A stretch of DNA of 64,000 nt from Roseicyclus marinus (GTDB lineage Bacteria; Pseudomonadota; Alphaproteobacteria; Rhodobacterales; Rhodobacteraceae). Under the pieces are notes generated by a model. That model had not been told where the DNA came from and ran no database searches. It saw nothing but the letters and a program-made list of their open reading frames with translations. Positions within the stretch are counted from its first letter, which is position 1, and the number at the start of each line of letters is the position of its first letter. Below are positions 1-64,000 of the stretch, in pieces. The DNA is taken from contig NZ_JASJOF010000002.1 of the NCBI RefSeq assembly GCF_030163795.1, forward strand, positions 372,001-436,000, read 5' to 3'. The position numbers and the translations under genes are program-made.

Positions 1-744
1 TTTGCGGTGTTTTGCAAGGAAGGCACCGACAGCCGCCGGGTCGGGCGCATCGTGCAACGCATCTGCGAGATCGAGACCTACAAATCCATGTCGATGCTCG
101 GCCTGCCCATGGCGCGCGACATCTCCACCCGCATGGGCGAAATGGACGAAAGCCTTGCCGAACTGGTCAATGCGATGACCGGCCATCTCGCCAAACCCGA
201 CGAGACCTTGGGCCAGCTTCTGGCGATCTCGGCGGAACTGGAGAAATTGCAGACACAAAGCGCCTTTCGCTTCGGCGCGACCGGGGCCTACGAGGCGCTG
301 GTGAACCAGCGGATCGAGGTCCTGCGCGAGGTGCGCTTCATGGGCCGTCAGACATTCGCCGAATTCATGATGCGCCGCTACGATCCCGCGATGCGCACGA
401 TCAAGGCGACCGAACGCCGGCTCCTGTCGATGTCGGAACGCGCGATCCGGGCGGGTGACCTGCTCCGGACACAGGTGGATGTGAACCGCTCCGCGCAGAA
501 CCAGGATCTTCTGGCCAGCATGGACCGCCGCGCCGACATGCAGCTACGCCTGCAAAAGACGGTCGAAGGGCTGTCGGTCGTGGCGATCAGCTATTACGCG
601 GTGAGCCTTGTGGTCTATCTCATCAGCCCGCTCGCCGAACCCCTGGGCACGTCGAAGACCGTCCTGACAGCCGCCGCCGTCGTGCCGGTCGTGCTGGCGG
701 TCTGGGCCATGGTCCGCTCGATCCGGCGATCGATGGAAAAGTAA
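1..744 (+). CDS. DUF3422 family protein (3' part, N-terminus outside window)
   Basis: The frame is open from base 1, so the gene starts upstream; 247 residues and the stop are visible. The sequence matches the C-terminal half of DUF3422, a mainly alphaproteobacterial family, best seen in TDSRRVGRIVQRICEIE and YKSMSMLGLP. A long, charged, probably helical region follows. Two hydrophobic segments close to the end (about visible residues 190-212 and 218-239) suggest a membrane-anchored protein with most of its mass on one side. The function of the family is not known. A repeat hairpin (774-829) follows the stop and separates it from the convergent acyl-CoA synthetase gene. Confidence 0.88.
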   Translation, partial: FAVFCKEGTDSRRVGRIVQRICEIETYKSMSMLGLPMARDISTRMGEMDESLAELVNAMTGHLAKPDETLGQLLAISAELEKLQTQSAFRFGATGAYEALVNQRIEVLREVRFMGRQTFAEFMMRRYDPAMRTIKATERRLLSMSERAIRAGDLLRTQVDVNRSAQNQDLLASMDRRADMQLRLQKTVEGLSVVAISYYAVSLVVYLISPLAEPLGTSKTVLTAAAVVPVVLAVWAMVRSIRRSMEK

Positions 745-773
745 GGCCTTCGCCCGCTAAGCGGTCGACTGGT

Positions 774-829
774 GCGAGGGGGCTCTGCCCCCTCGCGCTC
801 CCCCGGGATATTTATGAAACAGAGAAGAG
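774..829 (+). repeat. Dispersed intergenic repeat, family 1, copy A
   Basis: A perfect 10-bp inverted repeat (774-783 / 787-796) with a TCT triloop is followed by CCCCCGGGATATTT and a purine-rich tail with AGAGAAGAG. The same layout recurs at 19731, 35326, 48227 and, inverted, at 62515. It lies between two convergent gene ends and may also serve as a transcript terminator. Confidence 0.7.
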
Positions 830-830
830 A

Positions 831-2456
831 TCAGGGCCGGTGTCTGAGCGCCCGGCGCAGGATCTTGCCGGTCGCGGTCATCGGCAGGCTGTCCGCGCGG
901 ATGATCTTGCGCGGCACGCAATGGGCCGAGACGCGGCTACGCACGATGTCCTTGAGCGCGTCTTCCACGCCTGTCCAATCCGCCCCCTCGCGCAACACGA
1001 CATGGGCGACCACGATCTCGGTCCGCACAGGGTCGGGTTCGCCCACCACGGCGGCCATGACCACGTCGGGATGGGTGGCCAGCGCCTGCTCGATCTCGAC
1101 CGGGCCGATCCTGTAGCCCGCCGAGGTGATCACGTCATCGTCGCGCGCATGAAAGGTGATCTGCCCTGACGCGTCCCGCGTGGCCAGATCGCCGGTGTAG
1201 AGCCAGCCATCGACGATCTTTTTCGCCGTCGCCTCGGGCTTGTTCCAGTAGCGCAGCATCATCACCGGATCAGGTGCGCGCACGCAGACCTCTCCGGTCT
1301 CGCCGGTGCCGACCTCGCCCTTGGCGTCGCGCAAGCTCACGTCATGACCCGGCACGGGCAGGCCCATCGCGCCGGGGACGCGCGGCATCGGACCGGTGCA
1401 GGCGGCCAGCACCAGATTGGCCTCGGTCTGGCCGTAGAATTCGTTGATCGGGCAGCCCAGCCGCGCCTGCCCCCAATCGAGCAGATCCGCGCCCAGCGCC
1501 TCACCGCCCGAGCCCACGGCGCGCAGGCGCAAACCCTCGGGCGGGGCGACCTGCCGCATCAGCCGCAGCGCGGTCGGCGGGATGAAAGCCGCGCTGACCC
1601 GCTCTGCCGCCATCAGGGCAAATCCCGCCTCGGGATCGAACTTGGCGAAGCGATGCGCGACAAGCGGCACGCCGTAGAACAGGCAGGGCAGCGCCATATC
1701 CATCAGCCCCCCGATCCAGGCCCAATCGGCGGGCGTCCATCCCACGTCTCCGTCTTGGGGAAACCCGCCATAGGCCAGTTCGAGGCAGGGCAGATGCCCA
1801 TAAAGGAACCGATGCGCATGCAGCACGCCCTTGGGATCGCCCGTCGTGCCCGAAGTGTAGATCATCACCGCCGGATCCTCGGCGAGGGTGTCGACGGGGG
1901 TGAACCCGGCGCTGGGTGTCGCGGCCAGATCGTCGAAGCCCAGCACCGGCGCGCGCGCGGGCCCGGTCGAAACGATCACCCGCAAATCCGGCAGATCGGG
2001 GGCGAGCGCCATCACCCGGTCCAGCGTCGCCCCATCCGTCACGATGGCACAGGCCCCCGCATCGCCCAGCCGGTAGCGCAGCGCATCCGCCCCAAAAAGC
2101 GTGAAGAGCGGCAGGCCGATCGCGCCCAGCTTCATCGCCGCCAGATGCGTGACGAGGGCCGCCGGATGCTGCGGCAACAAGACCGCCACCCGGTCGCCCC
2201 GCCCCACGCCCCGCGCGGCCAGCGCCACCGCCAGACCGTCGGAGGCCGCTTTCAGCCGCCCGTAGCTCCAGAGATCGCGCCTGCCATCGGCATGGACATG
2301 GATCACCGCCACCCGGTCGGGATCGGCCATGGCCCAGCTGTCGCAGCACAGATGCGCGATGTTCATCCGCGCGGGCAGGTTCCAGCGGAACCCCGCGCGC
2401 ATCCCGTCCCAATCGGCGATCTGTCCCAACAGACGCCGAGACGGGCTGTCAGGCAT
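831..2456 (-). CDS. AMP-dependent acyl-CoA synthetase
   Basis: A 541-residue member of the ANL adenylating superfamily, activating a carboxylic acid to its acyl-AMP and then its CoA thioester in the cytosol. The AMP-binding P-loop YTSGTTGDPKG is intact, followed by the FYGQTE motif, YTGDLATRD of the ADP-ribose binding region, the hinge GYRIGPVEIE and the C-terminal catalytic lysine in ATGKILRRAL. The opening residues (FRWNLPARMNIAHLCCD) resemble acetyl-CoA synthetase-like enzymes for short or medium acids. The substrate cannot be read from sequence. The start overlaps the end of the upstream lipoprotein gene by 8 bases, so the two are probably co-transcribed. Confidence 0.9.
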   Translation of the reverse strand: MPDSPSRRLLGQIADWDGMRAGFRWNLPARMNIAHLCCDSWAMADPDRVAVIHVHADGRRDLWSYGRLKAASDGLAVALAARGVGRGDRVAVLLPQHPAALVTHLAAMKLGAIGLPLFTLFGADALRYRLGDAGACAIVTDGATLDRVMALAPDLPDLRVIVSTGPARAPVLGFDDLAATPSAGFTPVDTLAEDPAVMIYTSGTTGDPKGVLHAHRFLYGHLPCLELAYGGFPQDGDVGWTPADWAWIGGLMDMALPCLFYGVPLVAHRFAKFDPEAGFALMAAERVSAAFIPPTALRLMRQVAPPEGLRLRAVGSGGEALGADLLDWGQARLGCPINEFYGQTEANLVLAACTGPMPRVPGAMGLPVPGHDVSLRDAKGEVGTGETGEVCVRAPDPVMMLRYWNKPEATAKKIVDGWLYTGDLATRDASGQITFHARDDDVITSAGYRIGPVEIEQALATHPDVVMAAVVGEPDPVRTEIVVAHVVLREGADWTGVEDALKDIVRSRVSAHCVPRKIIRADSLPMTATGKILRRALRHRP

Positions 2457-2844
2457 CGCTGATGACGGTGACGGTGGGCAGCGCGGTCAGGGGAATGCCC
2501 AGTTCCTGAAACGCCTGCAGCGACATGCGCGAGCCCGAGTTGCGCGCACCGCCCGAGGGCCGCAGCGTCAGCAGCAATTGCAGCCCGTTTTCCGAGATCA
2601 CCCGCCCCGGCTGTTCGCTGGTCACCAGCGGCGTCTCGATCCACAGGCCGGGCGTGGCCGCATCGCCAAGGCTTGCGACGGTAAAGCCCATGAACCGCCC
2701 ATCGCCCGTGGGCGGGGCAACGCCGGTTCCGCCTTCGACGGTGGCAGAGGGTTCGACGGCGGTGATCTGGGGCGACACGTCATCGGGGACGGTCGCGCAG
2801 GCACCGAGGGACAACAGGCAGACAAGGGCAATCACATGTTTCAT
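2449..2844 (-). CDS. Small lipoprotein of unknown function
   Basis: 131 residues starting MKHVIALVCLLSLGAC, a type II signal peptide with lipobox LGAC, so the mature protein is a lipid-anchored envelope protein. I chose this start because it places the signal peptide at the N-terminus; an in-frame start 36 bases upstream would add a non-signal extension. The mature part is rich in Gly and Thr and includes ASLGDAATPGLWIETPLV. I recognise no catalytic motif. The start faces moaA across 92 bases, and the stop overlaps the acyl-CoA synthetase start by 8 bases, giving a two-gene operon without an obvious functional link. Confidence 0.75.
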   Translation of the reverse strand: MKHVIALVCLLSLGACATVPDDVSPQITAVEPSATVEGGTGVAPPTGDGRFMGFTVASLGDAATPGLWIETPLVTSEQPGRVISENGLQLLLTLRPSGGARNSGSRMSLQAFQELGIPLTALPTVTVISDA

Positions 2845-2936
2845 GCCGCGCAACCTAGGGCCATTCCACGCCCGCTTCAACTGTACGTCGCGGCGATCCC
2901 TTGCCTGTGCCTCCGACCCCTCGTAATCTGCGCGAC

Positions 2937-3947
2937 ATGGATATGAAAACGCCCCTCATCGACCCGTTCCAGCGCGCGATCAGCTACCTGCGCGTCTCGG
3001 TCACCGACCGCTGCGATTTCCGCTGCGTCTATTGCATGGCCGAGAACATGACCTTCCTGCCCAAGAAGGAATTGCTGACACTCGAGGAACTGGATCGCCT
3101 GTGTTCCGCCTTCGTGCGGATGGGCGTTCAGAAACTGCGCATCACCGGCGGTGAGCCGCTGGTGCGTCGTGACATCATGACCTTCTTCCGCGCCATGACC
3201 CGGCATCTGGACAGTGGCGCGCTCAAGGAACTGACGCTCACGACCAACGGCAGCCAGTTGGCGCGTTTCGCGACCGATCTCTACGACGCGGGCGTCAGGC
3301 GGGTGAATGTCTCGCTCGACACGCTCGATGACGCGAAATTCGCGGCCATCACGCGCTGGGGCCGCCTGCCCCAGGTGCTCGAAGGGATCGAGGCCGCACA
3401 ACGCGCCGGCCTCAAGGTCAAGATCAACGCCGTCGCGCTGAAGAATTTCAACGAGGACGAGCTCTTCACCCTGCAAGACTGGTGTGCCGACCGGTCCATG
3501 GATCTCACCTTCATCGAGGTGATGCCGATGGGCGATCTGGGCAACGAGAACCGGCTCGACCAGTATTGGTCGCTCAAGGATCTGCGCGCGCGTCTGGCCG
3601 AACGGTTCACCCTCACCGATCTGGCCGAGCGCACGGGCGGCCCCGCCCGCTATGTCCGGCTCGAGGAAACGGGCCAGAAGATCGGCTTCATCACGCCGCT
3701 CACCCATAATTTCTGCGAAAGCTGCAACCGTGTCCGGCTGACCTGCACGGGCGAGCTTTACATGTGCCTCGGGCAGGAAGACATGGCCGACCTGCGCGCG
3801 CCACTGCGCGCCAGCGCCGATGATGCCGTGCTCGAGGATGCGATCCGCGCCGCCATCGCGCGCAAGCCCAAGGGGCATGATTTCGACTATTCCCGTCAGA
3901 ACGTGGCCGGTCAGGTCACCCGCCACATGAGCCATACGGGCGGCTGA
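2937..3947 (+). CDS. moaA: GTP 3',8-cyclase MoaA (molybdenum cofactor biosynthesis)
   Basis: 336-residue radical SAM enzyme for the first step of molybdopterin synthesis, conversion of GTP to (8S)-3',8-cyclo-7,8-dihydroguanosine triphosphate. The N-terminal cluster motif is [22 protein letters not shown] is the SAM-binding GGEP region, and the C-terminal second cluster ligands lie in [18 protein letters not shown]. The usual C-terminal GG ends the protein (SHTGG). ATG codons at 2937 and 2943 both fit; a GTG at 2901 would add an unconserved stretch. The enzyme would supply cofactor to the molybdenum hydroxylase at 17-19.7 kb, although the genes are unlinked. Confidence 0.96.
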
Positions 3948-3952
3948 CCGGA

Positions 3953-4408
3953 TTGGGCCAAGGCCGCCTCCGGTCCGCCCTCTCCCTTGCCTTGGCGGGT
4001 GCCCTGTCGCTGTTCGCGGCACTTCTGGCCCATGAAATCCTCAGCTTCGGCGATGCGGGCCACGCGATCATCGGGCGCGCCACATGCCCCGACTGGCCCT
4101 GCCCGACCCTCTCGCTCATCATCGTGGGGCTGATGTTCAAGGGCATCGGCGCAGGCCTTGCCTTCGGCGCATTGGGCGCGATGATGCCCGATCCGCCCGC
4201 CCGGCTTTGGGGGGCGGGGCTCCTCTGGGCGGTGCAATACCTTTGGGGCCTTGTCGGCATCGCCTCGGGCTACCGCGATCAATTCGGCCCGGATTGGCGC
4301 TGGTGGGAACCCTTTGCCGAATTGCTTTGGCACCCGGTGCTGACACTTGGGCTGCTGGGGGCGGGTCTTGTGCTGTTCCTTGGCCTCGACCGCCTGTCGC
4401 GCCGTTAA
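3953..4408 (+). CDS. Hypothetical integral membrane protein
   Basis: 151 residues with a probable TTG start six bases after the moaA stop; no in-frame ATG or GTG lies nearby upstream. About four hydrophobic segments (residues 9-29, 54-78, 84-104 and 127-145) predict a small inner-membrane protein. A CPDWPC pair in the loop after the first segment could form a disulfide or bind metal. It is probably translationally coupled to moaA. I do not recognise the family and do not assign a role in cofactor synthesis. Confidence 0.65.
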   Translation: MGQGRLRSALSLALAGALSLFAALLAHEILSFGDAGHAIIGRATCPDWPCPTLSLIIVGLMFKGIGAGLAFGALGAMMPDPPARLWGAGLLWAVQYLWGLVGIASGYRDQFGPDWRWWEPFAELLWHPVLTLGLLGAGLVLFLGLDRLSRR

Positions 4409-4432
4409 GGCGCGCTCTCCAAAATCGCGCCG

Positions 4433-5686
4433 CTAAGGCGCGCTTCCCTCCGCCGCCGCCCGCGCCGTGAGGATCGGCCGCTCCGTCGCCAAAAGCACCA
4501 AGGCCCCCGTGGCATCGACGTCGAACCCTGTCACCCGCGCCAGCGCCGCGAAAAACCGCTGCTCCTGCGCCATGATCGGCTCGGAACAGGCCATCATCGT
4601 TGCCCCCGCCTGCCCGATCGTCACCCCCTCGCCGGTCCATGCATAGGTCGAAAACCACTGATTGCACCCGCCAGACCCGGCAACCCGGCCATCGGGGGCG
4701 AATACCATGGTCAGGCGACTTTCCGCGATGGGGGCGGTTCCCGCGATATCTTCCACCACCCATGTCCGCCCGGTCAGCAGATCGATGGACGCGCCGCCAC
4801 ACCCTGTCAGCGTCTCACCGCCAAGGCTCACCTTGACCGTTTCGGGATAGGGCATCCCGCTCATGCTGTCCCGGCAGATCGCGGGGCGGCGCTCCATCAC
4901 GGCGCGCCCCGCCCCGGTGGCGTCCGCCGCCATGACCCGCAATGTACCCGCGCCCGTCAGGACGCGCTCGGTCACGCGCAGGGACGCATCCGCCATCCCC
5001 ATACGGCGAAGGATCATGACCCCTTCCGACACATCCATCGACCAGAACGGTTCATTCCCCTGCGCGCGATAGGGCCCTTCCACGGGCGGCAGGGCCGCGC
5101 GGCATTCGGGCAAGTCGACGCCAGACAGCGCCACCAGCGCAACATCACCCCGGTCCCAGAAAAACGTCTCCGCCTCTCCCGGCCTCTCGTACCTTGCGCC
5201 AGAGGCGGCGGGGACAGGCTCCATCACCAACCACGCACCGCGCCGCGTATCCAGCACCACCGCACCCTCCGCCGCGCCCACGCGGATCACGCGGTCGCCG
5301 CAGCGATAGCTGGCCGGAAAGTCCATGGGCCCCTGACGCGCCAGCACCAATTCGCCCAGATCTCCCGTCGATCCATCGACTGCGACAGCCGCGCCCAGCC
5401 ATGTCGGAACAGCGCCCAGCATCAGGCCCGCGCGCAGGCTGCCCGCCGCGTCGTCCGGCACCTCCAGTTCGAAGGGCAGCGGCACCTGCCGCCCCTCGGC
5501 CGGCAGACGCACCTCGGCCAGCAGGCTTCCGTCGGCACCGACCAGTTCCACCAGCAGCACTGCATCGGGCGGCAGGGCCATCCTGTCGCGATAGATCACG
5601 CTGCCCGTCACGGCCCGGTCCGCCTGCGCGGCACCGGCGCAGACCGTCAGACAAAGAAGGGCAAGGGTAAAGGCAGCACGGATCAT
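4433..5686 (-). CDS. Four-domain envelope protein: YbaY, MliC-like, COG3650-like and META/HslJ domains
   Basis: 417 residues with a signal peptide (MIRAAFTLALLCLTVCAGAAQA), hence exported. Residues 24-115 resemble YbaY/YscW beta-sandwich lipoprotein domains. Residues 125-196 have the MliC/PliC lysozyme-inhibitor pattern (SYRCGDRVIRV, then SGARYE, then LPEC). Residues 205-300 match the COG3650 pattern, with GNEPFWSMDV at the start and paired cysteines. Residues 303-410 are a META/HslJ domain with GSGGCNQW and MMACSEP. The start at 5686 is the only one that exposes the signal peptide; an upstream frame extension runs into the neighbouring amidohydrolase. A role in envelope stress or lysozyme resistance is inference from the families. 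Confidence 0.8.
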   Translation of the reverse strand: MIRAAFTLALLCLTVCAGAAQADRAVTGSVIYRDRMALPPDAVLLVELVGADGSLLAEVRLPAEGRQVPLPFELEVPDDAAGSLRAGLMLGAVPTWLGAAVAVDGSTGDLGELVLARQGPMDFPASYRCGDRVIRVGAAEGAVVLDTRRGAWLVMEPVPAASGARYERPGEAETFFWDRGDVALVALSGVDLPECRAALPPVEGPYRAQGNEPFWSMDVSEGVMILRRMGMADASLRVTERVLTGAGTLRVMAADATGAGRAVMERRPAICRDSMSGMPYPETVKVSLGGETLTGCGGASIDLLTGRTWVVEDIAGTAPIAESRLTMVFAPDGRVAGSGGCNQWFSTYAWTGEGVTIGQAGATMMACSEPIMAQEQRFFAALARVTGFDVDATGALVLLATERPILTARAAAEGSAP

Positions 5687-5789
5687 GGCCAGTCTCCGAA
5701 ACGGGGGCAGCGCCAGTTTAGGCCCTGCCGTCCGTTCCGGGAACAGGTTTCCCTTTTGCCCGCGATGGCCGCGCGAAAGACCGCTCGCC

Positions 5790-6953
5790 TCAGGCGGCGG
5801 GCAGGCGGCGCTCCACGATCTCGGCCCACCAGCTGCAACCAGCAGGGATCGCCTCGTCGTTGAAATTGTATTTGGGGTGATGGACATTGGCCGTGTCGCC
5901 GTTGCCCACAAGGATATAGGCCCCCGGCCGCGCGTTGGACATGAAGGCGAAATCCTCGCCCCCCATGACCAGCGGCGCCTCGGCGCAATCGCCCGCGACG
6001 GCGCGCGCCACATCGGCGGCAAACTCCGTCTGGGCATCGGCATTGATCATCACCGGATAGCCGCGCCGGTAATCGACCCGCGCCGCCCCGCCGAATGTCG
6101 CCGCCGTCCCCTCGGCGATCGCCTTCAGCCGCTCTTCGGCCATGTCCTGAATGCCGGGGTCCAGCGTGCGCACCGTCCCCTTCAGATGCACGGTCTCGGG
6201 GATGACATTATACGCCTTCGACCCCGTCTCGAAGCTCGTGACCGACACGACCACCTGTTTCACCGGATCGGCATTGCGGCTGGCAATCGTCTGCAAGGCC
6301 AGCACGATATGCGACGCGATCACCGTCGTATCGAGCGTATCATGGGGTTTCGCCGCATGGCCGCCGCGCCCGGTAACGTAGATGTCGAACTGGTCGGCCG
6401 CCGCAAAGAACGGGCCCGAGCGGATCGCGAATTGCCCGGTCGGCACACCCGGCCAATTATGCATCCCGTAGACCTCTTCGATGTTCCAGCGCTCCATCAT
6501 GCCGTCATCGACCATCTCGCGGCCCCCGCCGCCGCCCTCCTCGGCGGGCTGAAAGATCACCGCGACCGTGCCGTCGAAATTCCGCGTCTCGGCCAGATAT
6601 TTCGCCGCGCCCAGAAGCATCGCTGTATGACCGTCATGCCCGCAGGCATGCATCGCGCCGGGTGTCTTGGAGGCGTAGTCCAGCCCCGTCTCCTCGTGGA
6701 TCGGCAGCGCGTCCATGTCGGCACGCAACCCGATGGTGCGCCCCGACTTGTCCGATTTGCCCTTGATGATCCCGACGACGCCCGTGCGCCCCAGCCCCGT
6801 CACCACCTCGTCACAGCCGAACTCGCGCAGCTTCTCGGCCACCATCGCGCTGGTGCGATGCGTCTCGAACAGGATTTCCGGGTTCTCGTGCAGATCGCGC
6901 CGCCACGCGGTGATCTCGGGCAGGAGTTCTGCAAAACGGTTCTTGACGGGCAT
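5790..6953 (-). CDS. M20 family amidohydrolase (HipO-like), paralogue 1
   Basis: 387-residue metal-dependent hydrolase of the M20D group, which includes hippurate hydrolase and N-acyl-amino-acid amidohydrolases. Metal and catalytic motifs are present: ACGHDGHTAM, QPAEEGGGGG with the catalytic Glu, MHNWPG, and GGEDFAFM near the C-terminus. The dimerisation domain carries GRGGHAAKPH. Most such enzymes are cytosolic, and no signal peptide is seen. The start MPVKNRFAEL aligns with the next two genes. It is the last of four co-directional M20 genes, 20 bases downstream of paralogue 2, and faces away from an Opp-type ABC importer. The substrate is unknown; N-acylated amino acids are the best guess. 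Confidence 0.92.
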   Translation of the reverse strand: MPVKNRFAELLPEITAWRRDLHENPEILFETHRTSAMVAEKLREFGCDEVVTGLGRTGVVGIIKGKSDKSGRTIGLRADMDALPIHEETGLDYASKTPGAMHACGHDGHTAMLLGAAKYLAETRNFDGTVAVIFQPAEEGGGGGREMVDDGMMERWNIEEVYGMHNWPGVPTGQFAIRSGPFFAAADQFDIYVTGRGGHAAKPHDTLDTTVIASHIVLALQTIASRNADPVKQVVVSVTSFETGSKAYNVIPETVHLKGTVRTLDPGIQDMAEERLKAIAEGTAATFGGAARVDYRRGYPVMINADAQTEFAADVARAVAGDCAEAPLVMGGEDFAFMSNARPGAYILVGNGDTANVHHPKYNFNDEAIPAGCSWWAEIVERRLPAA

Positions 6954-6973
6954 CTTTCTCTCCTTCTCGGGGG

Positions 6974-8137
6974 TCAGGCGGTCGGCAATCGTCGCTCGAC
7001 CAGTTCGGCGAAGAAACTGCATCCAAAGGGGATGGCCTCGTCGTCGAACACGTATTTCGGATGATGGCACATGGCGCTGTCGCCATTGCCCATGAAGACA
7101 TAGGCGCCGGGCACCTTCTCCAGCATATAGCTGAAATCCTCCGACGGCATGATCGGATCGGCATCGTCGATCACGCCCCGTCCCACCGCGCGGGCAGCGT
7201 CGCTGGCGCGAACGGCACCCTCGGCATCGTTCACCGTCACCGGATAGCCGGGGTGCCAGATCACCTCCGCGCTTGCGCCAAAGGCCGCGGCCGTATGCAC
7301 CGCCACTTCGCGCACCCGCGCCTCGGCGATAATGCGGTATTCGGGGTCGAGCGTGCGCACCGTCCCCTCCATCCGCGCCACGTCGGGGATGATGTTCGAC
7401 GCCCCGCTGTCCGTGCCAAAGGTGCCCACCGTCAGAACCACGCGCTTGAGCGGGTCCACGTTGCGCGACACGATGGAATGCAGCGCGATCAGGATATGGG
7501 CCGCGACCAGCGTGGTGTCGATGGCGCGATGCGGTTCCGCCGCATGGCCGCCCTTGCCCTTCACGATGATCTCGAATTCGTCCGAACTTGCCTGCAAAGG
7601 CCCGGGTCTTGTCGCGAAAATCCCCACGGGGATGCCCGGCGCATTGTGGATGCCGTAGATCTCATCGACCGGGAAACGCTCGAACAGCCCGTCCTCGATC
7701 ATCGCCTTGGCCCCCGCGCCCCCTTCCTCGGCAGGCTGGAAGATCACTACGACCGTGCCGTCGAAATTCCGCGTCTCGGCAAGGTATTTCGCCGCCCCCA
7801 AAAGCATCGCCGTATGCCCGTCATGCCCGCAAGCATGCATCTTGCCCGGCACTTTCGAGGCATAGGGCAATCCCGTCGCCTCTTCGATCGGCAGCGCATC
7901 CATGTCGGCACGCAAACCGATCGCGCGGCCCGACGCGCCCTTCCCCCGGATCACGCCCACGACACCCGTGCGCCCCACGCCCGTTACCACCTCGTCGACG
8001 CCGAACTCCCGCAGGCGCTCCGCGACAAAGGCGGCCGTCTCATGCACCTCGTAGAGGAGTTCCGGGTTCTCGTGCAGGTGATGCCGCCAGCCCGCGATCT
8101 CGGGCAGCATCTCGGCGAAACGGTTCTTGATCGGCAT
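6974..8137 (-). CDS. M20 family amidohydrolase (HipO-like), paralogue 2
   Basis: 387 residues, collinear with its neighbours on both sides. ACGHDGHTAM, QPAEEGGAGA, IHNAPG and GKGGHAAEPH are all present. The last metal motif reads MPSEDFSYM where the two paralogues have MGGEDF or MGAEDF; Glu and Asp are retained, but the preceding residues differ, hinting at a different substrate pocket. It lies 10 bases downstream of paralogue 3 and 20 bases upstream of paralogue 1, so all three are likely one transcript. The start MPIKNRFAEM aligns with the family. Confidence 0.92.
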   Translation of the reverse strand: MPIKNRFAEMLPEIAGWRHHLHENPELLYEVHETAAFVAERLREFGVDEVVTGVGRTGVVGVIRGKGASGRAIGLRADMDALPIEEATGLPYASKVPGKMHACGHDGHTAMLLGAAKYLAETRNFDGTVVVIFQPAEEGGAGAKAMIEDGLFERFPVDEIYGIHNAPGIPVGIFATRPGPLQASSDEFEIIVKGKGGHAAEPHRAIDTTLVAAHILIALHSIVSRNVDPLKRVVLTVGTFGTDSGASNIIPDVARMEGTVRTLDPEYRIIAEARVREVAVHTAAAFGASAEVIWHPGYPVTVNDAEGAVRASDAARAVGRGVIDDADPIMPSEDFSYMLEKVPGAYVFMGNGDSAMCHHPKYVFDDEAIPFGCSFFAELVERRLPTA

Positions 8138-8147
8138 CGATGTTCCC

Positions 8148-9320
8148 TCAGGCCACCGGCATGCGGCGTTCGATCAACTCGGCGAAAAACGAACAGCCAT
8201 AGGGGATCGCATCGTCGTTGAAATCATATTCCGGGTGATGGACCTTTTTCGTATCCCCGTTCCCGATATGGACAAAGGCGCCGGGGCGGGCCTGCAACAT
8301 GTAGCTGAAATCCTCCGCCCCCATGCGCGGCGGGCGGCCCCAGCGAACCATCCCCTGCCCCGCCACCGCCTCGCAGACCTCGGCCGCCAGACGTGCGTTG
8401 TCCTCGTGGTTCACCGTCACCGGATAGCCGCGTTCATAGGTCACTTCGGCGCTGCAGCCATAGGCCTCCGCCGTGGCCGTCACGATGGCCTTGATCCGCG
8501 CCTCGGCCAGATCGCGCACGCCCTCATCCAGCGTCCGCACCGTTCCGGCAAGCATCACGCTGTCATCCACCACGTTGGTCGCGGCCGATTCCGTCTGCAT
8601 CACGCAGATCGACACCACAACCGATTTCAGCGGATCGACCGACCGGCTCGCCACCGTCTGAAGCGCCATGACCGTGGCGCAGGCCGCAGGCACCGGGTCG
8701 ATCACGTTATGGGGCTGGGCCGCGTGACCGCCGCGCCCCCGCACAACCACGCGCAATTCATCCGCCGCCGCCATGATCGGCCCCGGCGCCACACCGAATT
8801 CGCCCACGGGCAGGCCCGGCTCGTTGTGCATCCCGTACACTTCGCGGACGCCCCAACGCTCCATCACCCCGTCCTCGATCATGGCAAGCGCGCCTGCGCC
8901 CCCTTCTTCGGCCGGTTGAAAGAGCAAGACCACCGTCCCGTCGAAATTCCGCGTCTCGGCCAGATACTTGGCCGCGCCCAAGAGCATCGCCGTATGCCCG
9001 TCATGCCCGCAGGCATGCATCTTTCCCACCGTTTTCGAGGCATGGGGCAGCCCGGTTTTCTCCGACATCGGCAGCGCATCCATGTCGGCGCGCAGCCCGA
9101 TACAGGCCCCCTTGGTATCGCTGCGCCCCCGGATCACCCCGACCACGCCCGACCGACCGATACCGGGCACCACCTCGTCGCAGCCGAACTCCCGCAGCTT
9201 GTCGGCCACCAGCGCGGATGTGCGCGGCAGATCGTAGAGGATCTCGGGGTTCTCGTGCAGGTCGCGCCGCCACGCGGTGATCTCGTCATGCAGATCGGCC
9301 AGACGGTTCTTCACGGGCAT
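8148..9320 (-). CDS. M20 family amidohydrolase (HipO-like), paralogue 3
   Basis: 390 residues with the full M20D set: ACGHDGHTAM, QPAEEGGAGA, MHNEPG, GRGGHAAQPH and MGAEDFSYM. It ends NGDTKKVHHPEYDFNDDA, the same terminal block as the paralogues. The gene begins only 4 bases after the argE stop and ends 10 bases before paralogue 2, so four M20-superfamily genes form one tight unit. Residues from the HACGH motif through ETRNFDGTV are identical in all three paralogues, pointing to duplication with little divergence or gene conversion. Confidence 0.92.
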   Translation of the reverse strand: MPVKNRLADLHDEITAWRRDLHENPEILYDLPRTSALVADKLREFGCDEVVPGIGRSGVVGVIRGRSDTKGACIGLRADMDALPMSEKTGLPHASKTVGKMHACGHDGHTAMLLGAAKYLAETRNFDGTVVLLFQPAEEGGAGALAMIEDGVMERWGVREVYGMHNEPGLPVGEFGVAPGPIMAAADELRVVVRGRGGHAAQPHNVIDPVPAACATVMALQTVASRSVDPLKSVVVSICVMQTESAATNVVDDSVMLAGTVRTLDEGVRDLAEARIKAIVTATAEAYGCSAEVTYERGYPVTVNHEDNARLAAEVCEAVAGQGMVRWGRPPRMGAEDFSYMLQARPGAFVHIGNGDTKKVHHPEYDFNDDAIPYGCSFFAELIERRMPVA

Positions 9321-9324
9321 GTCG

Positions 9325-10485
9325 TCATCCTTCGTTCAACACGCCAAGCAGCTTTTCCATGAAGGCATGGCCCTTGGTCAGTTGCTCGACATAAATGTAT
9401 TCATTGGGTTGATGGGCCTGCGCGATATTGCCGGGCCCACAAACGATGGCGGAATAGCCCGCATCCTGAAACTGCCCGGCCTCGGTCCCGTAGCTCACCA
9501 CGCCCGTGCCGTTCTCGCCGGTCAGGCGACGGATCAACGTTTCTGCCGCGCCATCCTCCTCGGCGCGCAGGCCCGGAATGTCCCAACGTGGCACGACGGT
9601 GATGCCCGCCTCCGGCCGCACCGCCTTCATCCCCGCCTCGATCCGCGCGATCTCCGCAAGGATCCGCTCGGCCCAGTGCGCGTTGGGCTCTGCCGGAACC
9701 GTCCGCGCCGACAGCACGAATGTGCAATCCTTGGCCGTGATGTTATGCGCCGTGCCGCCTTGGATCATGCCCACATGCAGCGTCGTGTAGGGCGGGTCGT
9801 AATCGTTCGCCGGATCGGCCTTTTCCGCGTTCTCCTCGTTCACCCGGTTCGCCCAATCGATCAGCCGGGCGGCCTCCATCACCGCCGACACGCCTTTATA
9901 GGCGATCGAGGAATGCACCTCGAACCCGTGGAAATGCAGATCGAACCCCACGCCCCCCTTGTGGCCGTTCACGATGCCCCATTCGGTCGGCTCCCCGATG
10001 ATGGCCAGCGCCGCCTTGGGCATGTGCGCCTGCATCGCTTCGATCATCGGCGGCGCGCCGGTGCAGCCGATCTCCTCGTCACGGCTCAGGCACAGTTGTA
10101 GCGGCCGCTTCACGCCGCGCCTGTGTGCCTCGACCGTGGCCCAGATCGCCAGCGCGTCGAATCCTTTCATGTCGCAGGTGCCGCGCCCGAACAGCTTGCC
10201 GTCCTTTTCAACCACGCTGAACGGGTCGGTGTTCCAGGCCTGTCCATCGACCGGCACGACATCGGTATGCCCCGACAAGATCACGCCGCCCGCGACCTTC
10301 GGGCCGACATGGGCATAAAGGCTTGCCTTGGTGCCGGTCGGGTCAAGATCGCGGTGGCAGGCGATGCCGTGACCGGCAAGATACTCCTCCACCCAATCGA
10401 CCAGCGGCAAATTGCTGTCGCGGCTGACAGTGGGAAAGGACACGAGCCTGTCGAGCAGGGCCCGGGGACTCAGGACATCGGTCAT
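9325..10485 (-). CDS. argE: Acetylornithine deacetylase ArgE (M20A)
   Basis: 386 residues. ArgE removes the acetyl group from N2-acetylornithine to give ornithine in arginine synthesis. Motifs include LSGHTDVVPVDGQAW, the metal-ligand Asp in GRGTCDMKGFDA, and the catalytic and ligand glutamates in SRDEEIGCTG, with the C-terminal metal His in IAQAHQPNEYI. The start MTDVLSPRAL was chosen because upstream in-frame residues are unconserved. It heads the leftward cluster of four M20 genes and shares a 225-base intergenic region with the rightward ABC transporter genes. In this context it could act on other N-acyl amino acids, but its motifs are those of ArgE. Confidence 0.9.
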   Translation of the reverse strand: MTDVLSPRALLDRLVSFPTVSRDSNLPLVDWVEEYLAGHGIACHRDLDPTGTKASLYAHVGPKVAGGVILSGHTDVVPVDGQAWNTDPFSVVEKDGKLFGRGTCDMKGFDALAIWATVEAHRRGVKRPLQLCLSRDEEIGCTGAPPMIEAMQAHMPKAALAIIGEPTEWGIVNGHKGGVGFDLHFHGFEVHSSIAYKGVSAVMEAARLIDWANRVNEENAEKADPANDYDPPYTTLHVGMIQGGTAHNITAKDCTFVLSARTVPAEPNAHWAERILAEIARIEAGMKAVRPEAGITVVPRWDIPGLRAEEDGAAETLIRRLTGENGTGVVSYGTEAGQFQDAGYSAIVCGPGNIAQAHQPNEYIYVEQLTKGHAFMEKLLGVLNEG

Positions 10486-10613
10486 GGAACGCTCCGGGGA
10501 AAGTTGTGGCCCGACCCTGTGCCAGCCGTGCCGGGCCGTCAAGCCCGCGCCGGAATTCCTGCACAACCATTAGGCACCTGCCGAAAGCGGATGCAACTTC
10601 CGGCGATTGCGTC

Positions 10614-10641
10614 TTGCGGGGGGACATTTTCATGTTAGCGT
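10614..10641 (+). promoter_or_regulatory. Candidate promoter of the ABC importer operon
   Basis: TTGCGG at 10614-10619 and TAGCGT at 10636-10641 are spaced by 16 bases, a plausible housekeeping promoter about 70 bases before the first ABC gene. The match is weak and rests on eye inspection. Confidence 0.3.
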
Positions 10642-10710
10642 CATCATCGATTGCAGCCACCCAAGCATCGACAAGAGGTGGCGCACCAACAGGTAGGGGA
10701 GCATCTGACG

Positions 10711-11718
10711 ATGCCCGACGGGGCCACGCCCTTTGTCCTTGACGTCAAGGACCTCAAGACCGTTTTCCGCACAAGGCGGGGCGAGGTTCATGCCGTCAAT
10801 GACGTGAGCTTCACGCTGAAATCCGGTGAACTCCTTGGCGTCGTGGGCGAATCCGGCTCCGGCAAATCGGTGACCATGATGTCGCTGATCCGCCTGCTGC
10901 CCATGCCCCCCGCCGAGATCCGGGGCGGCAGCGTCATGTTCGAAGGGCAGGACCTCGCCCGCGTGTCCGAGGATACGATGCGCGCCATTCGCGGCGCCCG
11001 GATCGGCATGGTCTTCCAAGACCCGATGACCAGCCTCAACCCGGTCTTCACCGTCGGCTACCAGATCATCGAGCCGCTGCGCACCCACATGGGCCTGAAC
11101 AAGGCGCAAGCCGCCAACCGCGCGGTCGAACTGCTCGAACTGGTGGGCATCCCCGATGCCCGCCGCCGCCTCGACGATTACCCCCACCAGTTTTCCGGCG
11201 GGATGCGCCAGCGCGTGATGATCGCCATCGCGCTTGCCTGCGACCCCAAGGTGCTGATCGCCGATGAACCCACCACCGCGCTCGACGTGACGATCCAGGC
11301 CCAGATCCTCGAACTGATCAAGGATCTGCGCCAGAAACTCGGCATGGCCATCGTCTGGATCACCCATGACCTCGGCGTGATCGCGGGCATCGCCGACCGC
11401 GTCATGGTCATGTACGGCGGGCAGGTCGTGGAACAGGCCCCGGTGCGCGAATTGTTCGCCAACCCGCAGCACCCCTACACGCGGATGCTGCTGGAAACCG
11501 TCCCCAATATCCGGGGCGACCGGCAGGAAAAGCTCCGCGTGATCCAGGGCCAGCCGCCGATCCTGTCCAAGGCCCCCGAAAGCTGCCCCTTCCGTGACCG
11601 CTGCCCGCAGGCCTTCGACCGCTGCGCGTCGGAAAACCCCGTTCGCTTCGATGTCGGCCCGGCCCATGACGCGGCCTGTTTTTGGGATTTCAAGACGGGG
11701 GCACCGCGCCATGCGTGA
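10711..11718 (+). CDS. Oligopeptide/dipeptide ABC transporter ATP-binding protein (OppD/DppD type)
   Basis: 335 residues. Walker A GESGSGKS, signature [12 protein letters not shown], Walker [12 protein letters not shown] and switch histidine WITHDLG are all intact. The C-terminal extension with [14 protein letters not shown] is typical of Opp/Dpp ATPases, some of which carry an iron-sulfur cluster there. The start at 10711 follows an AGGTAGGGGAG ribosome site. It is the first gene of a five-gene operon in the order ATPase, ATPase, binding protein, permease, permease, and overlaps the second ATPase gene by 8 bases. Confidence 0.94.
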
Positions 11719-12748
11719 CACGGGAACCCCGAAAAAGCTGGTCGAGGTCAAGAACCTCAAGATGCATTTCCCGATCCGCTCGGGCCTCCTGCGCCGCGTC
11801 ACCGGCGCGGTGAAAGCCGTCGATGACGTCAGCTTCGACATTTTCGAGGGCGAGACGCTGGGCCTCGTGGGCGAATCCGGTTGCGGCAAATCCACCTGCG
11901 GCCGCGCCGTCCTGCGCCTTTACGAACCCACCAGCGGCTCGATCATCATCGACGGCGAGGAAATCGCCCACGCCCCCTTCGACAAGCTGCGCCGCCTGCG
12001 CCCCAAGATGCAGATGGTGTTCCAGGACCCCCAAGCCTCGCTCAACCCCCGCATGACGGTCGCGGGCATCATCGGCGAACCGCTGATGGAACATGGCAAG
12101 ATGTCGGCCAAGGACCGGCTCGACCGCATCTACGAACTGATGGATGCCGTTGGCCTCAACCGCGATTTCGCCAACCGCTACCCGCATGAATTTTCCGGCG
12201 GTCAGCGCCAGCGCATCGGCATCGCCCGCGCGCTTGCGCTCAACCCCAAATTCATCGTCTGCGACGAACCCATCGCCGCGCTCGACGTGTCGATCCAGGC
12301 TCAGGTCGTCAATCTTCTGGAAGAACTCCAGGACCGCCTCGGCCTCACCTATCTCTTCATCTCCCACGACCTCTCGATGGTGCGCCACATCGCCGACCGC
12401 GTGGTGGTGATGTATCTGGGCAAGGTGGCCGAGATCGGGCCGCGCGACGGTCTCTACGACGATCCGCTCCACCCCTATACCAAGGCGCTCCTGTCGGCCG
12501 TGCCCGAACCCGATCCGGTGGCCCATGACAGCGCCAACCGCACCATCTTGCAAGGCGACGTGCCCAGCCCCGCGAACCCGCCCAAGGGCTGCAATTTCTC
12601 GACCCGCTGCCCCGTGGCGATGGACATCTGCCGCCGCCTCGACCCCGAGGTGGCCGAGGTCAAGCCGGGCCGCTTCGTCGCCTGCCACCTCTATAACGAG
12701 ACAACAAGCCAGACCGCGGGCAACGCGGCACAAACCGTTGGGGCATGA
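11711..12748 (+). CDS. Oligopeptide/dipeptide ABC transporter ATP-binding protein (OppF/DppF type)
   Basis: 345 residues. Walker [10 protein letters not shown], signature [12 protein letters not shown], Walker [13 protein letters not shown] and switch FISHDLS are present. The C-terminal [16 protein letters not shown] matches the Opp/Dpp extension. It should form a heterodimer with the preceding ATPase under the two permeases. Its ATG lies within the last 8 bases of the preceding gene, so translation is coupled. The next gene follows after 28 bases with its own strong ribosome site. Confidence 0.94.
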
Positions 12749-12776
12749 GCATCCAACAAGGAGAGAGAGACAGAAA

Positions 12777-14477
12777 ATGACACGTACTTCCCTGCTGCTC
12801 GGCGCGACCGCGCTCGTGCTTGCCCCCGCGGCAGCACTGGCCGAACGCGGCTCGTCGGGCCATCTCAACATCATCTACTGGCAAGCGCCCTCGACGCTGA
12901 ACCCGTATCTCTCGGGCGGCACCAAGGAGATCGAATCCTCCTCGCTGATCCTCGAATCGCTCGCGCGCTTCAATCAGGACGGCACCATCGTGCCATGGCT
13001 CGCCGAAAGCGTGCCGACGGTTGAAAACGGCGGCGTGTCCGAGGATCTGACCTCGATCACCTGGACCATCGCCGAAGGCATCACCTGGTCGGATGGCTCC
13101 GCGCTCACGCCCGCCGATTTCATCTTCACCTGGGAATACTGCACCCATCCCGAAGGCGGATGCGCGCAATCCTCCTATTTCGACGGCGTGACGGCGATCG
13201 AGGCGGTCGATGACCGGACCCTGCGCATCTCCTTCGCAGACGCTACCCCCTTCCCGTACACCGCCTTCGTCGGTTCGGAATCCCCCGTGATCCAGGCCGC
13301 GCAATTCGCCGAATGCCTCGGCGCCCGCGCGCCCGAATGCACCGATGCGAATTTCGGCCCGATCGGCACCGGCCCCTTCGTGGTCGATGAATTCCGTCCC
13401 AACGACGTGATCGAACTGTCGGCGAACCCGAACTTCCGCTTCCCCGACCGTCCGTATTTCGGCACCGTCACCTTCAAGGGCGGCGGCGATGCGACGGCAG
13501 CGGCGCGCTCGGTCTGCGAAACCGGCGAATTCGACTACGCCTGGAACCTGCAGATGGACCCCAGCATTCTCGCCGGCATGGAGGCACAGGGCCGCTGCGT
13601 GGTCGAAGTCGCCTTCGGCACCTCGGTCGAACGGATCCACCTCAACCAGACCAACCCCGACCCGGCACTGGGCGATACCCGCTCCACCGCCGAAGGCGGC
13701 GCGCATCCCTTCCTGACCGATCCGGTCATCGGCCAGGCGATGTCCATGGCCATCGACCGCGCGCTGATCGTGGAAATCGGCTACGGTGCCGGTGGTCAGC
13801 CCACCTGCAACGTGCTGCCCGCACCCGCGCTCTATGCCTCGACGGCCAATGACGGATGCCTCGTGCAGGACATCGCAGGCGCCAATGCGCTTCTCGATGC
13901 AGCCGGCCACATGGACACCGATGGCGACGGCATCCGGGAATACAACGGCATCCCGATGCGCGTGCTCTACCAGACCTCGACCAACGCCGTCCGTCAGGAC
14001 ACGCAGGCGCTGATCAAGCAGTGGTGGGCGGAAATCGGCATCGACACCGAACTGCGCAACATCGACGCCTCGGTCTTCTTCGGCGGCGATCCGGCTTCTC
14101 CGGACACGTTCCAGAAGTTCTATGCCGACGTGGAGATGTACACCAACAACTTCGCCGGTGTGGACCCGCAGGCCTACATGGCTGACTGGGCTTGCGACAG
14201 CTGGCCCCGTCCGCAGACCCAGTGGCAGGGCACCAACATCCAGCGCTTCTGCGATCCGGCCTATGACGCCCTGATCGCCGAAATGGCCACCACCGCCGAC
14301 CTCGAGGAACGCGGCCGCCTTGCGCGCGAGATGAACGACATGCTTGTCCGCTACTCGATCATCCCGCTCGTCCACCGTGGCGGCGTGTCGGCCCGTGCCG
14401 CCACCCTCGAAGGCCACCTGATGTCCGACTGGGACAGCGAGCTGTGGAACATCATGGACTGGCGTCGCGCCGAGTGA
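12777..14477 (+). CDS. Periplasmic solute-binding protein of the ABC importer (SBP family 5)
   Basis: 566 residues with signal peptide MTRTSLLLGATALVLAPAAALA. The N-terminal region (LNIIYWQAPSTLNPYL) and GIEWSDG-like segment GITWSDGSALTPADF are typical of family 5 binding proteins for peptides, nickel or modified sugars and amino acids. The ATG at 12777 follows AAGGAGAGAG; a much longer upstream frame is only an overlap with the ATPase gene. The mature protein has ten cysteines, mostly as close pairs (YCTHPEGGC, ECLGARAPEC), unusual for this family and suggesting disulfides. A 10-bp stem-loop follows the stop and may keep this message more abundant than the permease messages. Confidence 0.93.
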   Translation: MTRTSLLLGATALVLAPAAALAERGSSGHLNIIYWQAPSTLNPYLSGGTKEIESSSLILESLARFNQDGTIVPWLAESVPTVENGGVSEDLTSITWTIAEGITWSDGSALTPADFIFTWEYCTHPEGGCAQSSYFDGVTAIEAVDDRTLRISFADATPFPYTAFVGSESPVIQAAQFAECLGARAPECTDANFGPIGTGPFVVDEFRPNDVIELSANPNFRFPDRPYFGTVTFKGGGDATAAARSVCETGEFDYAWNLQMDPSILAGMEAQGRCVVEVAFGTSVERIHLNQTNPDPALGDTRSTAEGGAHPFLTDPVIGQAMSMAIDRALIVEIGYGAGGQPTCNVLPAPALYASTANDGCLVQDIAGANALLDAAGHMDTDGDGIREYNGIPMRVLYQTSTNAVRQDTQALIKQWWAEIGIDTELRNIDASVFFGGDPASPDTFQKFYADVEMYTNNFAGVDPQAYMADWACDSWPRPQTQWQGTNIQRFCDPAYDALIAEMATTADLEERGRLAREMNDMLVRYSIIPLVHRGGVSARAATLEGHLMSDWDSELWNIMDWRRAE

Positions 14478-14494
14478 TCGCCTGATCTGACACC

Positions 14495-14523
14495 GGCCCG
14501 CGCCGCCCTTCGTGGCGCGGGCC
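14495..14523 (+). other. Intra-operon stem-loop after the binding-protein gene
   Basis: A perfect 10-bp GC-rich inverted repeat, GGCCCGCGCC (14495-14504) and its complement (14514-14523), with a 9-base loop and no U-run. It sits between the binding-protein and first permease genes, the common position for a processing or partial-termination hairpin that raises binding-protein level. Confidence 0.7.
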
Positions 14524-14572
14524 ATTTCATGACAAACCCTGACCCGAAACCCATGACCCGAGGCGTTGGCCC

Positions 14573-15580
14573 ATGCTGACCTACACGATCCGACGGCTGA
14601 TCCTTGCGATCCCGACGCTTCTGTTCATCAGTTTCATCATCTTTCTGATCGTCAAACTGTCGCCCTCCGATCCGACGGCGGGCCTGCCCCTGACCATCCC
14701 GCCCGAAGTGCGCGAACAGATCCGCGAAAGCCTCGGCGTGAACGACCCGGTCATGGTCCAGTATGTCAAATGGCTCAAGCTCATGGTCTGGGACGAGCCG
14801 CTCCACCTGATCGAGAATGCCACCGGCTGGCAGATCGCACCCGACGGGCCGCGCATCATCTCGTATCAGACCCGCAGCCCGGTGATGGAACTGATCGTGC
14901 AGCGCATGCCCCAGACGCTCTGGGTCGTGGGCACCTCCTATATCGTCGGCATCCTGATCGCCCTGCCGCTGGGCATCATCTCGGCCTACCGCCAATACTC
15001 GGTCTTCGATCAGGTCGGCACCTTCATCTCGATGGTCGGCTTCTCGGTCCCCACCTTCTTCACCGGCGTCCTCTTCATCGTGATCTTCGCGGTGAACCTC
15101 GGCTGGTTCCCGTCGGTCTATGACACCACGCATGTCGTCACCGATTGGGACAGTTTCGTGGTGCAACTCAAACAGATCATCATGCCCGTGATGGTGCTGG
15201 GCCTGTTCAACGCCAGCCAGATCAGCCGCTACCTGCGCGCCTCCATGCTCGACAACCTCAATCAGGATTACGTCCGCACCGCGCGCGCCAAGGGCCTCAA
15301 TGAAAAGGTCGTGGTGCTGGTCCATGTCCTCAAGAATTCGATGATCCCGGTCGTCACCGTCATCGCGCTGAACGTGCCTGCTGTCTTCGGCGGCGCGATC
15401 ATCACCGAACAGGTGTTCAAGGTGAACGGCATCGGCCAGCTTCTGATCATCGCGATCCAGGGCGGCGACGTGCCCGTGGTGCAGACCGTCTCCTTCATCT
15501 TCGCCGTGCTGATCGTTTTGTTCAGCCTCATCGCCGATTTGCTCTATGGCGTGCTCGACCCGAGGATCCGCTATGACTGA
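14573..15580 (+). CDS. ABC importer permease (DppB/OppB type)
   Basis: 335 residues and about six transmembrane segments. The first (residues 9-29) is followed by a long periplasmic loop, then the typical core with ASMLDNLNQDYVRTARAKGL, which is the EAA loop that contacts the ATPases. The loop after the first helix is longer than in E. coli DppB, a common variant in this subgroup. It overlaps the next permease gene by 8 bases. The partner permease, two ATPases and the binding protein are all in the operon, so the importer is complete. Confidence 0.94.
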   Translation: MLTYTIRRLILAIPTLLFISFIIFLIVKLSPSDPTAGLPLTIPPEVREQIRESLGVNDPVMVQYVKWLKLMVWDEPLHLIENATGWQIAPDGPRIISYQTRSPVMELIVQRMPQTLWVVGTSYIVGILIALPLGIISAYRQYSVFDQVGTFISMVGFSVPTFFTGVLFIVIFAVNLGWFPSVYDTTHVVTDWDSFVVQLKQIIMPVMVLGLFNASQISRYLRASMLDNLNQDYVRTARAKGLNEKVVVLVHVLKNSMIPVVTVIALNVPAVFGGAIITEQVFKVNGIGQLLIIAIQGGDVPVVQTVSFIFAVLIVLFSLIADLLYGVLDPRIRYD

Positions 15581-16505
15581 CACCACAGGCCCCAAGCCGA
15601 AGGCGATGGAATTCGAAGCCTACCGCGCTCCCCGCAACCAGTGGTGGGATGTCTGGGACCAGTTCAAGACGCACAAGGGCGCGCTCTTCGGCCTTGGCTT
15701 TTTCATCTTCGCGCTTCTCTTTGTCTTCATCGGTCCGCAGATCTGGAGGATTGATCCGCAATTCATCGACATCCGCGCCCGCAATTCGGGGCCCAGCCTC
15801 GCCCACCCCATGGGCGCCGACCAGCTTGGCCGCGACACGATGGCCCGCATGATGGCGGGCGGCCAGACCTCCATCGCCGTCGGTCTGACCGCCATGGCGC
15901 TGGCGCTCTTCCTCGGCTCGCTGATCGGTGTGCTTGCGGGTTATTTCAAGAAGCTCGACGGCCTCCTGATGCGGACGACCGACCTGTTTCTCGCCATGCC
16001 GCTTCTGCCGCTCCTGCTCGTCACCATCATGCTCTTCCGCGACCCCCTGCGCGCCAGCTTCGGCCCCGAGGGCGGGATCTTCATCCTGATCGTGGTGATG
16101 ATCGGCGTGACCTCGTGGATGCAGACGGCCCGCGTCGTCCGCGCCGAGGTTCTGGCACTCAAGGAACGCGAATTCGTCCTCGCCGCCCGCTCCATCGGCA
16201 CGCCCAGCCACCGGATGATCACCCGCCACCTCCTGCCCAATGTCATGTCGCCGATCATGGTCTCCGCGACGCTCGGCATCGCCAACGCGATCATCACCGA
16301 ATCTGCGCTCTCCTTCCTCGGCCTTGGCTTCCCCTCCGACTTCCCGACCTGGGGACGGCTCCTGTTCGATGCGACCGATTGGCTGACCCAGCATCCCGAG
16401 CGCGTGATCTGGCCGGGCATGGCGATCTCGCTGACGGTGCTCTCGGTCAATTACATCGGCGACGGTCTGCGCGACGCGCTCGACCCGCGCATCCGGGGGC
16501 GGTAA
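15573..16505 (+). CDS. ABC importer permease (DppC/OppC type)
   Basis: 310 residues. A cytosolic N-terminus with RAPRNQWWDVWDQFKTHK precedes the first membrane segment. The conserved HPMGADQLGRDTMARMMAGG follows, and the coupling EAA loop lies in RAEVLALKEREFVLAARSIG. It ends with LRDALDPRIRGR, the usual DppC terminus. The ATG lies 8 bases inside the dppB-like gene. It is the last gene of the importer operon; an SMR gene on the same strand begins 99 bases on, beyond two inverted repeats. Confidence 0.94.
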   Translation: MTDTTGPKPKAMEFEAYRAPRNQWWDVWDQFKTHKGALFGLGFFIFALLFVFIGPQIWRIDPQFIDIRARNSGPSLAHPMGADQLGRDTMARMMAGGQTSIAVGLTAMALALFLGSLIGVLAGYFKKLDGLLMRTTDLFLAMPLLPLLLVTIMLFRDPLRASFGPEGGIFILIVVMIGVTSWMQTARVVRAEVLALKEREFVLAARSIGTPSHRMITRHLLPNVMSPIMVSATLGIANAIITESALSFLGLGFPSDFPTWGRLLFDATDWLTQHPERVIWPGMAISLTVLSVNYIGDGLRDALDPRIRGR

Positions 16506-16517
16506 GGAAACGGTAAC

Positions 16518-16591
16518 CTTCGGGGAACCGAAGCGAAAAACGGCAAGGTTTCGTTAAGAAACTGCGCTGTTTTTCCACCCTTTCTTAACGA
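16518..16591 (+). promoter_or_regulatory. Two inverted repeats upstream of the SMR gene
   Basis: First, CTTCGG-GGAA-CCGAAG at 16518-16533. Second, a perfect 11-bp inverted repeat, TCGTTAAGAAA (16551-16561) and TTTCTTAACGA (16581-16591), separated by 19 bases that include a TTTTT run. The second ends 13 bases before the SMR start. They could terminate the ABC operon and act as operator or leader for the SMR gene. No ACGR loops of guanidine-II riboswitches are present. Confidence 0.55.
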
Positions 16592-16604
16592 TGAAGGCCC
16601 GCTC

Positions 16605-16931
16605 ATGCCCTGGATCTACCTCATCCTCGCCATCGCGGGCGAAGTCGTCGGCACCACCGCGCTCAAGGCCTCCGACGGCTTCACGCGGCTGGGTCCCAGT
16701 CTCCTTGTGATCCTCGGCTATGGGTTCGCCTTCTACCTTCTGGCGCAGGTTCTGCGCACCATCCCGCTCGGCATCACCTATGCGATCTGGTCCGGCGTGG
16801 GCGTCGCCGCCGTCACGCTCATCGGCTGGGTCGTCTACGGCCAAAGGCTTGATCTGCCAGCCATTCTTGGCATTGGCCTGATCGTCGCGGGCGTTCTTGT
16901 CCTCAATATCTGGTCCGGTGCCACCCATTGA
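16605..16931 (+). CDS. Small multidrug resistance (SMR) efflux protein, EmrE/Qac type
   Basis: 108 residues with four transmembrane helices, the standard SMR length. The membrane glutamate that couples drug and proton lies in IAGEVVGTTALK (equivalent to EmrE Glu14). YAIWSGVG and GQRLDLPAILG match EmrE closely, including the WSGVG of the Qac subtype rather than the guanidinium-export (Gdx) subtype. It would work as a dual-topology dimer exporting cationic lipophilic compounds. No regulator gene adjoins it; an 11-bp inverted repeat lies just upstream. Confidence 0.93.
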   Translation: MPWIYLILAIAGEVVGTTALKASDGFTRLGPSLLVILGYGFAFYLLAQVLRTIPLGITYAIWSGVGVAAVTLIGWVVYGQRLDLPAILGIGLIVAGVLVLNIWSGATH

Positions 16932-16955
16932 CGTGGCGTCCGCCGCCCTTGCCCG

Positions 16956-16983
16956 TTGACGCAAGGATACGCACCTCTACCCT
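16956..16983 (+). promoter_or_regulatory. Candidate promoter of the iorAB-like operon
   Basis: TTGACG (16956-16961) and TACCCT (16978-16983) with a 16-base spacer, placing the start point about 20 bases before the first gene. The -35 match is good and the -10 moderate. Confidence 0.4.
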
Positions 16984-17010
16984 GTGACGCGTAACCCGGG
17001 TGGAGGAACC

Positions 17011-17475
17011 ATGGCCATCTCCCTGACCGTGAACGGCACCGTCCACGAAGTGCAACTCCCTGATAACGTTCCGCTTTTGTGGGTGTTGCGTGACGAACTT
17101 GGACTGACCGGCACCAAATACGGCTGCGGCGTCGCCGCCTGTGGGGCCTGCACCGTCCAGATCGACGGACAGGCCGTCCGCTCCTGCCAGATCGCGCTCG
17201 CCGATGTCTGGGGCCCGGTCACGACGATCGAGGGGCTAGGCACGCCCGACGCGCTGCACTCCTTGCAACAGGCCTGGATCGACCACCAGGTCGCGCAATG
17301 CGGCTATTGCCAGTCGGGCCAGATCGTCCAAGCCGCTGATCTTCTTTCCAGAAATCCAAACCCCACCGATGCCGACATCGACGATGCCATGGCCGGAAAC
17401 CTCTGCCGCTGTGGGACCTATCCCCGCATCCGCGCCGCGATCCACGCGGCCGCCACCACCCTGCGGGAGGGCTGA
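17011..17475 (+). CDS. (2Fe-2S) subunit of a molybdenum hydroxylase (IorA type)
   Basis: 154 residues, a complete small subunit of the xanthine oxidase family. The N-terminal plant-type [2Fe-2S] domain has [12 protein letters not shown] with a later Cys in RSCQIA. The C-terminal domain binds the second cluster through CGYCQSGQ and CRCGTY. It passes electrons from the molybdopterin subunit encoded immediately downstream (3-base gap). There is no separate FAD subunit, as in the isoquinoline 1-oxidoreductase and aldehyde dehydrogenase subgroup that uses periplasmic or membrane acceptors. The start at 17011 follows GGTGGAGG. Confidence 0.95.
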
Positions 17476-17478
17476 GGG

Positions 17479-19728
17479 ATGCCGAATTGGGGCAAGATCG
17501 CGCGCCGCAGCTTCCTGATCGGATCGGCCGCCGTCGCAGGCGGCGTCGCCTTCGGCGTTTGGCAATACCGCCGCGACCTGCCGAACCCGCTGGACCCCGG
17601 CGAGGGCGAGGTGACGCTCAACCCCTGGATCATCATCGACGGACAGGGCGTGACCCTGATCGCCGCCCGCGCCGAGATGGGCCAAGGCGTCTACACGACC
17701 CTGCCCGCGCTCGTCGCCGAGGAACTGGACGTGGCCTGGGACCAGATCCGCGTGATCCACGGCCCGGCGGCAAAAGCCTATTATAATGCGGGACTTATGA
17801 GCCACGCGCTCCCCTCCACCGATTATGACCGCACCGCCTGGCAAGAGATGATGATCGAGGCGATGTCGATCATCCCCAAGACCATCGGCCTGCAGGTCAC
17901 GGGCGGTTCTACCTCCACGCTCGACGCCTATGACAAGCTGCGCCAAGCCGGCGCGACCGCGCGCGAGGTGCTCAAACAAGCCGCCGCCACACGCCTCGGG
18001 GTCGGGATCGATACGCTCACCACCCGCGATGGCCGCGTGATCGCGCAAGACGGCACCGAATTGTCCTACCAAGACCTTGCCACCGATGCCGCCGCGATCG
18101 ACCCGCCGCGCCGGGTGGACCTGCGTCCCGCGTCCGAGTGGAAATATCTTGGCCGGTCCATGCCGCGTCTCGACATGGTGGAAAAGGTCACAGGCACGGC
18201 GCGCTTCGGGATCGACGTGCGTCTGCCCGGGATGCGTTTCGTCACCGTCCGGATGAACCCGCGCCTTGGCGGGCCGATGCTGTCCTTCGACGCGACCGAG
18301 GCGCTGGCGATGCCGGGGGTCGAGCGTGTGATCGATCTTGGAACCGGAATTGCTGTCGTCGCCTCAAACACTTGGCTCGCCATGCAAGCTGCCGAAGCGG
18401 TGCGGATCGACTGGGGCGCAGCCCCCTATCCCGCATCCTCCGACGCGCTGATGGACGTGATCCGCGCGGCGCTGGACGATCCGCCCAATTCCACGCTTCG
18501 CGATGTGGGCGACGTGGACGCCGCCGCCGACAATCCGTCCGACCGCGTGATCGATGCGGAATACACTGTGCCGTGGCTGGCGCATGCCACGATGGAACCG
18601 ATGAATGCGACCGCCCATTTCACCGGTGACAGGCTGGACATCTGGACCGGCAGCCAAGCCCCCGGTTTCGCGGAACGCGCCGCAGCAGAGGCCTTGGGCC
18701 TCGATCCCGAACAGGTCACCTGCCATGTCACCTATATGGGCGGCGGCTTCGGCCGACGCGGGGAATACGATTTCGCAGTTCTCGCAGCCCGTGTCGCCCA
18801 AGCCATGGAAGGCACGCCGGTGCAGGTCACGTGGTCCCGCGAAGAGGACATGCGCCACGATTTCTACCGCCCCGCCGCGATGGCCCGGATGCGCGGCGTG
18901 ATCCGCAACGGCTTTGCCCATGCGCTTGACGGCCGCGTCGCGGCCCCCTCTGTCACCCGGCAATCCATGGCACGCCTGACCGGCAGCGCCCCGCCCGGCC
19001 CCGACAAGGGTCATGTGGAAGGGATCTTCAACCAACCCTATGCCATCCCGAATTACCGCGTCTCGGGGCATCTGGCCGACCTTGCCGTGCCGGTCGGCTT
19101 CTGGAGGTCGGTCGGCAATTCCTTCAACGGCTTCTTCATGGAGAGCTTCGTTGATGAAATGGCCCACGCTGCAGGTCGCGACCCGCTGGCCTTCCGCCTC
19201 GACCTGGCCGAGCGGGAACATGGCCCAAGCGCGGGGGTTTTGCGCGCGGTGGCGGAAATGTCGGCATGGACTGCGCCGCGCCCACCGGGCACGGCCAAGG
19301 GTGTCGCGATGACGCATTCCTTCCACACGCCCGTGGCCGTGGTGGTCGAAGTCGCGGACAGGGGCGGCGACATCGCGCTGACGCGGGCGTGGATCGCTTG
19401 CGACGTCGGCACGGCGCTCGACCCCGCGATCATCGAGGCGCAGATGGTGGGCGGCCTTGTCTACGGGTTGTCAGCGGCGATGATGGAGGAGATTTCCTTT
19501 GCGGACGGCGAAGTCCAGCAATGGAACTACACCGATTACGATGCGCTCAGGATCAGCCAGATGCCGGAGGTATCGGTGCGTATCCTGGAAACGTCGGGCC
19601 ATATCGGCGGGGTCGGTGAACCCGCGACCCCACCCGCTGCGCCGGCGCTGGCCAATGCGATCTACGTTCTGAGGGGCGAGCGGATCCGCGACTTGCCGCT
19701 GAACCGCCGGGTGCGGTTCGTGATGTGA
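17479..19728 (+). CDS. Molybdopterin-binding subunit of a molybdenum hydroxylase (IorB type)
   Basis: 749 residues, the catalytic partner of the preceding iron-sulfur subunit. The N-terminus RRSFLIGSAAVAGGVAFG is a Tat-type signal or anchor, so the complex probably acts at or in the periplasm. Cofactor-binding glycine-rich segments include AEMGQGVYT, GGGFGRRGEYDF and the C-terminal HIGGVGEPATPP, whose Glu corresponds to the catalytic base of the family. The substrate (N-heterocycle or aldehyde) cannot be told from sequence. No XdhC-like maturation gene or cytochrome gene adjoins. It is followed by repeat copy B. Confidence 0.93.
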   Translation: MPNWGKIARRSFLIGSAAVAGGVAFGVWQYRRDLPNPLDPGEGEVTLNPWIIIDGQGVTLIAARAEMGQGVYTTLPALVAEELDVAWDQIRVIHGPAAKAYYNAGLMSHALPSTDYDRTAWQEMMIEAMSIIPKTIGLQVTGGSTSTLDAYDKLRQAGATAREVLKQAAATRLGVGIDTLTTRDGRVIAQDGTELSYQDLATDAAAIDPPRRVDLRPASEWKYLGRSMPRLDMVEKVTGTARFGIDVRLPGMRFVTVRMNPRLGGPMLSFDATEALAMPGVERVIDLGTGIAVVASNTWLAMQAAEAVRIDWGAAPYPASSDALMDVIRAALDDPPNSTLRDVGDVDAAADNPSDRVIDAEYTVPWLAHATMEPMNATAHFTGDRLDIWTGSQAPGFAERAAAEALGLDPEQVTCHVTYMGGGFGRRGEYDFAVLAARVAQAMEGTPVQVTWSREEDMRHDFYRPAAMARMRGVIRNGFAHALDGRVAAPSVTRQSMARLTGSAPPGPDKGHVEGIFNQPYAIPNYRVSGHLADLAVPVGFWRSVGNSFNGFFMESFVDEMAHAAGRDPLAFRLDLAEREHGPSAGVLRAVAEMSAWTAPRPPGTAKGVAMTHSFHTPVAVVVEVADRGGDIALTRAWIACDVGTALDPAIIEAQMVGGLVYGLSAAMMEEISFADGEVQQWNYTDYDALRISQMPEVSVRILETSGHIGGVGEPATPPAAPALANAIYVLRGERIRDLPLNRRVRFVM

Positions 19729-19730
19729 TG

Positions 19731-19784
19731 TTTGGGGGCTCTGCCCCCAAGCCCCCGGAGTATTTGGCAAGCAAAGACGGAAGA
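19731..19784 (+). repeat. Dispersed intergenic repeat, family 1, copy B
   Basis: TTGGGGGC (19732-19739), triloop TCT, GCCCCCAA (19743-19750), then CCCCCGGAGTATTTGGCAAG and a purine-rich tail. It fills the whole gap between the convergent molybdenum hydroxylase and xseA genes. Confidence 0.75.
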
Positions 19785-21353
19785 TCAAAAGAGGCTGCCT
19801 TGTCCGGGTTTGTCGGGCGGGGGTTTCTTGGTGGCTGGTTTGGGCGTCGCGCCGAGAGGCGTGACAGCAAGTTTGCCATCGGCGAATTCGATCTCGAGCG
19901 CGGGTTCGGTTTCAGCACCTGATTTGCGGGTGACAAGCGCCTCGCCCGCGCGCACGACCGCGTAGCCGCGCGCGAGCGTCGCGGTGTAGCCCAGCGTCTG
20001 GTGAAGACGGTCAAGCGCGGCAAGCCTTTCGCGCCTTTGGGCAAGGCCGGTTTCCGCAACGCGGGCAAAGCGCGCCGACAGATCGTCGAGCCGTGTCCGC
20101 GCCTCGGTCAGGCGGCGGGCGTGGCGCGCAGGGTCAAGGCGCCGGTCCAGCGCGGCCAGATCGCGGCGCCCCTGCCGGATCAGACTTTGCAGGGTGGCGG
20201 GGCTGAGCCGGGCGGCTGTCTGCCCAAGCGTCAGCCGCTTGCGCGCCACGGCGCGATCCAGCGCCGGGTTCAGCCGCGCGCCCGCCGTATCGAGCCGCCC
20301 ACGCGCCAATGTCGCGCGGTGGCGCAGCGCCGGCGCAAGACCGGCTGCAGCGAGGTCGAGCCTTTGGCGGGCCGCATCGAGCAGACTGTCGGGCCGGGGC
20401 AGCGCGCGCGACAGATCGGCCAAACGCTGCCCCCGACGCGCCAAGGCCTGTGTCATGCCACGGGTCAGGATGCCGTCTTGCTGGCGCAGCCAGTTCAGGA
20501 GGTCCATCCGAACAGGCACGGCGCGTTCCGCCGCTGCCGTGGGCGTGGGCGCGCGCCAATCGGCGGCGAAATCGATCAGGGTCGTATCCGTCTCGTGTCC
20601 GACGGCAGAAATCAGGGGTATCGCGCTTTCCGCGGCGGCGCGGACCACGATTTCTTCGTTGAAGCCCCAGAGGTCCTCAAGGCTGCCGCCCCCGCGCGCA
20701 ACGATCAGGAGGTCGGGCCGGGGAACAGGGCCGCCCGTGGGCAGCGCGTTGAAGCCCCGGATCGCACGGGCCACTTCGGGCGCGCAATTCGCGCCCTGAA
20801 CCGCGACGGGCCAGATCAGCACGGATCGCGGAAAGCGGTCTCGCAGGCGGTGCAGGATATCACGGATCACGGCCCCCGAGGGCGAAGTGACGACGCCGAT
20901 CACTTCGGGCAGGAACGGCAGCGCCTGCTTGCGCGCCTCGTCGAATAGACCTTCGGCGGCCAGCGTCGCGCGGCGCTTTTCCAGCATCGCCATCAGCGCG
21001 CCAGCCCCCGCCGGGCGCAGATCCTCGATCACCAGCTGATATTTCGACTGACCGGGAAAGGTGGTGAGGCGACCTGTGGCGATGACTTCCATGCCCTCTT
21101 CGGGGGGATGGGCGAGGCGGGCGGCGGTGCCCTTCCAGATCACGGAGGCAAGGACGCTGCGGTCATCCTTGAGGTCGAGATAGACGTGGCCGGAGCGCGG
21201 CAGGGACAACCGCCCGATCTCGCCCCGCACGCGGACATGGGAAAAGCCGCTTTCGATAGCGCGTTTCACGGCACCCGAGATTTCCGAAACGGTGAATTCC
21301 GGAGCATTGCCGGGATTCGGGTCCGGTGTGCCCTCCTCGATCAGGTCATCCAT
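19785..21353 (-). CDS. xseA: Exodeoxyribonuclease VII large subunit
   Basis: 522 residues. The N-terminal OB-fold (FTVSEISGAVKRAIESGF, VRVRGEIGRL) is followed by the catalytic domain with GVVTSPSGAVIRDIL, ARGGGSLEDLWGFNEE and SAVGHETDTTLIDF, all diagnostic of XseA. A long coiled-coil region rich in Arg and Leu follows. The C-terminal about 50 residues are low-complexity and basic (PKPATKKPPPDKPGQG), longer than in E. coli. It cleaves single-stranded DNA together with XseB, not encoded here. The stop is adjacent to repeat copy B. Confidence 0.96.
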   Translation of the reverse strand: MDDLIEEGTPDPNPGNAPEFTVSEISGAVKRAIESGFSHVRVRGEIGRLSLPRSGHVYLDLKDDRSVLASVIWKGTAARLAHPPEEGMEVIATGRLTTFPGQSKYQLVIEDLRPAGAGALMAMLEKRRATLAAEGLFDEARKQALPFLPEVIGVVTSPSGAVIRDILHRLRDRFPRSVLIWPVAVQGANCAPEVARAIRGFNALPTGGPVPRPDLLIVARGGGSLEDLWGFNEEIVVRAAAESAIPLISAVGHETDTTLIDFAADWRAPTPTAAAERAVPVRMDLLNWLRQQDGILTRGMTQALARRGQRLADLSRALPRPDSLLDAARQRLDLAAAGLAPALRHRATLARGRLDTAGARLNPALDRAVARKRLTLGQTAARLSPATLQSLIRQGRRDLAALDRRLDPARHARRLTEARTRLDDLSARFARVAETGLAQRRERLAALDRLHQTLGYTATLARGYAVVRAGEALVTRKSGAETEPALEIEFADGKLAVTPLGATPKPATKKPPPDKPGQGSLF

Positions 21354-21356
21354 GCT

Positions 21357-21557
21357 TCAGCGATCCCCGTCCTTGCGGCTTTCGCGCCAGAGATCCCATC
21401 CAGCGGCCAGCACGATCACCCCGAGCACGAGATAGACGAGAGGGGGCGCATCGACCCGGCCCATCGCGCCGAGGACCCCGATGAGGGCCGCACAGACAAG
21501 CACGATGCCGAGAAGCGCGGCAGATATCTTGACCGATCCGGCCTCGGACAGGGCCAT
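21357..21557 (-). CDS. Small hypothetical membrane protein
   Basis: 66 residues starting MALSEAGSVKISAALL, with two hydrophobic segments (about residues 11-30 and 38-53) and a charged tail. It ends 3 bases before xseA, so it is likely the first gene of that operon. Its ATG is chosen because the frame upstream runs into purD antisense. A purD-xseA neighbourhood is common in Rhodobacteraceae, but I do not recognise this small protein. Confidence 0.55.
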   Translation of the reverse strand: MALSEAGSVKISAALLGIVLVCAALIGVLGAMGRVDAPPLVYLVLGVIVLAAGWDLWRESRKDGDR

Positions 21558-21651
21558 ACCGCGCGCGCGACCGGAAATCCGTCTTTGCCATGTTGTGCCC
21601 GCCCCTGCCCGTTTGTAATGCACCACAAGACTAGCAAGGGGGATTGCAAAG

Positions 21652-22914
21652 GTGAACATCCTGATACTGGGCGGCGGCGGGCGCGAACATGCGCTGGCAT
21701 GGGCCGTGTTGCAAAACCCCAAATGCGACCGGCTGATCGTGGCGCCGGGCAATGCCGGCATCGCGATGATCGCCGATTGCGCCGATCTGGACGTGACCGA
21801 TCCCGAGGCGGTGGTTGCTTTCGCGGTCGAGGAATCCATCGATTTTGTCATCATCGGGCCAGAGGCGCCATTGGCGGCGGGCGTTTCCGATGCCTTGGCA
21901 GGGGCAGGCATCCTTGCCTTCGGGCCTTCCGCGGCGGCGGCAAAGCTGGAGGCGTCCAAAGGTTTTACCAAGGAAATCTGCGACGCATGCGCGGCCCCAA
22001 CCGCGGGCTGGGCGCGCTTTGCCGATGCGGCAGCGGCGCGCGACTACGTCAGCGCACAGGGCGCACCCATCGTGGTCAAGGCCGATGGTCTGGCCGCGGG
22101 CAAGGGCGTGGTCGTGGCCGAGACGATCGAGGAAGCCCATGCCGCCATCGACGATATGTTCGGCGGGGCCTTCGGCGCGGCGGGGGCCGAGGTGGTGATC
22201 GAGGAATTCATGACGGGCGAGGAAGCGTCTTTCTTTGTCCTGTCGGATGGCGAAACCGTGCTGCCCATCGGCACGGCGCAGGATCACAAGCGCATCGGCG
22301 AGGGGGATACCGGCCCCAATACGGGGGGCATGGGAGCCTATTCGCCCGCCCCCGTCCTGACCGATGCCGTGGCCGAGGCGGCGCTGGAGCGGATCGTGAA
22401 ACCGACCGTCGCGGAAATGGCCAAGCGCGGCACGCCCTTTCAGGGCGTGCTGTATGCCGGGTTGATGATCAAGGAGGGCCAGCCCCGGCTGGTCGAATAC
22501 AACGTCCGCTTCGGTGACCCGGAATGCCAGGCGCTGATGATGCGTCTGGGGGGACAGGCGCTTGACCTGATGCTGGCCTGCGCGGAGGGACGACTGGCCG
22601 AGATGGAGGTCAGCTGGGCCGAGGACCATGCGATGACCGTCGTGATGGCGGCCAAGGGCTATCCGGGCAGCTACGCCAAGGGCAGCGTGATCGACGGGCT
22701 CGACGGCATGCCGGAAGATTCGCACCACATGGTGTTTCACGCGGGCACGGCACGGGCCGAGGGCAAGTGGCGCGCCAACGGGGGCCGCGTCCTGAACGTG
22801 ACCGCACGGGGCGCAAGTTTGCAGGAAGCCCGCGACCGGGCCTATGGCATGGTGGATGCGATCGACTGGCCCGATGGCGTGTTCCGGCGGGATATCGGCT
22901 GGCGGGCGTTGTGA
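21652..22914 (+). CDS. purD: Phosphoribosylamine-glycine ligase (GAR synthetase)
   Basis: 420 residues with a GTG start preceded by AAGGGGG. PurD joins glycine to phosphoribosylamine with ATP in the second step of purine synthesis. The N-terminal ILGGGGREHALAW, the ATP-grasp core KADGLAAGKGVVVA and VIEEFMTGEEASFF, the loop NTGGMGAYSPAP and the metal-binding YNVRFGDPE region are complete. purE and purK lie 30 kb away. It is followed by a REP-like hairpin. Confidence 0.97.
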   Translation: MNILILGGGGREHALAWAVLQNPKCDRLIVAPGNAGIAMIADCADLDVTDPEAVVAFAVEESIDFVIIGPEAPLAAGVSDALAGAGILAFGPSAAAAKLEASKGFTKEICDACAAPTAGWARFADAAAARDYVSAQGAPIVVKADGLAAGKGVVVAETIEEAHAAIDDMFGGAFGAAGAEVVIEEFMTGEEASFFVLSDGETVLPIGTAQDHKRIGEGDTGPNTGGMGAYSPAPVLTDAVAEAALERIVKPTVAEMAKRGTPFQGVLYAGLMIKEGQPRLVEYNVRFGDPECQALMMRLGGQALDLMLACAEGRLAEMEVSWAEDHAMTVVMAAKGYPGSYAKGSVIDGLDGMPEDSHHMVFHAGTARAEGKWRANGGRVLNVTARGASLQEARDRAYGMVDAIDWPDGVFRRDIGWRAL

Positions 22915-22930
22915 GCGGTGACGCAACCAA

Positions 22931-22957
22931 CGGGTAGGGTGCGCCTTCAGGCGGACC
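22931..22957 (-). repeat. REP-like hairpin, family 2, copy 1
   Basis: Read on the minus strand, GGTCCGCC-TGAA-GGCGCACC followed by CTACCCG. The arms differ at one position. It sits between the convergent purD and lyxose isomerase-like genes. Sister copies are at 33984 and 51749. Confidence 0.6.
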
Positions 22958-22972
22958 GCCAGACCAATCCGG

Positions 22973-23659
22973 TCACGCCAACCAGCGTCCGTAATCCGAA
23001 ACCAGAAGATGCGTCGGCGCGACGTCTTCCTCGACCTCGGCGAAGCGGCCGATAGGTTCGCGGAACCAATTGTCGGTCTCGTCATCGTTGACGGTCGACA
23101 CCTCGCCGATCAGCACATCGCCGCCTTCACCCCAGAACGCGTGCCAATCGCCCGGCATCAAGGTCACGCTTTCACCCGGGGCCAGCATCAGAACCTCGCC
23201 CGGCGCATAGTCGCGCGCGATCCCGTCACATATCACCTGCCCTCCGGCCGCTCCGTCGAAGGACCCATCAGGAGCCGATCCGTACAATTCGATCGCCAGC
23301 GTGGCACCCCCACGGTTGATGATATCCTCGGCCTTGAGGTAATGACGATGCATCGGCGACAGCTGATCCTGTTTTGAAATCAACAGCTTCTCGGCGTAGC
23401 ACATGCCGCCGCCCCGCTGCAGATCCGCGAGCCGCCCATTGCGCAGGGTGAACAGGAACAGGCCCATCTCGGCATAACGCCCCTGTCCGTAATCGGTGAT
23501 GTCCCAGCCCATCCGCCCCTCGATCACGGCGCGGGCGCGGTCGGCATTCGCGCGCATCTCGTCGGGAGACCACGCGGCAAAAGGCGGCAGAACAAAGCCG
23601 AAGGAGCGGATGAACGCATCCGCCTCTGCCATTATGTCGTTGATCTGGGATCGTTTCAC
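22973..23659 (-). CDS. D-lyxose isomerase-family sugar isomerase (cupin)
   Basis: 228 residues with a GTG start (KRSQINDIM) preceded by a GGGAGGGCAG ribosome site. The family interconverts D-lyxose and D-xylulose, some members D-mannose and D-fructose, with a divalent metal held by a cupin barrel. Candidate metal ligands are visible in PMHRHYLKAEDI, and a later His lies in GDWHAFWG; PFGRF-like EPIGRFAEVEED closes the fold. Length agrees with characterised members. No sugar transporter or kinase adjoins, so the in vivo substrate is uncertain. Confidence 0.85.
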   Translation of the reverse strand: MKRSQINDIMAEADAFIRSFGFVLPPFAAWSPDEMRANADRARAVIEGRMGWDITDYGQGRYAEMGLFLFTLRNGRLADLQRGGGMCYAEKLLISKQDQLSPMHRHYLKAEDIINRGGATLAIELYGSAPDGSFDGAAGGQVICDGIARDYAPGEVLMLAPGESVTLMPGDWHAFWGEGGDVLIGEVSTVNDDETDNWFREPIGRFAEVEEDVAPTHLLVSDYGRWLA

Positions 23660-23737
23660 TGCCTGCCCTCCCGCCGGGTTACGGGCGGCAGTTGCGCCCA
23701 AAGCGATGCGGTCTTCAAGGGGCAAGCGGGGGATTGT

Positions 23738-23763
23738 GCGGGCCGGACATCGAACCGGCCCGC
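23738..23763 (-). terminator. Stem-loop downstream of the glycine-zipper lipoprotein gene
   Basis: Perfect 9-bp inverted repeat GCGGGCCGG / CCGGCCCGC with an 8-base loop, 11 bases beyond the stop at 23774. There is no clear U-run, so it may stabilise the 3' end rather than terminate. Confidence 0.45.
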
Positions 23764-23773
23764 AGCATGCGTA

Positions 23774-24043
23774 TCAGCAGCGCGCGACGTAATAGCCGCC
23801 ACGACCATCGGCATAGGCGCATTCGCGCGTCGCCTGGTTCTGAGCCACGACGGCACCGGCCGCCGCACCGCCCAGAACGGCAACAGCCGTCCATTCCGGG
23901 TTGGCATCAACGAGTTCCGACAGGGCGAAACCGCCTGCCGCACCAAAGGCTGCGCCAAGCGCGGTCTGGCCTTGGGGGGTGGGCTGACAAGCCGCCAAGG
24001 CAAGGCCGGCGGCAAACAGGGTGGCGGACAACTGGAGTTTCAT
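23774..24043 (-). CDS. Glycine-zipper lipoprotein
   Basis: 89 residues with the lipoprotein signal MKLQLSATLFAAGLALAAC. The mature part carries a Gly/Ala-rich stretch, LGAAFGAAGGFAL and GGAAAGAVVAQNQ, the spacing seen in glycine-zipper outer-membrane lipoproteins. It ends with YADGRGGYYVARC. Such proteins often insert into or stabilise the outer membrane, but no specific role is known here. A TATAAT-like hexamer (24107-24102, minus) lies about 55 bases upstream without a clear -35. Confidence 0.78.
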   Translation of the reverse strand: MKLQLSATLFAAGLALAACQPTPQGQTALGAAFGAAGGFALSELVDANPEWTAVAVLGGAAAGAVVAQNQATRECAYADGRGGYYVARC

Positions 24044-24113
24044 GATCTTTCCTCACACTTCGGCCTAAAACAGGCCCCACAGGGTCAAGGTCCCAAAGGG
24101 CATTATAACACAA

Positions 24114-24142
24114 GGGCCGCCGCACCACAGGTGCGACGGCCC
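24114..24142 (-). terminator. Probable terminator of carD
   Basis: A 13-bp stem with one mismatch (GGGCCG-CGCACC type) and an ACA/TGT triloop, 22 bases past the carD stop. On the minus strand it is followed by TTGTGTTATAAT, a partial U-rich tail. Confidence 0.6.
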
Positions 24143-24164
24143 AAGGTAAGGAATTCAAGCGGTT

Positions 24165-24677
24165 TTACGCCGCGCGCGCCGTAAGAACAGCATCCACCTG
24201 CTTTTGCGCGCCGGCCTCGTCCATGCCTTTGACGGCGGCCAGTTCACGCGTCAGACGCTCCAGCGCGGCTTCGTAAAGCTGGCGCTCGGAATAGGATTGC
24301 TCGCGCTGGTCGTCGCCACGATGCAGGTCGCGCACGACCTCTGCGATGGAGATCAGGTCGCCGGAATTGATCTTCTGTTCATATTCCTGCGCCCGGCGCG
24401 ACCACATCGCACGTTTCACGCGCGCCTTTCCCTTGAGCGTATCCATCGCCTTGGACACGACATCGGGGGAGGACAAGGAACGCATGCCGACCTCGACCGC
24501 CTTGGCGGTGGGGACGCGCAGCGTCATCTTGTCCTTTTCAAAAGAAACCACGAACAGTTCGAGCTTGAGGCCAGCGATCTCCTGCTCCTCGATCGACATG
24601 ATCTTGCCGACGCCATGGGCGGGGTACACAACATAATCGTTGGGGCTGAACTCTTGCGACTTCCGGGTCTTCGTCAT
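24165..24677 (-). CDS. carD: CarD-family transcription regulator
   Basis: 170 residues. The N-terminal RNA-polymerase-interaction domain reads FSPNDYVVYPAHGVGKI and continues with the KLELFVVSFEKDKMTLRVP segment; the C-terminal helical DNA-binding domain has WSRRAQEYEQKI and DLISIAEVVRDLHR. CarD proteins bind the RNAP beta lobe and stabilise open promoters, notably at rRNA genes. The order fdxA then carD is usual in Rhodobacteraceae. An extended -10 element (TGCTATATT) lies about 150 bases upstream. Confidence 0.95.
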   Translation of the reverse strand: MTKTRKSQEFSPNDYVVYPAHGVGKIMSIEEQEIAGLKLELFVVSFEKDKMTLRVPTAKAVEVGMRSLSSPDVVSKAMDTLKGKARVKRAMWSRRAQEYEQKINSGDLISIAEVVRDLHRGDDQREQSYSERQLYEAALERLTRELAAVKGMDEAGAQKQVDAVLTARAA

Positions 24678-24823
24678 TCGTGGTTCCTTTCCATTTCCCG
24701 GGCGTCACGCGACAAAAAACCCTCCGGAAAACCGGGGTTTTCCGTAAGCGTTCATATGTGGCGATGAAGACCGGGCAGGCTGGCAGACCTGCGTGTGCGT
24801 TACGGACAGACGTTCTACCGAGT

Positions 24824-24832
24824 AATATAGCA
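24824..24832 (-). promoter_or_regulatory. Candidate extended -10 element of carD
   Basis: On the minus strand TGC-TATATT matches the extended -10 pattern TGnTATAAT. No good -35 is seen. It lies in the 279-base gap (24678-24956) between fdxA and carD. That gap also holds a weak 6-bp hairpin (24877-24894) downstream of fdxA and otherwise nothing I can identify. Confidence 0.35.
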
Positions 24833-24956
24833 CAAGATTGCGCCCATTTCCAGATTTCGCCACGGCACCCTCCCAGCCCCTGCTTTTACAGGGGATTCGA
24901 GGAGGTAAATCGCGCCTTTCAGCCCCTTGGGTGGCGTATAGGCGCGAATCGGGTGG

Positions 24957-25292
24957 TCAACCGCCCTCGCCCGGGGTTTCCGAGAAAAGGTCCATCTTGC
25001 CCGGCTTGCCGTCCATCTCCTCCGCTTCGGGGAGGGGATCCTTGCGGGTGATGATGACAGGCCAGGCCTCGGAATACTTGCGGTTGAACTCGACCCATTT
25101 TTCCATGTCCGGCTCGGTGTCGGGCCGGATCGCATCGGCAGGGCATTCCGGTTCGCAGACGCCGCAATCGATGCATTCGTCGGGATGGATGACCAGCATG
25201 TTCTCACCCTCGTAGAAACAATCCACGGGGCAGACCTCCACGCAATCGGTGTATTTGCAGGCGATGCAATTTTCCGTCACGACATAGGTCAT
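24957..25292 (-). CDS. fdxA: 7Fe ferredoxin FdxA
   Basis: 111 residues. The N-terminal [18 protein letters not shown] binds the [3Fe-4S] cluster with a Cys shared across sites, and [16 protein letters not shown] binds the [4Fe-4S] cluster. The C-terminal half (residues 60-111) is the extension typical of Azotobacter-type ferredoxin I. It is a soluble low-potential electron carrier. It lies downstream of the helicase and S4 genes, separated by 142 bases that hold an 18-base palindrome, so it may have its own control. Confidence 0.96.
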
Positions 25293-25383
25293 CTGTCATC
25301 CTCGGCTGGTCGGTCGTGCTGTCTGCTACGCCACGCCCCGGGTCATTGCAAGACCGGGCGGGCGGGTCGTTATCCGCTCAGAC

Positions 25384-25401
25384 TGTAAACCTGGGTTTAC
25401 A
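25384..25401. promoter_or_regulatory. Palindrome upstream of fdxA
   Basis: TGTAAACC-TG-GGTTTACA, perfect 8-bp arms. It lies about 90 bases before the fdxA start and about 33 bases after the S4 gene stop. It has the size and symmetry of a dimeric regulator site. It is not an FNR box. Confidence 0.45.
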
Positions 25402-25434
25402 GGTTTCAAGGCCTTTCGCAACGCCGATCGAGGT

Positions 25435-25809
25435 TCAGTTTTCCGGACCCTCACCGTCGCGCAGCGCGTCGAGCGCCCGGCGATCCCGTTTGGTGGGGCG
25501 TGGCCCGCTCCGTTCGGCCGGGATCGCATCCGCGCGCTCGGGCGTGAGATCTTCGTAGAGCGTCTGCGCCTCGGCCGCGGGACCGCGTCGGACGCCCAGG
25601 CCCGTGATCCGCACAACACGGATCCGCGCACCTTGCGGGAAGGTCAGCACATCACCCGGCCCCACGGCGGTGGCGGGCTTGACCACGCGCGCCGCGTTCA
25701 CCCGCACTTGGCCATCGGCGACCAGCCGGGTGGCGAGGCTGCGCGTCTTGAAAAACCGCGCCTGCCACAGCCACTTGTCCAGCCGCCCTGTGGGGCGCGC
25801 CTCGGTCAG
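25435..25809 (-). CDS. S4-domain RNA-binding protein (Hsp15-like) with a CTG start
   Basis: 124 residues. The S4 domain spans residues 8-60 (RLDKWLWQARFFKTRSLATR, then RVNAARVVKPATAVGPGD), as in Hsp15 and related ribosome-associated proteins. No ATG, GTG or TTG exists in frame between the upstream stop and the middle of the S4 domain; the first is a GTG at 25707 that would delete half of it. A CTG at 25809 gives the N-terminus expected for the family, is preceded at 6 bases by GAGGGA, and overlaps the helicase stop as CTGA, like the usual ATGA junction. I therefore infer initiation at CTG. Confidence 0.8.
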   Translation of the reverse strand: MTEARPTGRLDKWLWQARFFKTRSLATRLVADGQVRVNAARVVKPATAVGPGDVLTFPQGARIRVVRITGLGVRRGPAAEAQTLYEDLTPERADAIPAERSGPRPTKRDRRALDALRDGEGPEN

Positions 25810-28793
25810 GTCTTGTCCCTCAATCCGGCGAGCGCCTGCGCAAAGGGATTATCGGGGTCGATCCGGTCCTTCTTGCGCTCGGGGCGGGCGGAAAAGACCT
25901 TGGGGCCGTCATCCTCCCGCTGGGGTTTGCCGCCCTTGCCACGCTGCGGCTTGCCACCTTTGCCACGGGGTTTGCCGCCTTCGCCGCGGGGTGGGCCGCC
26001 CTCTCCACGGGGCTGACCCGCGCCTGCGCGCTGGCCCTGCCCCTGATCTTGGCCCTGGCGTTTGCCGTCGCCCCGGCGCGATCCCTTGTTCCCGCCGCCC
26101 TGACGACGCGGGGCCCAAGTGAAGGTGTAGAAAACCTCGGTCTCCGCTGGGGCGGCGGCCTCGTCGCCGGGCGCGTCCTGCGGCACTTCGGCCGGCGCAT
26201 CGTCGGGGACCTCCTCAGGTGCAGAGGGCGGCGTCTCGACCGGGGTTTCCACGGGCATCTCGGCGGGGGGCGGTTCGGGCATCGGGTCCGGCGTATCCGC
26301 TCCTTCAAGGCCGGTGGGCACCGCGGCGCCGAGAACGCTTTCATCCATCGTCTCGGGCGCGTCGGTTGCGGCAGGCTCGGGCGCGGGGGCCGGGGCAGGC
26401 TTAACCTTGGGCCTTTCGCCGCGTTCGGCGCGATAGCCGAGGCCACCCATCAGATCGGCGAATTGTTCCAGCGTCAGGCCGCTGATCGACAACATGTCGG
26501 GCGTCGCCTCGAAGCCTGCGCGCGTGTCGCGTGCCCGCAGCATGTCGGCCAGACGCTCCAGCATGTCGATCCGGATCGCGCGCGTGCCTGCCGGACGGTA
26601 GCCGGACATGGCGTAATAGCCGCGCGGTTGCTGGCTGTCGTGCGGAATAGTCACAAGCCCGGGAGGCGGGCTTTCGGGGAAAACATCAAGCCCCGACCAC
26701 AGCCCCCAAAGAACCAAACGCAGCCGGGTCGGCGCGGGCTTGAGGAGCAGGGGTTGAAAGATCGTGAACTGGCCAAAGCGCACGCCATGCTTGCGCAACA
26801 TGCCGCGCGCATCTTGATCCAGCGCCTTGATGTCATCGGCGATCTCGGAGCGGGGGACGATCCCGAACCCTTCGCGCATACGAAACGCCACGCCGCGCGC
26901 AAGCCCCGTCACGGCCTCGTCGCGCGACAAAGCCAGAAGCGGTTCGAACTGCGCCGCGATCCGGCGGTCGATGAAATGCTGCAACCGGCGCTGGACCTTG
27001 GTAACGACCTCGGGCCCGGCTTCGTCATCGACGAAAGCCTCAGCAGTGGGTTTCAGCGGATCGTCGCCCTTGACCAGCTTGCCGATGGCCTGATCGCCCC
27101 ACATCAGCCCACCCTGTTCGGTCACGTCGAATTCGGTGTCGGGCGTGTTGTAGAAGCGGTCGGCGCGCAAGTGGAACTCGGGGCGGAGCGCCGCCATCGC
27201 GGCCTGGCGCAGGGTCTTTGCCTCGTCGGGGCTGGCGGTCTGGTCCTGGCGGAAACGGAACCCTTCGATCCGGCCCAGAACCTGGCCTTCGACCGTCACT
27301 TCACCCTTGTCGTTCACATCAGCCACCAGGCTCTCCTTCTGTTTCAACCGCCGGAGCAGCACGCTCGTCCGCCGGTCGACAAATCTTTGCGTCAGCGCAC
27401 CATGGAGCGCATCGGACAGACGGTCTTCTACGGCACGCGTCGCCTCGCGCCAATGGGCAAGATCGTCCACCCAGCCGTCACGTTGCGCGACGTAGGTCCA
27501 AGTCCGGATGAAGGCGAGCCGCTTGGACAGCGTGTCGATATCGCCCTCGGTCCGGTCGATCCGCTTGACCTGACGGGCCAGCCAATCGTCGGGCACCCGA
27601 CCCAGATCATGCAGGAAATCGAAGATACGCCCCAAAAGCTCGGCGTGTTCCGTGTGGCTGATGCCACGAAAATCGGGAATGCGGCAGACATCCCACAAAA
27701 GCCGAACGTCGCGCGCATCGCGCAATCGACCCTTCACATCGTCGCGCTCGGAAATCGCCTTGAGCGCCATAAGATCGTCGGCCTCACGCGCGCGGGACAG
27801 CCAATCATCCTCGATCGGCTGTTCGAGCGAGGCGACAAGCCGCGCGACCGAGCCGAACTCCAGATCGGAGTTACGCCAAAACAATTTGCGGATCGGGGCA
27901 AAGCGATGCTCCTGGATCGCAAGCGCCAGATCATCGTCCAACGGCGGTGCCTCGCCCGTCACGCCGAAGGTGCCGTCTTGGGTGTAGCGCCCGGCCCGGC
28001 CCGCGATCTGGGCCAGTTCATTGGGCATCAGTTCTCGCATACGCCGCCCGTCGAACTTGCGCAGACCCGAAAAAGCGACATGCCGGATGTCGAGGTTCAG
28101 GCCCATCCCGATCGCGTCGGTGGCGACCAGTACATCCACGTCGCCGTTCTGATACAGCTCGACCTGCGCATTTCGCGTGCGCGGGGACAGCGCCCCCATG
28201 ACCACCGCCGCCCCGCCCTTCTGACGGCGTAAAAGCTCTGCGGTGGCATAGAGATTTTCGACGGAAAAGCCCACGATCGCACTACGTGGGGGCATCCGGC
28301 TTATCTTTTTCGAACCCGTATACACAAGCTGTGAAAAACGTTCGCGACTCAGGAATTGCGCACGGGGAACGAGTGCCGCAATCGCCCCGCGCATCGTCCC
28401 AGCCCCGAGAAACAGCGTCTCGTGAAACCCCCGCGCGTGGAGCAGCCGGTCGGTGAAGACATGCCCCCGCTCGGGATCGGCGCAAAGCTGGATCTCGTCG
28501 ATGGCGACGAAATCCGCGCCAAGGCCCACAGGCATCGCCTCGACCGTGCAGACCCAGTACTGGGTACGCTCGGGCACGATGCGCTCTTCGCCGGTGACCA
28601 GCGCCACGACCGAGGGACCGCGCAAGGACACGATGCGGTCATAGACCTCGCGCGCCAGCAGGCGCAGCGGCAGGCCGATGATCCCGGTGCGATGCGCCAG
28701 CATCCGTTCGATGGCGTAATGCGTCTTGCCGGTGTTGGTCGGGCCCAGCACCGCAGCGATGCGGCCCCTGTCTGTCGTGCTGCCGTCCATCAT
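25806..28793 (-). CDS. SUV3/MgpS-like DEAD-family RNA helicase with basic RG-rich tail
   Basis: 995 residues. The N-terminal helicase has Walker A GPTNTGKT, the DEIQ motif II typical of SUV3-type helicases, and motif VI QIAGRAGRYTQDG. A long central region follows. After about residue 780 comes an acidic Pro/Glu-rich linker, then a basic repetitive tail with several GGKPRGKGGKPQ-type units, a likely flexible RNA-binding segment. I start at 28793 because AGGAAAG stands before ATGATG; the upstream extension is unconserved. It follows the TPR gene by 43 bases and is coupled to the S4 gene. A role in RNA degradation or ribosome work is inferred. Confidence 0.88.
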   Translation of the reverse strand: MMDGSTTDRGRIAAVLGPTNTGKTHYAIERMLAHRTGIIGLPLRLLAREVYDRIVSLRGPSVVALVTGEERIVPERTQYWVCTVEAMPVGLGADFVAIDEIQLCADPERGHVFTDRLLHARGFHETLFLGAGTMRGAIAALVPRAQFLSRERFSQLVYTGSKKISRMPPRSAIVGFSVENLYATAELLRRQKGGAAVVMGALSPRTRNAQVELYQNGDVDVLVATDAIGMGLNLDIRHVAFSGLRKFDGRRMRELMPNELAQIAGRAGRYTQDGTFGVTGEAPPLDDDLALAIQEHRFAPIRKLFWRNSDLEFGSVARLVASLEQPIEDDWLSRAREADDLMALKAISERDDVKGRLRDARDVRLLWDVCRIPDFRGISHTEHAELLGRIFDFLHDLGRVPDDWLARQVKRIDRTEGDIDTLSKRLAFIRTWTYVAQRDGWVDDLAHWREATRAVEDRLSDALHGALTQRFVDRRTSVLLRRLKQKESLVADVNDKGEVTVEGQVLGRIEGFRFRQDQTASPDEAKTLRQAAMAALRPEFHLRADRFYNTPDTEFDVTEQGGLMWGDQAIGKLVKGDDPLKPTAEAFVDDEAGPEVVTKVQRRLQHFIDRRIAAQFEPLLALSRDEAVTGLARGVAFRMREGFGIVPRSEIADDIKALDQDARGMLRKHGVRFGQFTIFQPLLLKPAPTRLRLVLWGLWSGLDVFPESPPPGLVTIPHDSQQPRGYYAMSGYRPAGTRAIRIDMLERLADMLRARDTRAGFEATPDMLSISGLTLEQFADLMGGLGYRAERGERPKVKPAPAPAPEPAATDAPETMDESVLGAAVPTGLEGADTPDPMPEPPPAEMPVETPVETPPSAPEEVPDDAPAEVPQDAPGDEAAAPAETEVFYTFTWAPRRQGGGNKGSRRGDGKRQGQDQGQGQRAGAGQPRGEGGPPRGEGGKPRGKGGKPQRGKGGKPQREDDGPKVFSARPERKKDRIDPDNPFAQALAGLRDKT

Positions 28794-28836
28794 CTGGCTG
28801 ACTTTCCTCACGCCCCCGACGGCGGGCTGGGCGGGT

Positions 28837-29394
28837 TCAGAGGGCCTGCCCCTCAAGCGCGCGTTCGACCCGGCCCACCGCGTCGTTTATTTCGTCGCGG
28901 TGCGGATGTATAGCCTGCGCCGCCCGGAAGGCAGCCAGCGCCTCCTCCGGCAGCCCCATTTCCTCGAGCATGAAGCCCAGACCGGTCAGCGCCCCGAAAT
29001 GACGCGGCTCCAGAGCCAGGACACGCTGGATATCGGCGATCGCGGGGCCGTAGCGATTCGCCTCGAAGAACATCGTGGCCCGCGCGTTCCAGCCCTCGGC
29101 GAAATCGGGCGCGTGATCGGTCAGCGCCGTCAGGTGATCGTAGGCCGCCGTCAGGTCGCCCCCTTCAAGCGCCGCACGCCCTCGGTCCAGAAGGTAATCT
29201 GCCGAAGCTGACCCGGAGCGCGACCAAAGCAGGATGATCTCTTCCTCGACCACGGGCCAGTTGCGCAGATCTGGCTGGGCCAGCCGATCCAGAAGCTCAT
29301 CGGCGCGCGGTCTTTCCTGCGCCATGGCCGGCAGCGTGACCGCACATAGAAGTGCCGCAAGGGCAGTGTTGTGGAAGAACCGCATCCTTTTCAT
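28837..29394 (-). CDS. Exported TPR-repeat protein
   Basis: 185 residues with a signal peptide ending near LPAMAQ. At least three TPR units lie between residues 65 and 170 (for example AEGWNARATMFFEANRYGPA and ALTGLGFMLEEMGLPEEALA). TPR proteins act as protein-protein scaffolds; the position of the signal suggests the periplasm. It is the first gene of the leftward cluster that continues with the helicase. Alternative ATG at 29385. Confidence 0.8.
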   Translation of the reverse strand: MKRMRFFHNTALAALLCAVTLPAMAQERPRADELLDRLAQPDLRNWPVVEEEIILLWSRSGSASADYLLDRGRAALEGGDLTAAYDHLTALTDHAPDFAEGWNARATMFFEANRYGPAIADIQRVLALEPRHFGALTGLGFMLEEMGLPEEALAAFRAAQAIHPHRDEINDAVGRVERALEGQAL

Positions 29395-29473
29395 GATGCG
29401 AAGGTAGCATGTTCGCGCGGGGCTTCCATATCAAACCCGTGCGACCGAAAACGTGACGGAAGGGGAACGGCAA

Positions 29474-29764
29474 ATGAGCGTGATTGACGAAGCGGTAAAG
29501 GCATTGGCCGCGAAACTGGGTGACGGGTTCGACGGCTCAGCCAAGTTCGTGATCGAAGGCGAGGGCGCAGTGATCGTGGACGGCGCGGGCGTCCGCGCGG
29601 CCGCAGAGACCGACGAAGCGGATGTGACCATGACGGCCAGCTCCGACACGTTCCAAGATATCCTTGACGGCAACCTGAACCCCACGATGGCCTTCATGTC
29701 TGGCAAGCTGAAACTGGACGGCGACATGGGCACGGCGATGAAACTCGGATCGGCGCTGTCCTGA
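29474..29764 (+). CDS. SCP2 sterol-binding domain protein
   Basis: 96 residues, a single SCP2 domain (AKFVIEGEGAVIVDG, then MTASSDTFQDILDGNLNP and AFMSGKLKLDGDMGTAMKL). These small cytosolic proteins bind lipids or acyl-CoA in a hydrophobic tunnel. The ATG follows AAGGGGAACG. Its stop overlaps the next gene's ATG (TGATG), so it is co-translated with the alpha/beta hydrolase, suggesting shared work on lipids. Confidence 0.92.
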   Translation: MSVIDEAVKALAAKLGDGFDGSAKFVIEGEGAVIVDGAGVRAAAETDEADVTMTASSDTFQDILDGNLNPTMAFMSGKLKLDGDMGTAMKLGSALS

Positions 29765-30714
29765 TGACAACCGGCGCTGCACCTCACGGCCTGTCGCCTG
29801 CACCCTTCTTCGACGATGTCGCGGAAGGGCCGCAGGGCGTGTCGGCCTATTGGGTGCACAGCGCCGATGGCACGCGCCTGCGGTTTGCGGTCTGGCCAAG
29901 CGGGCCCAAGGGCACCGTCCTGATGATGCCGGGCCGCACAGAATATTGCGAGAAATACGGACGCGTCGCCGCCGATCTGGCGGCGGCGGGCTATGGCATG
30001 GTCACCTTCGACTGGCGCGGGCAGGGATTGGCCGACCGGCCCGAACATCGCCGCGACATGGGCCACGTCATGAGCTTCGACGAATACCGGCAGGATGTGG
30101 CGGCCTTTCGCGGCGCCATCAGCGCACTACACCTGCCCGGCCCTTTCTTTTTGATCGGTCATTCCATGGGTGGTGCCATCGGGCTCAGGGCGCTCCATGA
30201 CGGATTGCCGGTCAAGGCCGCGGTCTTCACCGCACCGATGTGGGAAATCCAGATGAAACCCCATCTCAAGGTGCTGCGCGGGCTGGTTCTGAGCCTGTCC
30301 GGCCCGCTAGGCTTGGAGCAGAGCTTTGCCCCGACGACCGGGCCCTATCAGCCGATGCCCTTCGACGACAATCCGCTGACCACGGATCGCGCGCAATTCG
30401 ACTACATGGCCCGCCAGACCGAGGAACATCCCGATCTGGCGCTGGGGGGGCCGTCGATCCAATGGCTGAAATCGGCGCTGGCGGAATGCGCGGCGCTGAT
30501 GGCAATGCCTGCACCCGCCCTGACCTGCACGGCCCTTGTCGGCACCCGCGAAAAAATCGTCGAACCCGAGGCGATCGAGCGGCGGATGGCGACATGGCCC
30601 GGCGGGCGTTTTGCCCTGATCGACGGGGCCGAACACGAGGTTCTGATGGAGGCGCCCGCGATGCGCACGCAAAGCCTGCGCATCATCCTCGACACCTTCG
30701 ACGGCGCAGCCTAG
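29764..30714 (+). CDS. Alpha/beta hydrolase, lysophospholipase-like (PldB/monoglyceride lipase type)
   Basis: 316 residues. The nucleophile elbow is GHSMGG, with Asp and His of the triad expected in the C-terminal part (the His in GAEHEVLME). [15 protein letters not shown] and [12 protein letters not shown] are typical of the PldB/monoacylglycerol lipase branch. No signal peptide. It is translationally coupled to the SCP2 gene. Its stop shares a CTAG palindrome with the stop of the convergent lolD. Confidence 0.9.
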
Positions 30715-31394
30715 GCCGGGACCAGCACGCCGCCCGACAGCTTCAGACGCCGATCCATCCGCGCCGCGAGGCCAGGATTATGCGTTGCGATCAGCGCGGC
30801 CATGCCCGTATCCCGCACCAAGCCCATGAGCGTGTCGAAAACAGTATCCGCTGTCTCGGGGTCGAGGTTTCCGGTGGGTTCATCGGCCAGCAACAGGCGC
30901 GGCTGGTTGGCCAGGGCCCGGCAAAAGGCGACGCGCTGTTGCTCGCCCCCCGACAGCGTGCCGGGGCGATGATCAAGTCGGTGATCCAGCCCCACGCGAC
31001 CGAGCAGGTCACGCGCCCGCGCCTCGGCCTGATCTTGCGTGATGCCATGGGCCAGTTGCGGCAGGACGATATTCTCGACCGCGCTGAATTCCGGCAGCAG
31101 GTGGTGGAATTGGTAAACGAACCCCACCATGCCGCGCCGCGCCTCGGTCCGGGCACGATCACTTGCGCGCGACAGGTCCTGTCCGCCGATCACCACCCGG
31201 CCCGCATCGGGCGTATCCAACAGCCCCGCGATATGCAGGAGCGTCGATTTCCCCGCGCCCGACGGCGCAACCAGCGCCACGACTTCGCCCGGCGCGATGT
31301 CCACGGCGGCACCGCGCAACACGCGCACCTCGTTCGGACGGCCGAGGTTGTAGCCTTTCTCGATGCCCTCCAGTCGCAGTATGGCCTCACTCAT
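30711..31394 (-). CDS. lolD: Lipoprotein-releasing ABC transporter ATPase LolD
   Basis: 227 residues. Walker [10 protein letters not shown], signature [15 protein letters not shown], Walker [12 protein letters not shown] and a switch His in IATHNPG. It powers release of mature lipoproteins from the inner membrane to LolA. It is encoded immediately after, and overlaps by 8 bases, the LolC/E permease gene. MacB-type exporters are similar, but the LolC-like partner makes LolD the better call. Confidence 0.94.
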
Positions 31395-32676
31395 GGCGCA
31401 ACGCCTCGACCGGGTTCATCCGCGCCGCGCGGCGGGCAGGAAAGATCGTGACAACGAAGGACAGGCCCAGCGACAATGCCATGGCCGAGGCCACATCGCC
31501 CCATTCCAGTCGCGCGGGCAGGCTGGAAATCAGCCGTATCGACGGATCCCAAACCCCGCCCCCCGCGACCCAGTTCACGAAATCGAAGATCGGGTCGATC
31601 CAGATCGCAAAGGCGCAGCCAAGCGCCACGCCCGCCAGCGTCCCCGCCACCCCGATGGCCGATCCGCACAGGAAGAAGACGCGCAGCACCGAGGCCTCGG
31701 ACAGGCCCATGGTGCGCAGGATGCCGATGTCGCGCGACTTGTTCTTCACCAGCATGATCAGGCCCGACACGATGTTCAGCGTCGCGATCAGCACAAGGAT
31801 CGAGAGGATGATGAACATGATGTTGTCCTCCATCTGCAAGGCTTGCAGGAAGGCCCCGGAACTGTCGCGCCATGTCCAGATCGACACGTCGCCCGCCGCT
31901 TGCAGGATGGGCAGGATCATCGGGCCGACATCCTCGGGATCGTCGAGATAGACCTCGATCTCGTCGGCCACGCCGTCGCGGTTGAAATAGCTCTGCGCTT
32001 CGGCAAAGGGCAGGTAGACGCGCACCCGGTCGATGTCCCAGCGTCCGACCTGGAAGATGTAGACCACCTCGTAGGCCGAGACGCGGGGACTTGTGCCAAA
32101 GGGCGTGCGCGCCCCGTCGGGAGAAATCAGGCGAACACGGTCACCGATTTGCAGTCCCAGCTCGCGCGCGACGCCGATGCCGATGGCGACCCCGTCGCCC
32201 TGACCAAAGCGCGAGAGATCGCCGAAGGCCTGTTCGGGTTGGGCGACCAGCGGCACGGTGGCAAGGTCCGCAGGGGTGATCCCCGTCACCTCCACGCCGG
32301 CATTGCGCCCCTCATGCGCGGCCAGAACCTGCCCCCGGATCACGGCTGCGGCATGGCTGACGCCCGGCACGGCGGCGACGGCGGCGGCGGCTTCGGCGTA
32401 ATCCTCGAACACCCGGTTCTGGCGACCATCGGCGTCCAACTCGACCTGATCGTAAAGGCTGACATGCGGGTTCGCGCCAAGGATGGTACCGACGAATTCG
32501 TAACGAAATCCGGTCCTTACGGCGAGCGTCGCGATCAGCGCGGCAACCGCCAGCATGATGCCCAGAAAGCTGATCACCGTCATCGTGCTGACCCCGCCCT
32601 CGGCCCTGCGCGCGCGCAGGTAGCGCCAAGCGATCATGCGTTCGAAACGGGAAAAGGGCGGCGGGGACTGGGGCAA
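31387..32676 (-). CDS. lolC: Lipoprotein-releasing ABC transporter permease LolC/LolE
   Basis: 429 residues. An N-terminal membrane segment ([18 protein letters not shown]) is followed by a large periplasmic domain and three C-terminal membrane segments, the LolC/E topology. [16 protein letters not shown] at the start is characteristic. The start is probably TTG at 32676, preceded by AAAGGA at correct spacing; ATG at 32637 is the alternative and would remove [10 protein letters not shown]. Only one permease gene is present, as in many alphaproteobacteria. Confidence 0.93.
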
Positions 32677-32814
32677 GAACAGGTCCTTTCGATTGCCGCG
32701 CACCCTGCCCGGTTTCGCCGCCCTGTCAAGCGCAGGCCCTGATTGCCGCTGCGGCGCATCTTGACCCCGGCAAGGTTCCGCGCGCTTGTTGGGCAGGGAA
32801 TGGAGAGAGACAGG

Positions 32815-33942
32815 ATGCATCAGCCCGCCATCACCGGCACCGGCGTCTTCACGCCGCCCGAGATCATCACCAACGACGAATTGGTCGCGGCCTTCAACGC
32901 GCATGTCGATCTGTGGAATGCCGAGAACGCCGCGGCCATCGCGGCGGGAGAGGTCGAAGCCAAGGCTTATTCCTCGTCCGAGTTCATCGTCGCGGCCTCG
33001 GGGATCGAACGGCGGCATGTGCTTGACAAGTCAGGCGTTCTTGACCCCGCCGTCATGCATCCGTGGCTGCGGGAACGCGCCGACGACGAACCAAGCGTGA
33101 TGGCGGAGATGGGGGTCGCGGCGGCGCGCGCGGCGCTGGAGATGGCGGGCGTCGCGGCGGGCGAGGTCGATCTGGTGATCTGCGCGGCCTCGAACCATGA
33201 GCGTGCCTATCCTGCGATTGCCGTTGAAATTCAGCAGCTTCTGGGATCGGGTGGTTTTGCCTTCGACATGAATGTCGCCTGTTCCTCGGCGACATTCGGG
33301 ATTCAGGCGGCGGCGGACATGATCCGGTCGGGCAGCGCGGGCAAGGCGCTGGTAATATCGCCCGAGATCTGTTCGGCGCATCTGGAATGGCGCGACCGGG
33401 ATTGTCATTTTATCTTCGGAGACGTGGCGACCGCCGTTCTGATCGAGCGCGAGGACGAAGCCGCGAAACCGCGCTTCGTCATTCGCTCGACCCGCTGCGC
33501 GACGGAATTTTCCAACAATATCAGGAACAACAACGGGTTCCTGCGGCGCACGCGCAAGGGCCATATGGAAGACCGGCGCGACATGCAGTTCATGCAAAAC
33601 GGGCGCAAGGTCTTCAAGGATGTGTTGCCGATGGTCTCGGCGCATATCGCGGCGCACATGGCAGAGGAAGGCGTGCAAGCCGTTGATCTCAAACGGCTTT
33701 GGCTTCATCAGGCCAACAAGACGATGAATGATTACATCGGCCGCAAGGTGCTGGGCCGCGATCCCGAACCGGGCGAGCAGCCCAATATCTTGCAAGATTA
33801 CGCCAATACGTCCTCGGCCGGGTCGATCATCGCTTTCGCCAAGTATTCCAAGGATTTGGAGGCGGGCGACGTGGGGCTGATCTGTTCCTTCGGGGCTGGA
33901 TATTCGGTCGGATCGGTGATCGTGGAGCGGCGCATCGGGTGA
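32815..33942 (+). CDS. Beta-ketoacyl-ACP synthase III-type enzyme
   Basis: 375 residues of the FabH fold. The catalytic triad is visible: Cys in NVACSSATFG, His in WLHQANKTMND, Asn in YANTSSAGS. The protein is about 50 residues longer than E. coli FabH, mostly by an insert near residues 25-60. It condenses an acyl-CoA starter with malonyl-ACP or performs a related acyl transfer; whether it supplies fatty acid synthesis or a secondary product is not clear. The ATG at 32815 follows GAGAGAGACAGG; another ATG lies 15 bases upstream. It stands alone, followed by a REP-like hairpin. Confidence 0.9.
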   Translation: MHQPAITGTGVFTPPEIITNDELVAAFNAHVDLWNAENAAAIAAGEVEAKAYSSSEFIVAASGIERRHVLDKSGVLDPAVMHPWLRERADDEPSVMAEMGVAAARAALEMAGVAAGEVDLVICAASNHERAYPAIAVEIQQLLGSGGFAFDMNVACSSATFGIQAAADMIRSGSAGKALVISPEICSAHLEWRDRDCHFIFGDVATAVLIEREDEAAKPRFVIRSTRCATEFSNNIRNNNGFLRRTRKGHMEDRRDMQFMQNGRKVFKDVLPMVSAHIAAHMAEEGVQAVDLKRLWLHQANKTMNDYIGRKVLGRDPEPGEQPNILQDYANTSSAGSIIAFAKYSKDLEAGDVGLICSFGAGYSVGSVIVERRIG

Positions 33943-33983
33943 GTTGGGGCGGTGCGCCGTGACAGGCGCAGGAGGCAGATCAC

Positions 33984-34010
33984 GGTGCGCCTAAAGGCGC
34001 ACCCTACGGG
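33984..34010 (+). repeat. REP-like hairpin, family 2, copy 2
   Basis: GGTGCGCC-TAAA-GGCGCACC followed by CTACGGG. It lies in the 198-base gap between the KAS III gene and the convergent gene at 34141; nothing else recognisable is in that gap. Confidence 0.65.
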
Positions 34011-34140
34011 TTAAGGAAGGGTTGAGATCGCGGGCGATCCCTTGCGGAAAGATTAAATTTTCGAGGCGAATGTGGACGGATCGTTAACGTCCCGAAAGCC
34101 TTGCAACGGATCGTCAGGGAAAGCCCTCGACCCCGACCCC

Positions 34141-34605
34141 TCACCCCCGGCTTTCGGCCTCGAGACGGAGCTTCATCTCGACCAGCACCTTTTGCAATTC
34201 GAGCGTCTCTTCCAGAAGGCGGCGCGCCTCGTTGATCGAGATCTTCCCGTCCGCGATCGAGAGGTGATATTCCGCCATCAGGATCGCGAAGCGCTGGCTG
34301 AGCGCGATGACATGGCTGTTCACGCCCACCGCGCCCGACGAATTGCTCCGCGTCTCGCCCCGCGCGATCTGGCTGCCGTTCAATTCGGCGAGCGCTGCCG
34401 TGACATGCGGAAAACTGGCCGCCGCCTCGAGCGCGGCCACGGCATCGACCGGCATGAAGCGGTCGGCATGTTCGGAGCTTTCCGAGAAATAGCGCCCGAG
34501 TGTCGCCTTGGACCGGCCCGTCAGCTCGCAGGCGGCAGCGAACCCCACATCCTTGACCAGACGTTCGGTATGCCGCTTGAGATAAGTTTGCGCCCGGTCC
34601 GTCAT
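34141..34605 (-). CDS. Hypothetical protein with a putative helix-turn-helix-like N-terminus
   Basis: 154 residues. Residues 1-70 include FAAACELTGRSKATLGRYFS, which has the look of a helix-turn-helix such as those in phage-type regulators. Residues 110-150 are strongly helical and acidic/leucine-rich (EARRLLEETLELQKVLVEM), a possible coiled coil. It is divergent from tdk with 98 bases between. I do not recognise the family. A DNA-binding role is inference from the segment above only. Confidence 0.6.
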   Translation of the reverse strand: MTDRAQTYLKRHTERLVKDVGFAAACELTGRSKATLGRYFSESSEHADRFMPVDAVAALEAAASFPHVTAALAELNGSQIARGETRSNSSGAVGVNSHVIALSQRFAILMAEYHLSIADGKISINEARRLLEETLELQKVLVEMKLRLEAESRG

Positions 34606-34703
34606 GACACCCTCGTCCACGCCAAGATGGGTGGCAGAAAACCTGCTTTGGCCGGGCGGGTCAATCTTGCCGGGGCACGGGCTTCCGAGGCAGAAGGGGG
34701 GCC

Positions 34704-35294
34704 ATGGCAAAGCTCTATTTCCATTACTCGACGATGAACGCGGGGAAATCGACCCTGCTGTTGCAGGCCTCGTACAATTACATCGAACGGGGGATGCAGA
34801 CCTATCTGATGACCGCGAATTTCGACGATCGCGCGGGAACGGGAAAGATCGGCAGCCGGATCGGCATTTCCGCGGAGGCCGATACTTATGCGACGACGAG
34901 CGACCTGTTCGCGATGATCGCGGCGCGGATGCAGCGGGGGCCCTGCGCCTGCGTGCTGATCGACGAAGCGCAATGGCTGACGCGCGAACAGGTCTGGCAA
35001 TTGGCGCGCGCGGTCGACGATCTGGGCGTGCCGGTCATGTGCTACGGGTTGCGGGTCGATTTCCGGGGCGAGTTGTTCCCGGGATCGGCGGCATTGCTCG
35101 CGCTGGCCGACGAGATGCGGGAGGTGCGCACGATCTGCCATTGCGGGCGCAAGGCCACGATGGTGATCCGCGTGGACGAGACGGGCCGCGCGCTGACCGA
35201 AGGGGCGCAGATCGAGGTGGGCGGAAATGACCGCTACGTGAGCCTCTGCCGGGTGCATTTCCGCGAGGCTGTGGGGGATCGGCAAGTCACCTGA
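34704..35294 (+). CDS. tdk: Thymidine kinase
   Basis: 196 residues of the TK1-type family. P-loop MNAGKST near the N-terminus, the Walker B-like LIDEAQW, and YGLRVDFRGELFPGS of the lasso region are intact. CHCGRKAT corresponds to the first half of the zinc site. The second half is less clear: a single Cys in SLCRVHF. The enzyme salvages thymidine to dTMP in the cytosol. The start MAKLYFHY is well placed after AGGGGGGCC. Confidence 0.94.
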   Translation: MAKLYFHYSTMNAGKSTLLLQASYNYIERGMQTYLMTANFDDRAGTGKIGSRIGISAEADTYATTSDLFAMIAARMQRGPCACVLIDEAQWLTREQVWQLARAVDDLGVPVMCYGLRVDFRGELFPGSAALLALADEMREVRTICHCGRKATMVIRVDETGRALTEGAQIEVGGNDRYVSLCRVHFREAVGDRQVT

Positions 35295-35325
35295 GACCTT
35301 CGTCGCCTGCGGCGCCGAGCCCCTT

Positions 35326-35378
35326 GCGAGGGGCGCTGCCCCTCGCGCTCCCCGCCGTATTTGGGGGAAGATGAAGAG
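35326..35378 (+). repeat. Dispersed intergenic repeat, family 1, copy C
   Basis: GCGAGGGGC (35326-35334), triloop GCT, GCCCCTCGC (35338-35346), then CTCCCCGCCGTATTTGGGGG and AAGATGAAGAGG. It lies between the convergent tdk and hydroxyacid dehydrogenase genes. Confidence 0.75.
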
Positions 35379-35380
35379 GC

Positions 35381-36331
35381 TCAGACAGGGTTCGGGAGCG
35401 CGCGTCCCTCGGCGAAGGCGATGCAATTGGCGAGCGCCATGCGGCCCATGTCTTCACGAACCTCGAGCGCGGCAGTGCCCAGGTGCGGCAGGAGCGTGAC
35501 GTTTTCCATGTCGATGAGCGCCTGCGGCACCGCGGGTTCGAATTCGAAGACATCGAGGCCTGCGCCCGCGATCTGGTTCTGCGCGAGGGCCGTGATCAGG
35601 GCCGCCTCATCCACCACGTCGCCGCGGGAGATGTTCACGAAGATCGCATGGGGCTGCATCGCGGCGAATTCGGGCGCGCCCATCAGGTGATGGGTCTCTG
35701 CCCCGCCGGGGGTGGCGAGGACCACGATATCGGCGGCGGCCAGCGCCTCGGCCATCGGCAGTTGGGTGGCCGGGAAATCGACGGATTTGGGCGAGCGGTT
35801 GGCATAGAGGATCTTGCAGCCGAAGCCGAAATGGCAGCGCCGCGCGATGGCCTGACCGATGCGACCCATGCCGATGATGGCCATGGTGCGGCCCGAGACA
35901 TGCATTCCGAGCATCTGGGTCGGGTGCCAGCCGGTCCATTGGCCCGCGCGCAGCATCCGTTCGCCCTCGCCCGCGCGGCGCGCGGTCATCAAGATCAGGG
36001 TGAGCGCGATATCGGCGGTGGCGTCCGTGACGGCACCGGGCGTGTTGGTGACGGCAAGGCCCGCAGCGCGGGCGGCGGTCACATCGATATGGTTGTAGCC
36101 CACCCCGAAATTGGCGAGCAGTTTGGCACGGGGTTCGGGCACCTCGGCGAAGGCCGGGGCGCGGAAGGCATCGCCCAAGGTGGGCAGGATCAAGTCATGG
36201 TCGCGCAGCGCCGCCACGCATTCGGCATGATCCATTGGCGTGGTGACGGTGCGGCAGGTGACTGTGAAGCGCGCCTCGGCTTCGGCCATGACGCTGTCGG
36301 GAAGGCGGCGGGAGACGAGGAGGCTCAGCAC
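35381..36331 (-). CDS. D-2-hydroxyacid dehydrogenase (NAD(P)-dependent)
   Basis: 316 residues. The Rossmann motif GMGRIGQAIARR binds NAD(P). The catalytic Arg lies in NISRGDVVDE, the Glu in the following region and the His in LLPHLGTA. NFGVGYNHIDV is typical of glyoxylate/hydroxypyruvate and D-glycerate dehydrogenases. Substrate is not certain. The start overlaps the csaA stop by 7 bases; it is the last gene of the ybjN-proC-csaA operon. Confidence 0.9.
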   Translation of the reverse strand: MLSLLVSRRLPDSVMAEAEARFTVTCRTVTTPMDHAECVAALRDHDLILPTLGDAFRAPAFAEVPEPRAKLLANFGVGYNHIDVTAARAAGLAVTNTPGAVTDATADIALTLILMTARRAGEGERMLRAGQWTGWHPTQMLGMHVSGRTMAIIGMGRIGQAIARRCHFGFGCKILYANRSPKSVDFPATQLPMAEALAAADIVVLATPGGAETHHLMGAPEFAAMQPHAIFVNISRGDVVDEAALITALAQNQIAGAGLDVFEFEPAVPQALIDMENVTLLPHLGTAALEVREDMGRMALANCIAFAEGRALPNPV

Positions 36332-36666
36332 ATCTTTTCTCCGTTGGGGACGGGTTGGTCGGGGGCGATGAGGACCACCTTGCCGTCTGCGTCATGCAGG
36401 CCGAGGACCAGCGCCTCGGACATGAAGGGGCCGATCTGGCGGGGCGGGAAATTCACCACGCCCAGAACCTGCCGGCCGATCAGGGCCTCGGGTGTGTAAT
36501 GGGTGGTGATCTGGGCAGAGCTTTTCCTTGTGCCGATCTCGGGGCCGTAATCGACCCAGAGCTTGATCGCGGGTTTGCGGGCCTCGGGGAAGGGTTCGGC
36601 GCGGATCACGGTGCCGACGCGGATGTCGACGCGGGCGAAATCGTCGAAGGTGATGGTGTCGGTCAT
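36325..36666 (-). CDS. csaA: tRNA-binding domain protein CsaA
   Basis: 113 residues, a free-standing EMAP/Trbp-type OB-fold: FARVDIRVGTVIRAEPFPEA, then ALIGRQVLGVVNFPPRQIG and ALVLGLHDADGKVVL. CsaA has been described as a secretion-related chaperone and binds tRNA in vitro. Length matches the family. Its ATG overlaps the proC stop as ATGA. Confidence 0.94.
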   Translation of the reverse strand: MTDTITFDDFARVDIRVGTVIRAEPFPEARKPAIKLWVDYGPEIGTRKSSAQITTHYTPEALIGRQVLGVVNFPPRQIGPFMSEALVLGLHDADGKVVLIAPDQPVPNGEKMC

Positions 36667-37475
36667 CCCTTGAGTTCCCGGCTGCGGTTCGTGGCGGCGG
36701 CGACGGTGGCGCGGATGAGCGGGGGGAGGCCCTTTTCCGGGTCCATCAGGACGCCAAGACCCGCCTGCGTGGTGCCATTGGGCGAGGTCACGTTGATGCG
36801 AAGCTGTTCGGGGGTCTCGGTCACGGCTTCGGCGAGCGCACCCGCACCTGCGACGGTGGCCTTGGCCAGTTGCATGGCGAGCGCTTCGGGCAAGCCTTCG
36901 GCGACGCCTGCAGCGGCGAGCGTGTCGATGAGGTGGAAGACGTAAGCGGGACCCGAGCCGGAGAGGCCCGTGACGGCGTCGATCTGATCCTCGGTCTGAA
37001 GCCGGACGACCTGGCCGATGGCCGAGAGAAGCGTTTCGGCGAGGTCGAGATCGGCGGGCCTGGCCGCGTCATTGCCGATGATCGCGGTGATGCCCTTGCC
37101 GATGGCGGCGGGCGTATTGGGCATGGAGCGGATGACGCGGGTGGCGGGGCCGAAGGCGGCCTCATAGGCGGCGATGGGGGTACCGGCGGCGACCGAGAGG
37201 ACGAGGGTGCCGCCGCCGCCGAAGCGGGCGACCTGCGGCAGGGCGGCCTGCATCATCTGGGGTTTGACGGCGACCATGAGGACGGCCGGATCGGCCGGGA
37301 GATCCGCGTTGATCGCGACACCCGTGGCCCGCAGCCAATCGGAGGGGTTGGGGTCGATCACATGGACGGCGCGCGCGGGCAGGGCGTTGTTCAGCCAGCC
37401 CTCGAGCATGGCGGAGCCCATCTTTCCGCAGCCCAGCATGACCAGCCCACGGTTCGAGATATCGGCGAAATCCAT
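36663..37475 (-). CDS. proC: Pyrroline-5-carboxylate reductase
   Basis: 270 residues. Last step of proline synthesis, NAD(P)H reduction of pyrroline-5-carboxylate. The N-terminal GCGKMGSAMLEGW is the nucleotide-binding motif, VKPQMM follows, RSMPNTPAAIGKG is the conserved central motif, and GLSGSGPAYVFHLID the C-terminal substrate region. The gene starts 29 bases after ybjN and is coupled to csaA. Confidence 0.96.
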   Translation of the reverse strand: MDFADISNRGLVMLGCGKMGSAMLEGWLNNALPARAVHVIDPNPSDWLRATGVAINADLPADPAVLMVAVKPQMMQAALPQVARFGGGGTLVLSVAAGTPIAAYEAAFGPATRVIRSMPNTPAAIGKGITAIIGNDAARPADLDLAETLLSAIGQVVRLQTEDQIDAVTGLSGSGPAYVFHLIDTLAAAGVAEGLPEALAMQLAKATVAGAGALAEAVTETPEQLRINVTSPNGTTQAGLGVLMDPEKGLPPLIRATVAAATNRSRELKG

Positions 37476-37504
37476 CCTGTCCCCCCTTGGTTCGGGGGGC
37501 GAGG

Positions 37505-38008
37505 TTAGGCGCGGCCGTAGGTCTCTGCAATGGCGACCTGCATCGCCTCTTCGGGAGTGCGGTTGCCCCAGCAGGCGAGCTGGAAGGCCGGGTAGTAGCG
37601 TTCGGCGGCCATGACGGCGGTTTCCACCATGCAGGCGATCTGGTCAGGGCTGGCCAGTTGTTCGCCCGCAAGGACGAGGCCGTAGCGGTAGACCATGAGT
37701 TTCTGCGCGGCCCAGTAGGTGAAGGCCCCGGCCCAGCACCGGTCGTTGGTGAGGTTGAGGGTTTCGTAGAGGGCAGGCAGCGCTTCGGCGGGCGGCTCCA
37801 TCTCGAAGGTGCAGATCATGCGCAGGGTTTCGTCATAGGCCGACCAGGCGAGCGTGACGGAATAGGTGCGCCATTGGCCTTCGATCGCCATGGCGATCTG
37901 GTCATCGGCGATACGGTCGAAATCCCATTCGTGGTGGGAGGCGAGCGTTTCGACGATGTCGATGGGATGGAGGTCTTCGATGTCCAGATACTGCTCGGAA
38001 TGCGACAT
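37505..38008 (-). CDS. YbjN domain-containing protein
   Basis: 167 residues matching the alphaproteobacterial YbjN family: ESLASHHEWDFDR-like segment LASHHEWDFDRIADD, TWYSVTLAW-like segment WRTYSVTLAWSAYDETLRM, and AYYPAFQ-like AERYYPAFQLACWG. YbjN proteins have a type III secretion chaperone-like fold and are linked to motility and stress in enterobacteria; the role here is unknown. It heads the operon with proC. The 217 bases upstream contain no recognisable gene or signal. Confidence 0.9.
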   Translation of the reverse strand: MSHSEQYLDIEDLHPIDIVETLASHHEWDFDRIADDQIAMAIEGQWRTYSVTLAWSAYDETLRMICTFEMEPPAEALPALYETLNLTNDRCWAGAFTYWAAQKLMVYRYGLVLAGEQLASPDQIACMVETAVMAAERYYPAFQLACWGNRTPEEAMQVAIAETYGRA

Positions 38009-38225
38009 GGCCCAGGCCTCGTGTTCGGCAGCCTTGCGGGCCTTGGGTCTCTGTCCAAGACGCCCGCTATCGGCTGGGTGCCTTTCATATCGGTGGGGGC
38101 GTGATGCCCTTCACCTACGAAATACGGTGCGGCGGTTGGGGCCTTGTGTAAAGCAGTATTTTCGTGACGGACAGCGAGAGTTCCGCAAGGGGCGGTGGTA
38201 TCCACAAGATATTGTGGGGTGTGGG

Positions 38226-38822
38226 TTATTCTGCGGCTATGGGCATAGGCAGGCTAAGGCAGCGGCGGATTTCCCCGATGTGACGCGGATCGAGACCGTT
38301 GGCGGGGATCTCGATCAAGGGCAGACCGGCGGCCTTGCAGGCGATGCGCTTTATCTTGTCACGCTTGGATGCGTCTTTCTGATCATGGCCTCGGCCGTGG
38401 TATTCCAACGCCGCCAGCGGACACCAGTTTTGGTCTACGATCAGGAAGTCAAAACGCTTTGCGTTGATCATGTTGAACGCGATTTGTCGGTCAGACCGGC
38501 GTGCGCCTCTTGGAAGCGTCAGGACCTCGCCGACCGAAACTTGTGCCAACAGCCGGTGCCCCCCGCGCACTTTGCGCAATTCGGCCTCGATTGCGTTGAA
38601 GACTTGGCCTTCAGATCGGTTCAGGAGCGGTCGTGCTGTCAACGACATCGAGGCAAGCACTTCGGTATCGGCACGACGTGCTGACTTGCGCCCTTTGCCC
38701 CCCTTTCGCGCGGCCAGCGTGACCACGGCTATCGCAAATGCGAGAAGAACAGGCACAATCAAAAGTGTCCACGGGACGTTCATCGCCTCGAGGACATCGG
38801 CAAAAGGTGAATTGGTCAACAT
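38226..38822 (-). CDS. DUF2726 domain protein with N-terminal membrane anchor
   Basis: 198 residues. One membrane segment (about residues 17-38) is followed by a basic linker and a DUF2726 domain (residues 65-195), marked by GHRLLAQVSVGEVL, DFLIVDQNWCPLAALEYHG and a catalytic-looking lysine pair further on. DUF2726 resembles the restriction-endonuclease fold by the D-x(n)-E-x-H pattern, so nuclease ancestry is possible. Codon use is less GC-rich than in neighbours, suggesting transfer. Start at 38822 follows GGAGCG. Confidence 0.8.
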   Translation of the reverse strand: MLTNSPFADVLEAMNVPWTLLIVPVLLAFAIAVVTLAARKGGKGRKSARRADTEVLASMSLTARPLLNRSEGQVFNAIEAELRKVRGGHRLLAQVSVGEVLTLPRGARRSDRQIAFNMINAKRFDFLIVDQNWCPLAALEYHGRGHDQKDASKRDKIKRIACKAAGLPLIEIPANGLDPRHIGEIRRCLSLPMPIAAE

Positions 38823-38914
38823 GACACGCTCCGGGCTACTGACGCCCGAAGAGTTTCACCGGATTATGGAACAAGATGGTTGGCCGGTTGGCAACTTTGC
38901 GGCCAACGGGCCGT

Positions 38915-39160
38915 TCAACTGCCCTTCGCCTCGAGCGCGGCGAGGCGGGCCTTGAGCGCCTCGTTCTCTTCGCGGGCCTTTTGGGCCATGGCGCGGACGG
39001 CTTCGAATTCGTCGCGGGTGACGAAATCGCGGTCGGCGAGCCAGCGGTCGATCAGCGACTTCATCGCCGTTTCGGCCTCTTCGCGCGCGCCCTGTGCCAC
39101 GCCCATGGCGTTGGTCATCAGCTGGCTGATGTCTTCCATGATCTTGTTGCGGGTCTGCAT
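38915..39160 (-). CDS. ubiK: Ubiquinone biosynthesis accessory factor UbiK
   Basis: 81 residues: [20 protein letters not shown], then a coiled coil ([15 protein letters not shown]). This is the UbiK/YqiC family that helps assemble the ubiquinone-synthesising complex and binds lipids. The start at 39160 gives the family N-terminus; the open frame upstream is antisense to lgt. Divergent from lgt with 123 bases between, a usual arrangement in Rhodobacteraceae. Confidence 0.9.
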
Positions 39161-39283
39161 GGGCCGGGCTCCTTTGTGGTAGACCCGGATATGGCCCCGC
39201 GGGGCCGTGGGATCAAGGTTGACTTCGCCGCAGGCCGCGACCACCCATGGCCGCGACCTGATCCCCGGAGCCCTTGCCGCCCC

Positions 39284-40195
39284 ATGCCCTTTGCCATTCC
39301 CTTTCCCGACCTGTCGCCCGAATTGTTCACGATCAACATCGGCGCATTCCAGTTCGCGCTGCGTTGGTATGCGCTGGCCTATATCGCGGGCTTGGTTGCG
39401 GGCTGGTGGCTGATCGTGCAGGCGGTCAAGCGCCCGGCGCTCTGGCCCGGCGATGCCGCGCCGATGCAGCCCGCACAGGTCGAGGGGCTGCTGACGGCGG
39501 TGGTTTTGGGCGTGATTCTGGGCGGGCGGATCGGCTTTGTCCTGTTCTACCAGCCGGGGTATTACCTGCAGAATCCGGGGCAGATCCTTCAGATCTGGCA
39601 GGGCGGCATGTCGTTTCACGGCGGGCTGATCGGGGTCGCGCTTGCGGGATATGTCTTTTGCCGCCTGAACAAGGTGCCGCCGCTGCAACTGGCCGATGCG
39701 ATGTCGATGGTGGTGGCGATCGGTCTGGGCCTTGGGCGGCTGGCGAATTTCATCAACGCGGAATTGTGGGGACGGCCCACGGATCTGCCTTGGGGCGTGA
39801 TCTTTCCCGGCGAGGCGGCGCAGGCCTGCGCGGGGCCTGTGGGGATCGTGATGACGGAGCTGGGCGAGATGTGCGCGCGCCATCCCTCGCAGCTCTACCA
39901 AGCCTTGCTCGAGGGGCTGGTGATGGGAGCCATCTTGTTGTGGCTGGCGTGGGCGCGCGGCTGGCTGAAGCGGCCCGGCGCGGTGACGGGGATGTTCTTT
40001 GCCCTTTACGGGATTGCGCGGTTCGCAGTGGAATTCGTGCGCCAGCCCGATGCGCAATTCGTGGGGCCGGACAACCCGGTGGGCTTTGCGCTGGCGCTGT
40101 CGCCCGATGTCGGCGTCACGATGGGGCAGATCCTGTCGGTGCCGATGATCGCGGCGGGCCTGTGGCTGGTCGCGCGGGCGCGGCGTGCGGCATGA
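39284..40195 (+). CDS. lgt: Phosphatidylglycerol-prolipoprotein diacylglyceryl transferase
   Basis: 303 residues with about seven membrane segments. Lgt attaches diacylglycerol to the lipobox cysteine of prolipoproteins. [27 protein letters not shown] (catalytic His region), [15 protein letters not shown] and [13 protein letters not shown] are diagnostic. The start [10 protein letters not shown] was chosen over longer in-frame options that have no conservation. It is coupled to the next gene through ATGA. Confidence 0.96.
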
Positions 40196-41283
40196 GCGCG
40201 CTGAGGGATCGGTTGATCGCGCGGATCGCGCGGATGGGGCCGATAACGCTCGCCGATTACATGGGAGAATGCCTGCTGCACCCCGAGCATGGCTATTACG
40301 CGACGCGCGATCCCTTGGGCCAAGCGGGCGATTTCACCACCGCGCCCGAGATCAGCCAGATGTTTGGCGAAGTGATCGGGCTTTGGCTGGCACAGGTCTG
40401 GATGGATCAGGGCGCGCCCGCGCCGTTCATCCTGACCGAGCTGGGGCCGGGGCGCGGGACGCTGATGGCCGATGCGCTGAGGGCGACACGTGCCGTGCCG
40501 GGGTTTCACGACGCGCTCAGGCTGCATCTGGTCGAAGCCTCGCCGGTGTTGCGGGCGGCGCAGGGGGCGGCGCTGGCCCCTTACCAGCCGGTCTTTCACG
40601 ACAGCCTGTCCGATGTGCCGGAGGGGCCGATCTGGCTGGTGGCCAACGAGTTTTTCGACGCGCTTCCGATCCGGCAATTCCTGAAGGGCAAGGGCGATGG
40701 CTGGCACGAGCGGATGATCGGGGCCGAGGGCGACCGGCTGATCCTTGGGCTGGGGCCTGCCGCGCCGGTCGGCGCGCTGGCCCATCGGCGGGAGGTGGCG
40801 GAGGGCCAGATCGTGGAGACCTGCGCCCCAGCCGAGGCCATCGCGGGCGAGATCGGGCGGCGGGTGGCCGCCCATGGCGGCGCGGCACTGATCGTGGATT
40901 ACGGCGATGCCGAGAGCATCGGGGATACGTTTCAGGCGCTCCGCGCGCACAGGCCGGTTGACCCGCTGGAAGATCCGGGGATGGCCGATCTGACGGCGCA
41001 TGTAGCCTTTGGCCCGATCGCGCGGGCGGCGGCGCCTGCACGGGCGAGCGGGTTGACGGCGCAGGGCGTGTTTCTGGAGCGGCTGGGGATCACGGCGCGG
41101 GCGCAGGTGCTGGCGCGCAACCTGACCGGTGCGGCGGTGGAGGCGCATGTCGCCGCACACAGGCGGTTGACGCACCCGTCCGAGATGGGACACCTTTTCC
41201 GCACGCTCGCCCTGACACCCATGGGCAGCCCGCTGCCCCCTGCCCTGGACCCTGCCCCCGCGACTGGCCCCACATGCCCCTGA
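40192..41283 (+). CDS. SAM-dependent methyltransferase, MidA/NDUFAF7 family
   Basis: 363 residues. [20 protein letters not shown] and [16 protein letters not shown] are typical of the NDUFAF7 family, in which the mitochondrial enzyme methylates an arginine of complex [17 protein letters not shown] is the conserved central motif. A bacterial role in complex I assembly is inferred from homology. The ATG overlaps the lgt stop, and the end overlaps the pgeF-like gene by 10 bases, so lgt, this gene and pgeF form one operon. Confidence 0.93.
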
Positions 41284-42041
41284 CCGCGACCCTCGATATC
41301 CTGACCTCGCCGCTGTTGGACGGCGTTAGGCACGGATTCTTTTCGCGGCGGGGTGGCGCGTCATCGGGGATTTTCGAGGGGCTGAATTGCGGCGGCGGAT
41401 CGTCGGACCAATCCGAGATCGTGGCGATGAACCGCGACCGGGTGGCCGATGCGATGGGCGTGCCCCCCGACAAGCTGGTGACCGCGCATCAGATCCATTC
41501 GGCAGTGGCGGTGCATCTGGACGCGCCGCCCGGCGACAAGCCGCGCGCCGATGCCGTTGTGACGGCGACGCCGGGGCTGGCCATCGCGGTGCTGACGGCC
41601 GATTGCCAGCCGGTGCTGTTTGCTGACCGCGAGGCGGGCGTGATCGGCGCGGCCCACGCCGGGTGGCGCGGCGCGCTGGACGGCGTGCTGGAGGCCACCG
41701 TGGAGGGGATGGAGCGGCTGGGCGCACGGCGGGACGCGATCCATGCTGTCATCGGCCCCTCGATCAGCCAACGCGCCTATGAGGTCGGGCAGGAATTCTT
41801 TGAACGCTTCGTGGACGAGGACCGGACCAACGGCCGGTTCTTCGTGAACGGGGCGGATGGGAAATACCTGTTCGATCTGCCGGGCTACGGGTTGATGCGG
41901 TTGCGCGCGGCGGGCGTGGCCGGGGCGGAATGGACGCGGCATTGCACCTATCACGATCCGGATCGGTTCTATTCCTACCGGCGGGCGACGCATCGGGGCG
42001 AAGCGGATTACGGGCGATTGATCTCCGCGATTCGGCTGTAG
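41274..42041 (+). CDS. pgeF: PgeF/YfiH family polyphenol oxidase (purine nucleosidase-like)
   Basis: 255 residues. Metal ligands of the multicopper-oxidase-like DUF152 family are visible: HQIHSAVAV, a Cys in TADCQPVLF and His in AAHAGWRGAL, plus HCTYHDPDRFYSYRR at the C-terminus. Family members edit peptidoglycan precursors or act on purine nucleosides. The start overlaps the upstream gene by 10 bases. Downstream 292 bases hold no gene until the small one at 42334. Confidence 0.94.
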   Translation: MPLTATLDILTSPLLDGVRHGFFSRRGGASSGIFEGLNCGGGSSDQSEIVAMNRDRVADAMGVPPDKLVTAHQIHSAVAVHLDAPPGDKPRADAVVTATPGLAIAVLTADCQPVLFADREAGVIGAAHAGWRGALDGVLEATVEGMERLGARRDAIHAVIGPSISQRAYEVGQEFFERFVDEDRTNGRFFVNGADGKYLFDLPGYGLMRLRAAGVAGAEWTRHCTYHDPDRFYSYRRATHRGEADYGRLISAIRL

Positions 42042-42333
42042 GTTCGGGATTCGGGCGGTCTTGCCCGAATTGAGGAGCGGCTTTCGGAGAATGGGGCGGG
42101 AAGGCGGCGGGCCTTGCCCCGGCTTTGCCCAGATGGCGCGGGGGCAATGGCGCGAATTTGCGGAAAATGCAGTAAAACAATCGCCTTTTTGCCCTGTCCC
42201 CTGCCCCGAAAACGCCCCGAAGATTTACCGCGTCTTGACGGTTTCGCCCTATCCCTGCCGGAAAGCCCCGGCAATTTCTGTTTCAAGCCCCGGAAGCGGG
42301 CAGACACGCAACACGGCATGAAGGACGAGGCAG

Positions 42334-42465
42334 ATGAAAACGCGGCGCTGGATGAAAGCGGTTCTGGTGGAAGCCCAGAAAGAGCAGATCGAAATGCCCT
42401 GGTCGCGCGCGAAGCGGGCCGAGGGACGGGCCGCGAAGCTGGCCAAGGTCGAGGCCGCCGAATAA
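42334..42465 (+). CDS. Very small basic protein (43 residues)
   Basis: Starts MKTRRWMKAVLVEAQKEQIE and ends KLAKVEAAE. An ATG with GACGAGG six bases upstream, a compact basic N-terminus, and a strong intrinsic terminator 47 bases after the stop support expression. It does not overlap another gene on either strand. It resembles small unannotated proteins I associate with Rhodobacteraceae, without a known function. Tentative. Confidence 0.55.
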   Translation: MKTRRWMKAVLVEAQKEQIEMPWSRAKRAEGRAAKLAKVEAAE

Positions 42466-42511
42466 GGCGGACCTCATCCCGCGCGGACCCAAGGCGCGGA
42501 TGCTTGCAAGG

Positions 42512-42537
42512 GGGCGGCCAGAATGGCCGCCCTTTTT
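42512..42537 (+). terminator. Intrinsic terminator after the 43-residue gene
   Basis: GGGCGGCCA (42512-42520), loop GAA, TGGCCGCCC (42524-42532), then TTTTT (42533-42537). A textbook rho-independent terminator on the plus strand. Confidence 0.9.
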
Positions 42538-42560
42538 CCGTTACGGGTCAGGCCTGGGGG

Positions 42561-44225
42561 TCAGCCGAAATCGTAGCGCGTTGCGTCGAGCGCGGCGATC
42601 AGGGGCTGCAACGCGCCTTCGAAGCGTTTCCACGCGCCGACGGAGCCACGGTTGATCGGTTGGCGCACCTGCACGGAGCTGAGGGTGTGAACTTGCCGTT
42701 CGGTCCGTTCGGGGGTGAGGCAGGCCGGATCCCAAGGCAGGCCGCAGAAGTCGAGCAGCGCGCGCACATGGGGTTCGGGATCGGCAGTCAGCGCCTCGTA
42801 ATCGACGATGTGGATCGCGTCCGGAATGCGTTTGCGCCACGCGGCGACGGCGGCGTCGAACAGACGGATCTGGCGGGCGATGTCGGTCAGGTCGTTGGAA
42901 TAGCGATGGGTGCCGTCGCGAAAGAGGTTCTTGTAGATCGACAGGCCCACATCGCGCCGGTCGCGTTCAAGGACGACGAAGCGGGCGTCGGGCAGCGTGT
43001 CGAGCGCATAGCCCATGGTCGCATAGGTCGAGATGGATTTGTCCGTCGTGCGGCAGTCGCGGGATGCGGCGCCCAGTTTCCGGGCCATGCCGGCGACATA
43101 GGCCTGTCCGATGGCCTGGGCGTCGTAATCGGTGCCCTTGGAAAACCAAGCTTCGACCGCTGGATGGAGAAGGGGTGTCATCACGGCCGCCTCGCCGCCC
43201 GCCGCGACCTGAGGATGGGCGGCGAGGATGGTTTCCACCAGCGTCGTGCCCGAGCGCGGCAGGCCGGTGACGAAGATGGGCGCCGCCCCGGATTGGCCAC
43301 GGGTGCGCGGCGTCCATGCGGCGATGGCGTCGCGCAGGAAGCCGTGGTCCGCCTCGAAATTCCACGGGAACTTGCGGCGCGTCATCGTGTTGGCGCGGTC
43401 GAGATGGGCAAAGACCTCGGCGTCGCGTTTCTGGTCTTCGAGGGCCTTGGCGAGCGCGAAGGACATGTAGCGGGTGGCCTCGGGATCGGCTGCGGCCTCG
43501 GGCAGACGCTGTTCGAGGGTGGCGACATGGGGCGCGCCGGGGGGTTGTTTGCGGGCGCGCATCAGCGCGAGCCACGCAAGCGGGTGATAGGGACGGGCGT
43601 CGAGGACGGCGAGAAGATCTGCCTCGGCCTCATCGATGCGGCCCGCTGTTTCCAGAAGGGACGCACGGGTGAGCAGAAGGCGGGGATCGGCGGGAGCCTT
43701 GGCCAGACCCTCGGCCAGAACCTTGAGCGCGGCGTCGGTTTCCGTGCGGTCGAAGAGGGCGCGGGCCCATGTCTCGCGCAGGGGGACGGGATCGCCGCCT
43801 GCCTCGAGCGCCTTGCGGTAGAGCCTGTCGGCCTTGCGCGGATCGCCGGTTTCGAGTTCGGCAAGCGCCTTGCGCATGGCGGCGGCGGATTTGTCCGAGG
43901 GGATGAGGCCAAGGCGCTGCGCCTCGGCCATGGCCTTGGCCCGTTCGGGTCCGTCAAGCACGTCGATGAGCGCGGTCCAGATTTCGATCTGACGCGGCTT
44001 GATCTCGAGGGCGCGGCGGAACCATGTCGCCGCCTCGGCGCGGCGACCGGTGCGGGCGGAGATCAGACCGAGTTGGAAACAGGGTTCGGCCAAAGGGCGG
44101 GTGCGCAGGATCGCAGCGTAGATTTGTGCTGCCTGTTGCAACTGGCCGGCGTTTTGCAGGCGAAGGGCCTGTTGATAGGCGGCCGGGATCTGTTGGGGCG
44201 ATACCGGCGTCGGCGCGCCGGTCAT
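42561..44225 (-). CDS. TPR-containing sulfotransferase
   Basis: 554 residues. The N-terminal half (to about residue 275) is built of TPR units such as AAYQQALRLQNAGQLQQAAQ and EIWTALIDVLDG. The C-terminal domain is a sulfotransferase: the 5'-phosphosulfate loop GLPRSGTT at residues 321-328, and a 3'-phosphate-binding segment around VVLERDRRDVGLSIYKNLF. It transfers sulfate from PAPS to an unknown acceptor, possibly a protein or polysaccharide. The ATG overlaps the stop of the Lrp gene (ATGA), so the two form an operon. A PAPS-synthesising enzyme lies 1.9 kb beyond its start. Confidence 0.92.
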   Translation of the reverse strand: MTGAPTPVSPQQIPAAYQQALRLQNAGQLQQAAQIYAAILRTRPLAEPCFQLGLISARTGRRAEAATWFRRALEIKPRQIEIWTALIDVLDGPERAKAMAEAQRLGLIPSDKSAAAMRKALAELETGDPRKADRLYRKALEAGGDPVPLRETWARALFDRTETDAALKVLAEGLAKAPADPRLLLTRASLLETAGRIDEAEADLLAVLDARPYHPLAWLALMRARKQPPGAPHVATLEQRLPEAAADPEATRYMSFALAKALEDQKRDAEVFAHLDRANTMTRRKFPWNFEADHGFLRDAIAAWTPRTRGQSGAAPIFVTGLPRSGTTLVETILAAHPQVAAGGEAAVMTPLLHPAVEAWFSKGTDYDAQAIGQAYVAGMARKLGAASRDCRTTDKSISTYATMGYALDTLPDARFVVLERDRRDVGLSIYKNLFRDGTHRYSNDLTDIARQIRLFDAAVAAWRKRIPDAIHIVDYEALTADPEPHVRALLDFCGLPWDPACLTPERTERQVHTLSSVQVRQPINRGSVGAWKRFEGALQPLIAALDATRYDFG

Positions 44226-44722
44226 GCCGTTTGGCCCAGCCGATCTTCCATCACGTCGAAGGGCACGCCCGGTGCATCCTTGGCGCCCCGGATCACCAGC
44301 GCGGTGCGGACGCTGGCGACATTGGGCGCGGCGGTGAGTTGCCCGGTCAGGAAGCTCTGGAAGGTGGAGAGATCGGGCGCGACGCATTTGAGGATGAAAT
44401 CGATCTCGCCGTTGAGCATGTGGCATTCGCGGACGAGCGGCCAGTCGCGGCAACGATTCTCGAAAGCGATCAGATCTGCCTCTGCCTGCGAATGCAGACC
44501 CACCATGGCGAAGACCTGCACTTCAAATCCGAGCATCCGGGGATCGACATCGGCATGATAGCCGCGGATGAAACCGGCCTCTTCCAATGTGCGGACGCGG
44601 CGCAGGCAGGGCGGCGCGGAAATACCGACGCGCTTGGCCAGTTCGACATTGGTCATGCGACCATCGTCTTGCAATTCCGCGAGGATCTTGCGGTCGATCG
44701 GGTCGAGCTTGGTCTGTGGCAT
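44222..44722 (-). CDS. Lrp/AsnC family transcription regulator
   Basis: 166 residues. The N-terminal helix-turn-helix has LDPIDRKILAELQDDGRMTN and AKRVGISAPPCLRRVRTLEE. The C-terminal RAM ligand-binding domain includes NGEIDFILKCVAPDL. Lrp-type proteins sense amino acids or related small molecules. It lies upstream of, and coupled to, the sulfotransferase, and is divergent from trxB across 212 bases. The start at 44722 gives the family N-terminus. Confidence 0.93.
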   Translation of the reverse strand: MPQTKLDPIDRKILAELQDDGRMTNVELAKRVGISAPPCLRRVRTLEEAGFIRGYHADVDPRMLGFEVQVFAMVGLHSQAEADLIAFENRCRDWPLVRECHMLNGEIDFILKCVAPDLSTFQSFLTGQLTAAPNVASVRTALVIRGAKDAPGVPFDVMEDRLGQTA

Positions 44723-44934
44723 CTGGTCCGGTCCCCTCGCGCGATTTCCGATTCTGACCACGGCTGGCGTGGTCCGCGCAACTTTATTTCACACCCGCGC
44801 AACAAATGGAGCATATCGGCCCGGCGTGCAACCCTCTGACGCAGGGCTTTCGCCCGACGCCTTGCGGAAATATATGCGGATGGGCACAAGGACCAGTCCC
44901 GCCGACCGAGCGCGCGCCAAAGCAGGAGAGACCG

Positions 44935-45918
44935 ATGAGTGATGCACCCCGCCATACCCGACTGTTGATCATCGGATCGGGCCCTGCGGGCTATACCGCC
45001 GGGGTCTATGCCAGCCGCGCGATGCTGAACCCGATCCTCGTGCAGGGCATCCAGCCGGGTGGGCAGCTGACCATCACCACCGATGTCGAGAACTGGCCGG
45101 GGGATGCCAGCGTCATGGGCCCCGACCTGATGGTGCGGATGGAAGCCCACGCCAAGGAGATGGGGACAGAGATCATTTCCGACCATATCCAGTCGCTGGA
45201 CCTGTCCAAGCGCCCCTTCGTGGCGGAAGGCGATAGCGGCACGACCTATACGGCCGATGCCGTGATCCTTGCCACCGGGGCGCAGGCGAAATGGCTGGGC
45301 CTGCCGAGCGAGGAACAATTCAAGGGCTTCGGCGTATCGGCCTGTGCCACCTGCGACGGGTTCTTTTACCGCGGTCAGGAGATCGTCGTGGTGGGCGGCG
45401 GCAACACGGCCGTGGAAGAGGCGCTGTTCCTGACCAATTTCGCGTCCAAGGTGACGCTGATCCACCGCCGCGACAGCCTGCGGGCGGAAAAGATCATGCA
45501 GGACCGCCTGTTCAAGAATCCCAAGGTCGAGGTTTTGTGGAACCACGAGATCGACGCGGTGATCGGGGCTGACGGTTCCACGGGTGGACCCAGAGGCGTC
45601 GAGGGCGTGCGCGCGCGTCATGTCGAGACCGGCGCGATCACGGAAGTGCCCTGCAAGGGGTTCTTCGTCGCGATCGGCCATGCGCCCGCGAATGACCTGG
45701 TGAAGGACCAGCTGGAGCTGCACAACGGCGGCTATGTGAAGGTGGAGCCGGGCACGACGCGTACGAGCATTCCGGGCGTTTTCGCGGCGGGCGATCTGAC
45801 CGATCACGTCTATCGGCAGGCGGTGACCAGCGCGGGCATGGGCTGCATGGCGGCGCTGGATGCCGAGAAATGGCTGGCCGAGCATGAGGCCGAGGCCACG
45901 GCCGCGGCGGCGGAATAG
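44935..45918 (+). CDS. trxB: Thioredoxin reductase
   Basis: 327 residues. FAD-binding [16 protein letters not shown], redox-active CATCDG, NADPH-binding [11 protein letters not shown] and the C-terminal [16 protein letters not shown] are complete. It reduces thioredoxin with NADPH, supplying electrons among others to PAPS/APS reductase. The ATG follows AGGAGAGACCG. It is the gene before the sulfate-activation fusion, from which it is separated by a terminator. Confidence 0.96.
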
Positions 45919-45940
45919 GCCCAGAAGGCCCGCAATTTGA

Positions 45941-45977
45941 CGAAAAGCCCCTGCGCGGCCCCGCGCGGGGGCTTTTT
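45941..45977 (+). terminator. Intrinsic terminator of trxB
   Basis: A GC-rich stem of AAGCCCCTGCGCGG type pairing with CCGCGCGGGGGCTT, followed by a T-run to 45977, starting about 22 bases past the trxB stop. It isolates trxB from the downstream fusion gene. Confidence 0.85.
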
Positions 45978-45999
45978 GTTGCTGGATCTGCAACAGTTC

Positions 46000-46060
46000 G
46001 TTCAAACTTGAACAAACCCCTTTCGTGCGGCGCTTTCCCGGTGTATGTTCAATTCTGAAC
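46000..46060 (+). promoter_or_regulatory. Two similar palindromes upstream of the MarR-Sat-CysC gene
   Basis: GTTCAA-AC-TTGAAC (46000-46013) and GTTCA-ATTC-TGAAC (46047-46060), each followed by AAACC. Their centres are 47 bases apart. The second ends 15 bases before the start at 46076 and covers a TATGTT -10-like hexamer (46044-46049). Paired sites of this size next to a gene that encodes a MarR-type domain suggest autoregulation. Confidence 0.65.
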
Positions 46061-46075
46061 AAACCAAACGCACCC

Positions 46076-48139
46076 ATGATCACCTCCACACCCACCCCGC
46101 CCGAGGAAGACCTGCTGTTCCGGCTGCTGCGCCAGCTGGACATCGCCCCCGAGGCGTCGCAGCGGGCGACGGCGGAGGCGTTGGACATCAGCCTCGGGCG
46201 GCTCAACGCGCTGCTCAGGGCTGTGACGGACGCAGGGTTGGTGCGTCTGGCCGAGCGTGACAGCGCCGATAGGCGCGCACGCGTTGCCTATGCCCTGACG
46301 GCGCGGGGCGCGGCGGAGAAGGCGCGTCTGACCGACCGCTTTCTGGCCCGCAAGCTTGCCGAGTACGACGCGCTCCATGCCGAACTGACCGGCACGGGGA
46401 GCGGTTTTTCCTTTCTCAAGTCCAGGACCCTGATGATGCAGAACCACCTTGCCCCCGTTCCGGAACTCTATGTCTCGGCCGACAGCGCGCAGAAGCTGAA
46501 GCGGGAGGCCGCCGATCTTTTGTCCTGGGACCTGACGCCGCGCCAGACCTGCGACCTGGAACTGTTGATGAACGGCGGGTTCAACCCGCTCAAAGGGTTC
46601 CTGGGCCGGGAGGATTACGAGAGCGTGGTGGAAACCATGCGGCTGGCCGATGGCACGCTTTGGCCGATGCCGATCACGCTGGACGTATCGGAGGATTTCG
46701 CCGCCAAGGTCGAGCCGGGACAGGATATCGCGCTGCGCGATGCGGAGGGTGTGATCCTTGCGATCCTGTCGATCGGCGACAAGTACATCCCCAACAAGGC
46801 GCGCGAGGCGCAGATGGTGTTCGGCGCGGATGACGTGGCGCATCCGGCGGTCAATTACCTGCATCACGTGGCGGGCCCGGTGTATCTGGGTGGGGCCATC
46901 ACCGGCATCCAGCAGCCGGTGCATTACGATTTCCGCGCGCGGCGCGACACGCCCAACGAATTGCGCGCCTATTTCCGCAAGCTCGGCTGGCGCAAGATCG
47001 TGGCCTTCCAGACGCGCAACCCGTTGCACCGGGCGCACCAGGAACTGACCTTCCGCGCGGCCAAGGAAGCGCAGGCGAATCTGTTGATTCACCCGGTCGT
47101 GGGCATGACCAAGCCCGGCGACGTGGACCATTTCACCCGCGTGCGCTGCTACGAGGCGGTGCTGGACAAATACCCGGCGGCGACGACGCATATGAGCCTG
47201 CTCAATCTGGCGATGCGGATGGCGGGCCCGCGCGAGGCGGTCTGGCACGGGCTCATTCGCAAGAACCACGGCTGCACCCATTTCATCGTGGGCCGCGACC
47301 ATGCGGGCCCCGGCAAGAACAGCCAGGGCGTCGATTTCTACGGCCCCTATGACGCGCAGGAGCTGTTCAAGACGCATGAGGCCGAGATCGGCATCGAGAT
47401 GGTCGATTTCAAACACATGGTCTATGTGCAGGAAAAGGCGCAATATTATCCCGCGAACGAGGTGCCCGAGGGCGATACTGTCCTTGATATTTCCGGCACC
47501 GAATTGCGGCGGCGGTTGCGCGAGGGGCTGGAGATCCCGGAATGGTTCTCCTTCCCGGAAGTGGTCAAGGAATTGCGCCGCACCTCGCCGCCGCGCAGCC
47601 AGCAGGGGTTCACCGTGTTTTTCACGGGCCTGTCGGGGTCGGGCAAGTCGACCATCGCCAATGCGATCATGGTCAAGCTGATGGAACAGGGCGGACGGCC
47701 GGTAACGCTGCTCGACGGTGACGTGGTGCGCAAGCATCTGTCGAGCGAGCTGGGCTTTTCCAAGGAGCATCGGGACATCAACATCCGCCGGATCGGTTAC
47801 GTGGCAAGCGAGATCACCAAGAACGGCGGGATCGCGATCTGCGCGCCCATCGCGCCCTACACGGCCACGCGCCGCGCGGTGCGCGAGATGATCGAGGCTT
47901 TCGGGGCCTTCATCGAGGTGCATGTGGCGACCTCTCTCGAGGAATGCGAACGGCGCGACCGCAAGGGCCTGTATAAGCTGGCGCGTGAGGGCAAGATCAA
48001 GGAATTCACCGGGATTTCAGACCCCTACGAAGCGCCGACCACCGCCGAACTGGTGGTGGACACGGAGGGCATGGACGTGGATTACTGCGCCCAGCAGGTG
48101 TTGTTGAAGCTCGAGAGCATGGGGTTGATCGCGGCCTGA
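46076..48139 (+). CDS. Fused EPS-type MarR regulator, ATP sulfurylase and APS kinase
   Basis: 687 residues in one frame. Residues 12-105 match MarR-family EPS-associated regulators (SQRATAEALDISLGRLNALL, ARVAYALTARGAAEKARLTD, FLARKLAEYDAL). Residues 120-500 are ATP sulfurylase with QTRNPLHRAH (312-321) and GRDHAGPG (406-413). Residues 512-687 are APS kinase with an intact P-loop GLSGSGKST (518-526). ATP sulfurylase plus APS kinase of about 567 residues is the usual fused enzyme and makes PAPS. The MarR part is extra, without an intervening stop. ATGs at 46433 and 46436, preceded by AGGA at good spacing, could start a separate Sat-CysC product from the same mRNA. Confidence 0.85.
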   Translation: MITSTPTPPEEDLLFRLLRQLDIAPEASQRATAEALDISLGRLNALLRAVTDAGLVRLAERDSADRRARVAYALTARGAAEKARLTDRFLARKLAEYDALHAELTGTGSGFSFLKSRTLMMQNHLAPVPELYVSADSAQKLKREAADLLSWDLTPRQTCDLELLMNGGFNPLKGFLGREDYESVVETMRLADGTLWPMPITLDVSEDFAAKVEPGQDIALRDAEGVILAILSIGDKYIPNKAREAQMVFGADDVAHPAVNYLHHVAGPVYLGGAITGIQQPVHYDFRARRDTPNELRAYFRKLGWRKIVAFQTRNPLHRAHQELTFRAAKEAQANLLIHPVVGMTKPGDVDHFTRVRCYEAVLDKYPAATTHMSLLNLAMRMAGPREAVWHGLIRKNHGCTHFIVGRDHAGPGKNSQGVDFYGPYDAQELFKTHEAEIGIEMVDFKHMVYVQEKAQYYPANEVPEGDTVLDISGTELRRRLREGLEIPEWFSFPEVVKELRRTSPPRSQQGFTVFFTGLSGSGKSTIANAIMVKLMEQGGRPVTLLDGDVVRKHLSSELGFSKEHRDINIRRIGYVASEITKNGGIAICAPIAPYTATRRAVREMIEAFGAFIEVHVATSLEECERRDRKGLYKLAREGKIKEFTGISDPYEAPTTAELVVDTEGMDVDYCAQQVLLKLESMGLIAA
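46424..46438 (+). promoter_or_regulatory. Internal ribosome site and start before the ATP sulfurylase domain
   Basis: AGGA (46424-46427) stands 5 and 8 bases before in-frame ATG codons at 46433 and 46436. Starting at 46436 gives MQNHLAPVPELYV, the usual N-terminus of Sat-CysC enzymes. It could yield a second, MarR-free product. Confidence 0.45.
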
Positions 48140-48162
48140 TCTCCCTTTGGCACGGCTGTGGA

Positions 48163-48195
48163 GGGGTCGGTTTCCGAGGGAAACCGGCCCCTTTT
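48163..48195 (+). terminator. Intrinsic terminator of the sulfate-activation gene
   Basis: GGGGTCGGTTTCC (48163-48175), loop GAG, GGAAACCGGCCCC (48179-48191) with one G-U type mismatch, then TTTT. It lies 23 bases past the stop. Confidence 0.88.
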
Positions 48196-48226
48196 ACTGC
48201 CGGGGCGCGGGGCGGCGGCTGCGGGA

Positions 48227-48272
48227 CCGGGGCGCTGCCCCGGACCCCGGAGTTTTTTGGCCAAGATGAAGG
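48227..48272 (+). repeat. Dispersed intergenic repeat, family 1, copy D
   Basis: CCGGGGC-GCT-GCCCCGG (48227-48243), then ACCCCGGAGTTTTTTGGCCA and AGATGAAGG. It lies between the fusion gene and the convergent MORN gene. Confidence 0.75.
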
Positions 48273-48346
48273 GGGCGGTGTCCGGTGCACCGTTCCGGTG
48301 TCGGGATGGCGTGGACCCGGGGGCGGCCGGTGGATTGCGGCGGGCC

Positions 48347-49870
48347 CTATTGCGCCGGGGCGGGCGCGGGATCGGCGTTCGCCTCGGTCGTGTCGGGATC
48401 GGCGGCGGGGGTCGGGCCGTCGACCGCCGCCCCTTCGGTCGGCAGGCCGTTTTCCCATGTGCCGCGCAGGACCTCGCCGCTGGCGTAGCGCATCGTGCCC
48501 TCGCCCTCGCGGCGGCCGTCGACGAAGCGGCCCTCGTAGACATCGCCGTTGGAATAGGTGGCGATGCCGAAGCCGTTGATTTCGCCGTTCGCCCATTCGC
48601 CGACATAGGAGAAGGCATTGGGTTCGGGCATGGTCAGCCGCCCCTGCCCCGAGCGTACGCCCGCGACGAAGGTGCCGTCATAGACGGAGCCATCGGTATA
48701 GGTGGCGCGGCCCTGTCCGTGGCGCAGGCCGTTTTCCCACTGACCCTCGTAGCGGTAGCCGTCGGGATGGGTCATGACGCCCTGCCCGTGCTGGCGGGCG
48801 TTGAGGAATTGGCCGACATAGGTGAGCCCGTTGGCATAGGTGGCGGTGCCCTGCCCCTGGATCACGCCCTCGACCCAATCGCCCGTATAGGAGGCGCCAT
48901 CGGGATAGGTGATCGTGCCCGTGCCATGGGCGAGATCATTGGCGAAACCGCCCTCGTAAACCGAGCCGTCGGGATAGGTGACGCGGCCTTGGCCGGAGAT
49001 CTGCCCCTCGGCCCAGTCGCCGGTATAGACATAGCCGTCGGTCGCGGTGAAGGTGCCTGTCCCGTGGCGCTGGTCGTCGCGGAATTCCCCCTCGTAGACA
49101 TCACCGTTGGCGTAGCGGACCGTGCCGCTGCCCTGGCGCTGGCCGTTCGCGAGCGCGCCTTCGTAGACATCGCCATTGGGCTGGGTGAGGGTGCCGGTGC
49201 CGTTGATCTGGCCGTCGGCCCATTCCCCCTCGTAGGTGACGCCATCGGGCATGACGAGGCGCCCGGTGCCCGCACGCTGACCCGCGACGAAGCCGCCCTC
49301 ATAGGTCGCGCCATCGGGGTAGGTGATCGTCCCTTGGCCCTGTTTGACGCCCTCCTCCCACTCTCCCTCGTAGCGGTAGCCGCCGGGGCCGCTCATGACG
49401 CCCTGACCATGGTGCAGCGCGTTGCGGAATTCGCCGGTGTAGCTGACGCCGTTGGAATAGCTGGCCATGCCGCTGCCGTGGATGCGCCCCTCGGCCCAGT
49501 CGCCTTCGTAGGTGGAGCCGTCCGCGAAGGTGATGCGGCCCTGACCCTCGGGGCGGCCCGCGACAAAGGCGCCCTCGTAGATCGAGCCATCGGGGAAGGT
49601 GGCCCGGCCTTGGCCGCGAATCTCGCCGTCGACCCATTCGCCGATGTATTCATAGCCATTGGGCAGGCGGTACGTGCCCTGCCCGTGCTGCACGCCGTTG
49701 CGGAACTGCCCCTCGTAGATCCCGCCATTGTCGTATTGCTGGATGTCGGTGACGATCGGCGCGGTTTCGGCGGCGGCATCGGCGGCGGGGGCTGCAGCCT
49801 CCTGCGCGGGAACGGCGGTGGAGGAAAGAAGCACGGCGAGAAGCGCCATGGCGTGGGTCTTGCGGAACAC
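48347..49870 (-). CDS. Exported MORN-repeat protein with 18-19 repeats
   Basis: 507 residues. A GTG start at 49870 with GGGAGGCG upstream begins a signal peptide ending near STAVPAQ. From residue 52, eighteen consecutive 23-residue MORN units of the form Y-E-G-x-F/W-x-x-G-x-x-x-G-x-G run to residue 467, with a partial nineteenth (LRGTWENG). Unit 16 carries a two-residue insert. Units alternate Phe and Trp at position 5. Units 1-9 resemble 10-18 one for one, an internal duplication. MORN arrays form long beta-hairpin rods. Role unknown; the signal implies an envelope location. Confidence 0.88.
   Translation of the reverse strand: MFRKTHAMALLAVLLSSTAVPAQEAAAPAADAAAETAPIVTDIQQYDNGGIYEGQFRNGVQHGQGTYRLPNGYEYIGEWVDGEIRGQGRATFPDGSIYEGAFVAGRPEGQGRITFADGSTYEGDWAEGRIHGSGMASYSNGVSYTGEFRNALHHGQGVMSGPGGYRYEGEWEEGVKQGQGTITYPDGATYEGGFVAGQRAGTGRLVMPDGVTYEGEWADGQINGTGTLTQPNGDVYEGALANGQRQGSGTVRYANGDVYEGEFRDDQRHGTGTFTATDGYVYTGDWAEGQISGQGRVTYPDGSVYEGGFANDLAHGTGTITYPDGASYTGDWVEGVIQGQGTATYANGLTYVGQFLNARQHGQGVMTHPDGYRYEGQWENGLRHGQGRATYTDGSVYDGTFVAGVRSGQGRLTMPEPNAFSYVGEWANGEINGFGIATYSNGDVYEGRFVDGRREGEGTMRYASGEVLRGTWENGLPTEGAAVDGPTPAADPDTTEANADPAPAPAQ
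48470..49717 (-). repeat. Coding super-repeat: two nine-unit MORN blocks
   Basis: Block 1 spans 49097-49717 (units 1-9) and block 2 spans 48470-49096 (units 10-18). Equivalent units pair best, for example unit 5 YTGEFRNALHHGQGVMSG with unit 14 YVGQFLNARQHGQGVMTH. Confidence 0.65.
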
Positions 49871-50055
49871 TGGTGTCGCCTCCCTGTGGCCCGTGGCCTG
49901 TCGGTCTGTCTGGTCGGTCTTCAGGCTAGGGGGTCGGGGGCGGCGGCGCAACGGCTTTGCGGGATGCGCAAGGCGGGACGGCGGGGGCCTGCCCCTTGGC
50001 CTCGGGGCGCTTTCTGTTACATCTGCCGCGACGATGAGCGCGAAAGGGGCCGCCC

Positions 50056-51714
50056 ATGGCCGAGAGGTTCCGCCTGAGCCTTGCACAATTGAACCCGACG
50101 GTGGGCGACCTGCGCGGCAATGCCGCGCTGGCCCGACGCGCCTGGGAAGAGGCGCGGGCGGCGGGGGCCGACATGGTGGCCTTTCCCGAGATGTTCCTGA
50201 CGGGCTACCAATTGCAGGATCTGGTGCGCAAACCGGCCTTTTCGGCGGATGTCGGCCGCGTGCTGGCCGATCTGGCCAAGGATTGCGCGGACGGGCCCGC
50301 CATCGGCATCGGCGGGCCGCTGCCCGGCGGCGACAAGCCCTTCAACGCCTATTTCGTCTTGCAGGGCGGCAAGATCACGGCGCAGGTGCTCAAGCACCAT
50401 CTGCCCAACTACAAGGTCTTTGACGAGAAGCGCTATTACCATGCCGGCGACCCCTCGGGGCCGGTCCGGGTGGGGCCCCTGCGGATCGGTATCCCGATCT
50501 GCGAGGATGCGTGGTTCGAGGATGTGACCGAAACGCTGGCCGAGACAGGGGCCGAGATCCTGCTTGTGCCCAACGGTTCGCCCTATCACCGGGGCAAGAT
50601 GGACACGCGACAGGCGATCATGGTGAGCCGCGTGATCGAGACCGGGTTGCCGTTGGCCTATGTGAACCTCGTGGGCGGGCAGGATGACCAAGTGTTCGAC
50701 GGGGCGAGTTTCGTTCTGAACCCGCATGGCGTTCTTGCCTGCCAGATGCCCGCCTTTGACAGCGTGTTGACCCATGTCGATTTCGAGCACGGGGCCGAGG
50801 GATGGCAGGCCGTGGCGGCCGAGAAATCCGCCCTGCCGGATCCGTGGGAGGCCGATTACCGCGTCATGGTGACGGGATTGCGCGATTACTGCGCCAAGAC
50901 CGGGTTTTCCCGCGTGCTTCTGGGCCTGTCGGGGGGCGTGGATTCGGCGTTGGTCGCGGCGATCGCGGTCGATGCGCTGGGACCGGAGAACGTGCGCTGC
51001 GTGATGCTGCCCTCGCGGTTCACGTCGCAAGCCTCGCTCGACGATGCGGGCGATGTGGCGCGGCGGCTGGGTGTGCAACTCGACACGGTGCCCATCGGGG
51101 CGGCGCACGAGGCGGTGCTGGGCACGCTTGGCCCCCTGTTCGAGGGGCGCGCGCCCGACCTGACCGAGGAAAACATCCAGTCGCGCCTGCGCGGCGTGAT
51201 GCTGATGGCGCTTTCGAACAAGTTCGGCGAGATGCTGTTGACCACCGGCAACAAATCCGAAGTGGCCGTGGGCTATGCCACGATCTATGGCGACATGGCG
51301 GGCGGCTACAATCCGATCAAGGATCTCTACAAGACCCGCGTCTTCGAGACGTGCCGGTGGCGCAACGCCCATCATGCGGCGTGGATGCAGGGACCGGCGG
51401 GCGAGATCATCCCGCCCGTCGTGATCGACAAGCCGCCGACGGCGGAATTGCGCGACAACCAGAAGGACGAGGACAGCCTGCCGCCCTATCCGGTTCTGGA
51501 CGAGATCCTGGAGATGCTGATCGACAAGGAAGCGTCGGTCGCGGATCTTGTGGCGATGGGCCATGACCGAGACGTGGTGAAGAAGGTCGAAAGCCTGATC
51601 TACATCAGTGAATACAAACGCTTCCAGTCCGCCCCCGGCGCGAGGTTGACGGAACGGGCGTTCTGGCTGGATCGGCGCTATCCGATCGTGAACCTGTGGC
51701 GCGACGACGGCTAA
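50056..51714 (+). CDS. nadE: Glutamine-dependent NAD+ synthetase
   Basis: 552 residues. The N-terminal amidase (residues 1-255) is a nitrilase-type domain with Glu in AFPEMFLTGYQL, Lys in KHHLPNYKVFDE and Cys in IPICEDAWFED. The C-terminal ammonia-dependent synthetase has the PP-loop GLSGGVDSALVAA and the late motif NKSEVAVGYATIYGDMAGG. It converts nicotinic acid adenine dinucleotide to NAD+ with glutamine-derived ammonia. Divergent from the MORN gene with 185 bases between. Confidence 0.96.
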   Translation: MAERFRLSLAQLNPTVGDLRGNAALARRAWEEARAAGADMVAFPEMFLTGYQLQDLVRKPAFSADVGRVLADLAKDCADGPAIGIGGPLPGGDKPFNAYFVLQGGKITAQVLKHHLPNYKVFDEKRYYHAGDPSGPVRVGPLRIGIPICEDAWFEDVTETLAETGAEILLVPNGSPYHRGKMDTRQAIMVSRVIETGLPLAYVNLVGGQDDQVFDGASFVLNPHGVLACQMPAFDSVLTHVDFEHGAEGWQAVAAEKSALPDPWEADYRVMVTGLRDYCAKTGFSRVLLGLSGGVDSALVAAIAVDALGPENVRCVMLPSRFTSQASLDDAGDVARRLGVQLDTVPIGAAHEAVLGTLGPLFEGRAPDLTEENIQSRLRGVMLMALSNKFGEMLLTTGNKSEVAVGYATIYGDMAGGYNPIKDLYKTRVFETCRWRNAHHAAWMQGPAGEIIPPVVIDKPPTAELRDNQKDEDSLPPYPVLDEILEMLIDKEASVADLVAMGHDRDVVKKVESLIYISEYKRFQSAPGARLTERAFWLDRRYPIVNLWRDDG

Positions 51715-51748
51715 GGCGGATCGCAGGAATGGACGGAATGGGCGGGAT

Positions 51749-51773
51749 GGTGGGCAGATTGCCCACCCTACGG
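51749..51773 (+). repeat. REP-like hairpin, family 2, copy 3
   Basis: GGTGGGCA-GAT-TGCCCACC followed by CTACGG, between the convergent nadE and DUF1150 genes. This variant matches the form common in many proteobacteria. Confidence 0.7.
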
Positions 51774-51787
51774 CCTGCCATGCCCCC

Positions 51788-52015
51788 TCAATGCACGCTG
51801 ACGGGCGTCATGTCGTTCTGGCGGGCCACGACGAAGGCAAGCTTGCGGTCCTTGACCAGCGCCAGTTGCTCTCCGGTTTCGCTGCCGATGGCATAGAGCG
51901 TTTCGATGCCTTTGGCCTGCTCGCGGATCTCGTCGGGCAGATCGGCCACGGCTACGGGGCGGATGTAGACGATGGGACGGCCTTGCGGCGTGGCGGCGTC
52001 ATGGTCGGTGGTCAT
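51788..52015 (-). CDS. DUF1150 family small protein
   Basis: 75 residues, IVYIRPVAVADLPDEIREQ and LYAIGSETGEQLALVKDRKL. DUF1150 is a small alphaproteobacterial family that typically follows an Hsp20 gene, as here (4-base gap). No function is established. Co-expression with the heat-shock protein suggests a role in proteostasis. Confidence 0.9.
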   Translation of the reverse strand: MTTDHDAATPQGRPIVYIRPVAVADLPDEIREQAKGIETLYAIGSETGEQLALVKDRKLAFVVARQNDMTPVSVH

Positions 52016-52019
52016 GGTC

Positions 52020-52454
52020 TCATCCCTCCTTTCGCGTGGTGGTCCGGCCGTTGATGCGGATCGTCTGCACCACGGTTTCGGGCTGGCTGCGGCGCAGATC
52101 GATGTGCAAAAGCCCGTTTTCCATCGATGCGCCCGCGACCTCGACCCCTTCGGCCAGAACGAAGCTGCGCTGGAACTGGCGGGCTGCGATGCCACGATGC
52201 AGGAAGACGCGGTCGGCATCCGCCTCGGCCTGGCGGCCCCGGATCACCAATTGCCGATCTTCGAGCGTGATGGTCAGGTCATCCTCGCCAAAGCCCGCGA
52301 CGGCGAGCGTGATGCGATAGGCGTTCTCGCCCTTTTGTTCGATATTGTAGGGGGGGTAGCCATTGGCGTCCGCCTTGGCGGTGCGTTCCACCAGGCGTTC
52401 GAGTTGATCGAAACCCAGAAGAAACGGGTGCGATCCAAGCGTCAGTTTCGTCAT
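52020..52454 (-). CDS. Small heat-shock protein, Hsp20/IbpA family
   Basis: 144 residues. The alpha-crystallin domain (about residues 35-130) has YPPYNIEQKGENAYRITLAV, DDLTITLEDRQLVIRGRQ and the FLHRGIAARQFQRSF segment typical of IbpA. Acts as an ATP-independent holdase. The start MTKLTLGSHPFLLGF matches the family. A heat-shock-like promoter lies about 76 bases upstream, and the leader can form a GCATC/GATGC hairpin. Confidence 0.94.
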   Translation of the reverse strand: MTKLTLGSHPFLLGFDQLERLVERTAKADANGYPPYNIEQKGENAYRITLAVAGFGEDDLTITLEDRQLVIRGRQAEADADRVFLHRGIAARQFQRSFVLAEGVEVAGASMENGLLHIDLRRSQPETVVQTIRINGRTTTRKEG

Positions 52455-52529
52455 TCGGGGCACATCCTTGCGATTAAGCGATCTGCACATGGGCGACGCA
52501 TCCCGGATACGGCGATGCGCCTTGCCTTT

Positions 52530-52558
52530 CATATGGAGCTTCGGCGGCGGCGCGCAAG
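52530..52558 (-). promoter_or_regulatory. Candidate heat-shock (RpoH-type) promoter of hsp20
   Basis: On the minus strand CTTGCG (52558-52553), 17-base spacer, CATATG (52535-52530), similar to alphaproteobacterial RpoH promoters that begin CTTG. It gives a leader of about 70 bases. Confidence 0.42.
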
Positions 52559-52575
52559 GTTCCCATGCGCGAGGC

Positions 52576-52604
52576 TTGGCGGCCGTGCGGCGGCGCGCTA
52601 GACT
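52576..52604 (+). promoter_or_regulatory. Candidate promoter of the DUF465 gene
   Basis: TTGGCG (52576-52581), 17-base spacer, TAGACT (52599-52604). The expected start point lies at the beginning of a small tandem repeat (ACTGACCCAG twice, 52621-52640). Confidence 0.42.
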
Positions 52605-52657
52605 GATGCGCCTGCCCCAGACTGACCCAGACTGACCCAGCGATCGGACCGCCCGGC

Positions 52658-52885
52658 ATGAACGCCCCCAAAGGCCCCAGCGAATTGACGCACGAGGATG
52701 TGCTGCGCATCAAGCTCGAGGTGCTCAAGCGCGAGCATCGCGATCTCGACGATGCGATCGCGGCGCTGCACGACGCGGTGAACCCCGATCAACTGACCCT
52801 CAAGCGCCTGAAAAAGAAGAAGCTTTTGCTGAAAGACCAGATCGCGCGGATCGAGGATGAACTGACGCCCGACATCATCGCCTGA
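52658..52885 (+). CDS. DUF465 (YdcH) family small protein
   Basis: 75 residues, helical and charged: LKREHRDLDDAIAAL and LKRLKKKKLLLKDQIARIED. YdcH/DUF465 proteins are small, coiled-coil-forming and of unknown function. Start chosen at the ATG whose product gives the expected length. Separated by 80 bases from purE on the same strand. Confidence 0.92.
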   Translation: MNAPKGPSELTHEDVLRIKLEVLKREHRDLDDAIAALHDAVNPDQLTLKRLKKKKLLLKDQIARIEDELTPDIIA

Positions 52886-52902
52886 GCATGGCCTGCGCCG
52901 CA

Positions 52903-52930
52903 TTGCGCCCGGGGCGCGCGCGGCTATAGT
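52903..52930 (+). promoter_or_regulatory. Candidate promoter of purEK
   Basis: TTGCGC (52903-52908), 16-base spacer, TATAGT (52925-52930). The -10 is a good match and sits 36 bases before the purE start. Confidence 0.5.
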
Positions 52931-52965
52931 GCGGCGCTCAATCCGGGGCCGCGAGGGCAAGGCGC

Positions 52966-53446
<481 letters not shown>

Positions 53447-53454
<8 letters not shown>

Positions 53455-54517
53455 GCCGCTCGCGCCCGGCGCGACGATCGGGATCTTGGGCGGGGGGCAA
53501 TTGGGCCGGATGCTGTCGATGGCGGCGGCACGGCTCGGCTATCGCTGCCACATCTACGAGCCGGGGGCGGCCCCGGCCGCCGATGTGGCTCATGGGCTGA
53601 CAACCGCCCCTTACGAGGATCTCGACGCGCTGCGCCGCTTCGCGCAGGCCTGTGACCTGATCACCTATGAATTCGAGAATATCCCGGCCGCGGCGCTCGA
53701 TGTGCTGTCGGAAACCACGCCGCTGTTCCCGGATCGCCGCGCACTGGAGGTGAGCCAGGACCGGCTGGTCGAGAAGAGTTTTCTTGCCGGTCTGGGCCTT
53801 GCCACGGCCCCTTTCGCGGCCATCGACGGGCCGGGCGATCTGGCGGCGGCCCTTGCCGTCACCGGCACGCCCGCGATCCTGAAGACACGCCGCTTCGGCT
53901 ACGACGGCAAGGGGCAGGCCCGCGTGATGGCGCCCGAGGCGGCGGAGGCGGCCTTGGACAGCCTCGCGGGTGCCCCCGCCATCGCCGAAGGGTTCGTGCG
54001 CTTCTCGAAGGAAATCAGCGTGATCGCCGCGCGCGGGCGCGATGGGAGCGTGGCGGCCTATGACCCGGGCGAGAATGTCCATGTGGACGGCATCTTGTCG
54101 ACCACCACGGTGCCCTCTGCCCTGCCGCTCAAGCTCCGGACCGATGCGGTGCTGATCGCCTCGCGGATCCTGAACGCGCTCGACTATGTCGGCGTGATGG
54201 GGGTGGAATTGTTCGTGACGCCGGAGGGCCTCGTGGTGAACGAGATCGCGCCGCGGGTCCACAATTCCGGGCATTGGACGCAGGCGGGCTGCGCCGTCGA
54301 CCAGTTCGAACAGCATATCCGTGCCATCGCGGGCTGGCCGCTGGGCAATGGTGCGCGCCATGCCGATGTGGTGATGGAGAACCTGATCGGCGCGGATGTC
54401 GCCCGCGTGGGCCAGCTTGCCGCCGACCCGGGCGTTCAGGTCCATCTCTACGGCAAGGACGAGGCGCGGCCGGGCCGCAAGATGGGGCATATCAACCGCG
54501 TAATCGGGGCGGCCTGA
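53447..54517 (+). CDS. purK: N5-carboxyaminoimidazole ribonucleotide synthase
   Basis: 356 residues, ATP-grasp enzyme: [49 protein letters not shown] and [14 protein letters not shown] are diagnostic. It carboxylates AIR using ATP and bicarbonate. The ATG lies inside the end of purE. A partial copy of the family 1 repeat follows the stop. Confidence 0.97.
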
Positions 54518-54528
54518 GGCGCGACCGC

Positions 54529-54553
54529 CCCTTCATCTTCCTGAAAATACGGG
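54529..54553 (-). repeat. Dispersed intergenic repeat, family 1, partial copy F
   Basis: On the minus strand CCCGTATTTTCAGG then AAGATGAAGGGG: the tail part without a clear GGGGGC hairpin. It lies between the convergent purK and lipase-like genes. Confidence 0.55.
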
Positions 54554-54582
54554 AAAACGGCCCTCTCCGCCCCGAGCCGCCG

Positions 54583-55350
54583 TCATTCGATGAGCGATTC
54601 CAGCGCCCCGATGTAATCGAGATCCTCGACAAAGGCCCCGTCGCGCAGGAAGGCCATGGTCTGGGCGATGACGCGGGGGTTGTTCATCATGAAGGTATGG
54701 GTGACCGGCAAGGTGATATGGCCCGCCATGCCTTCGACGCGGGTGCTCTCGACGGCGACCTTGCCGTCATCCTCGCCGGGGATCAGGGCGGAATAGATCG
54801 GGTTCAGCGTCTGGTTACCCGCGATCACGCCCAGTTCGAAATCCACCGGCGGCAGGCGGCTGGGCAGATCGGCGGGGCCGGTGCCCAATTGCTGCCCAGC
54901 GGGGCCGTTGATCCATTCAAAGGCCTCGAGCTCGCCCAGGACATCGACCAGTTCCGAGCCGCCGTTGGGCGGGGCCAGCATCACCACCCGCCCCATGGAC
55001 ACGGGCCGCGCGCCCCCTTGGGCCAGCGTGTAGCGGAGCAGGATACCGCCCATGGAATGGGTCACGAAATGCACCCGCCTGTCGCCGCAGGCCGCGACCG
55101 CGGGCACCAGCGTGGCCGCCGAGAGTTCCGCGATGGGGGCGCGGGTCGAGGGATAGCCCTGGTTGATGACATGGTAGCCTTCGGCGCTCAGCGCTTCTTC
55201 CATCACGAAAAGCGAAGTTTCGGTGCGGGCGAGCCCATGCAGCAGGATCACGCACTCATTCGTCATGGCCTCCTCCGTTGATTGGGCCATGGCCCTCGCG
55301 GCGGGCAAGAGACACAGGATAAGCGAGAGCACTGGCACGATCTTGTTCAT
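54583..55350 (-). CDS. Exported alpha/beta hydrolase (lipase-like)
   Basis: 255 residues with a signal peptide ([22 protein letters not shown]). [15 protein letters not shown] is the oxyanion region and [11 protein letters not shown] the nucleophile elbow; the late His lies in [10 protein letters not shown]. It resembles triacylglycerol lipase/PGAP1-like hydrolases. Substrate unknown, probably periplasmic or secreted. The ATG at 55350 was preferred over one 12 bases upstream because it leads directly into the signal. Confidence 0.87.
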
Positions 55351-55427
55351 GGCGTGCAACATAGGCGCGCAAGTATCCTGCTGCGAGGGGGATTGTCGGC
55401 GCGGGAACGCTGCGTCACTCTTGGCCC

Positions 55428-55877
55428 ATGTCACATGCCAACCGCCCCCGTCTTGCCGTTCGCGGCCTGCTCTTGATCGAGAACCGGCTGCTGCTGGTGA
55501 ATGCCTGGGGCGGGGGGAAAAGCGATCTTCTGTGCGCGCCGGGCGGCGGGGTGGAGATGCACAGCTCGCTCCCTGACAATTTGATCCGGGAATTCCACGA
55601 GGAAACCGGGTTGAGCGTGGCGGTTGGTGCGCCCTGCATGGTCAACGAATTCCACGCGCCCGGGCATGATTTCCATCAGGTGGACATCTATTTCCGGGTG
55701 CATCTGGTGGCGGGCGACCCGCTGGCGCCATGGACCGACCCCGAGGGGATCGTGACCGAGCGCCACCTGATCGCACAAGACGACATGCACCGCTATCGCT
55801 ACAAGCCCGACAGCCTGCCCGACGTGACCTGGTCGGATATCGTATATTACGACGCGCTGGAACCCTTGGTCCGCTGA
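55428..55877 (+). CDS. Nudix-family hydrolase
   Basis: 149 residues. The Nudix box is present as GGGVEMHSS followed by REFHEETGL; the REUxEExGU half is canonical, but the first conserved Glu (seven residues before the Arg) is Ser. The box fold supports phosphohydrolase ancestry; activity is uncertain given the substitution. It faces the DMT transporter gene, and their ends overlap by 31 bases. Confidence 0.87.
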
Positions 55878-56713
55878 GGCCAGAGGCCCCAAGCGATGCC
55901 ACCCAGAACCAGCGCGCCCGCCCCGAGCATCCGCAGGCTGGGCGCCTCGGACAGGAAGATCACGCCGCCAAGCGCCGCGATGACCGGGACGGACAATTGC
56001 ACCAGCCCCGCGACGGACGCCCCGATGCGCGGCAGAACCTCGTACCAGAGCGCGTAGCCCAAGCCCGATGTGACCGCGCCGGATGTCACTGCCAGGGCAA
56101 GACCCGCCCAGGCGGCGTCATTGGCGGGGTTGCCGCCCGATTGGACCAGCACGGCAAGAAATCCCGCGATAGTGGCCCAGACGAAGGCCGCGCCGGTATC
56201 GCCCAAAGGGTCCGCCGAACCGCGCCCGATGAGGGAATAGATACCCCAGCCGATGGCGGCGAGGATCATGGACGCCACCGACAAGGCCGGAAGGCTGACC
56301 GAACCGCCGGGCCAGACCAGCCACGCAAGGCCACAAAACGCCAGCGCCGCCCCGATCCAGCGACGGGCAGGTGGGCGTTCCCCCATGACAAGTGCGCCTG
56401 CGAACATCGTGACCTGCACCCCACCGAACAAGATCAGCGCACCAAGCCCCGCATCCATCGCAAGGTAGGCCAAGGAAAAGCCGATCAGGTACGTCGTCAG
56501 CATCAGGCCGCCCAGCATCCGGCGCGGCTGCAAAAGCGGCAGGCTGCCATGGCGGAGCCGGATCAAAAGCACCAAAAGCGCCGCCCCCGAGACGGCGCGG
56601 ACCAGCGCGAAATCGAGCGCACCGATCTGGCCCGCGCCCACGGCGGCGCGGTTCAGCACAGAATTGGCGGCGAAGGCCACCATCACGAGAGTCGTAAGCG
56701 CGATCAGCCTCAT
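55847..56713 (-). CDS. EamA/DMT-family membrane transporter
   Basis: 288 residues, ten predicted membrane helices in two EamA halves (first half around ALVRAVSGAALLVLL, second around AVTSGAVTSGLGYALWYEVL). DMT proteins export metabolites or drugs. The start at 56713 overlaps the stop of the PhnM-like gene as ATGA; an in-frame ATG nine bases upstream is possible. It is the last of a three-gene operon with the dehydrogenase and amidohydrolase, which suggests export of an intermediate or product. Confidence 0.9.
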   Translation of the reverse strand: MRLIALTTLVMVAFAANSVLNRAAVGAGQIGALDFALVRAVSGAALLVLLIRLRHGSLPLLQPRRMLGGLMLTTYLIGFSLAYLAMDAGLGALILFGGVQVTMFAGALVMGERPPARRWIGAALAFCGLAWLVWPGGSVSLPALSVASMILAAIGWGIYSLIGRGSADPLGDTGAAFVWATIAGFLAVLVQSGGNPANDAAWAGLALAVTSGAVTSGLGYALWYEVLPRIGASVAGLVQLSVPVIAALGGVIFLSEAPSLRMLGAGALVLGGIAWGLWPQRTKGSSAS

Positions 56714-57843
56714 GCCAGCCACCGGACGGCCAGAGCGCCTGAAAGGTGGGACACGCGGCCCGCCACGATGGTGCCCGCGACGCGGCCTGCCCCGTCAAGA
56801 ATAGCCAGATCCGCGCGCAGGCCTTGGGCGATCCGCCCCCGGTCCGTCCAACCCATGACGCGCGCGGGGCCGTCCGAGACGAGGGACCATGCCACGGACC
56901 ATCCGTAGCGGTCGCTTAGACGCAGGGCGGCGCGGGCAAGCGAGGGATAGTGGTAGTCGGAGACGAGCGCATCGACGAGCCCCGCCTCGATCAGCGTCTC
57001 GGCCGCGATCTTGCCGCTGTGCGAGCCGCCACGCACCACGTTGGGCGCGCCCATGATGACGGGATCGCCTTGTGCCTTGGCGGCTTGGGCGGCGACAAGG
57101 GTTTCGGGGAATTCGCTGATTTCGGCCCCAATCGCCCGGAACTTGGCCCGATCCGCCGGGGTGTGGTCATCATGGCTGCCCATCCGGACGCCCAGGGCGC
57201 GAAATTCCTCCGCTATGGGGGCAAGACGGGCCATCACATCGGGGTCGTTGGAATGTAGCACCCGCAACATCGCCTCGTGGGCCTCAGGGGACCGCCCGGC
57301 CTTGAGCGCTTGGCCCGTCAGGCGGGGCGGGCGTTTGCCGGCGGCCAGTTCCTTGTGGGGCAGGTGATCGTTCCAGACGACGTAGCCGATGCCGAACCGC
57401 GCCACGAGATCGCGCATCGCATCCAGCGTGTCGAGCATGTGAGTTTCGACGCGCAATTGCAGCACCATGTCGGTCAGGGGCCGGGCATCGGCCAGCGCCT
57501 CGGCAAGAGCGGCGGCGAATTCGGGGCCGCGCATACCCCCTTCCCAACTCCAGAATTGGGCGAGGGTCGCGCTCGTGATACCGCAGGCACCGCATTCGGC
57601 ATCGAGCGCGGCAAGGCCCATAGCGGGGCTTTCGACCGCGCCACGTCGCGGCGCCATGTGACGTTCGAACCCGTCGCCATGCAGGTCGATGATACCGGGC
57701 AGGATGCGGAAACCCGTGAGATCAATCTCGCGCCCGCCGCCGCCCGTGATCCGCCCCTCGGCCAACGACAGATCGGTGCGGGCGAAACCATCGGGCAACA
57801 GCACCTCGGCCCCGATCAGACGGAGCGGCGGCAGGTCATTCAT
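56710..57843 (-). CDS. phnM: PhnM-like amidohydrolase
   Basis: 377 residues of the PhnM group (alpha-D-ribose 1-methylphosphonate 5-triphosphate diphosphatase of the C-P lyase pathway). LPGIIDLHGDGFERHM carries metal-binding His residues; further motifs are VWNDHLP, GSHDDHT, GAPNVVRGGSHSGK and SDYHYPS. The other phn genes (phnG-L) are absent from the window, so the call rests on family similarity and the substrate may differ. It overlaps the upstream dehydrogenase gene by 8 bases. Confidence 0.85.
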   Translation of the reverse strand: MNDLPPLRLIGAEVLLPDGFARTDLSLAEGRITGGGGREIDLTGFRILPGIIDLHGDGFERHMAPRRGAVESPAMGLAALDAECGACGITSATLAQFWSWEGGMRGPEFAAALAEALADARPLTDMVLQLRVETHMLDTLDAMRDLVARFGIGYVVWNDHLPHKELAAGKRPPRLTGQALKAGRSPEAHEAMLRVLHSNDPDVMARLAPIAEEFRALGVRMGSHDDHTPADRAKFRAIGAEISEFPETLVAAQAAKAQGDPVIMGAPNVVRGGSHSGKIAAETLIEAGLVDALVSDYHYPSLARAALRLSDRYGWSVAWSLVSDGPARVMGWTDRGRIAQGLRADLAILDGAGRVAGTIVAGRVSHLSGALAVRWLA

Positions 57844-58681
57844 CGCGGTAGCCCCGGCGCATCAGCGCCGCGATATCGGCATCGGCAAGGCCTGCAGCCT
57901 GTGCCTCATCGAGCAGGGATGCGAAGGCATCGAGCGTGGGGGTGGCGACCCCCGCCTCGGCGGCCACGCGGCGAAAGACGCCATTGTCCTTGGCGACACC
58001 GCTGATCGGAAAGCCGACGCTGTCGTCCTGCCCGAGGATGCGGGGCAGGCGGTCGCGCACCATGGGCAGGCCGGCCGGCCCGCCCGTCAGGATGGTCAGC
58101 GCGGTTTCGAGCGGCAGGCCCGCACGGGCGGCGATCTGCAATTGTTCGACAAGGCCCGCGGTATAGCTTTGCATCAGCGCGTTGTTCACCACCTTCATCA
58201 CGAGGCCCGTGCCGAGCGGGCCGACATGAAAGATGCGGTCCGTCAGCGCCGAAAGCACCGCCTGCGCGCGGCCTGCTGCATCCGCTGCGCCACCGATGAA
58301 GAAACCGCAACTGCCTGCCGCGACCATCTCGGGCCCACCCGAGACAGGGGCATCGACGATCATGGCACCCTTGGCCGCGAAGCGTTCCGCGCGGGATTTG
58401 ACGATCGCGGGGACGACCGTGCTGGTTTCGGCGACAAGCTTGCCCGCGATGTCCAGCGACAAAAGCCCGTCGAGCGTGTCGGCCACGGCAATGTCATCGT
58501 ACAGGCTCAGGATCAGAACGTCCGAGGTCGCGACGAGCGCCGCCAGATCGGGCGCGGAGGATACGCCGTCGACCGCGCGCCCGCTGCGCGTCCAACCGGT
58601 AACGGGAACGCCCTGCCCCGCCAAACGCTCTGCCATGGCCGCGCCCATGCGGCCCAAACCGATAACGCCGATCTTGTCCAT
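57836..58681 (-). CDS. NAD(P)-dependent beta-hydroxyacid dehydrogenase (3-hydroxyisobutyrate dehydrogenase family)
   Basis: 281 residues. N-terminal GLGRMGAAMAERLAGQG binds NAD(P); DAPVSGGPEMV is the substrate motif, and the catalytic Lys lies in GLVMKVVNNALMQ. The family oxidises beta-hydroxyacids such as 3-hydroxyisobutyrate, tartronate semialdehyde or sulfolactaldehyde-related compounds. It heads the operon with the PhnM-like and EamA genes. The start MDKIGVIGLG was chosen on family alignment. Confidence 0.91.
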   Translation of the reverse strand: MDKIGVIGLGRMGAAMAERLAGQGVPVTGWTRSGRAVDGVSSAPDLAALVATSDVLILSLYDDIAVADTLDGLLSLDIAGKLVAETSTVVPAIVKSRAERFAAKGAMIVDAPVSGGPEMVAAGSCGFFIGGAADAAGRAQAVLSALTDRIFHVGPLGTGLVMKVVNNALMQSYTAGLVEQLQIAARAGLPLETALTILTGGPAGLPMVRDRLPRILGQDDSVGFPISGVAKDNGVFRRVAAEAGVATPTLDAFASLLDEAQAAGLADADIAALMRRGYRDE

Positions 58682-58818
58682 GTGCGCTGTCCCGAATGTG
58701 TCCATGCCGCGTCGCGGCGACCATGGCATGCGCCCGCCCGGCCCACAACCGCCCGGCATCTTGCCACGGGGGATGGCGGCGCGGCATCCTGTGCCGTCAC
58801 AATCGAACGGAGATGCCG

Positions 58819-59211
58819 ATGCCCGATCTCGCCCGCACCGCTGCCGAAATGATCGGCGGCATGGATCCCGTACTTTGGCAAGGCGCCTATCGGTTTTTCA
58901 GCACGACCGACCGCGCCGAGGCAGAGCGTTTGCGCGTCGAGGCGGTGGCCAGTTTCGAGGAGGAGGAAGGCATATCGCTGATCGTTCTCGCCGCGGACGA
59001 TGCGGCGGATGCGATGCGGCGCATCACGCTCAGGGTTCATTCCGCGCTCGATGGTGTGGGGCTGACGGCGGCAGTATCCGGCGCGCTCGCGCGCAACGGC
59101 ATCGCCTGCAACATGGTCGCGGCCTTCCACCACGATCATGTCTTCGTTCCTGCCGCACGGGCGGAGGAGGCGATGGAGATTCTGAGGGCGCTTCAGGCGC
59201 GCGGGGGGTAG
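58819..59211 (+). CDS. ACT-domain protein (DUF2241-like)
   Basis: 130 residues. The C-terminal part (GLTAAVSGALARNGIACNMV, HHDHVFVPAARAEEAME) has the ACT/CASTOR-type pattern for small-molecule sensing. The N-terminal region is a partner domain of the same family. It probably binds an amino acid. ATG at 58819 follows GGAG at good spacing; 58813 is also possible. The stop is followed by the strong hairpin shared with groEL. Confidence 0.8.
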   Translation: MPDLARTAAEMIGGMDPVLWQGAYRFFSTTDRAEAERLRVEAVASFEEEEGISLIVLAADDAADAMRRITLRVHSALDGVGLTAAVSGALARNGIACNMVAAFHHDHVFVPAARAEEAMEILRALQARGG

Positions 59212-59228
59212 GCGGCGGGCGGACATGA

Positions 59229-59252
59229 CAAAGGGGCCCGAGGGCCCCTTTG
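59229..59252. terminator. Bidirectional terminator between the ACT gene and groEL
   Basis: CAAAGGGGCCC (59229-59239), loop GA, GGGCCCCTTTG (59242-59252). Perfect 11-bp stem with short T/A flanks on both sides; it lies between convergent genes. Confidence 0.82.
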
Positions 59253-59278
59253 CTTGGTGACGCTTCCCCCTCTCGGGA

Positions 59279-59333
59279 TCGTTTCCCTTGGAAACGACCC
59301 TGTCGGGGTTACGCGCATCCTTGCAGGATGCGC
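59279..59333 (-). other. Two further hairpins after groEL
   Basis: TCGTTTCC-CTT-GGAAACGA (59279-59297) and GCGCATCCT-TGC-AGGATGCGC (59313-59333), the latter directly adjoining the groEL stop. With the terminator they make three hairpins in about 105 bases. Confidence 0.7.
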
Positions 59334-61010
<1,677 letters not shown>

Positions 61011-61322
61011 TCAGGCGGCCTTGGCGGCCTTCTTGGCATCGAGGATGCCGAGGATGTCGCTTTCCTTCATGATCAGCAGTTCTTCGCCGTCGATCGTCAC
61101 TTCGGTGCCCGACCACTTGCCGAACAGGACGCGATCACCGGCCTTGACTGCCATCTCGATCAGTTCGCCGGAATCCTTGCGTGCGCCGGGGCCGCAAGCG
61201 ATGACTTCGCCTTCGGAGGGCTTTTCCTTGGCGCTGTCGGGGATGATCAGACCGCCCTTGGTCTTTTCCTCGGATTCGATCCGGCGGACCAGCACGCGGT
61301 CGTGAAGCGGTGTGAATGCCAT
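61011..61322 (-). CDS. groES: Co-chaperonin GroES
   Basis: 103 residues. [20 protein letters not shown] with the mobile loop, [14 protein letters not shown] and the C-terminal [10 protein letters not shown] are canonical. Lid of the GroEL chamber. First gene of the groESL operon. A CIRCE inverted repeat and a consensus promoter lie just upstream. Confidence 0.98.
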
Positions 61323-61362
61323 CTCTCGAACTCTCCCTATGGGTTCGGTTGCAACTCTGGTG

Positions 61363-61389
61363 TTGTCACTCGACCGGGGTGAGTGCCAA
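61363..61389 (-). promoter_or_regulatory. CIRCE element of groESL
   Basis: On the minus strand TTGGCACTC, nine bases, GAGTGACAA; arms match at 8 of 9 positions and follow the consensus TTAGCACTC-N9-GAGTGCTAA. This is the binding site of the heat-shock repressor HrcA. It begins at the expected transcription start. Confidence 0.92.
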
Positions 61390-61396
61390 CACCGCG

Positions 61397-61425
61397 GAGA
61401 TAGGGACAGGCTCCGCCCGTGTCAA
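61397..61425 (-). promoter_or_regulatory. Promoter of groESL
   Basis: On the minus strand TTGACA (61425-61420), 17-base spacer, TATCTC (61402-61397), within CCCTATCTCC. Fits the housekeeping consensus and alphaproteobacterial RpoH promoters. The start point would fall at the CIRCE. Confidence 0.85.
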
Positions 61426-61565
61426 CAGGTCGCCTGCACGGGATATTCGCCGCGAGGCACCGCGCGCGCAGCGCCCGACGGCCTGCGGCACACTTGCCCC
61501 CCTGACAAGCCCGGCGGGCTTCGCTATGACGCGGCGCAAACAGATCCAATCCGCGGAATGAACCC

Positions 61566-62489
61566 ATGACCACGCTCGTTTTCGGCCACACCTCCCCCGA
61601 CACCGATTCCACCGGCTCGCCGATCATCTGGGCCTGGTACCTCAACGAGATCCGCAAGGATCCGGCCGAAGCTGTCCTTCTGGGCGAACCCAACACCGAG
61701 GCGGCCTTCCTCCTGCAGCGCTGGGACCTGCCCAAGCCGCGTATCATCGCGGATGTGGAACCGGGCCAGCCGGTGGTGATCGTGGACACCAACAACCCCG
61801 CCGAATTGCCCAAGGGCATCAACGGGGCCGATATCCGCGCCATCATCGACCATCACAAGCTGGTCGGCGGTCTGGAAACCAAGGGTCCGATCGAGATCCG
61901 GATGGAGCCCTTGGCCTGCACCGCCACGATCCTGCACAAGATGATCGGCGCAGATATCGCCCAAGCGCCCGAATGGCTGAAGGCCACCATTCTGACCTGT
62001 ATCCTGTCCGATACGCTGGAATTCCGCTCTCCCACTACCACGCCAGAGGATCGCGCCGTGGCCGAGGCGCTGGCCGCGGAACTGGGCCTGTCGATCCCCG
62101 ATTACGCCGCCGAGATGTTCGCGGCGAAATCCGATGTCTCGGCCTTCTCCGACGCTGAACTTCTGCGGATGGACAGCAAGACCTACGAGGTCGGCGGCAA
62201 GACCTTCCGCGTCAGCGTGCTCGAAACCACCTCGCCCGAGACGGTTCTGTCGCGCAAGGCGAGCCTGATGGAGACGATGCCAAAGGTCGCGACTGAGGAT
62301 GGCGCGGACCAGGTGCTTTTGTTCGTCGTCGATATCCTGAACGAACAATCCACGCTGCTGGTGCCGAACGATCTGGTGGCACAAGTCGCCGCGAAAAGCT
62401 TTGGCGCGGATGTGGGCGGGGCCGATACGATCGTCCTGCCGGGCGTGGTCAGCCGCAAGAAACAGATCATCCCCAACCTCGCCCTTTGA
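61566..62489 (+). CDS. ppaC: Manganese-dependent (family II) inorganic pyrophosphatase
   Basis: 307 residues of the DHH superfamily. GHTSPDTDSTGSPI replaces the usual GHKNPDTDS; VIVDTNNPAELP and DHHKLVGG (the DHH metal motif) are intact, and the C-terminal DHHA2 domain ends with SRKKQIIP. Hydrolyses pyrophosphate, pulling forward reactions such as sulfate activation. Most proteobacteria use family I; family II is common in Firmicutes and scattered in others. It stands alone. Confidence 0.95.
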   Translation: MTTLVFGHTSPDTDSTGSPIIWAWYLNEIRKDPAEAVLLGEPNTEAAFLLQRWDLPKPRIIADVEPGQPVVIVDTNNPAELPKGINGADIRAIIDHHKLVGGLETKGPIEIRMEPLACTATILHKMIGADIAQAPEWLKATILTCILSDTLEFRSPTTTPEDRAVAEALAAELGLSIPDYAAEMFAAKSDVSAFSDAELLRMDSKTYEVGGKTFRVSVLETTSPETVLSRKASLMETMPKVATEDGADQVLLFVVDILNEQSTLLVPNDLVAQVAAKSFGADVGGADTIVLPGVVSRKKQIIPNLAL

Positions 62490-62514
62490 CCGGCCGGCCC
62501 CAAGGCGGGGCCTG

Positions 62515-62578
62515 CCTTCATCTTGGCACGAAAACTCCGGGGGAGGGCGCGCAAGGCGCGACCGGGGGCAGCGCCCCC
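62515..62578 (-). repeat. Dispersed intergenic repeat, family 1, copy E
   Basis: On the minus strand GGGGGC-GCT-GCCCCC (62578-62564), a GC-rich insert of about 25 bases, then CCCCCGGAGTTTTCGTGCCA and AGATGAAGG. It lies in the 247-base gap 62490-62736, where nothing else is recognised. Confidence 0.7.
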
Positions 62579-62736
62579 TCCCCGTCCCCGGCGGCTGCAC
62601 CGACTGTGGTCAGGCACCGTGCGGCGCGATCTTTCGCGGGAAAAACTTGCCCAGGCGACGGCTTTGACGGCGCAATCCCTCGACGGGCCGCGCAGGACCG
62701 CCTAAACCGCCCCTGACCTTTGACAGGAGCGCCCCC

Positions 62737-63609
62737 ATGACCCGCATCATCGACAGCTTGGCCCAGATTACCGAGCATTATGACGCGCTCTTCTGCGATT
62801 TGTGGGGCTGCGTCCATGACGGCGTTCGTGCCTTTCCCGCCGCGGTCGCGGCGCTGCGGGCGTTCCGAGAGCAGGGCGGCACGGTCGTGCTGGTGACAAA
62901 TGCCCCCCGCCCGCGCGCCAGCGTCGCCAAGCAGCTCGACCGGCTGGGGGTGCCCAGCGATTGTTGGGACGTGATCGCCACATCGGGCGACAGCGCGCGC
63001 AAGGCGATGTTCGAGGGCGTGGTGGGCAGCAAGGTCTGGCATATCGGCGAGCCGCATGACGCCCCGTTCTTCGAGCGGTTGCAGCTGTTGGAAAACCCGG
63101 TCGAGATCGAGAAAGTCGCGCTCGAAGAGGCGGAGGGGATCGTTTGTACCGGCCCCTTCGACCCGATGGCGGACCCGGCGGTGATGCGGCCGCAGTTCCT
63201 GCTGGCCAAGAGTCGCGGGCTGAAACTCCTGTGTGCCAATCCCGATCTCGTGGTCGACCGGGGCGAGACACGGGAATGGTGCGCGGGTGCCTTGGCGCAG
63301 CTTTACACCGAGATGGGCGGTGAAAGCCTTTATTTCGGCAAGCCCCATCCGCCGATCTACGACCTTGCGCGGCGACGGCTGGAACAGCTGGGCCGGTCGG
63401 TTTCCGACGACCGCATCCTGGCCGTGGGCGACGGGATTCTGACTGATGTTCTGGGCGGTCTGGGCGAAAGCATCGACACGCTTTTCATCACCGGGGGCCT
63501 TGCGCGGGCCGAGACCGGGACCGAGGATCAGCCCGACCCGGCAAAGCTGGCGCGGTTCCTGACCACGGCGGAGATGGAGCCGAGCTACTGCATCGGGATG
63601 CTGCGGTAA
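62737..63609 (+). CDS. HAD-superfamily hydrolase (TIGR01459 family)
   Basis: 290 residues. The nucleophile Asp lies in ALFCDLWGCVHDG, motif II in LVTNAPRP, and the C-terminal YFGKPHPPIYDLA and AVGDGILTDVLGG hold the lysine and acidic metal ligands. The cap is like NagD/4-nitrophenylphosphatase. Substrate unknown; phosphosugar or nucleotide is plausible. The ATG follows AGGAGCG. Confidence 0.92.
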   Translation: MTRIIDSLAQITEHYDALFCDLWGCVHDGVRAFPAAVAALRAFREQGGTVVLVTNAPRPRASVAKQLDRLGVPSDCWDVIATSGDSARKAMFEGVVGSKVWHIGEPHDAPFFERLQLLENPVEIEKVALEEAEGIVCTGPFDPMADPAVMRPQFLLAKSRGLKLLCANPDLVVDRGETREWCAGALAQLYTEMGGESLYFGKPHPPIYDLARRRLEQLGRSVSDDRILAVGDGILTDVLGGLGESIDTLFITGGLARAETGTEDQPDPAKLARFLTTAEMEPSYCIGMLR

Positions 63610-63744
63610 AATCAAGCGATTGGGAAACGTGACGGGCGGCGGAGCCGTGCCGTTTGCGGTGTTTCGGGACAGCTAGGGTGGGATCGCCTGCGCAACATAA
63701 TTGCGACATATCGGGGTCGCTCGGGCATTTTATTTCTTTCTGCA

Positions 63745-63774
63745 TTGCAGAAGCGTGGGGGAATCGGGTATAGC
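63745..63774 (+). promoter_or_regulatory. Candidate promoter of the MaoC-like gene
   Basis: TTGCAG (63745-63750), 18-base spacer, TATAGC (63769-63774), about 28 bases before the start. The gap 63610-63801 is less GC-rich than its surroundings, as promoters are. Confidence 0.42.
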
Positions 63775-63801
63775 CGCACCATCATGCAAAAGGTGCCCGC
63801 C

Positions 63802-64000
63802 ATGCTCGACAACATCACGACCGGCACGATCGTCATCGAGGATCTGGAGATCGGGATGACCCGGTCTTTGCAGAAGCTGATAACCGACACCGATATCGAG
63901 CTGTTCGCGCAGGTCTCGACCGACCGGAACCCGGTGCATCTGGACGATGATTATGCCCGCGACACGATCTTCGAGGGGCGGATCGCGCATGGCATGCTGA
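63802..64000 (+). CDS. MaoC-family dehydratase (5' part, cut by window end)
   Basis: 66 residues visible. MTRSLQKLITDTDIELFAQ, then DRNPVHLDDDYAR (the hydratase motif D-x(4)-H) and FEGRIAHGML match the hot-dog (R)-specific enoyl-CoA hydratase family. ATG at 63802 follows AAAGGTG; another in-frame ATG lies 18 bases upstream. The rest of the gene is outside the window. Confidence 0.9.
   Translation, partial: MLDNITTGTIVIEDLEIGMTRSLQKLITDTDIELFAQVSTDRNPVHLDDDYARDTIFEGRIAHGML

Follow-up and report, generated by a model that had tools for sequence, protein, structure and literature searches.

A MarR-type domain fused to ATP sulfurylase-APS kinase in Rhodobacteraceae: a conserved gene with its own palindrome, a conserved internal start and a probable autoregulatory role

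Few enzymes, to our knowledge, carry their own repressor. A reading frame of Roseicyclus marinus, lying in the 64,000-nucleotide stretch of DNA analysed here (hereafter, the window), joins a MarR-type DNA-binding domain to the bifunctional sulfate-activating enzyme ATP sulfurylase-APS kinase (Sat-CysC). The locus raises the question of what such a domain does on this enzyme, and whether the gene yields one product or two. In window coordinates, the fused gene is organised as follows:

46076 to 48139, forward strand: MarR_EPS-Sat-CysC fusion gene; 687 amino acids, with one terminal stop on translation
46103 to 46387, forward strand: MarR_EPS winged-helix domain, residues 10–104 (TIGR04176)
46394 to 46435, forward strand: linker of 14 residues, 107–120
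46427 to 48133, forward strand: match to the Sat-CysC enzyme, residues 118–686 (NF004040)

Translation and NCBIfam matches bear out the original prediction of one in-frame MarR_EPS and Sat-CysC fusion of 687 residues with its enzyme motifs kept. The TIGR04176 alignment at residues 10–104 spans profile positions 2–96 of 105; its score was 85.5 bits, under the cut-off of 88, when the whole protein was searched against NCBIfam, and 89.8 bits, above that cut-off, in a search of the genome, which gave no further TIGR04176 match at E 0.001. The enzyme part matches NF004040 at 1054.5 bits (cut-off 669) over profile positions 3–571 of 572, and aligns with the structure 1i2d over residues 138–685 and with 2gks over residues 149–684. 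The sequences QTRNPLHRAH, GRDHAG and G[FLY]SGSGKS, which we take to be the catalytic motifs of both enzymes, occur in 103 of 103 fused proteins. The Sat-CysC part, which had been described as complete and apparently active, is complete by its profile match and predicted to be active from its motifs.

The frame is open upstream as far as a GTG at 46025. This codon was considered as a start and rejected, as many relatives have stops there. In many relatives a stop lies just 5′ of the aligned start, for example at −21 in locus L003 and −12 in L006, and ATG 46076 is therefore the likely start. The near neighbours examined are trxB, a MORN-repeat gene and NAD synthase, and no exopolysaccharide gene was found among these three. 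One further feature lies between trxB and the fusion:

45957 to 45973, forward strand: terminator-like hairpin; one site, compared with 0.8 in shuffled sequences, and weak evidence taken alone

Two neighbouring frames are recorded as separate observations. Directly after the fusion, on the opposite strand, a frame of 579 residues carries 12 matched MORN repeats (window 48347–50086, reverse strand). The lgt frame (window 38876–40195, forward strand) encodes 439 residues, yet the Lgt profile starts only at residue 152, so that either the true start lies further in or the protein has an extended N terminus.

For comparison, 103 fused and 51 unfused loci were fetched, the unfused loci being the best-scoring or long-framed ones and not a random draw. 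Sixty of the 61 fused genomes from the family search were fetched, G221 being left out; a fused fragment with a palindrome in G044 (L188) lies outside the counts, as do L274 and L275. A second set comprised the best 80 of 308 loci and includes Shimia, Leisingera and Aliiroseovarius; it is not an independent replicate, because its species probably overlap with those of the other genomes. Over the first 360 nt, none of the 103 fused loci has a stop in frame, compared with 103 and 85 in the other two frames.

A second start, giving an enzyme free of the MarR domain, had been suggested from an AGGA word and two ATG codons, at 46433 and 46436, which were confirmed in the sequence. The elements concerned are:

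46424 to 46427, forward strand: internal Shine–Dalgarno word AGGA, inside linker codons (Arg117 is AGG)
46436 to 48139, forward strand: candidate second product, MarR-free Sat-CysC of 567 amino acids, from ATG 46436

Conservation across relatives sustains this suggestion. The arrangement AGGA-N8-start is present in 102 of the 103 fused loci, the exception (L091) having AGGT, and in 79 of the 80 loci of the second set, where the exception (L247) has CGGA; a scan of 41,471 in-frame codon positions in the enzyme parts of the second-set loci gave no case. At the position aligned to residue 121, 97 fused loci have ATG, four GTG, one TTG and one GCC (L041). This last case is an alignment shift, since the ATG of L041 lies equally far from its AGG. 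Arg117 is encoded by the rare codon AGG at 102 of 102 aligned Arg codons. Elsewhere, AGA and AGG together account for 0–6% at seven other conserved N-terminal Arg positions and nowhere exceed 10% at conserved Arg positions of the enzyme part, in which AGG makes up 11 of 4157 Arg codons. That selection should keep both a rare AGG and, at the distance suited to initiation, a start codon would be difficult to account for if ribosomes did not initiate there.

Shine–Dalgarno-like words inside reading frames may also slow ribosomes. The internal AGGA could accordingly be a pausing site that allows the MarR domain to fold before the enzyme is synthesised, the 687-residue protein being the sole product. 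The linker length would suit such a role, as 14 residues separate Gly106 from residue 121 in 103 of 103 fused loci. Pausing, however, needs no start codon, and the one here is conserved at the distance that initiation requires, replaced solely by GTG or TTG once the shift in L041 is allowed for; furthermore, the enzyme of unfused relatives begins at about the same place, near residue 121 of the fusion. We consider pausing an unlikely account of the site, if the best placed of the alternatives. Initiation within the linker is the preferred reading, and the fusion gene should probably be annotated with two starts. As for their relative use, the upstream start is preceded by a four-base Shine–Dalgarno word in only 8 of the 103 fused loci, which suggests that the bare enzyme would be the larger product. 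The missing word is no proof of weak initiation, because by the same test 37 of the 51 unfused sat-cysC starts lack one too.

Upstream of the fusion lie two copies of a palindrome:

46000 to 46013: upstream copy, GTTCAAACTTGAAC, an exact palindrome and predicted operator
46047 to 46060: promoter-proximal copy, GTTCAATTCTGAAC, ending 15 bases 5′ of the ATG; predicted operator

Within the 300 nt 5′ of the gene, 102 of 103 fused loci and 0 of 51 unfused loci have an exact GTTC-N6-GAAC. The sole miss, L077, is truncated by a contig end and has 55 bases before its aligned start, with the right half of the palindrome visible at the edge. All 80 loci of the second set (the best 80 of 308) carry the palindrome. 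Elsewhere in the same loci GTTC-N6-GAAC occurs at a background of 10 sites in 534,222 bases, or 0.0064 per 340 nt. In a paired test on the enzyme-part phylogeny, presence of the operator went with presence of the fusion in nine of nine independent pairs drawn from supported branches (p 0.0039); L077 was left out of this test for its 55 upstream bases. The consensus is GTTCA-N4-TGAAC, and its end lies 15–20 nt 5′ of the start codon in 76 of 102 loci. At least two exact palindromes are present in 33 of 103 fused loci, and in 12 of the 13 genus genomes two copies lie 47–49 bp apart. A conserved CTTt box precedes the palindrome by 26–29 nt, and a TAT/ATg box also lies 5′ of it; a simple scan found no sigma-70-type promoter either upstream of the fusion or within the MarR part. 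From the conserved boxes we infer where the operator lies relative to the transcription start. It is the linkage of palindrome and fusion that points to control of the gene by its own product.

The palindrome also accompanies free-standing members of the domain family. In Rhodobacteraceae it lies upstream of 4 of 10 free-standing MarR_EPS genes (L182, L183, L184 and L186), 77–106 nt 5′ of the aligned domain start, and is absent from the other six; outside the family it precedes 0 of 28 relatives, though some of these score equally high. Within Rhodobacteraceae, the palindrome would thus be the site that the MarR_EPS domain recognises, and the little-studied MarR_EPS family gains a probable binding motif, GTTCA-N4-TGAAC, for at least part of its members.

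The free-standing cases bring in another possibility, namely that the chief targets of the fused domain are other genes, such as polysaccharide operons, with autoregulation secondary. Among the palindrome-bearing free genes, L186 precedes nucleotide-sugar genes (an epimerase/dehydratase and a UDP-glucose dehydrogenase-type frame) and L182 an ABC-2 and ABC pair, an exporter. In the 3.6 Mb genome of the fusion, GTTCANNNNTGAAC occurs at four sites, two of them at the fusion promoter; of the other two, read by eye, one falls within an ABC-F-like frame and one where a GGDEF-like gene begins, and both argue against a main role at other genes here. Twelve further genomes were examined. In G005, G047 and G366 exact GTTCANNNNTGAAC sites are confined to the fusion promoter, which also speaks against other targets, while sites beyond the promoter number four each in G004, G023 and G445, five in G352 and 13 in G385. 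These extra sites in five of the 13 genomes may reflect either chance or further targets. The loose form GTTC-N6-GAAC is uninformative by itself, because its 64 genome sites are outnumbered by the 94 of a reversed control. A main role at other genes accordingly seems improbable, and the gene's own promoter is the preferred target. As a separate observation, G385 has the most exact GTTCANNNNTGAAC sites of the 12 genomes (14 in total) and perhaps a wider regulon.

The MarR part is maintained as a protein domain. With a median dN/dS of 0.136 across 78 pairs within the genus, compared with 0.064 in Sat and 0.067 in CysC, the MarR part is under purifying selection. A vestigial domain was considered and is ruled out by dN/dS together with the operator–fusion linkage. 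A model of the N-terminal part (mean pLDDT 82.6) shows a winged helix-turn-helix, with helices at residues 8–23, 29–36 and 40–52, strands at 56–60 and 70–74, and a long helix at 76–105. Its best Foldseek matches are MarR regulators, among them HcaR, PcaV, ZitR and MepR, and 22 MarR matches were obtained at E ≤0.001, with TM-scores of about 0.46–0.58. A model of the whole protein was of low quality, at a mean pLDDT of 56.8; it is uninformative on the oligomer and was unused for the enzyme part.

The linker has a median dN/dS of 0.883 (76 of the 78 genus pairs usable), its sequence being nearly free. Such freedom would suit proteolysis in the linker, releasing the MarR domain as an ordinary repressor and leaving the fusion as a means of co-expression only. 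A stop codon would suffice for that end, yet none of the 103 genes has one in its first 360 nt, and the constant linker length likewise counts against cleavage. This account is quite improbable, and the MarR domain is more readily understood as acting while tethered to the enzyme.

The fusion is genuine and of long standing. Among 101 relatives searched, all 13 genomes of the genus carry it (in one of them the contig stops at residue 672), and so do genomes of other genera. The closest named relative, Roseicyclus mahoneyensis, is 88% identical in the first 121 residues and 95% identical in the protein as a whole. Alignment with Rhodobacteraceae proteins, by which the original prediction was to be judged, placed the MarR extension in at least 93 of 395 genomes, counting matches that run from residue 10 or earlier through to the end; this count is a lower bound, and the number of unfused genes is inexact. 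In the second set, 79 of 80 loci are fused and the 80th is ended by its contig end. The contrary outcome, relatives with two genes and a stop at the junction, did not appear: relatives carry the fusion. Given its presence throughout the genus, in the family genomes and in 79 of 80 second-set loci, a sequencing error, or a chance read-through of two genes, can be dismissed. Outside Rhodobacteraceae no fusion was found in a class-wide draw of 289 genomes, in which the sole two fusion-length frames (G000 and G243) both belong to Rhodobacteraceae and other matches reach at most 343 residues. Separately, one fragmented genome that has the fusion also holds a second sat-cysC (L190, G003:C338), 92% identical from residue 124 on, which may be contamination.

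Many relatives lack the domain and have an unfused Sat-CysC. On a tree of the enzyme part (short search, LG+G4; 103 fused and 50 unfused loci and one outgroup, with L121 left out because its trimmed protein was too short), fused and unfused forms are interleaved, and the fused/unfused label changes 17–18 times, at least 9–10 of them on supported branches. Since linker length, operator and internal site are constant, one fusion followed by repeated joint loss of the MarR part and operator, or by transfer, is favoured. The putative ancestral state, a separate MarR gene beside an unfused sat-cysC, was not found by tblastn in the flanks of the 51 unfused loci (about 1000–1500 bases upstream and 300–1500 downstream).

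It is proposed that the fusion is an autoregulating enzyme, whose MarR part represses its own promoter through the palindrome and whose 687-residue form occurs beside a 567-residue bare enzyme; we regard this as probable. The MarR_EPS domain of the full-length protein would bind, as a dimer, the GTTCA-N4-TGAAC palindrome or palindromes at its own promoter, and the bound domain would repress that promoter. The ribosome site within the linker would yield Sat-CysC without the MarR domain, so that a single mRNA would give two proteins: the bare enzyme, probably the more abundant of the two, and a copy tethered to the repressor. Through the enzyme part of this tethered copy, repression may be tuned by substrate or product (APS, PAPS, ATP) or by the mixing of bare and tethered subunits.

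A fuller version can be put forward tentatively, at rather less than even odds. It envisages a homeostat in which translation would set the ratio of bare to tethered subunits, a mixed oligomer would form, and its occupancy by APS or PAPS would gate DNA binding at a single promoter, the whole being conserved in the family and often lost together with the operator. A plain autorepressor that keeps enzyme levels steady would be expected to leave the same traces as a sensor of sulfate activation. The CysH of this genome (L306, G000:C20, around 196888–197400) has CC and CxxC cysteines, presumably of the type of iron–sulfur APS reductases, so the routes to cysteine and to PAPS probably diverge at APS. 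Such a branch point makes sensing of APS or PAPS plausible without being evidence that it occurs. By eye, the cysH gene adjoins a sulfite/nitrite reductase-like frame.

About a hundred species jointly conserve operator, fusion and second start, which opens a rare type of control to study in culturable bacteria, for example Shimia, Leisingera and Aliiroseovarius. Titles and opening parts of abstracts on MarR together with ATP sulfurylase or sulfate adenylyltransferase yielded no such fusion. The TIGR04176 regulators share their domain family with the fusion, and 4 of the 10 free-standing Rhodobacteraceae members share its palindrome; they are free-standing in the cases examined, whereas the domain is fused here and lies between trxB and the MORN-repeat gene. 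Bifunctional Sat-CysC proteins (NF004040; solved relatives include 2gks and 3cr8) have the same domain order and motifs as the fusion, and its unfused relatives start near residue 121 and lack the palindrome.

PutA, the trigger enzyme of proline utilization in Escherichia coli, has a DNA-binding fold that is not that of the MarR_EPS fusion, and we know of no conserved internal start that gives a PutA form without its DNA-binding domain. PutA also differs in being catabolic and in its membrane switching. PutA resembles the MarR_EPS-Sat-CysC protein in combining a DNA-binding domain and an active enzyme in one chain, and binds only the putA–putP spacer (PMC8249747). BzdR likewise couples a regulator to an enzyme fold by way of a linker: its DNA-binding domain sits on a shikimate-kinase-like domain that has lost enzyme activity and only binds an effector (PMC3602430). 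The two differ in that activity is lost in BzdR, whereas the active-site motifs are kept in all 103 fusions. Compared with PutA and BzdR, the new feature of the MarR_EPS-Sat-CysC fusion is its conserved second start.
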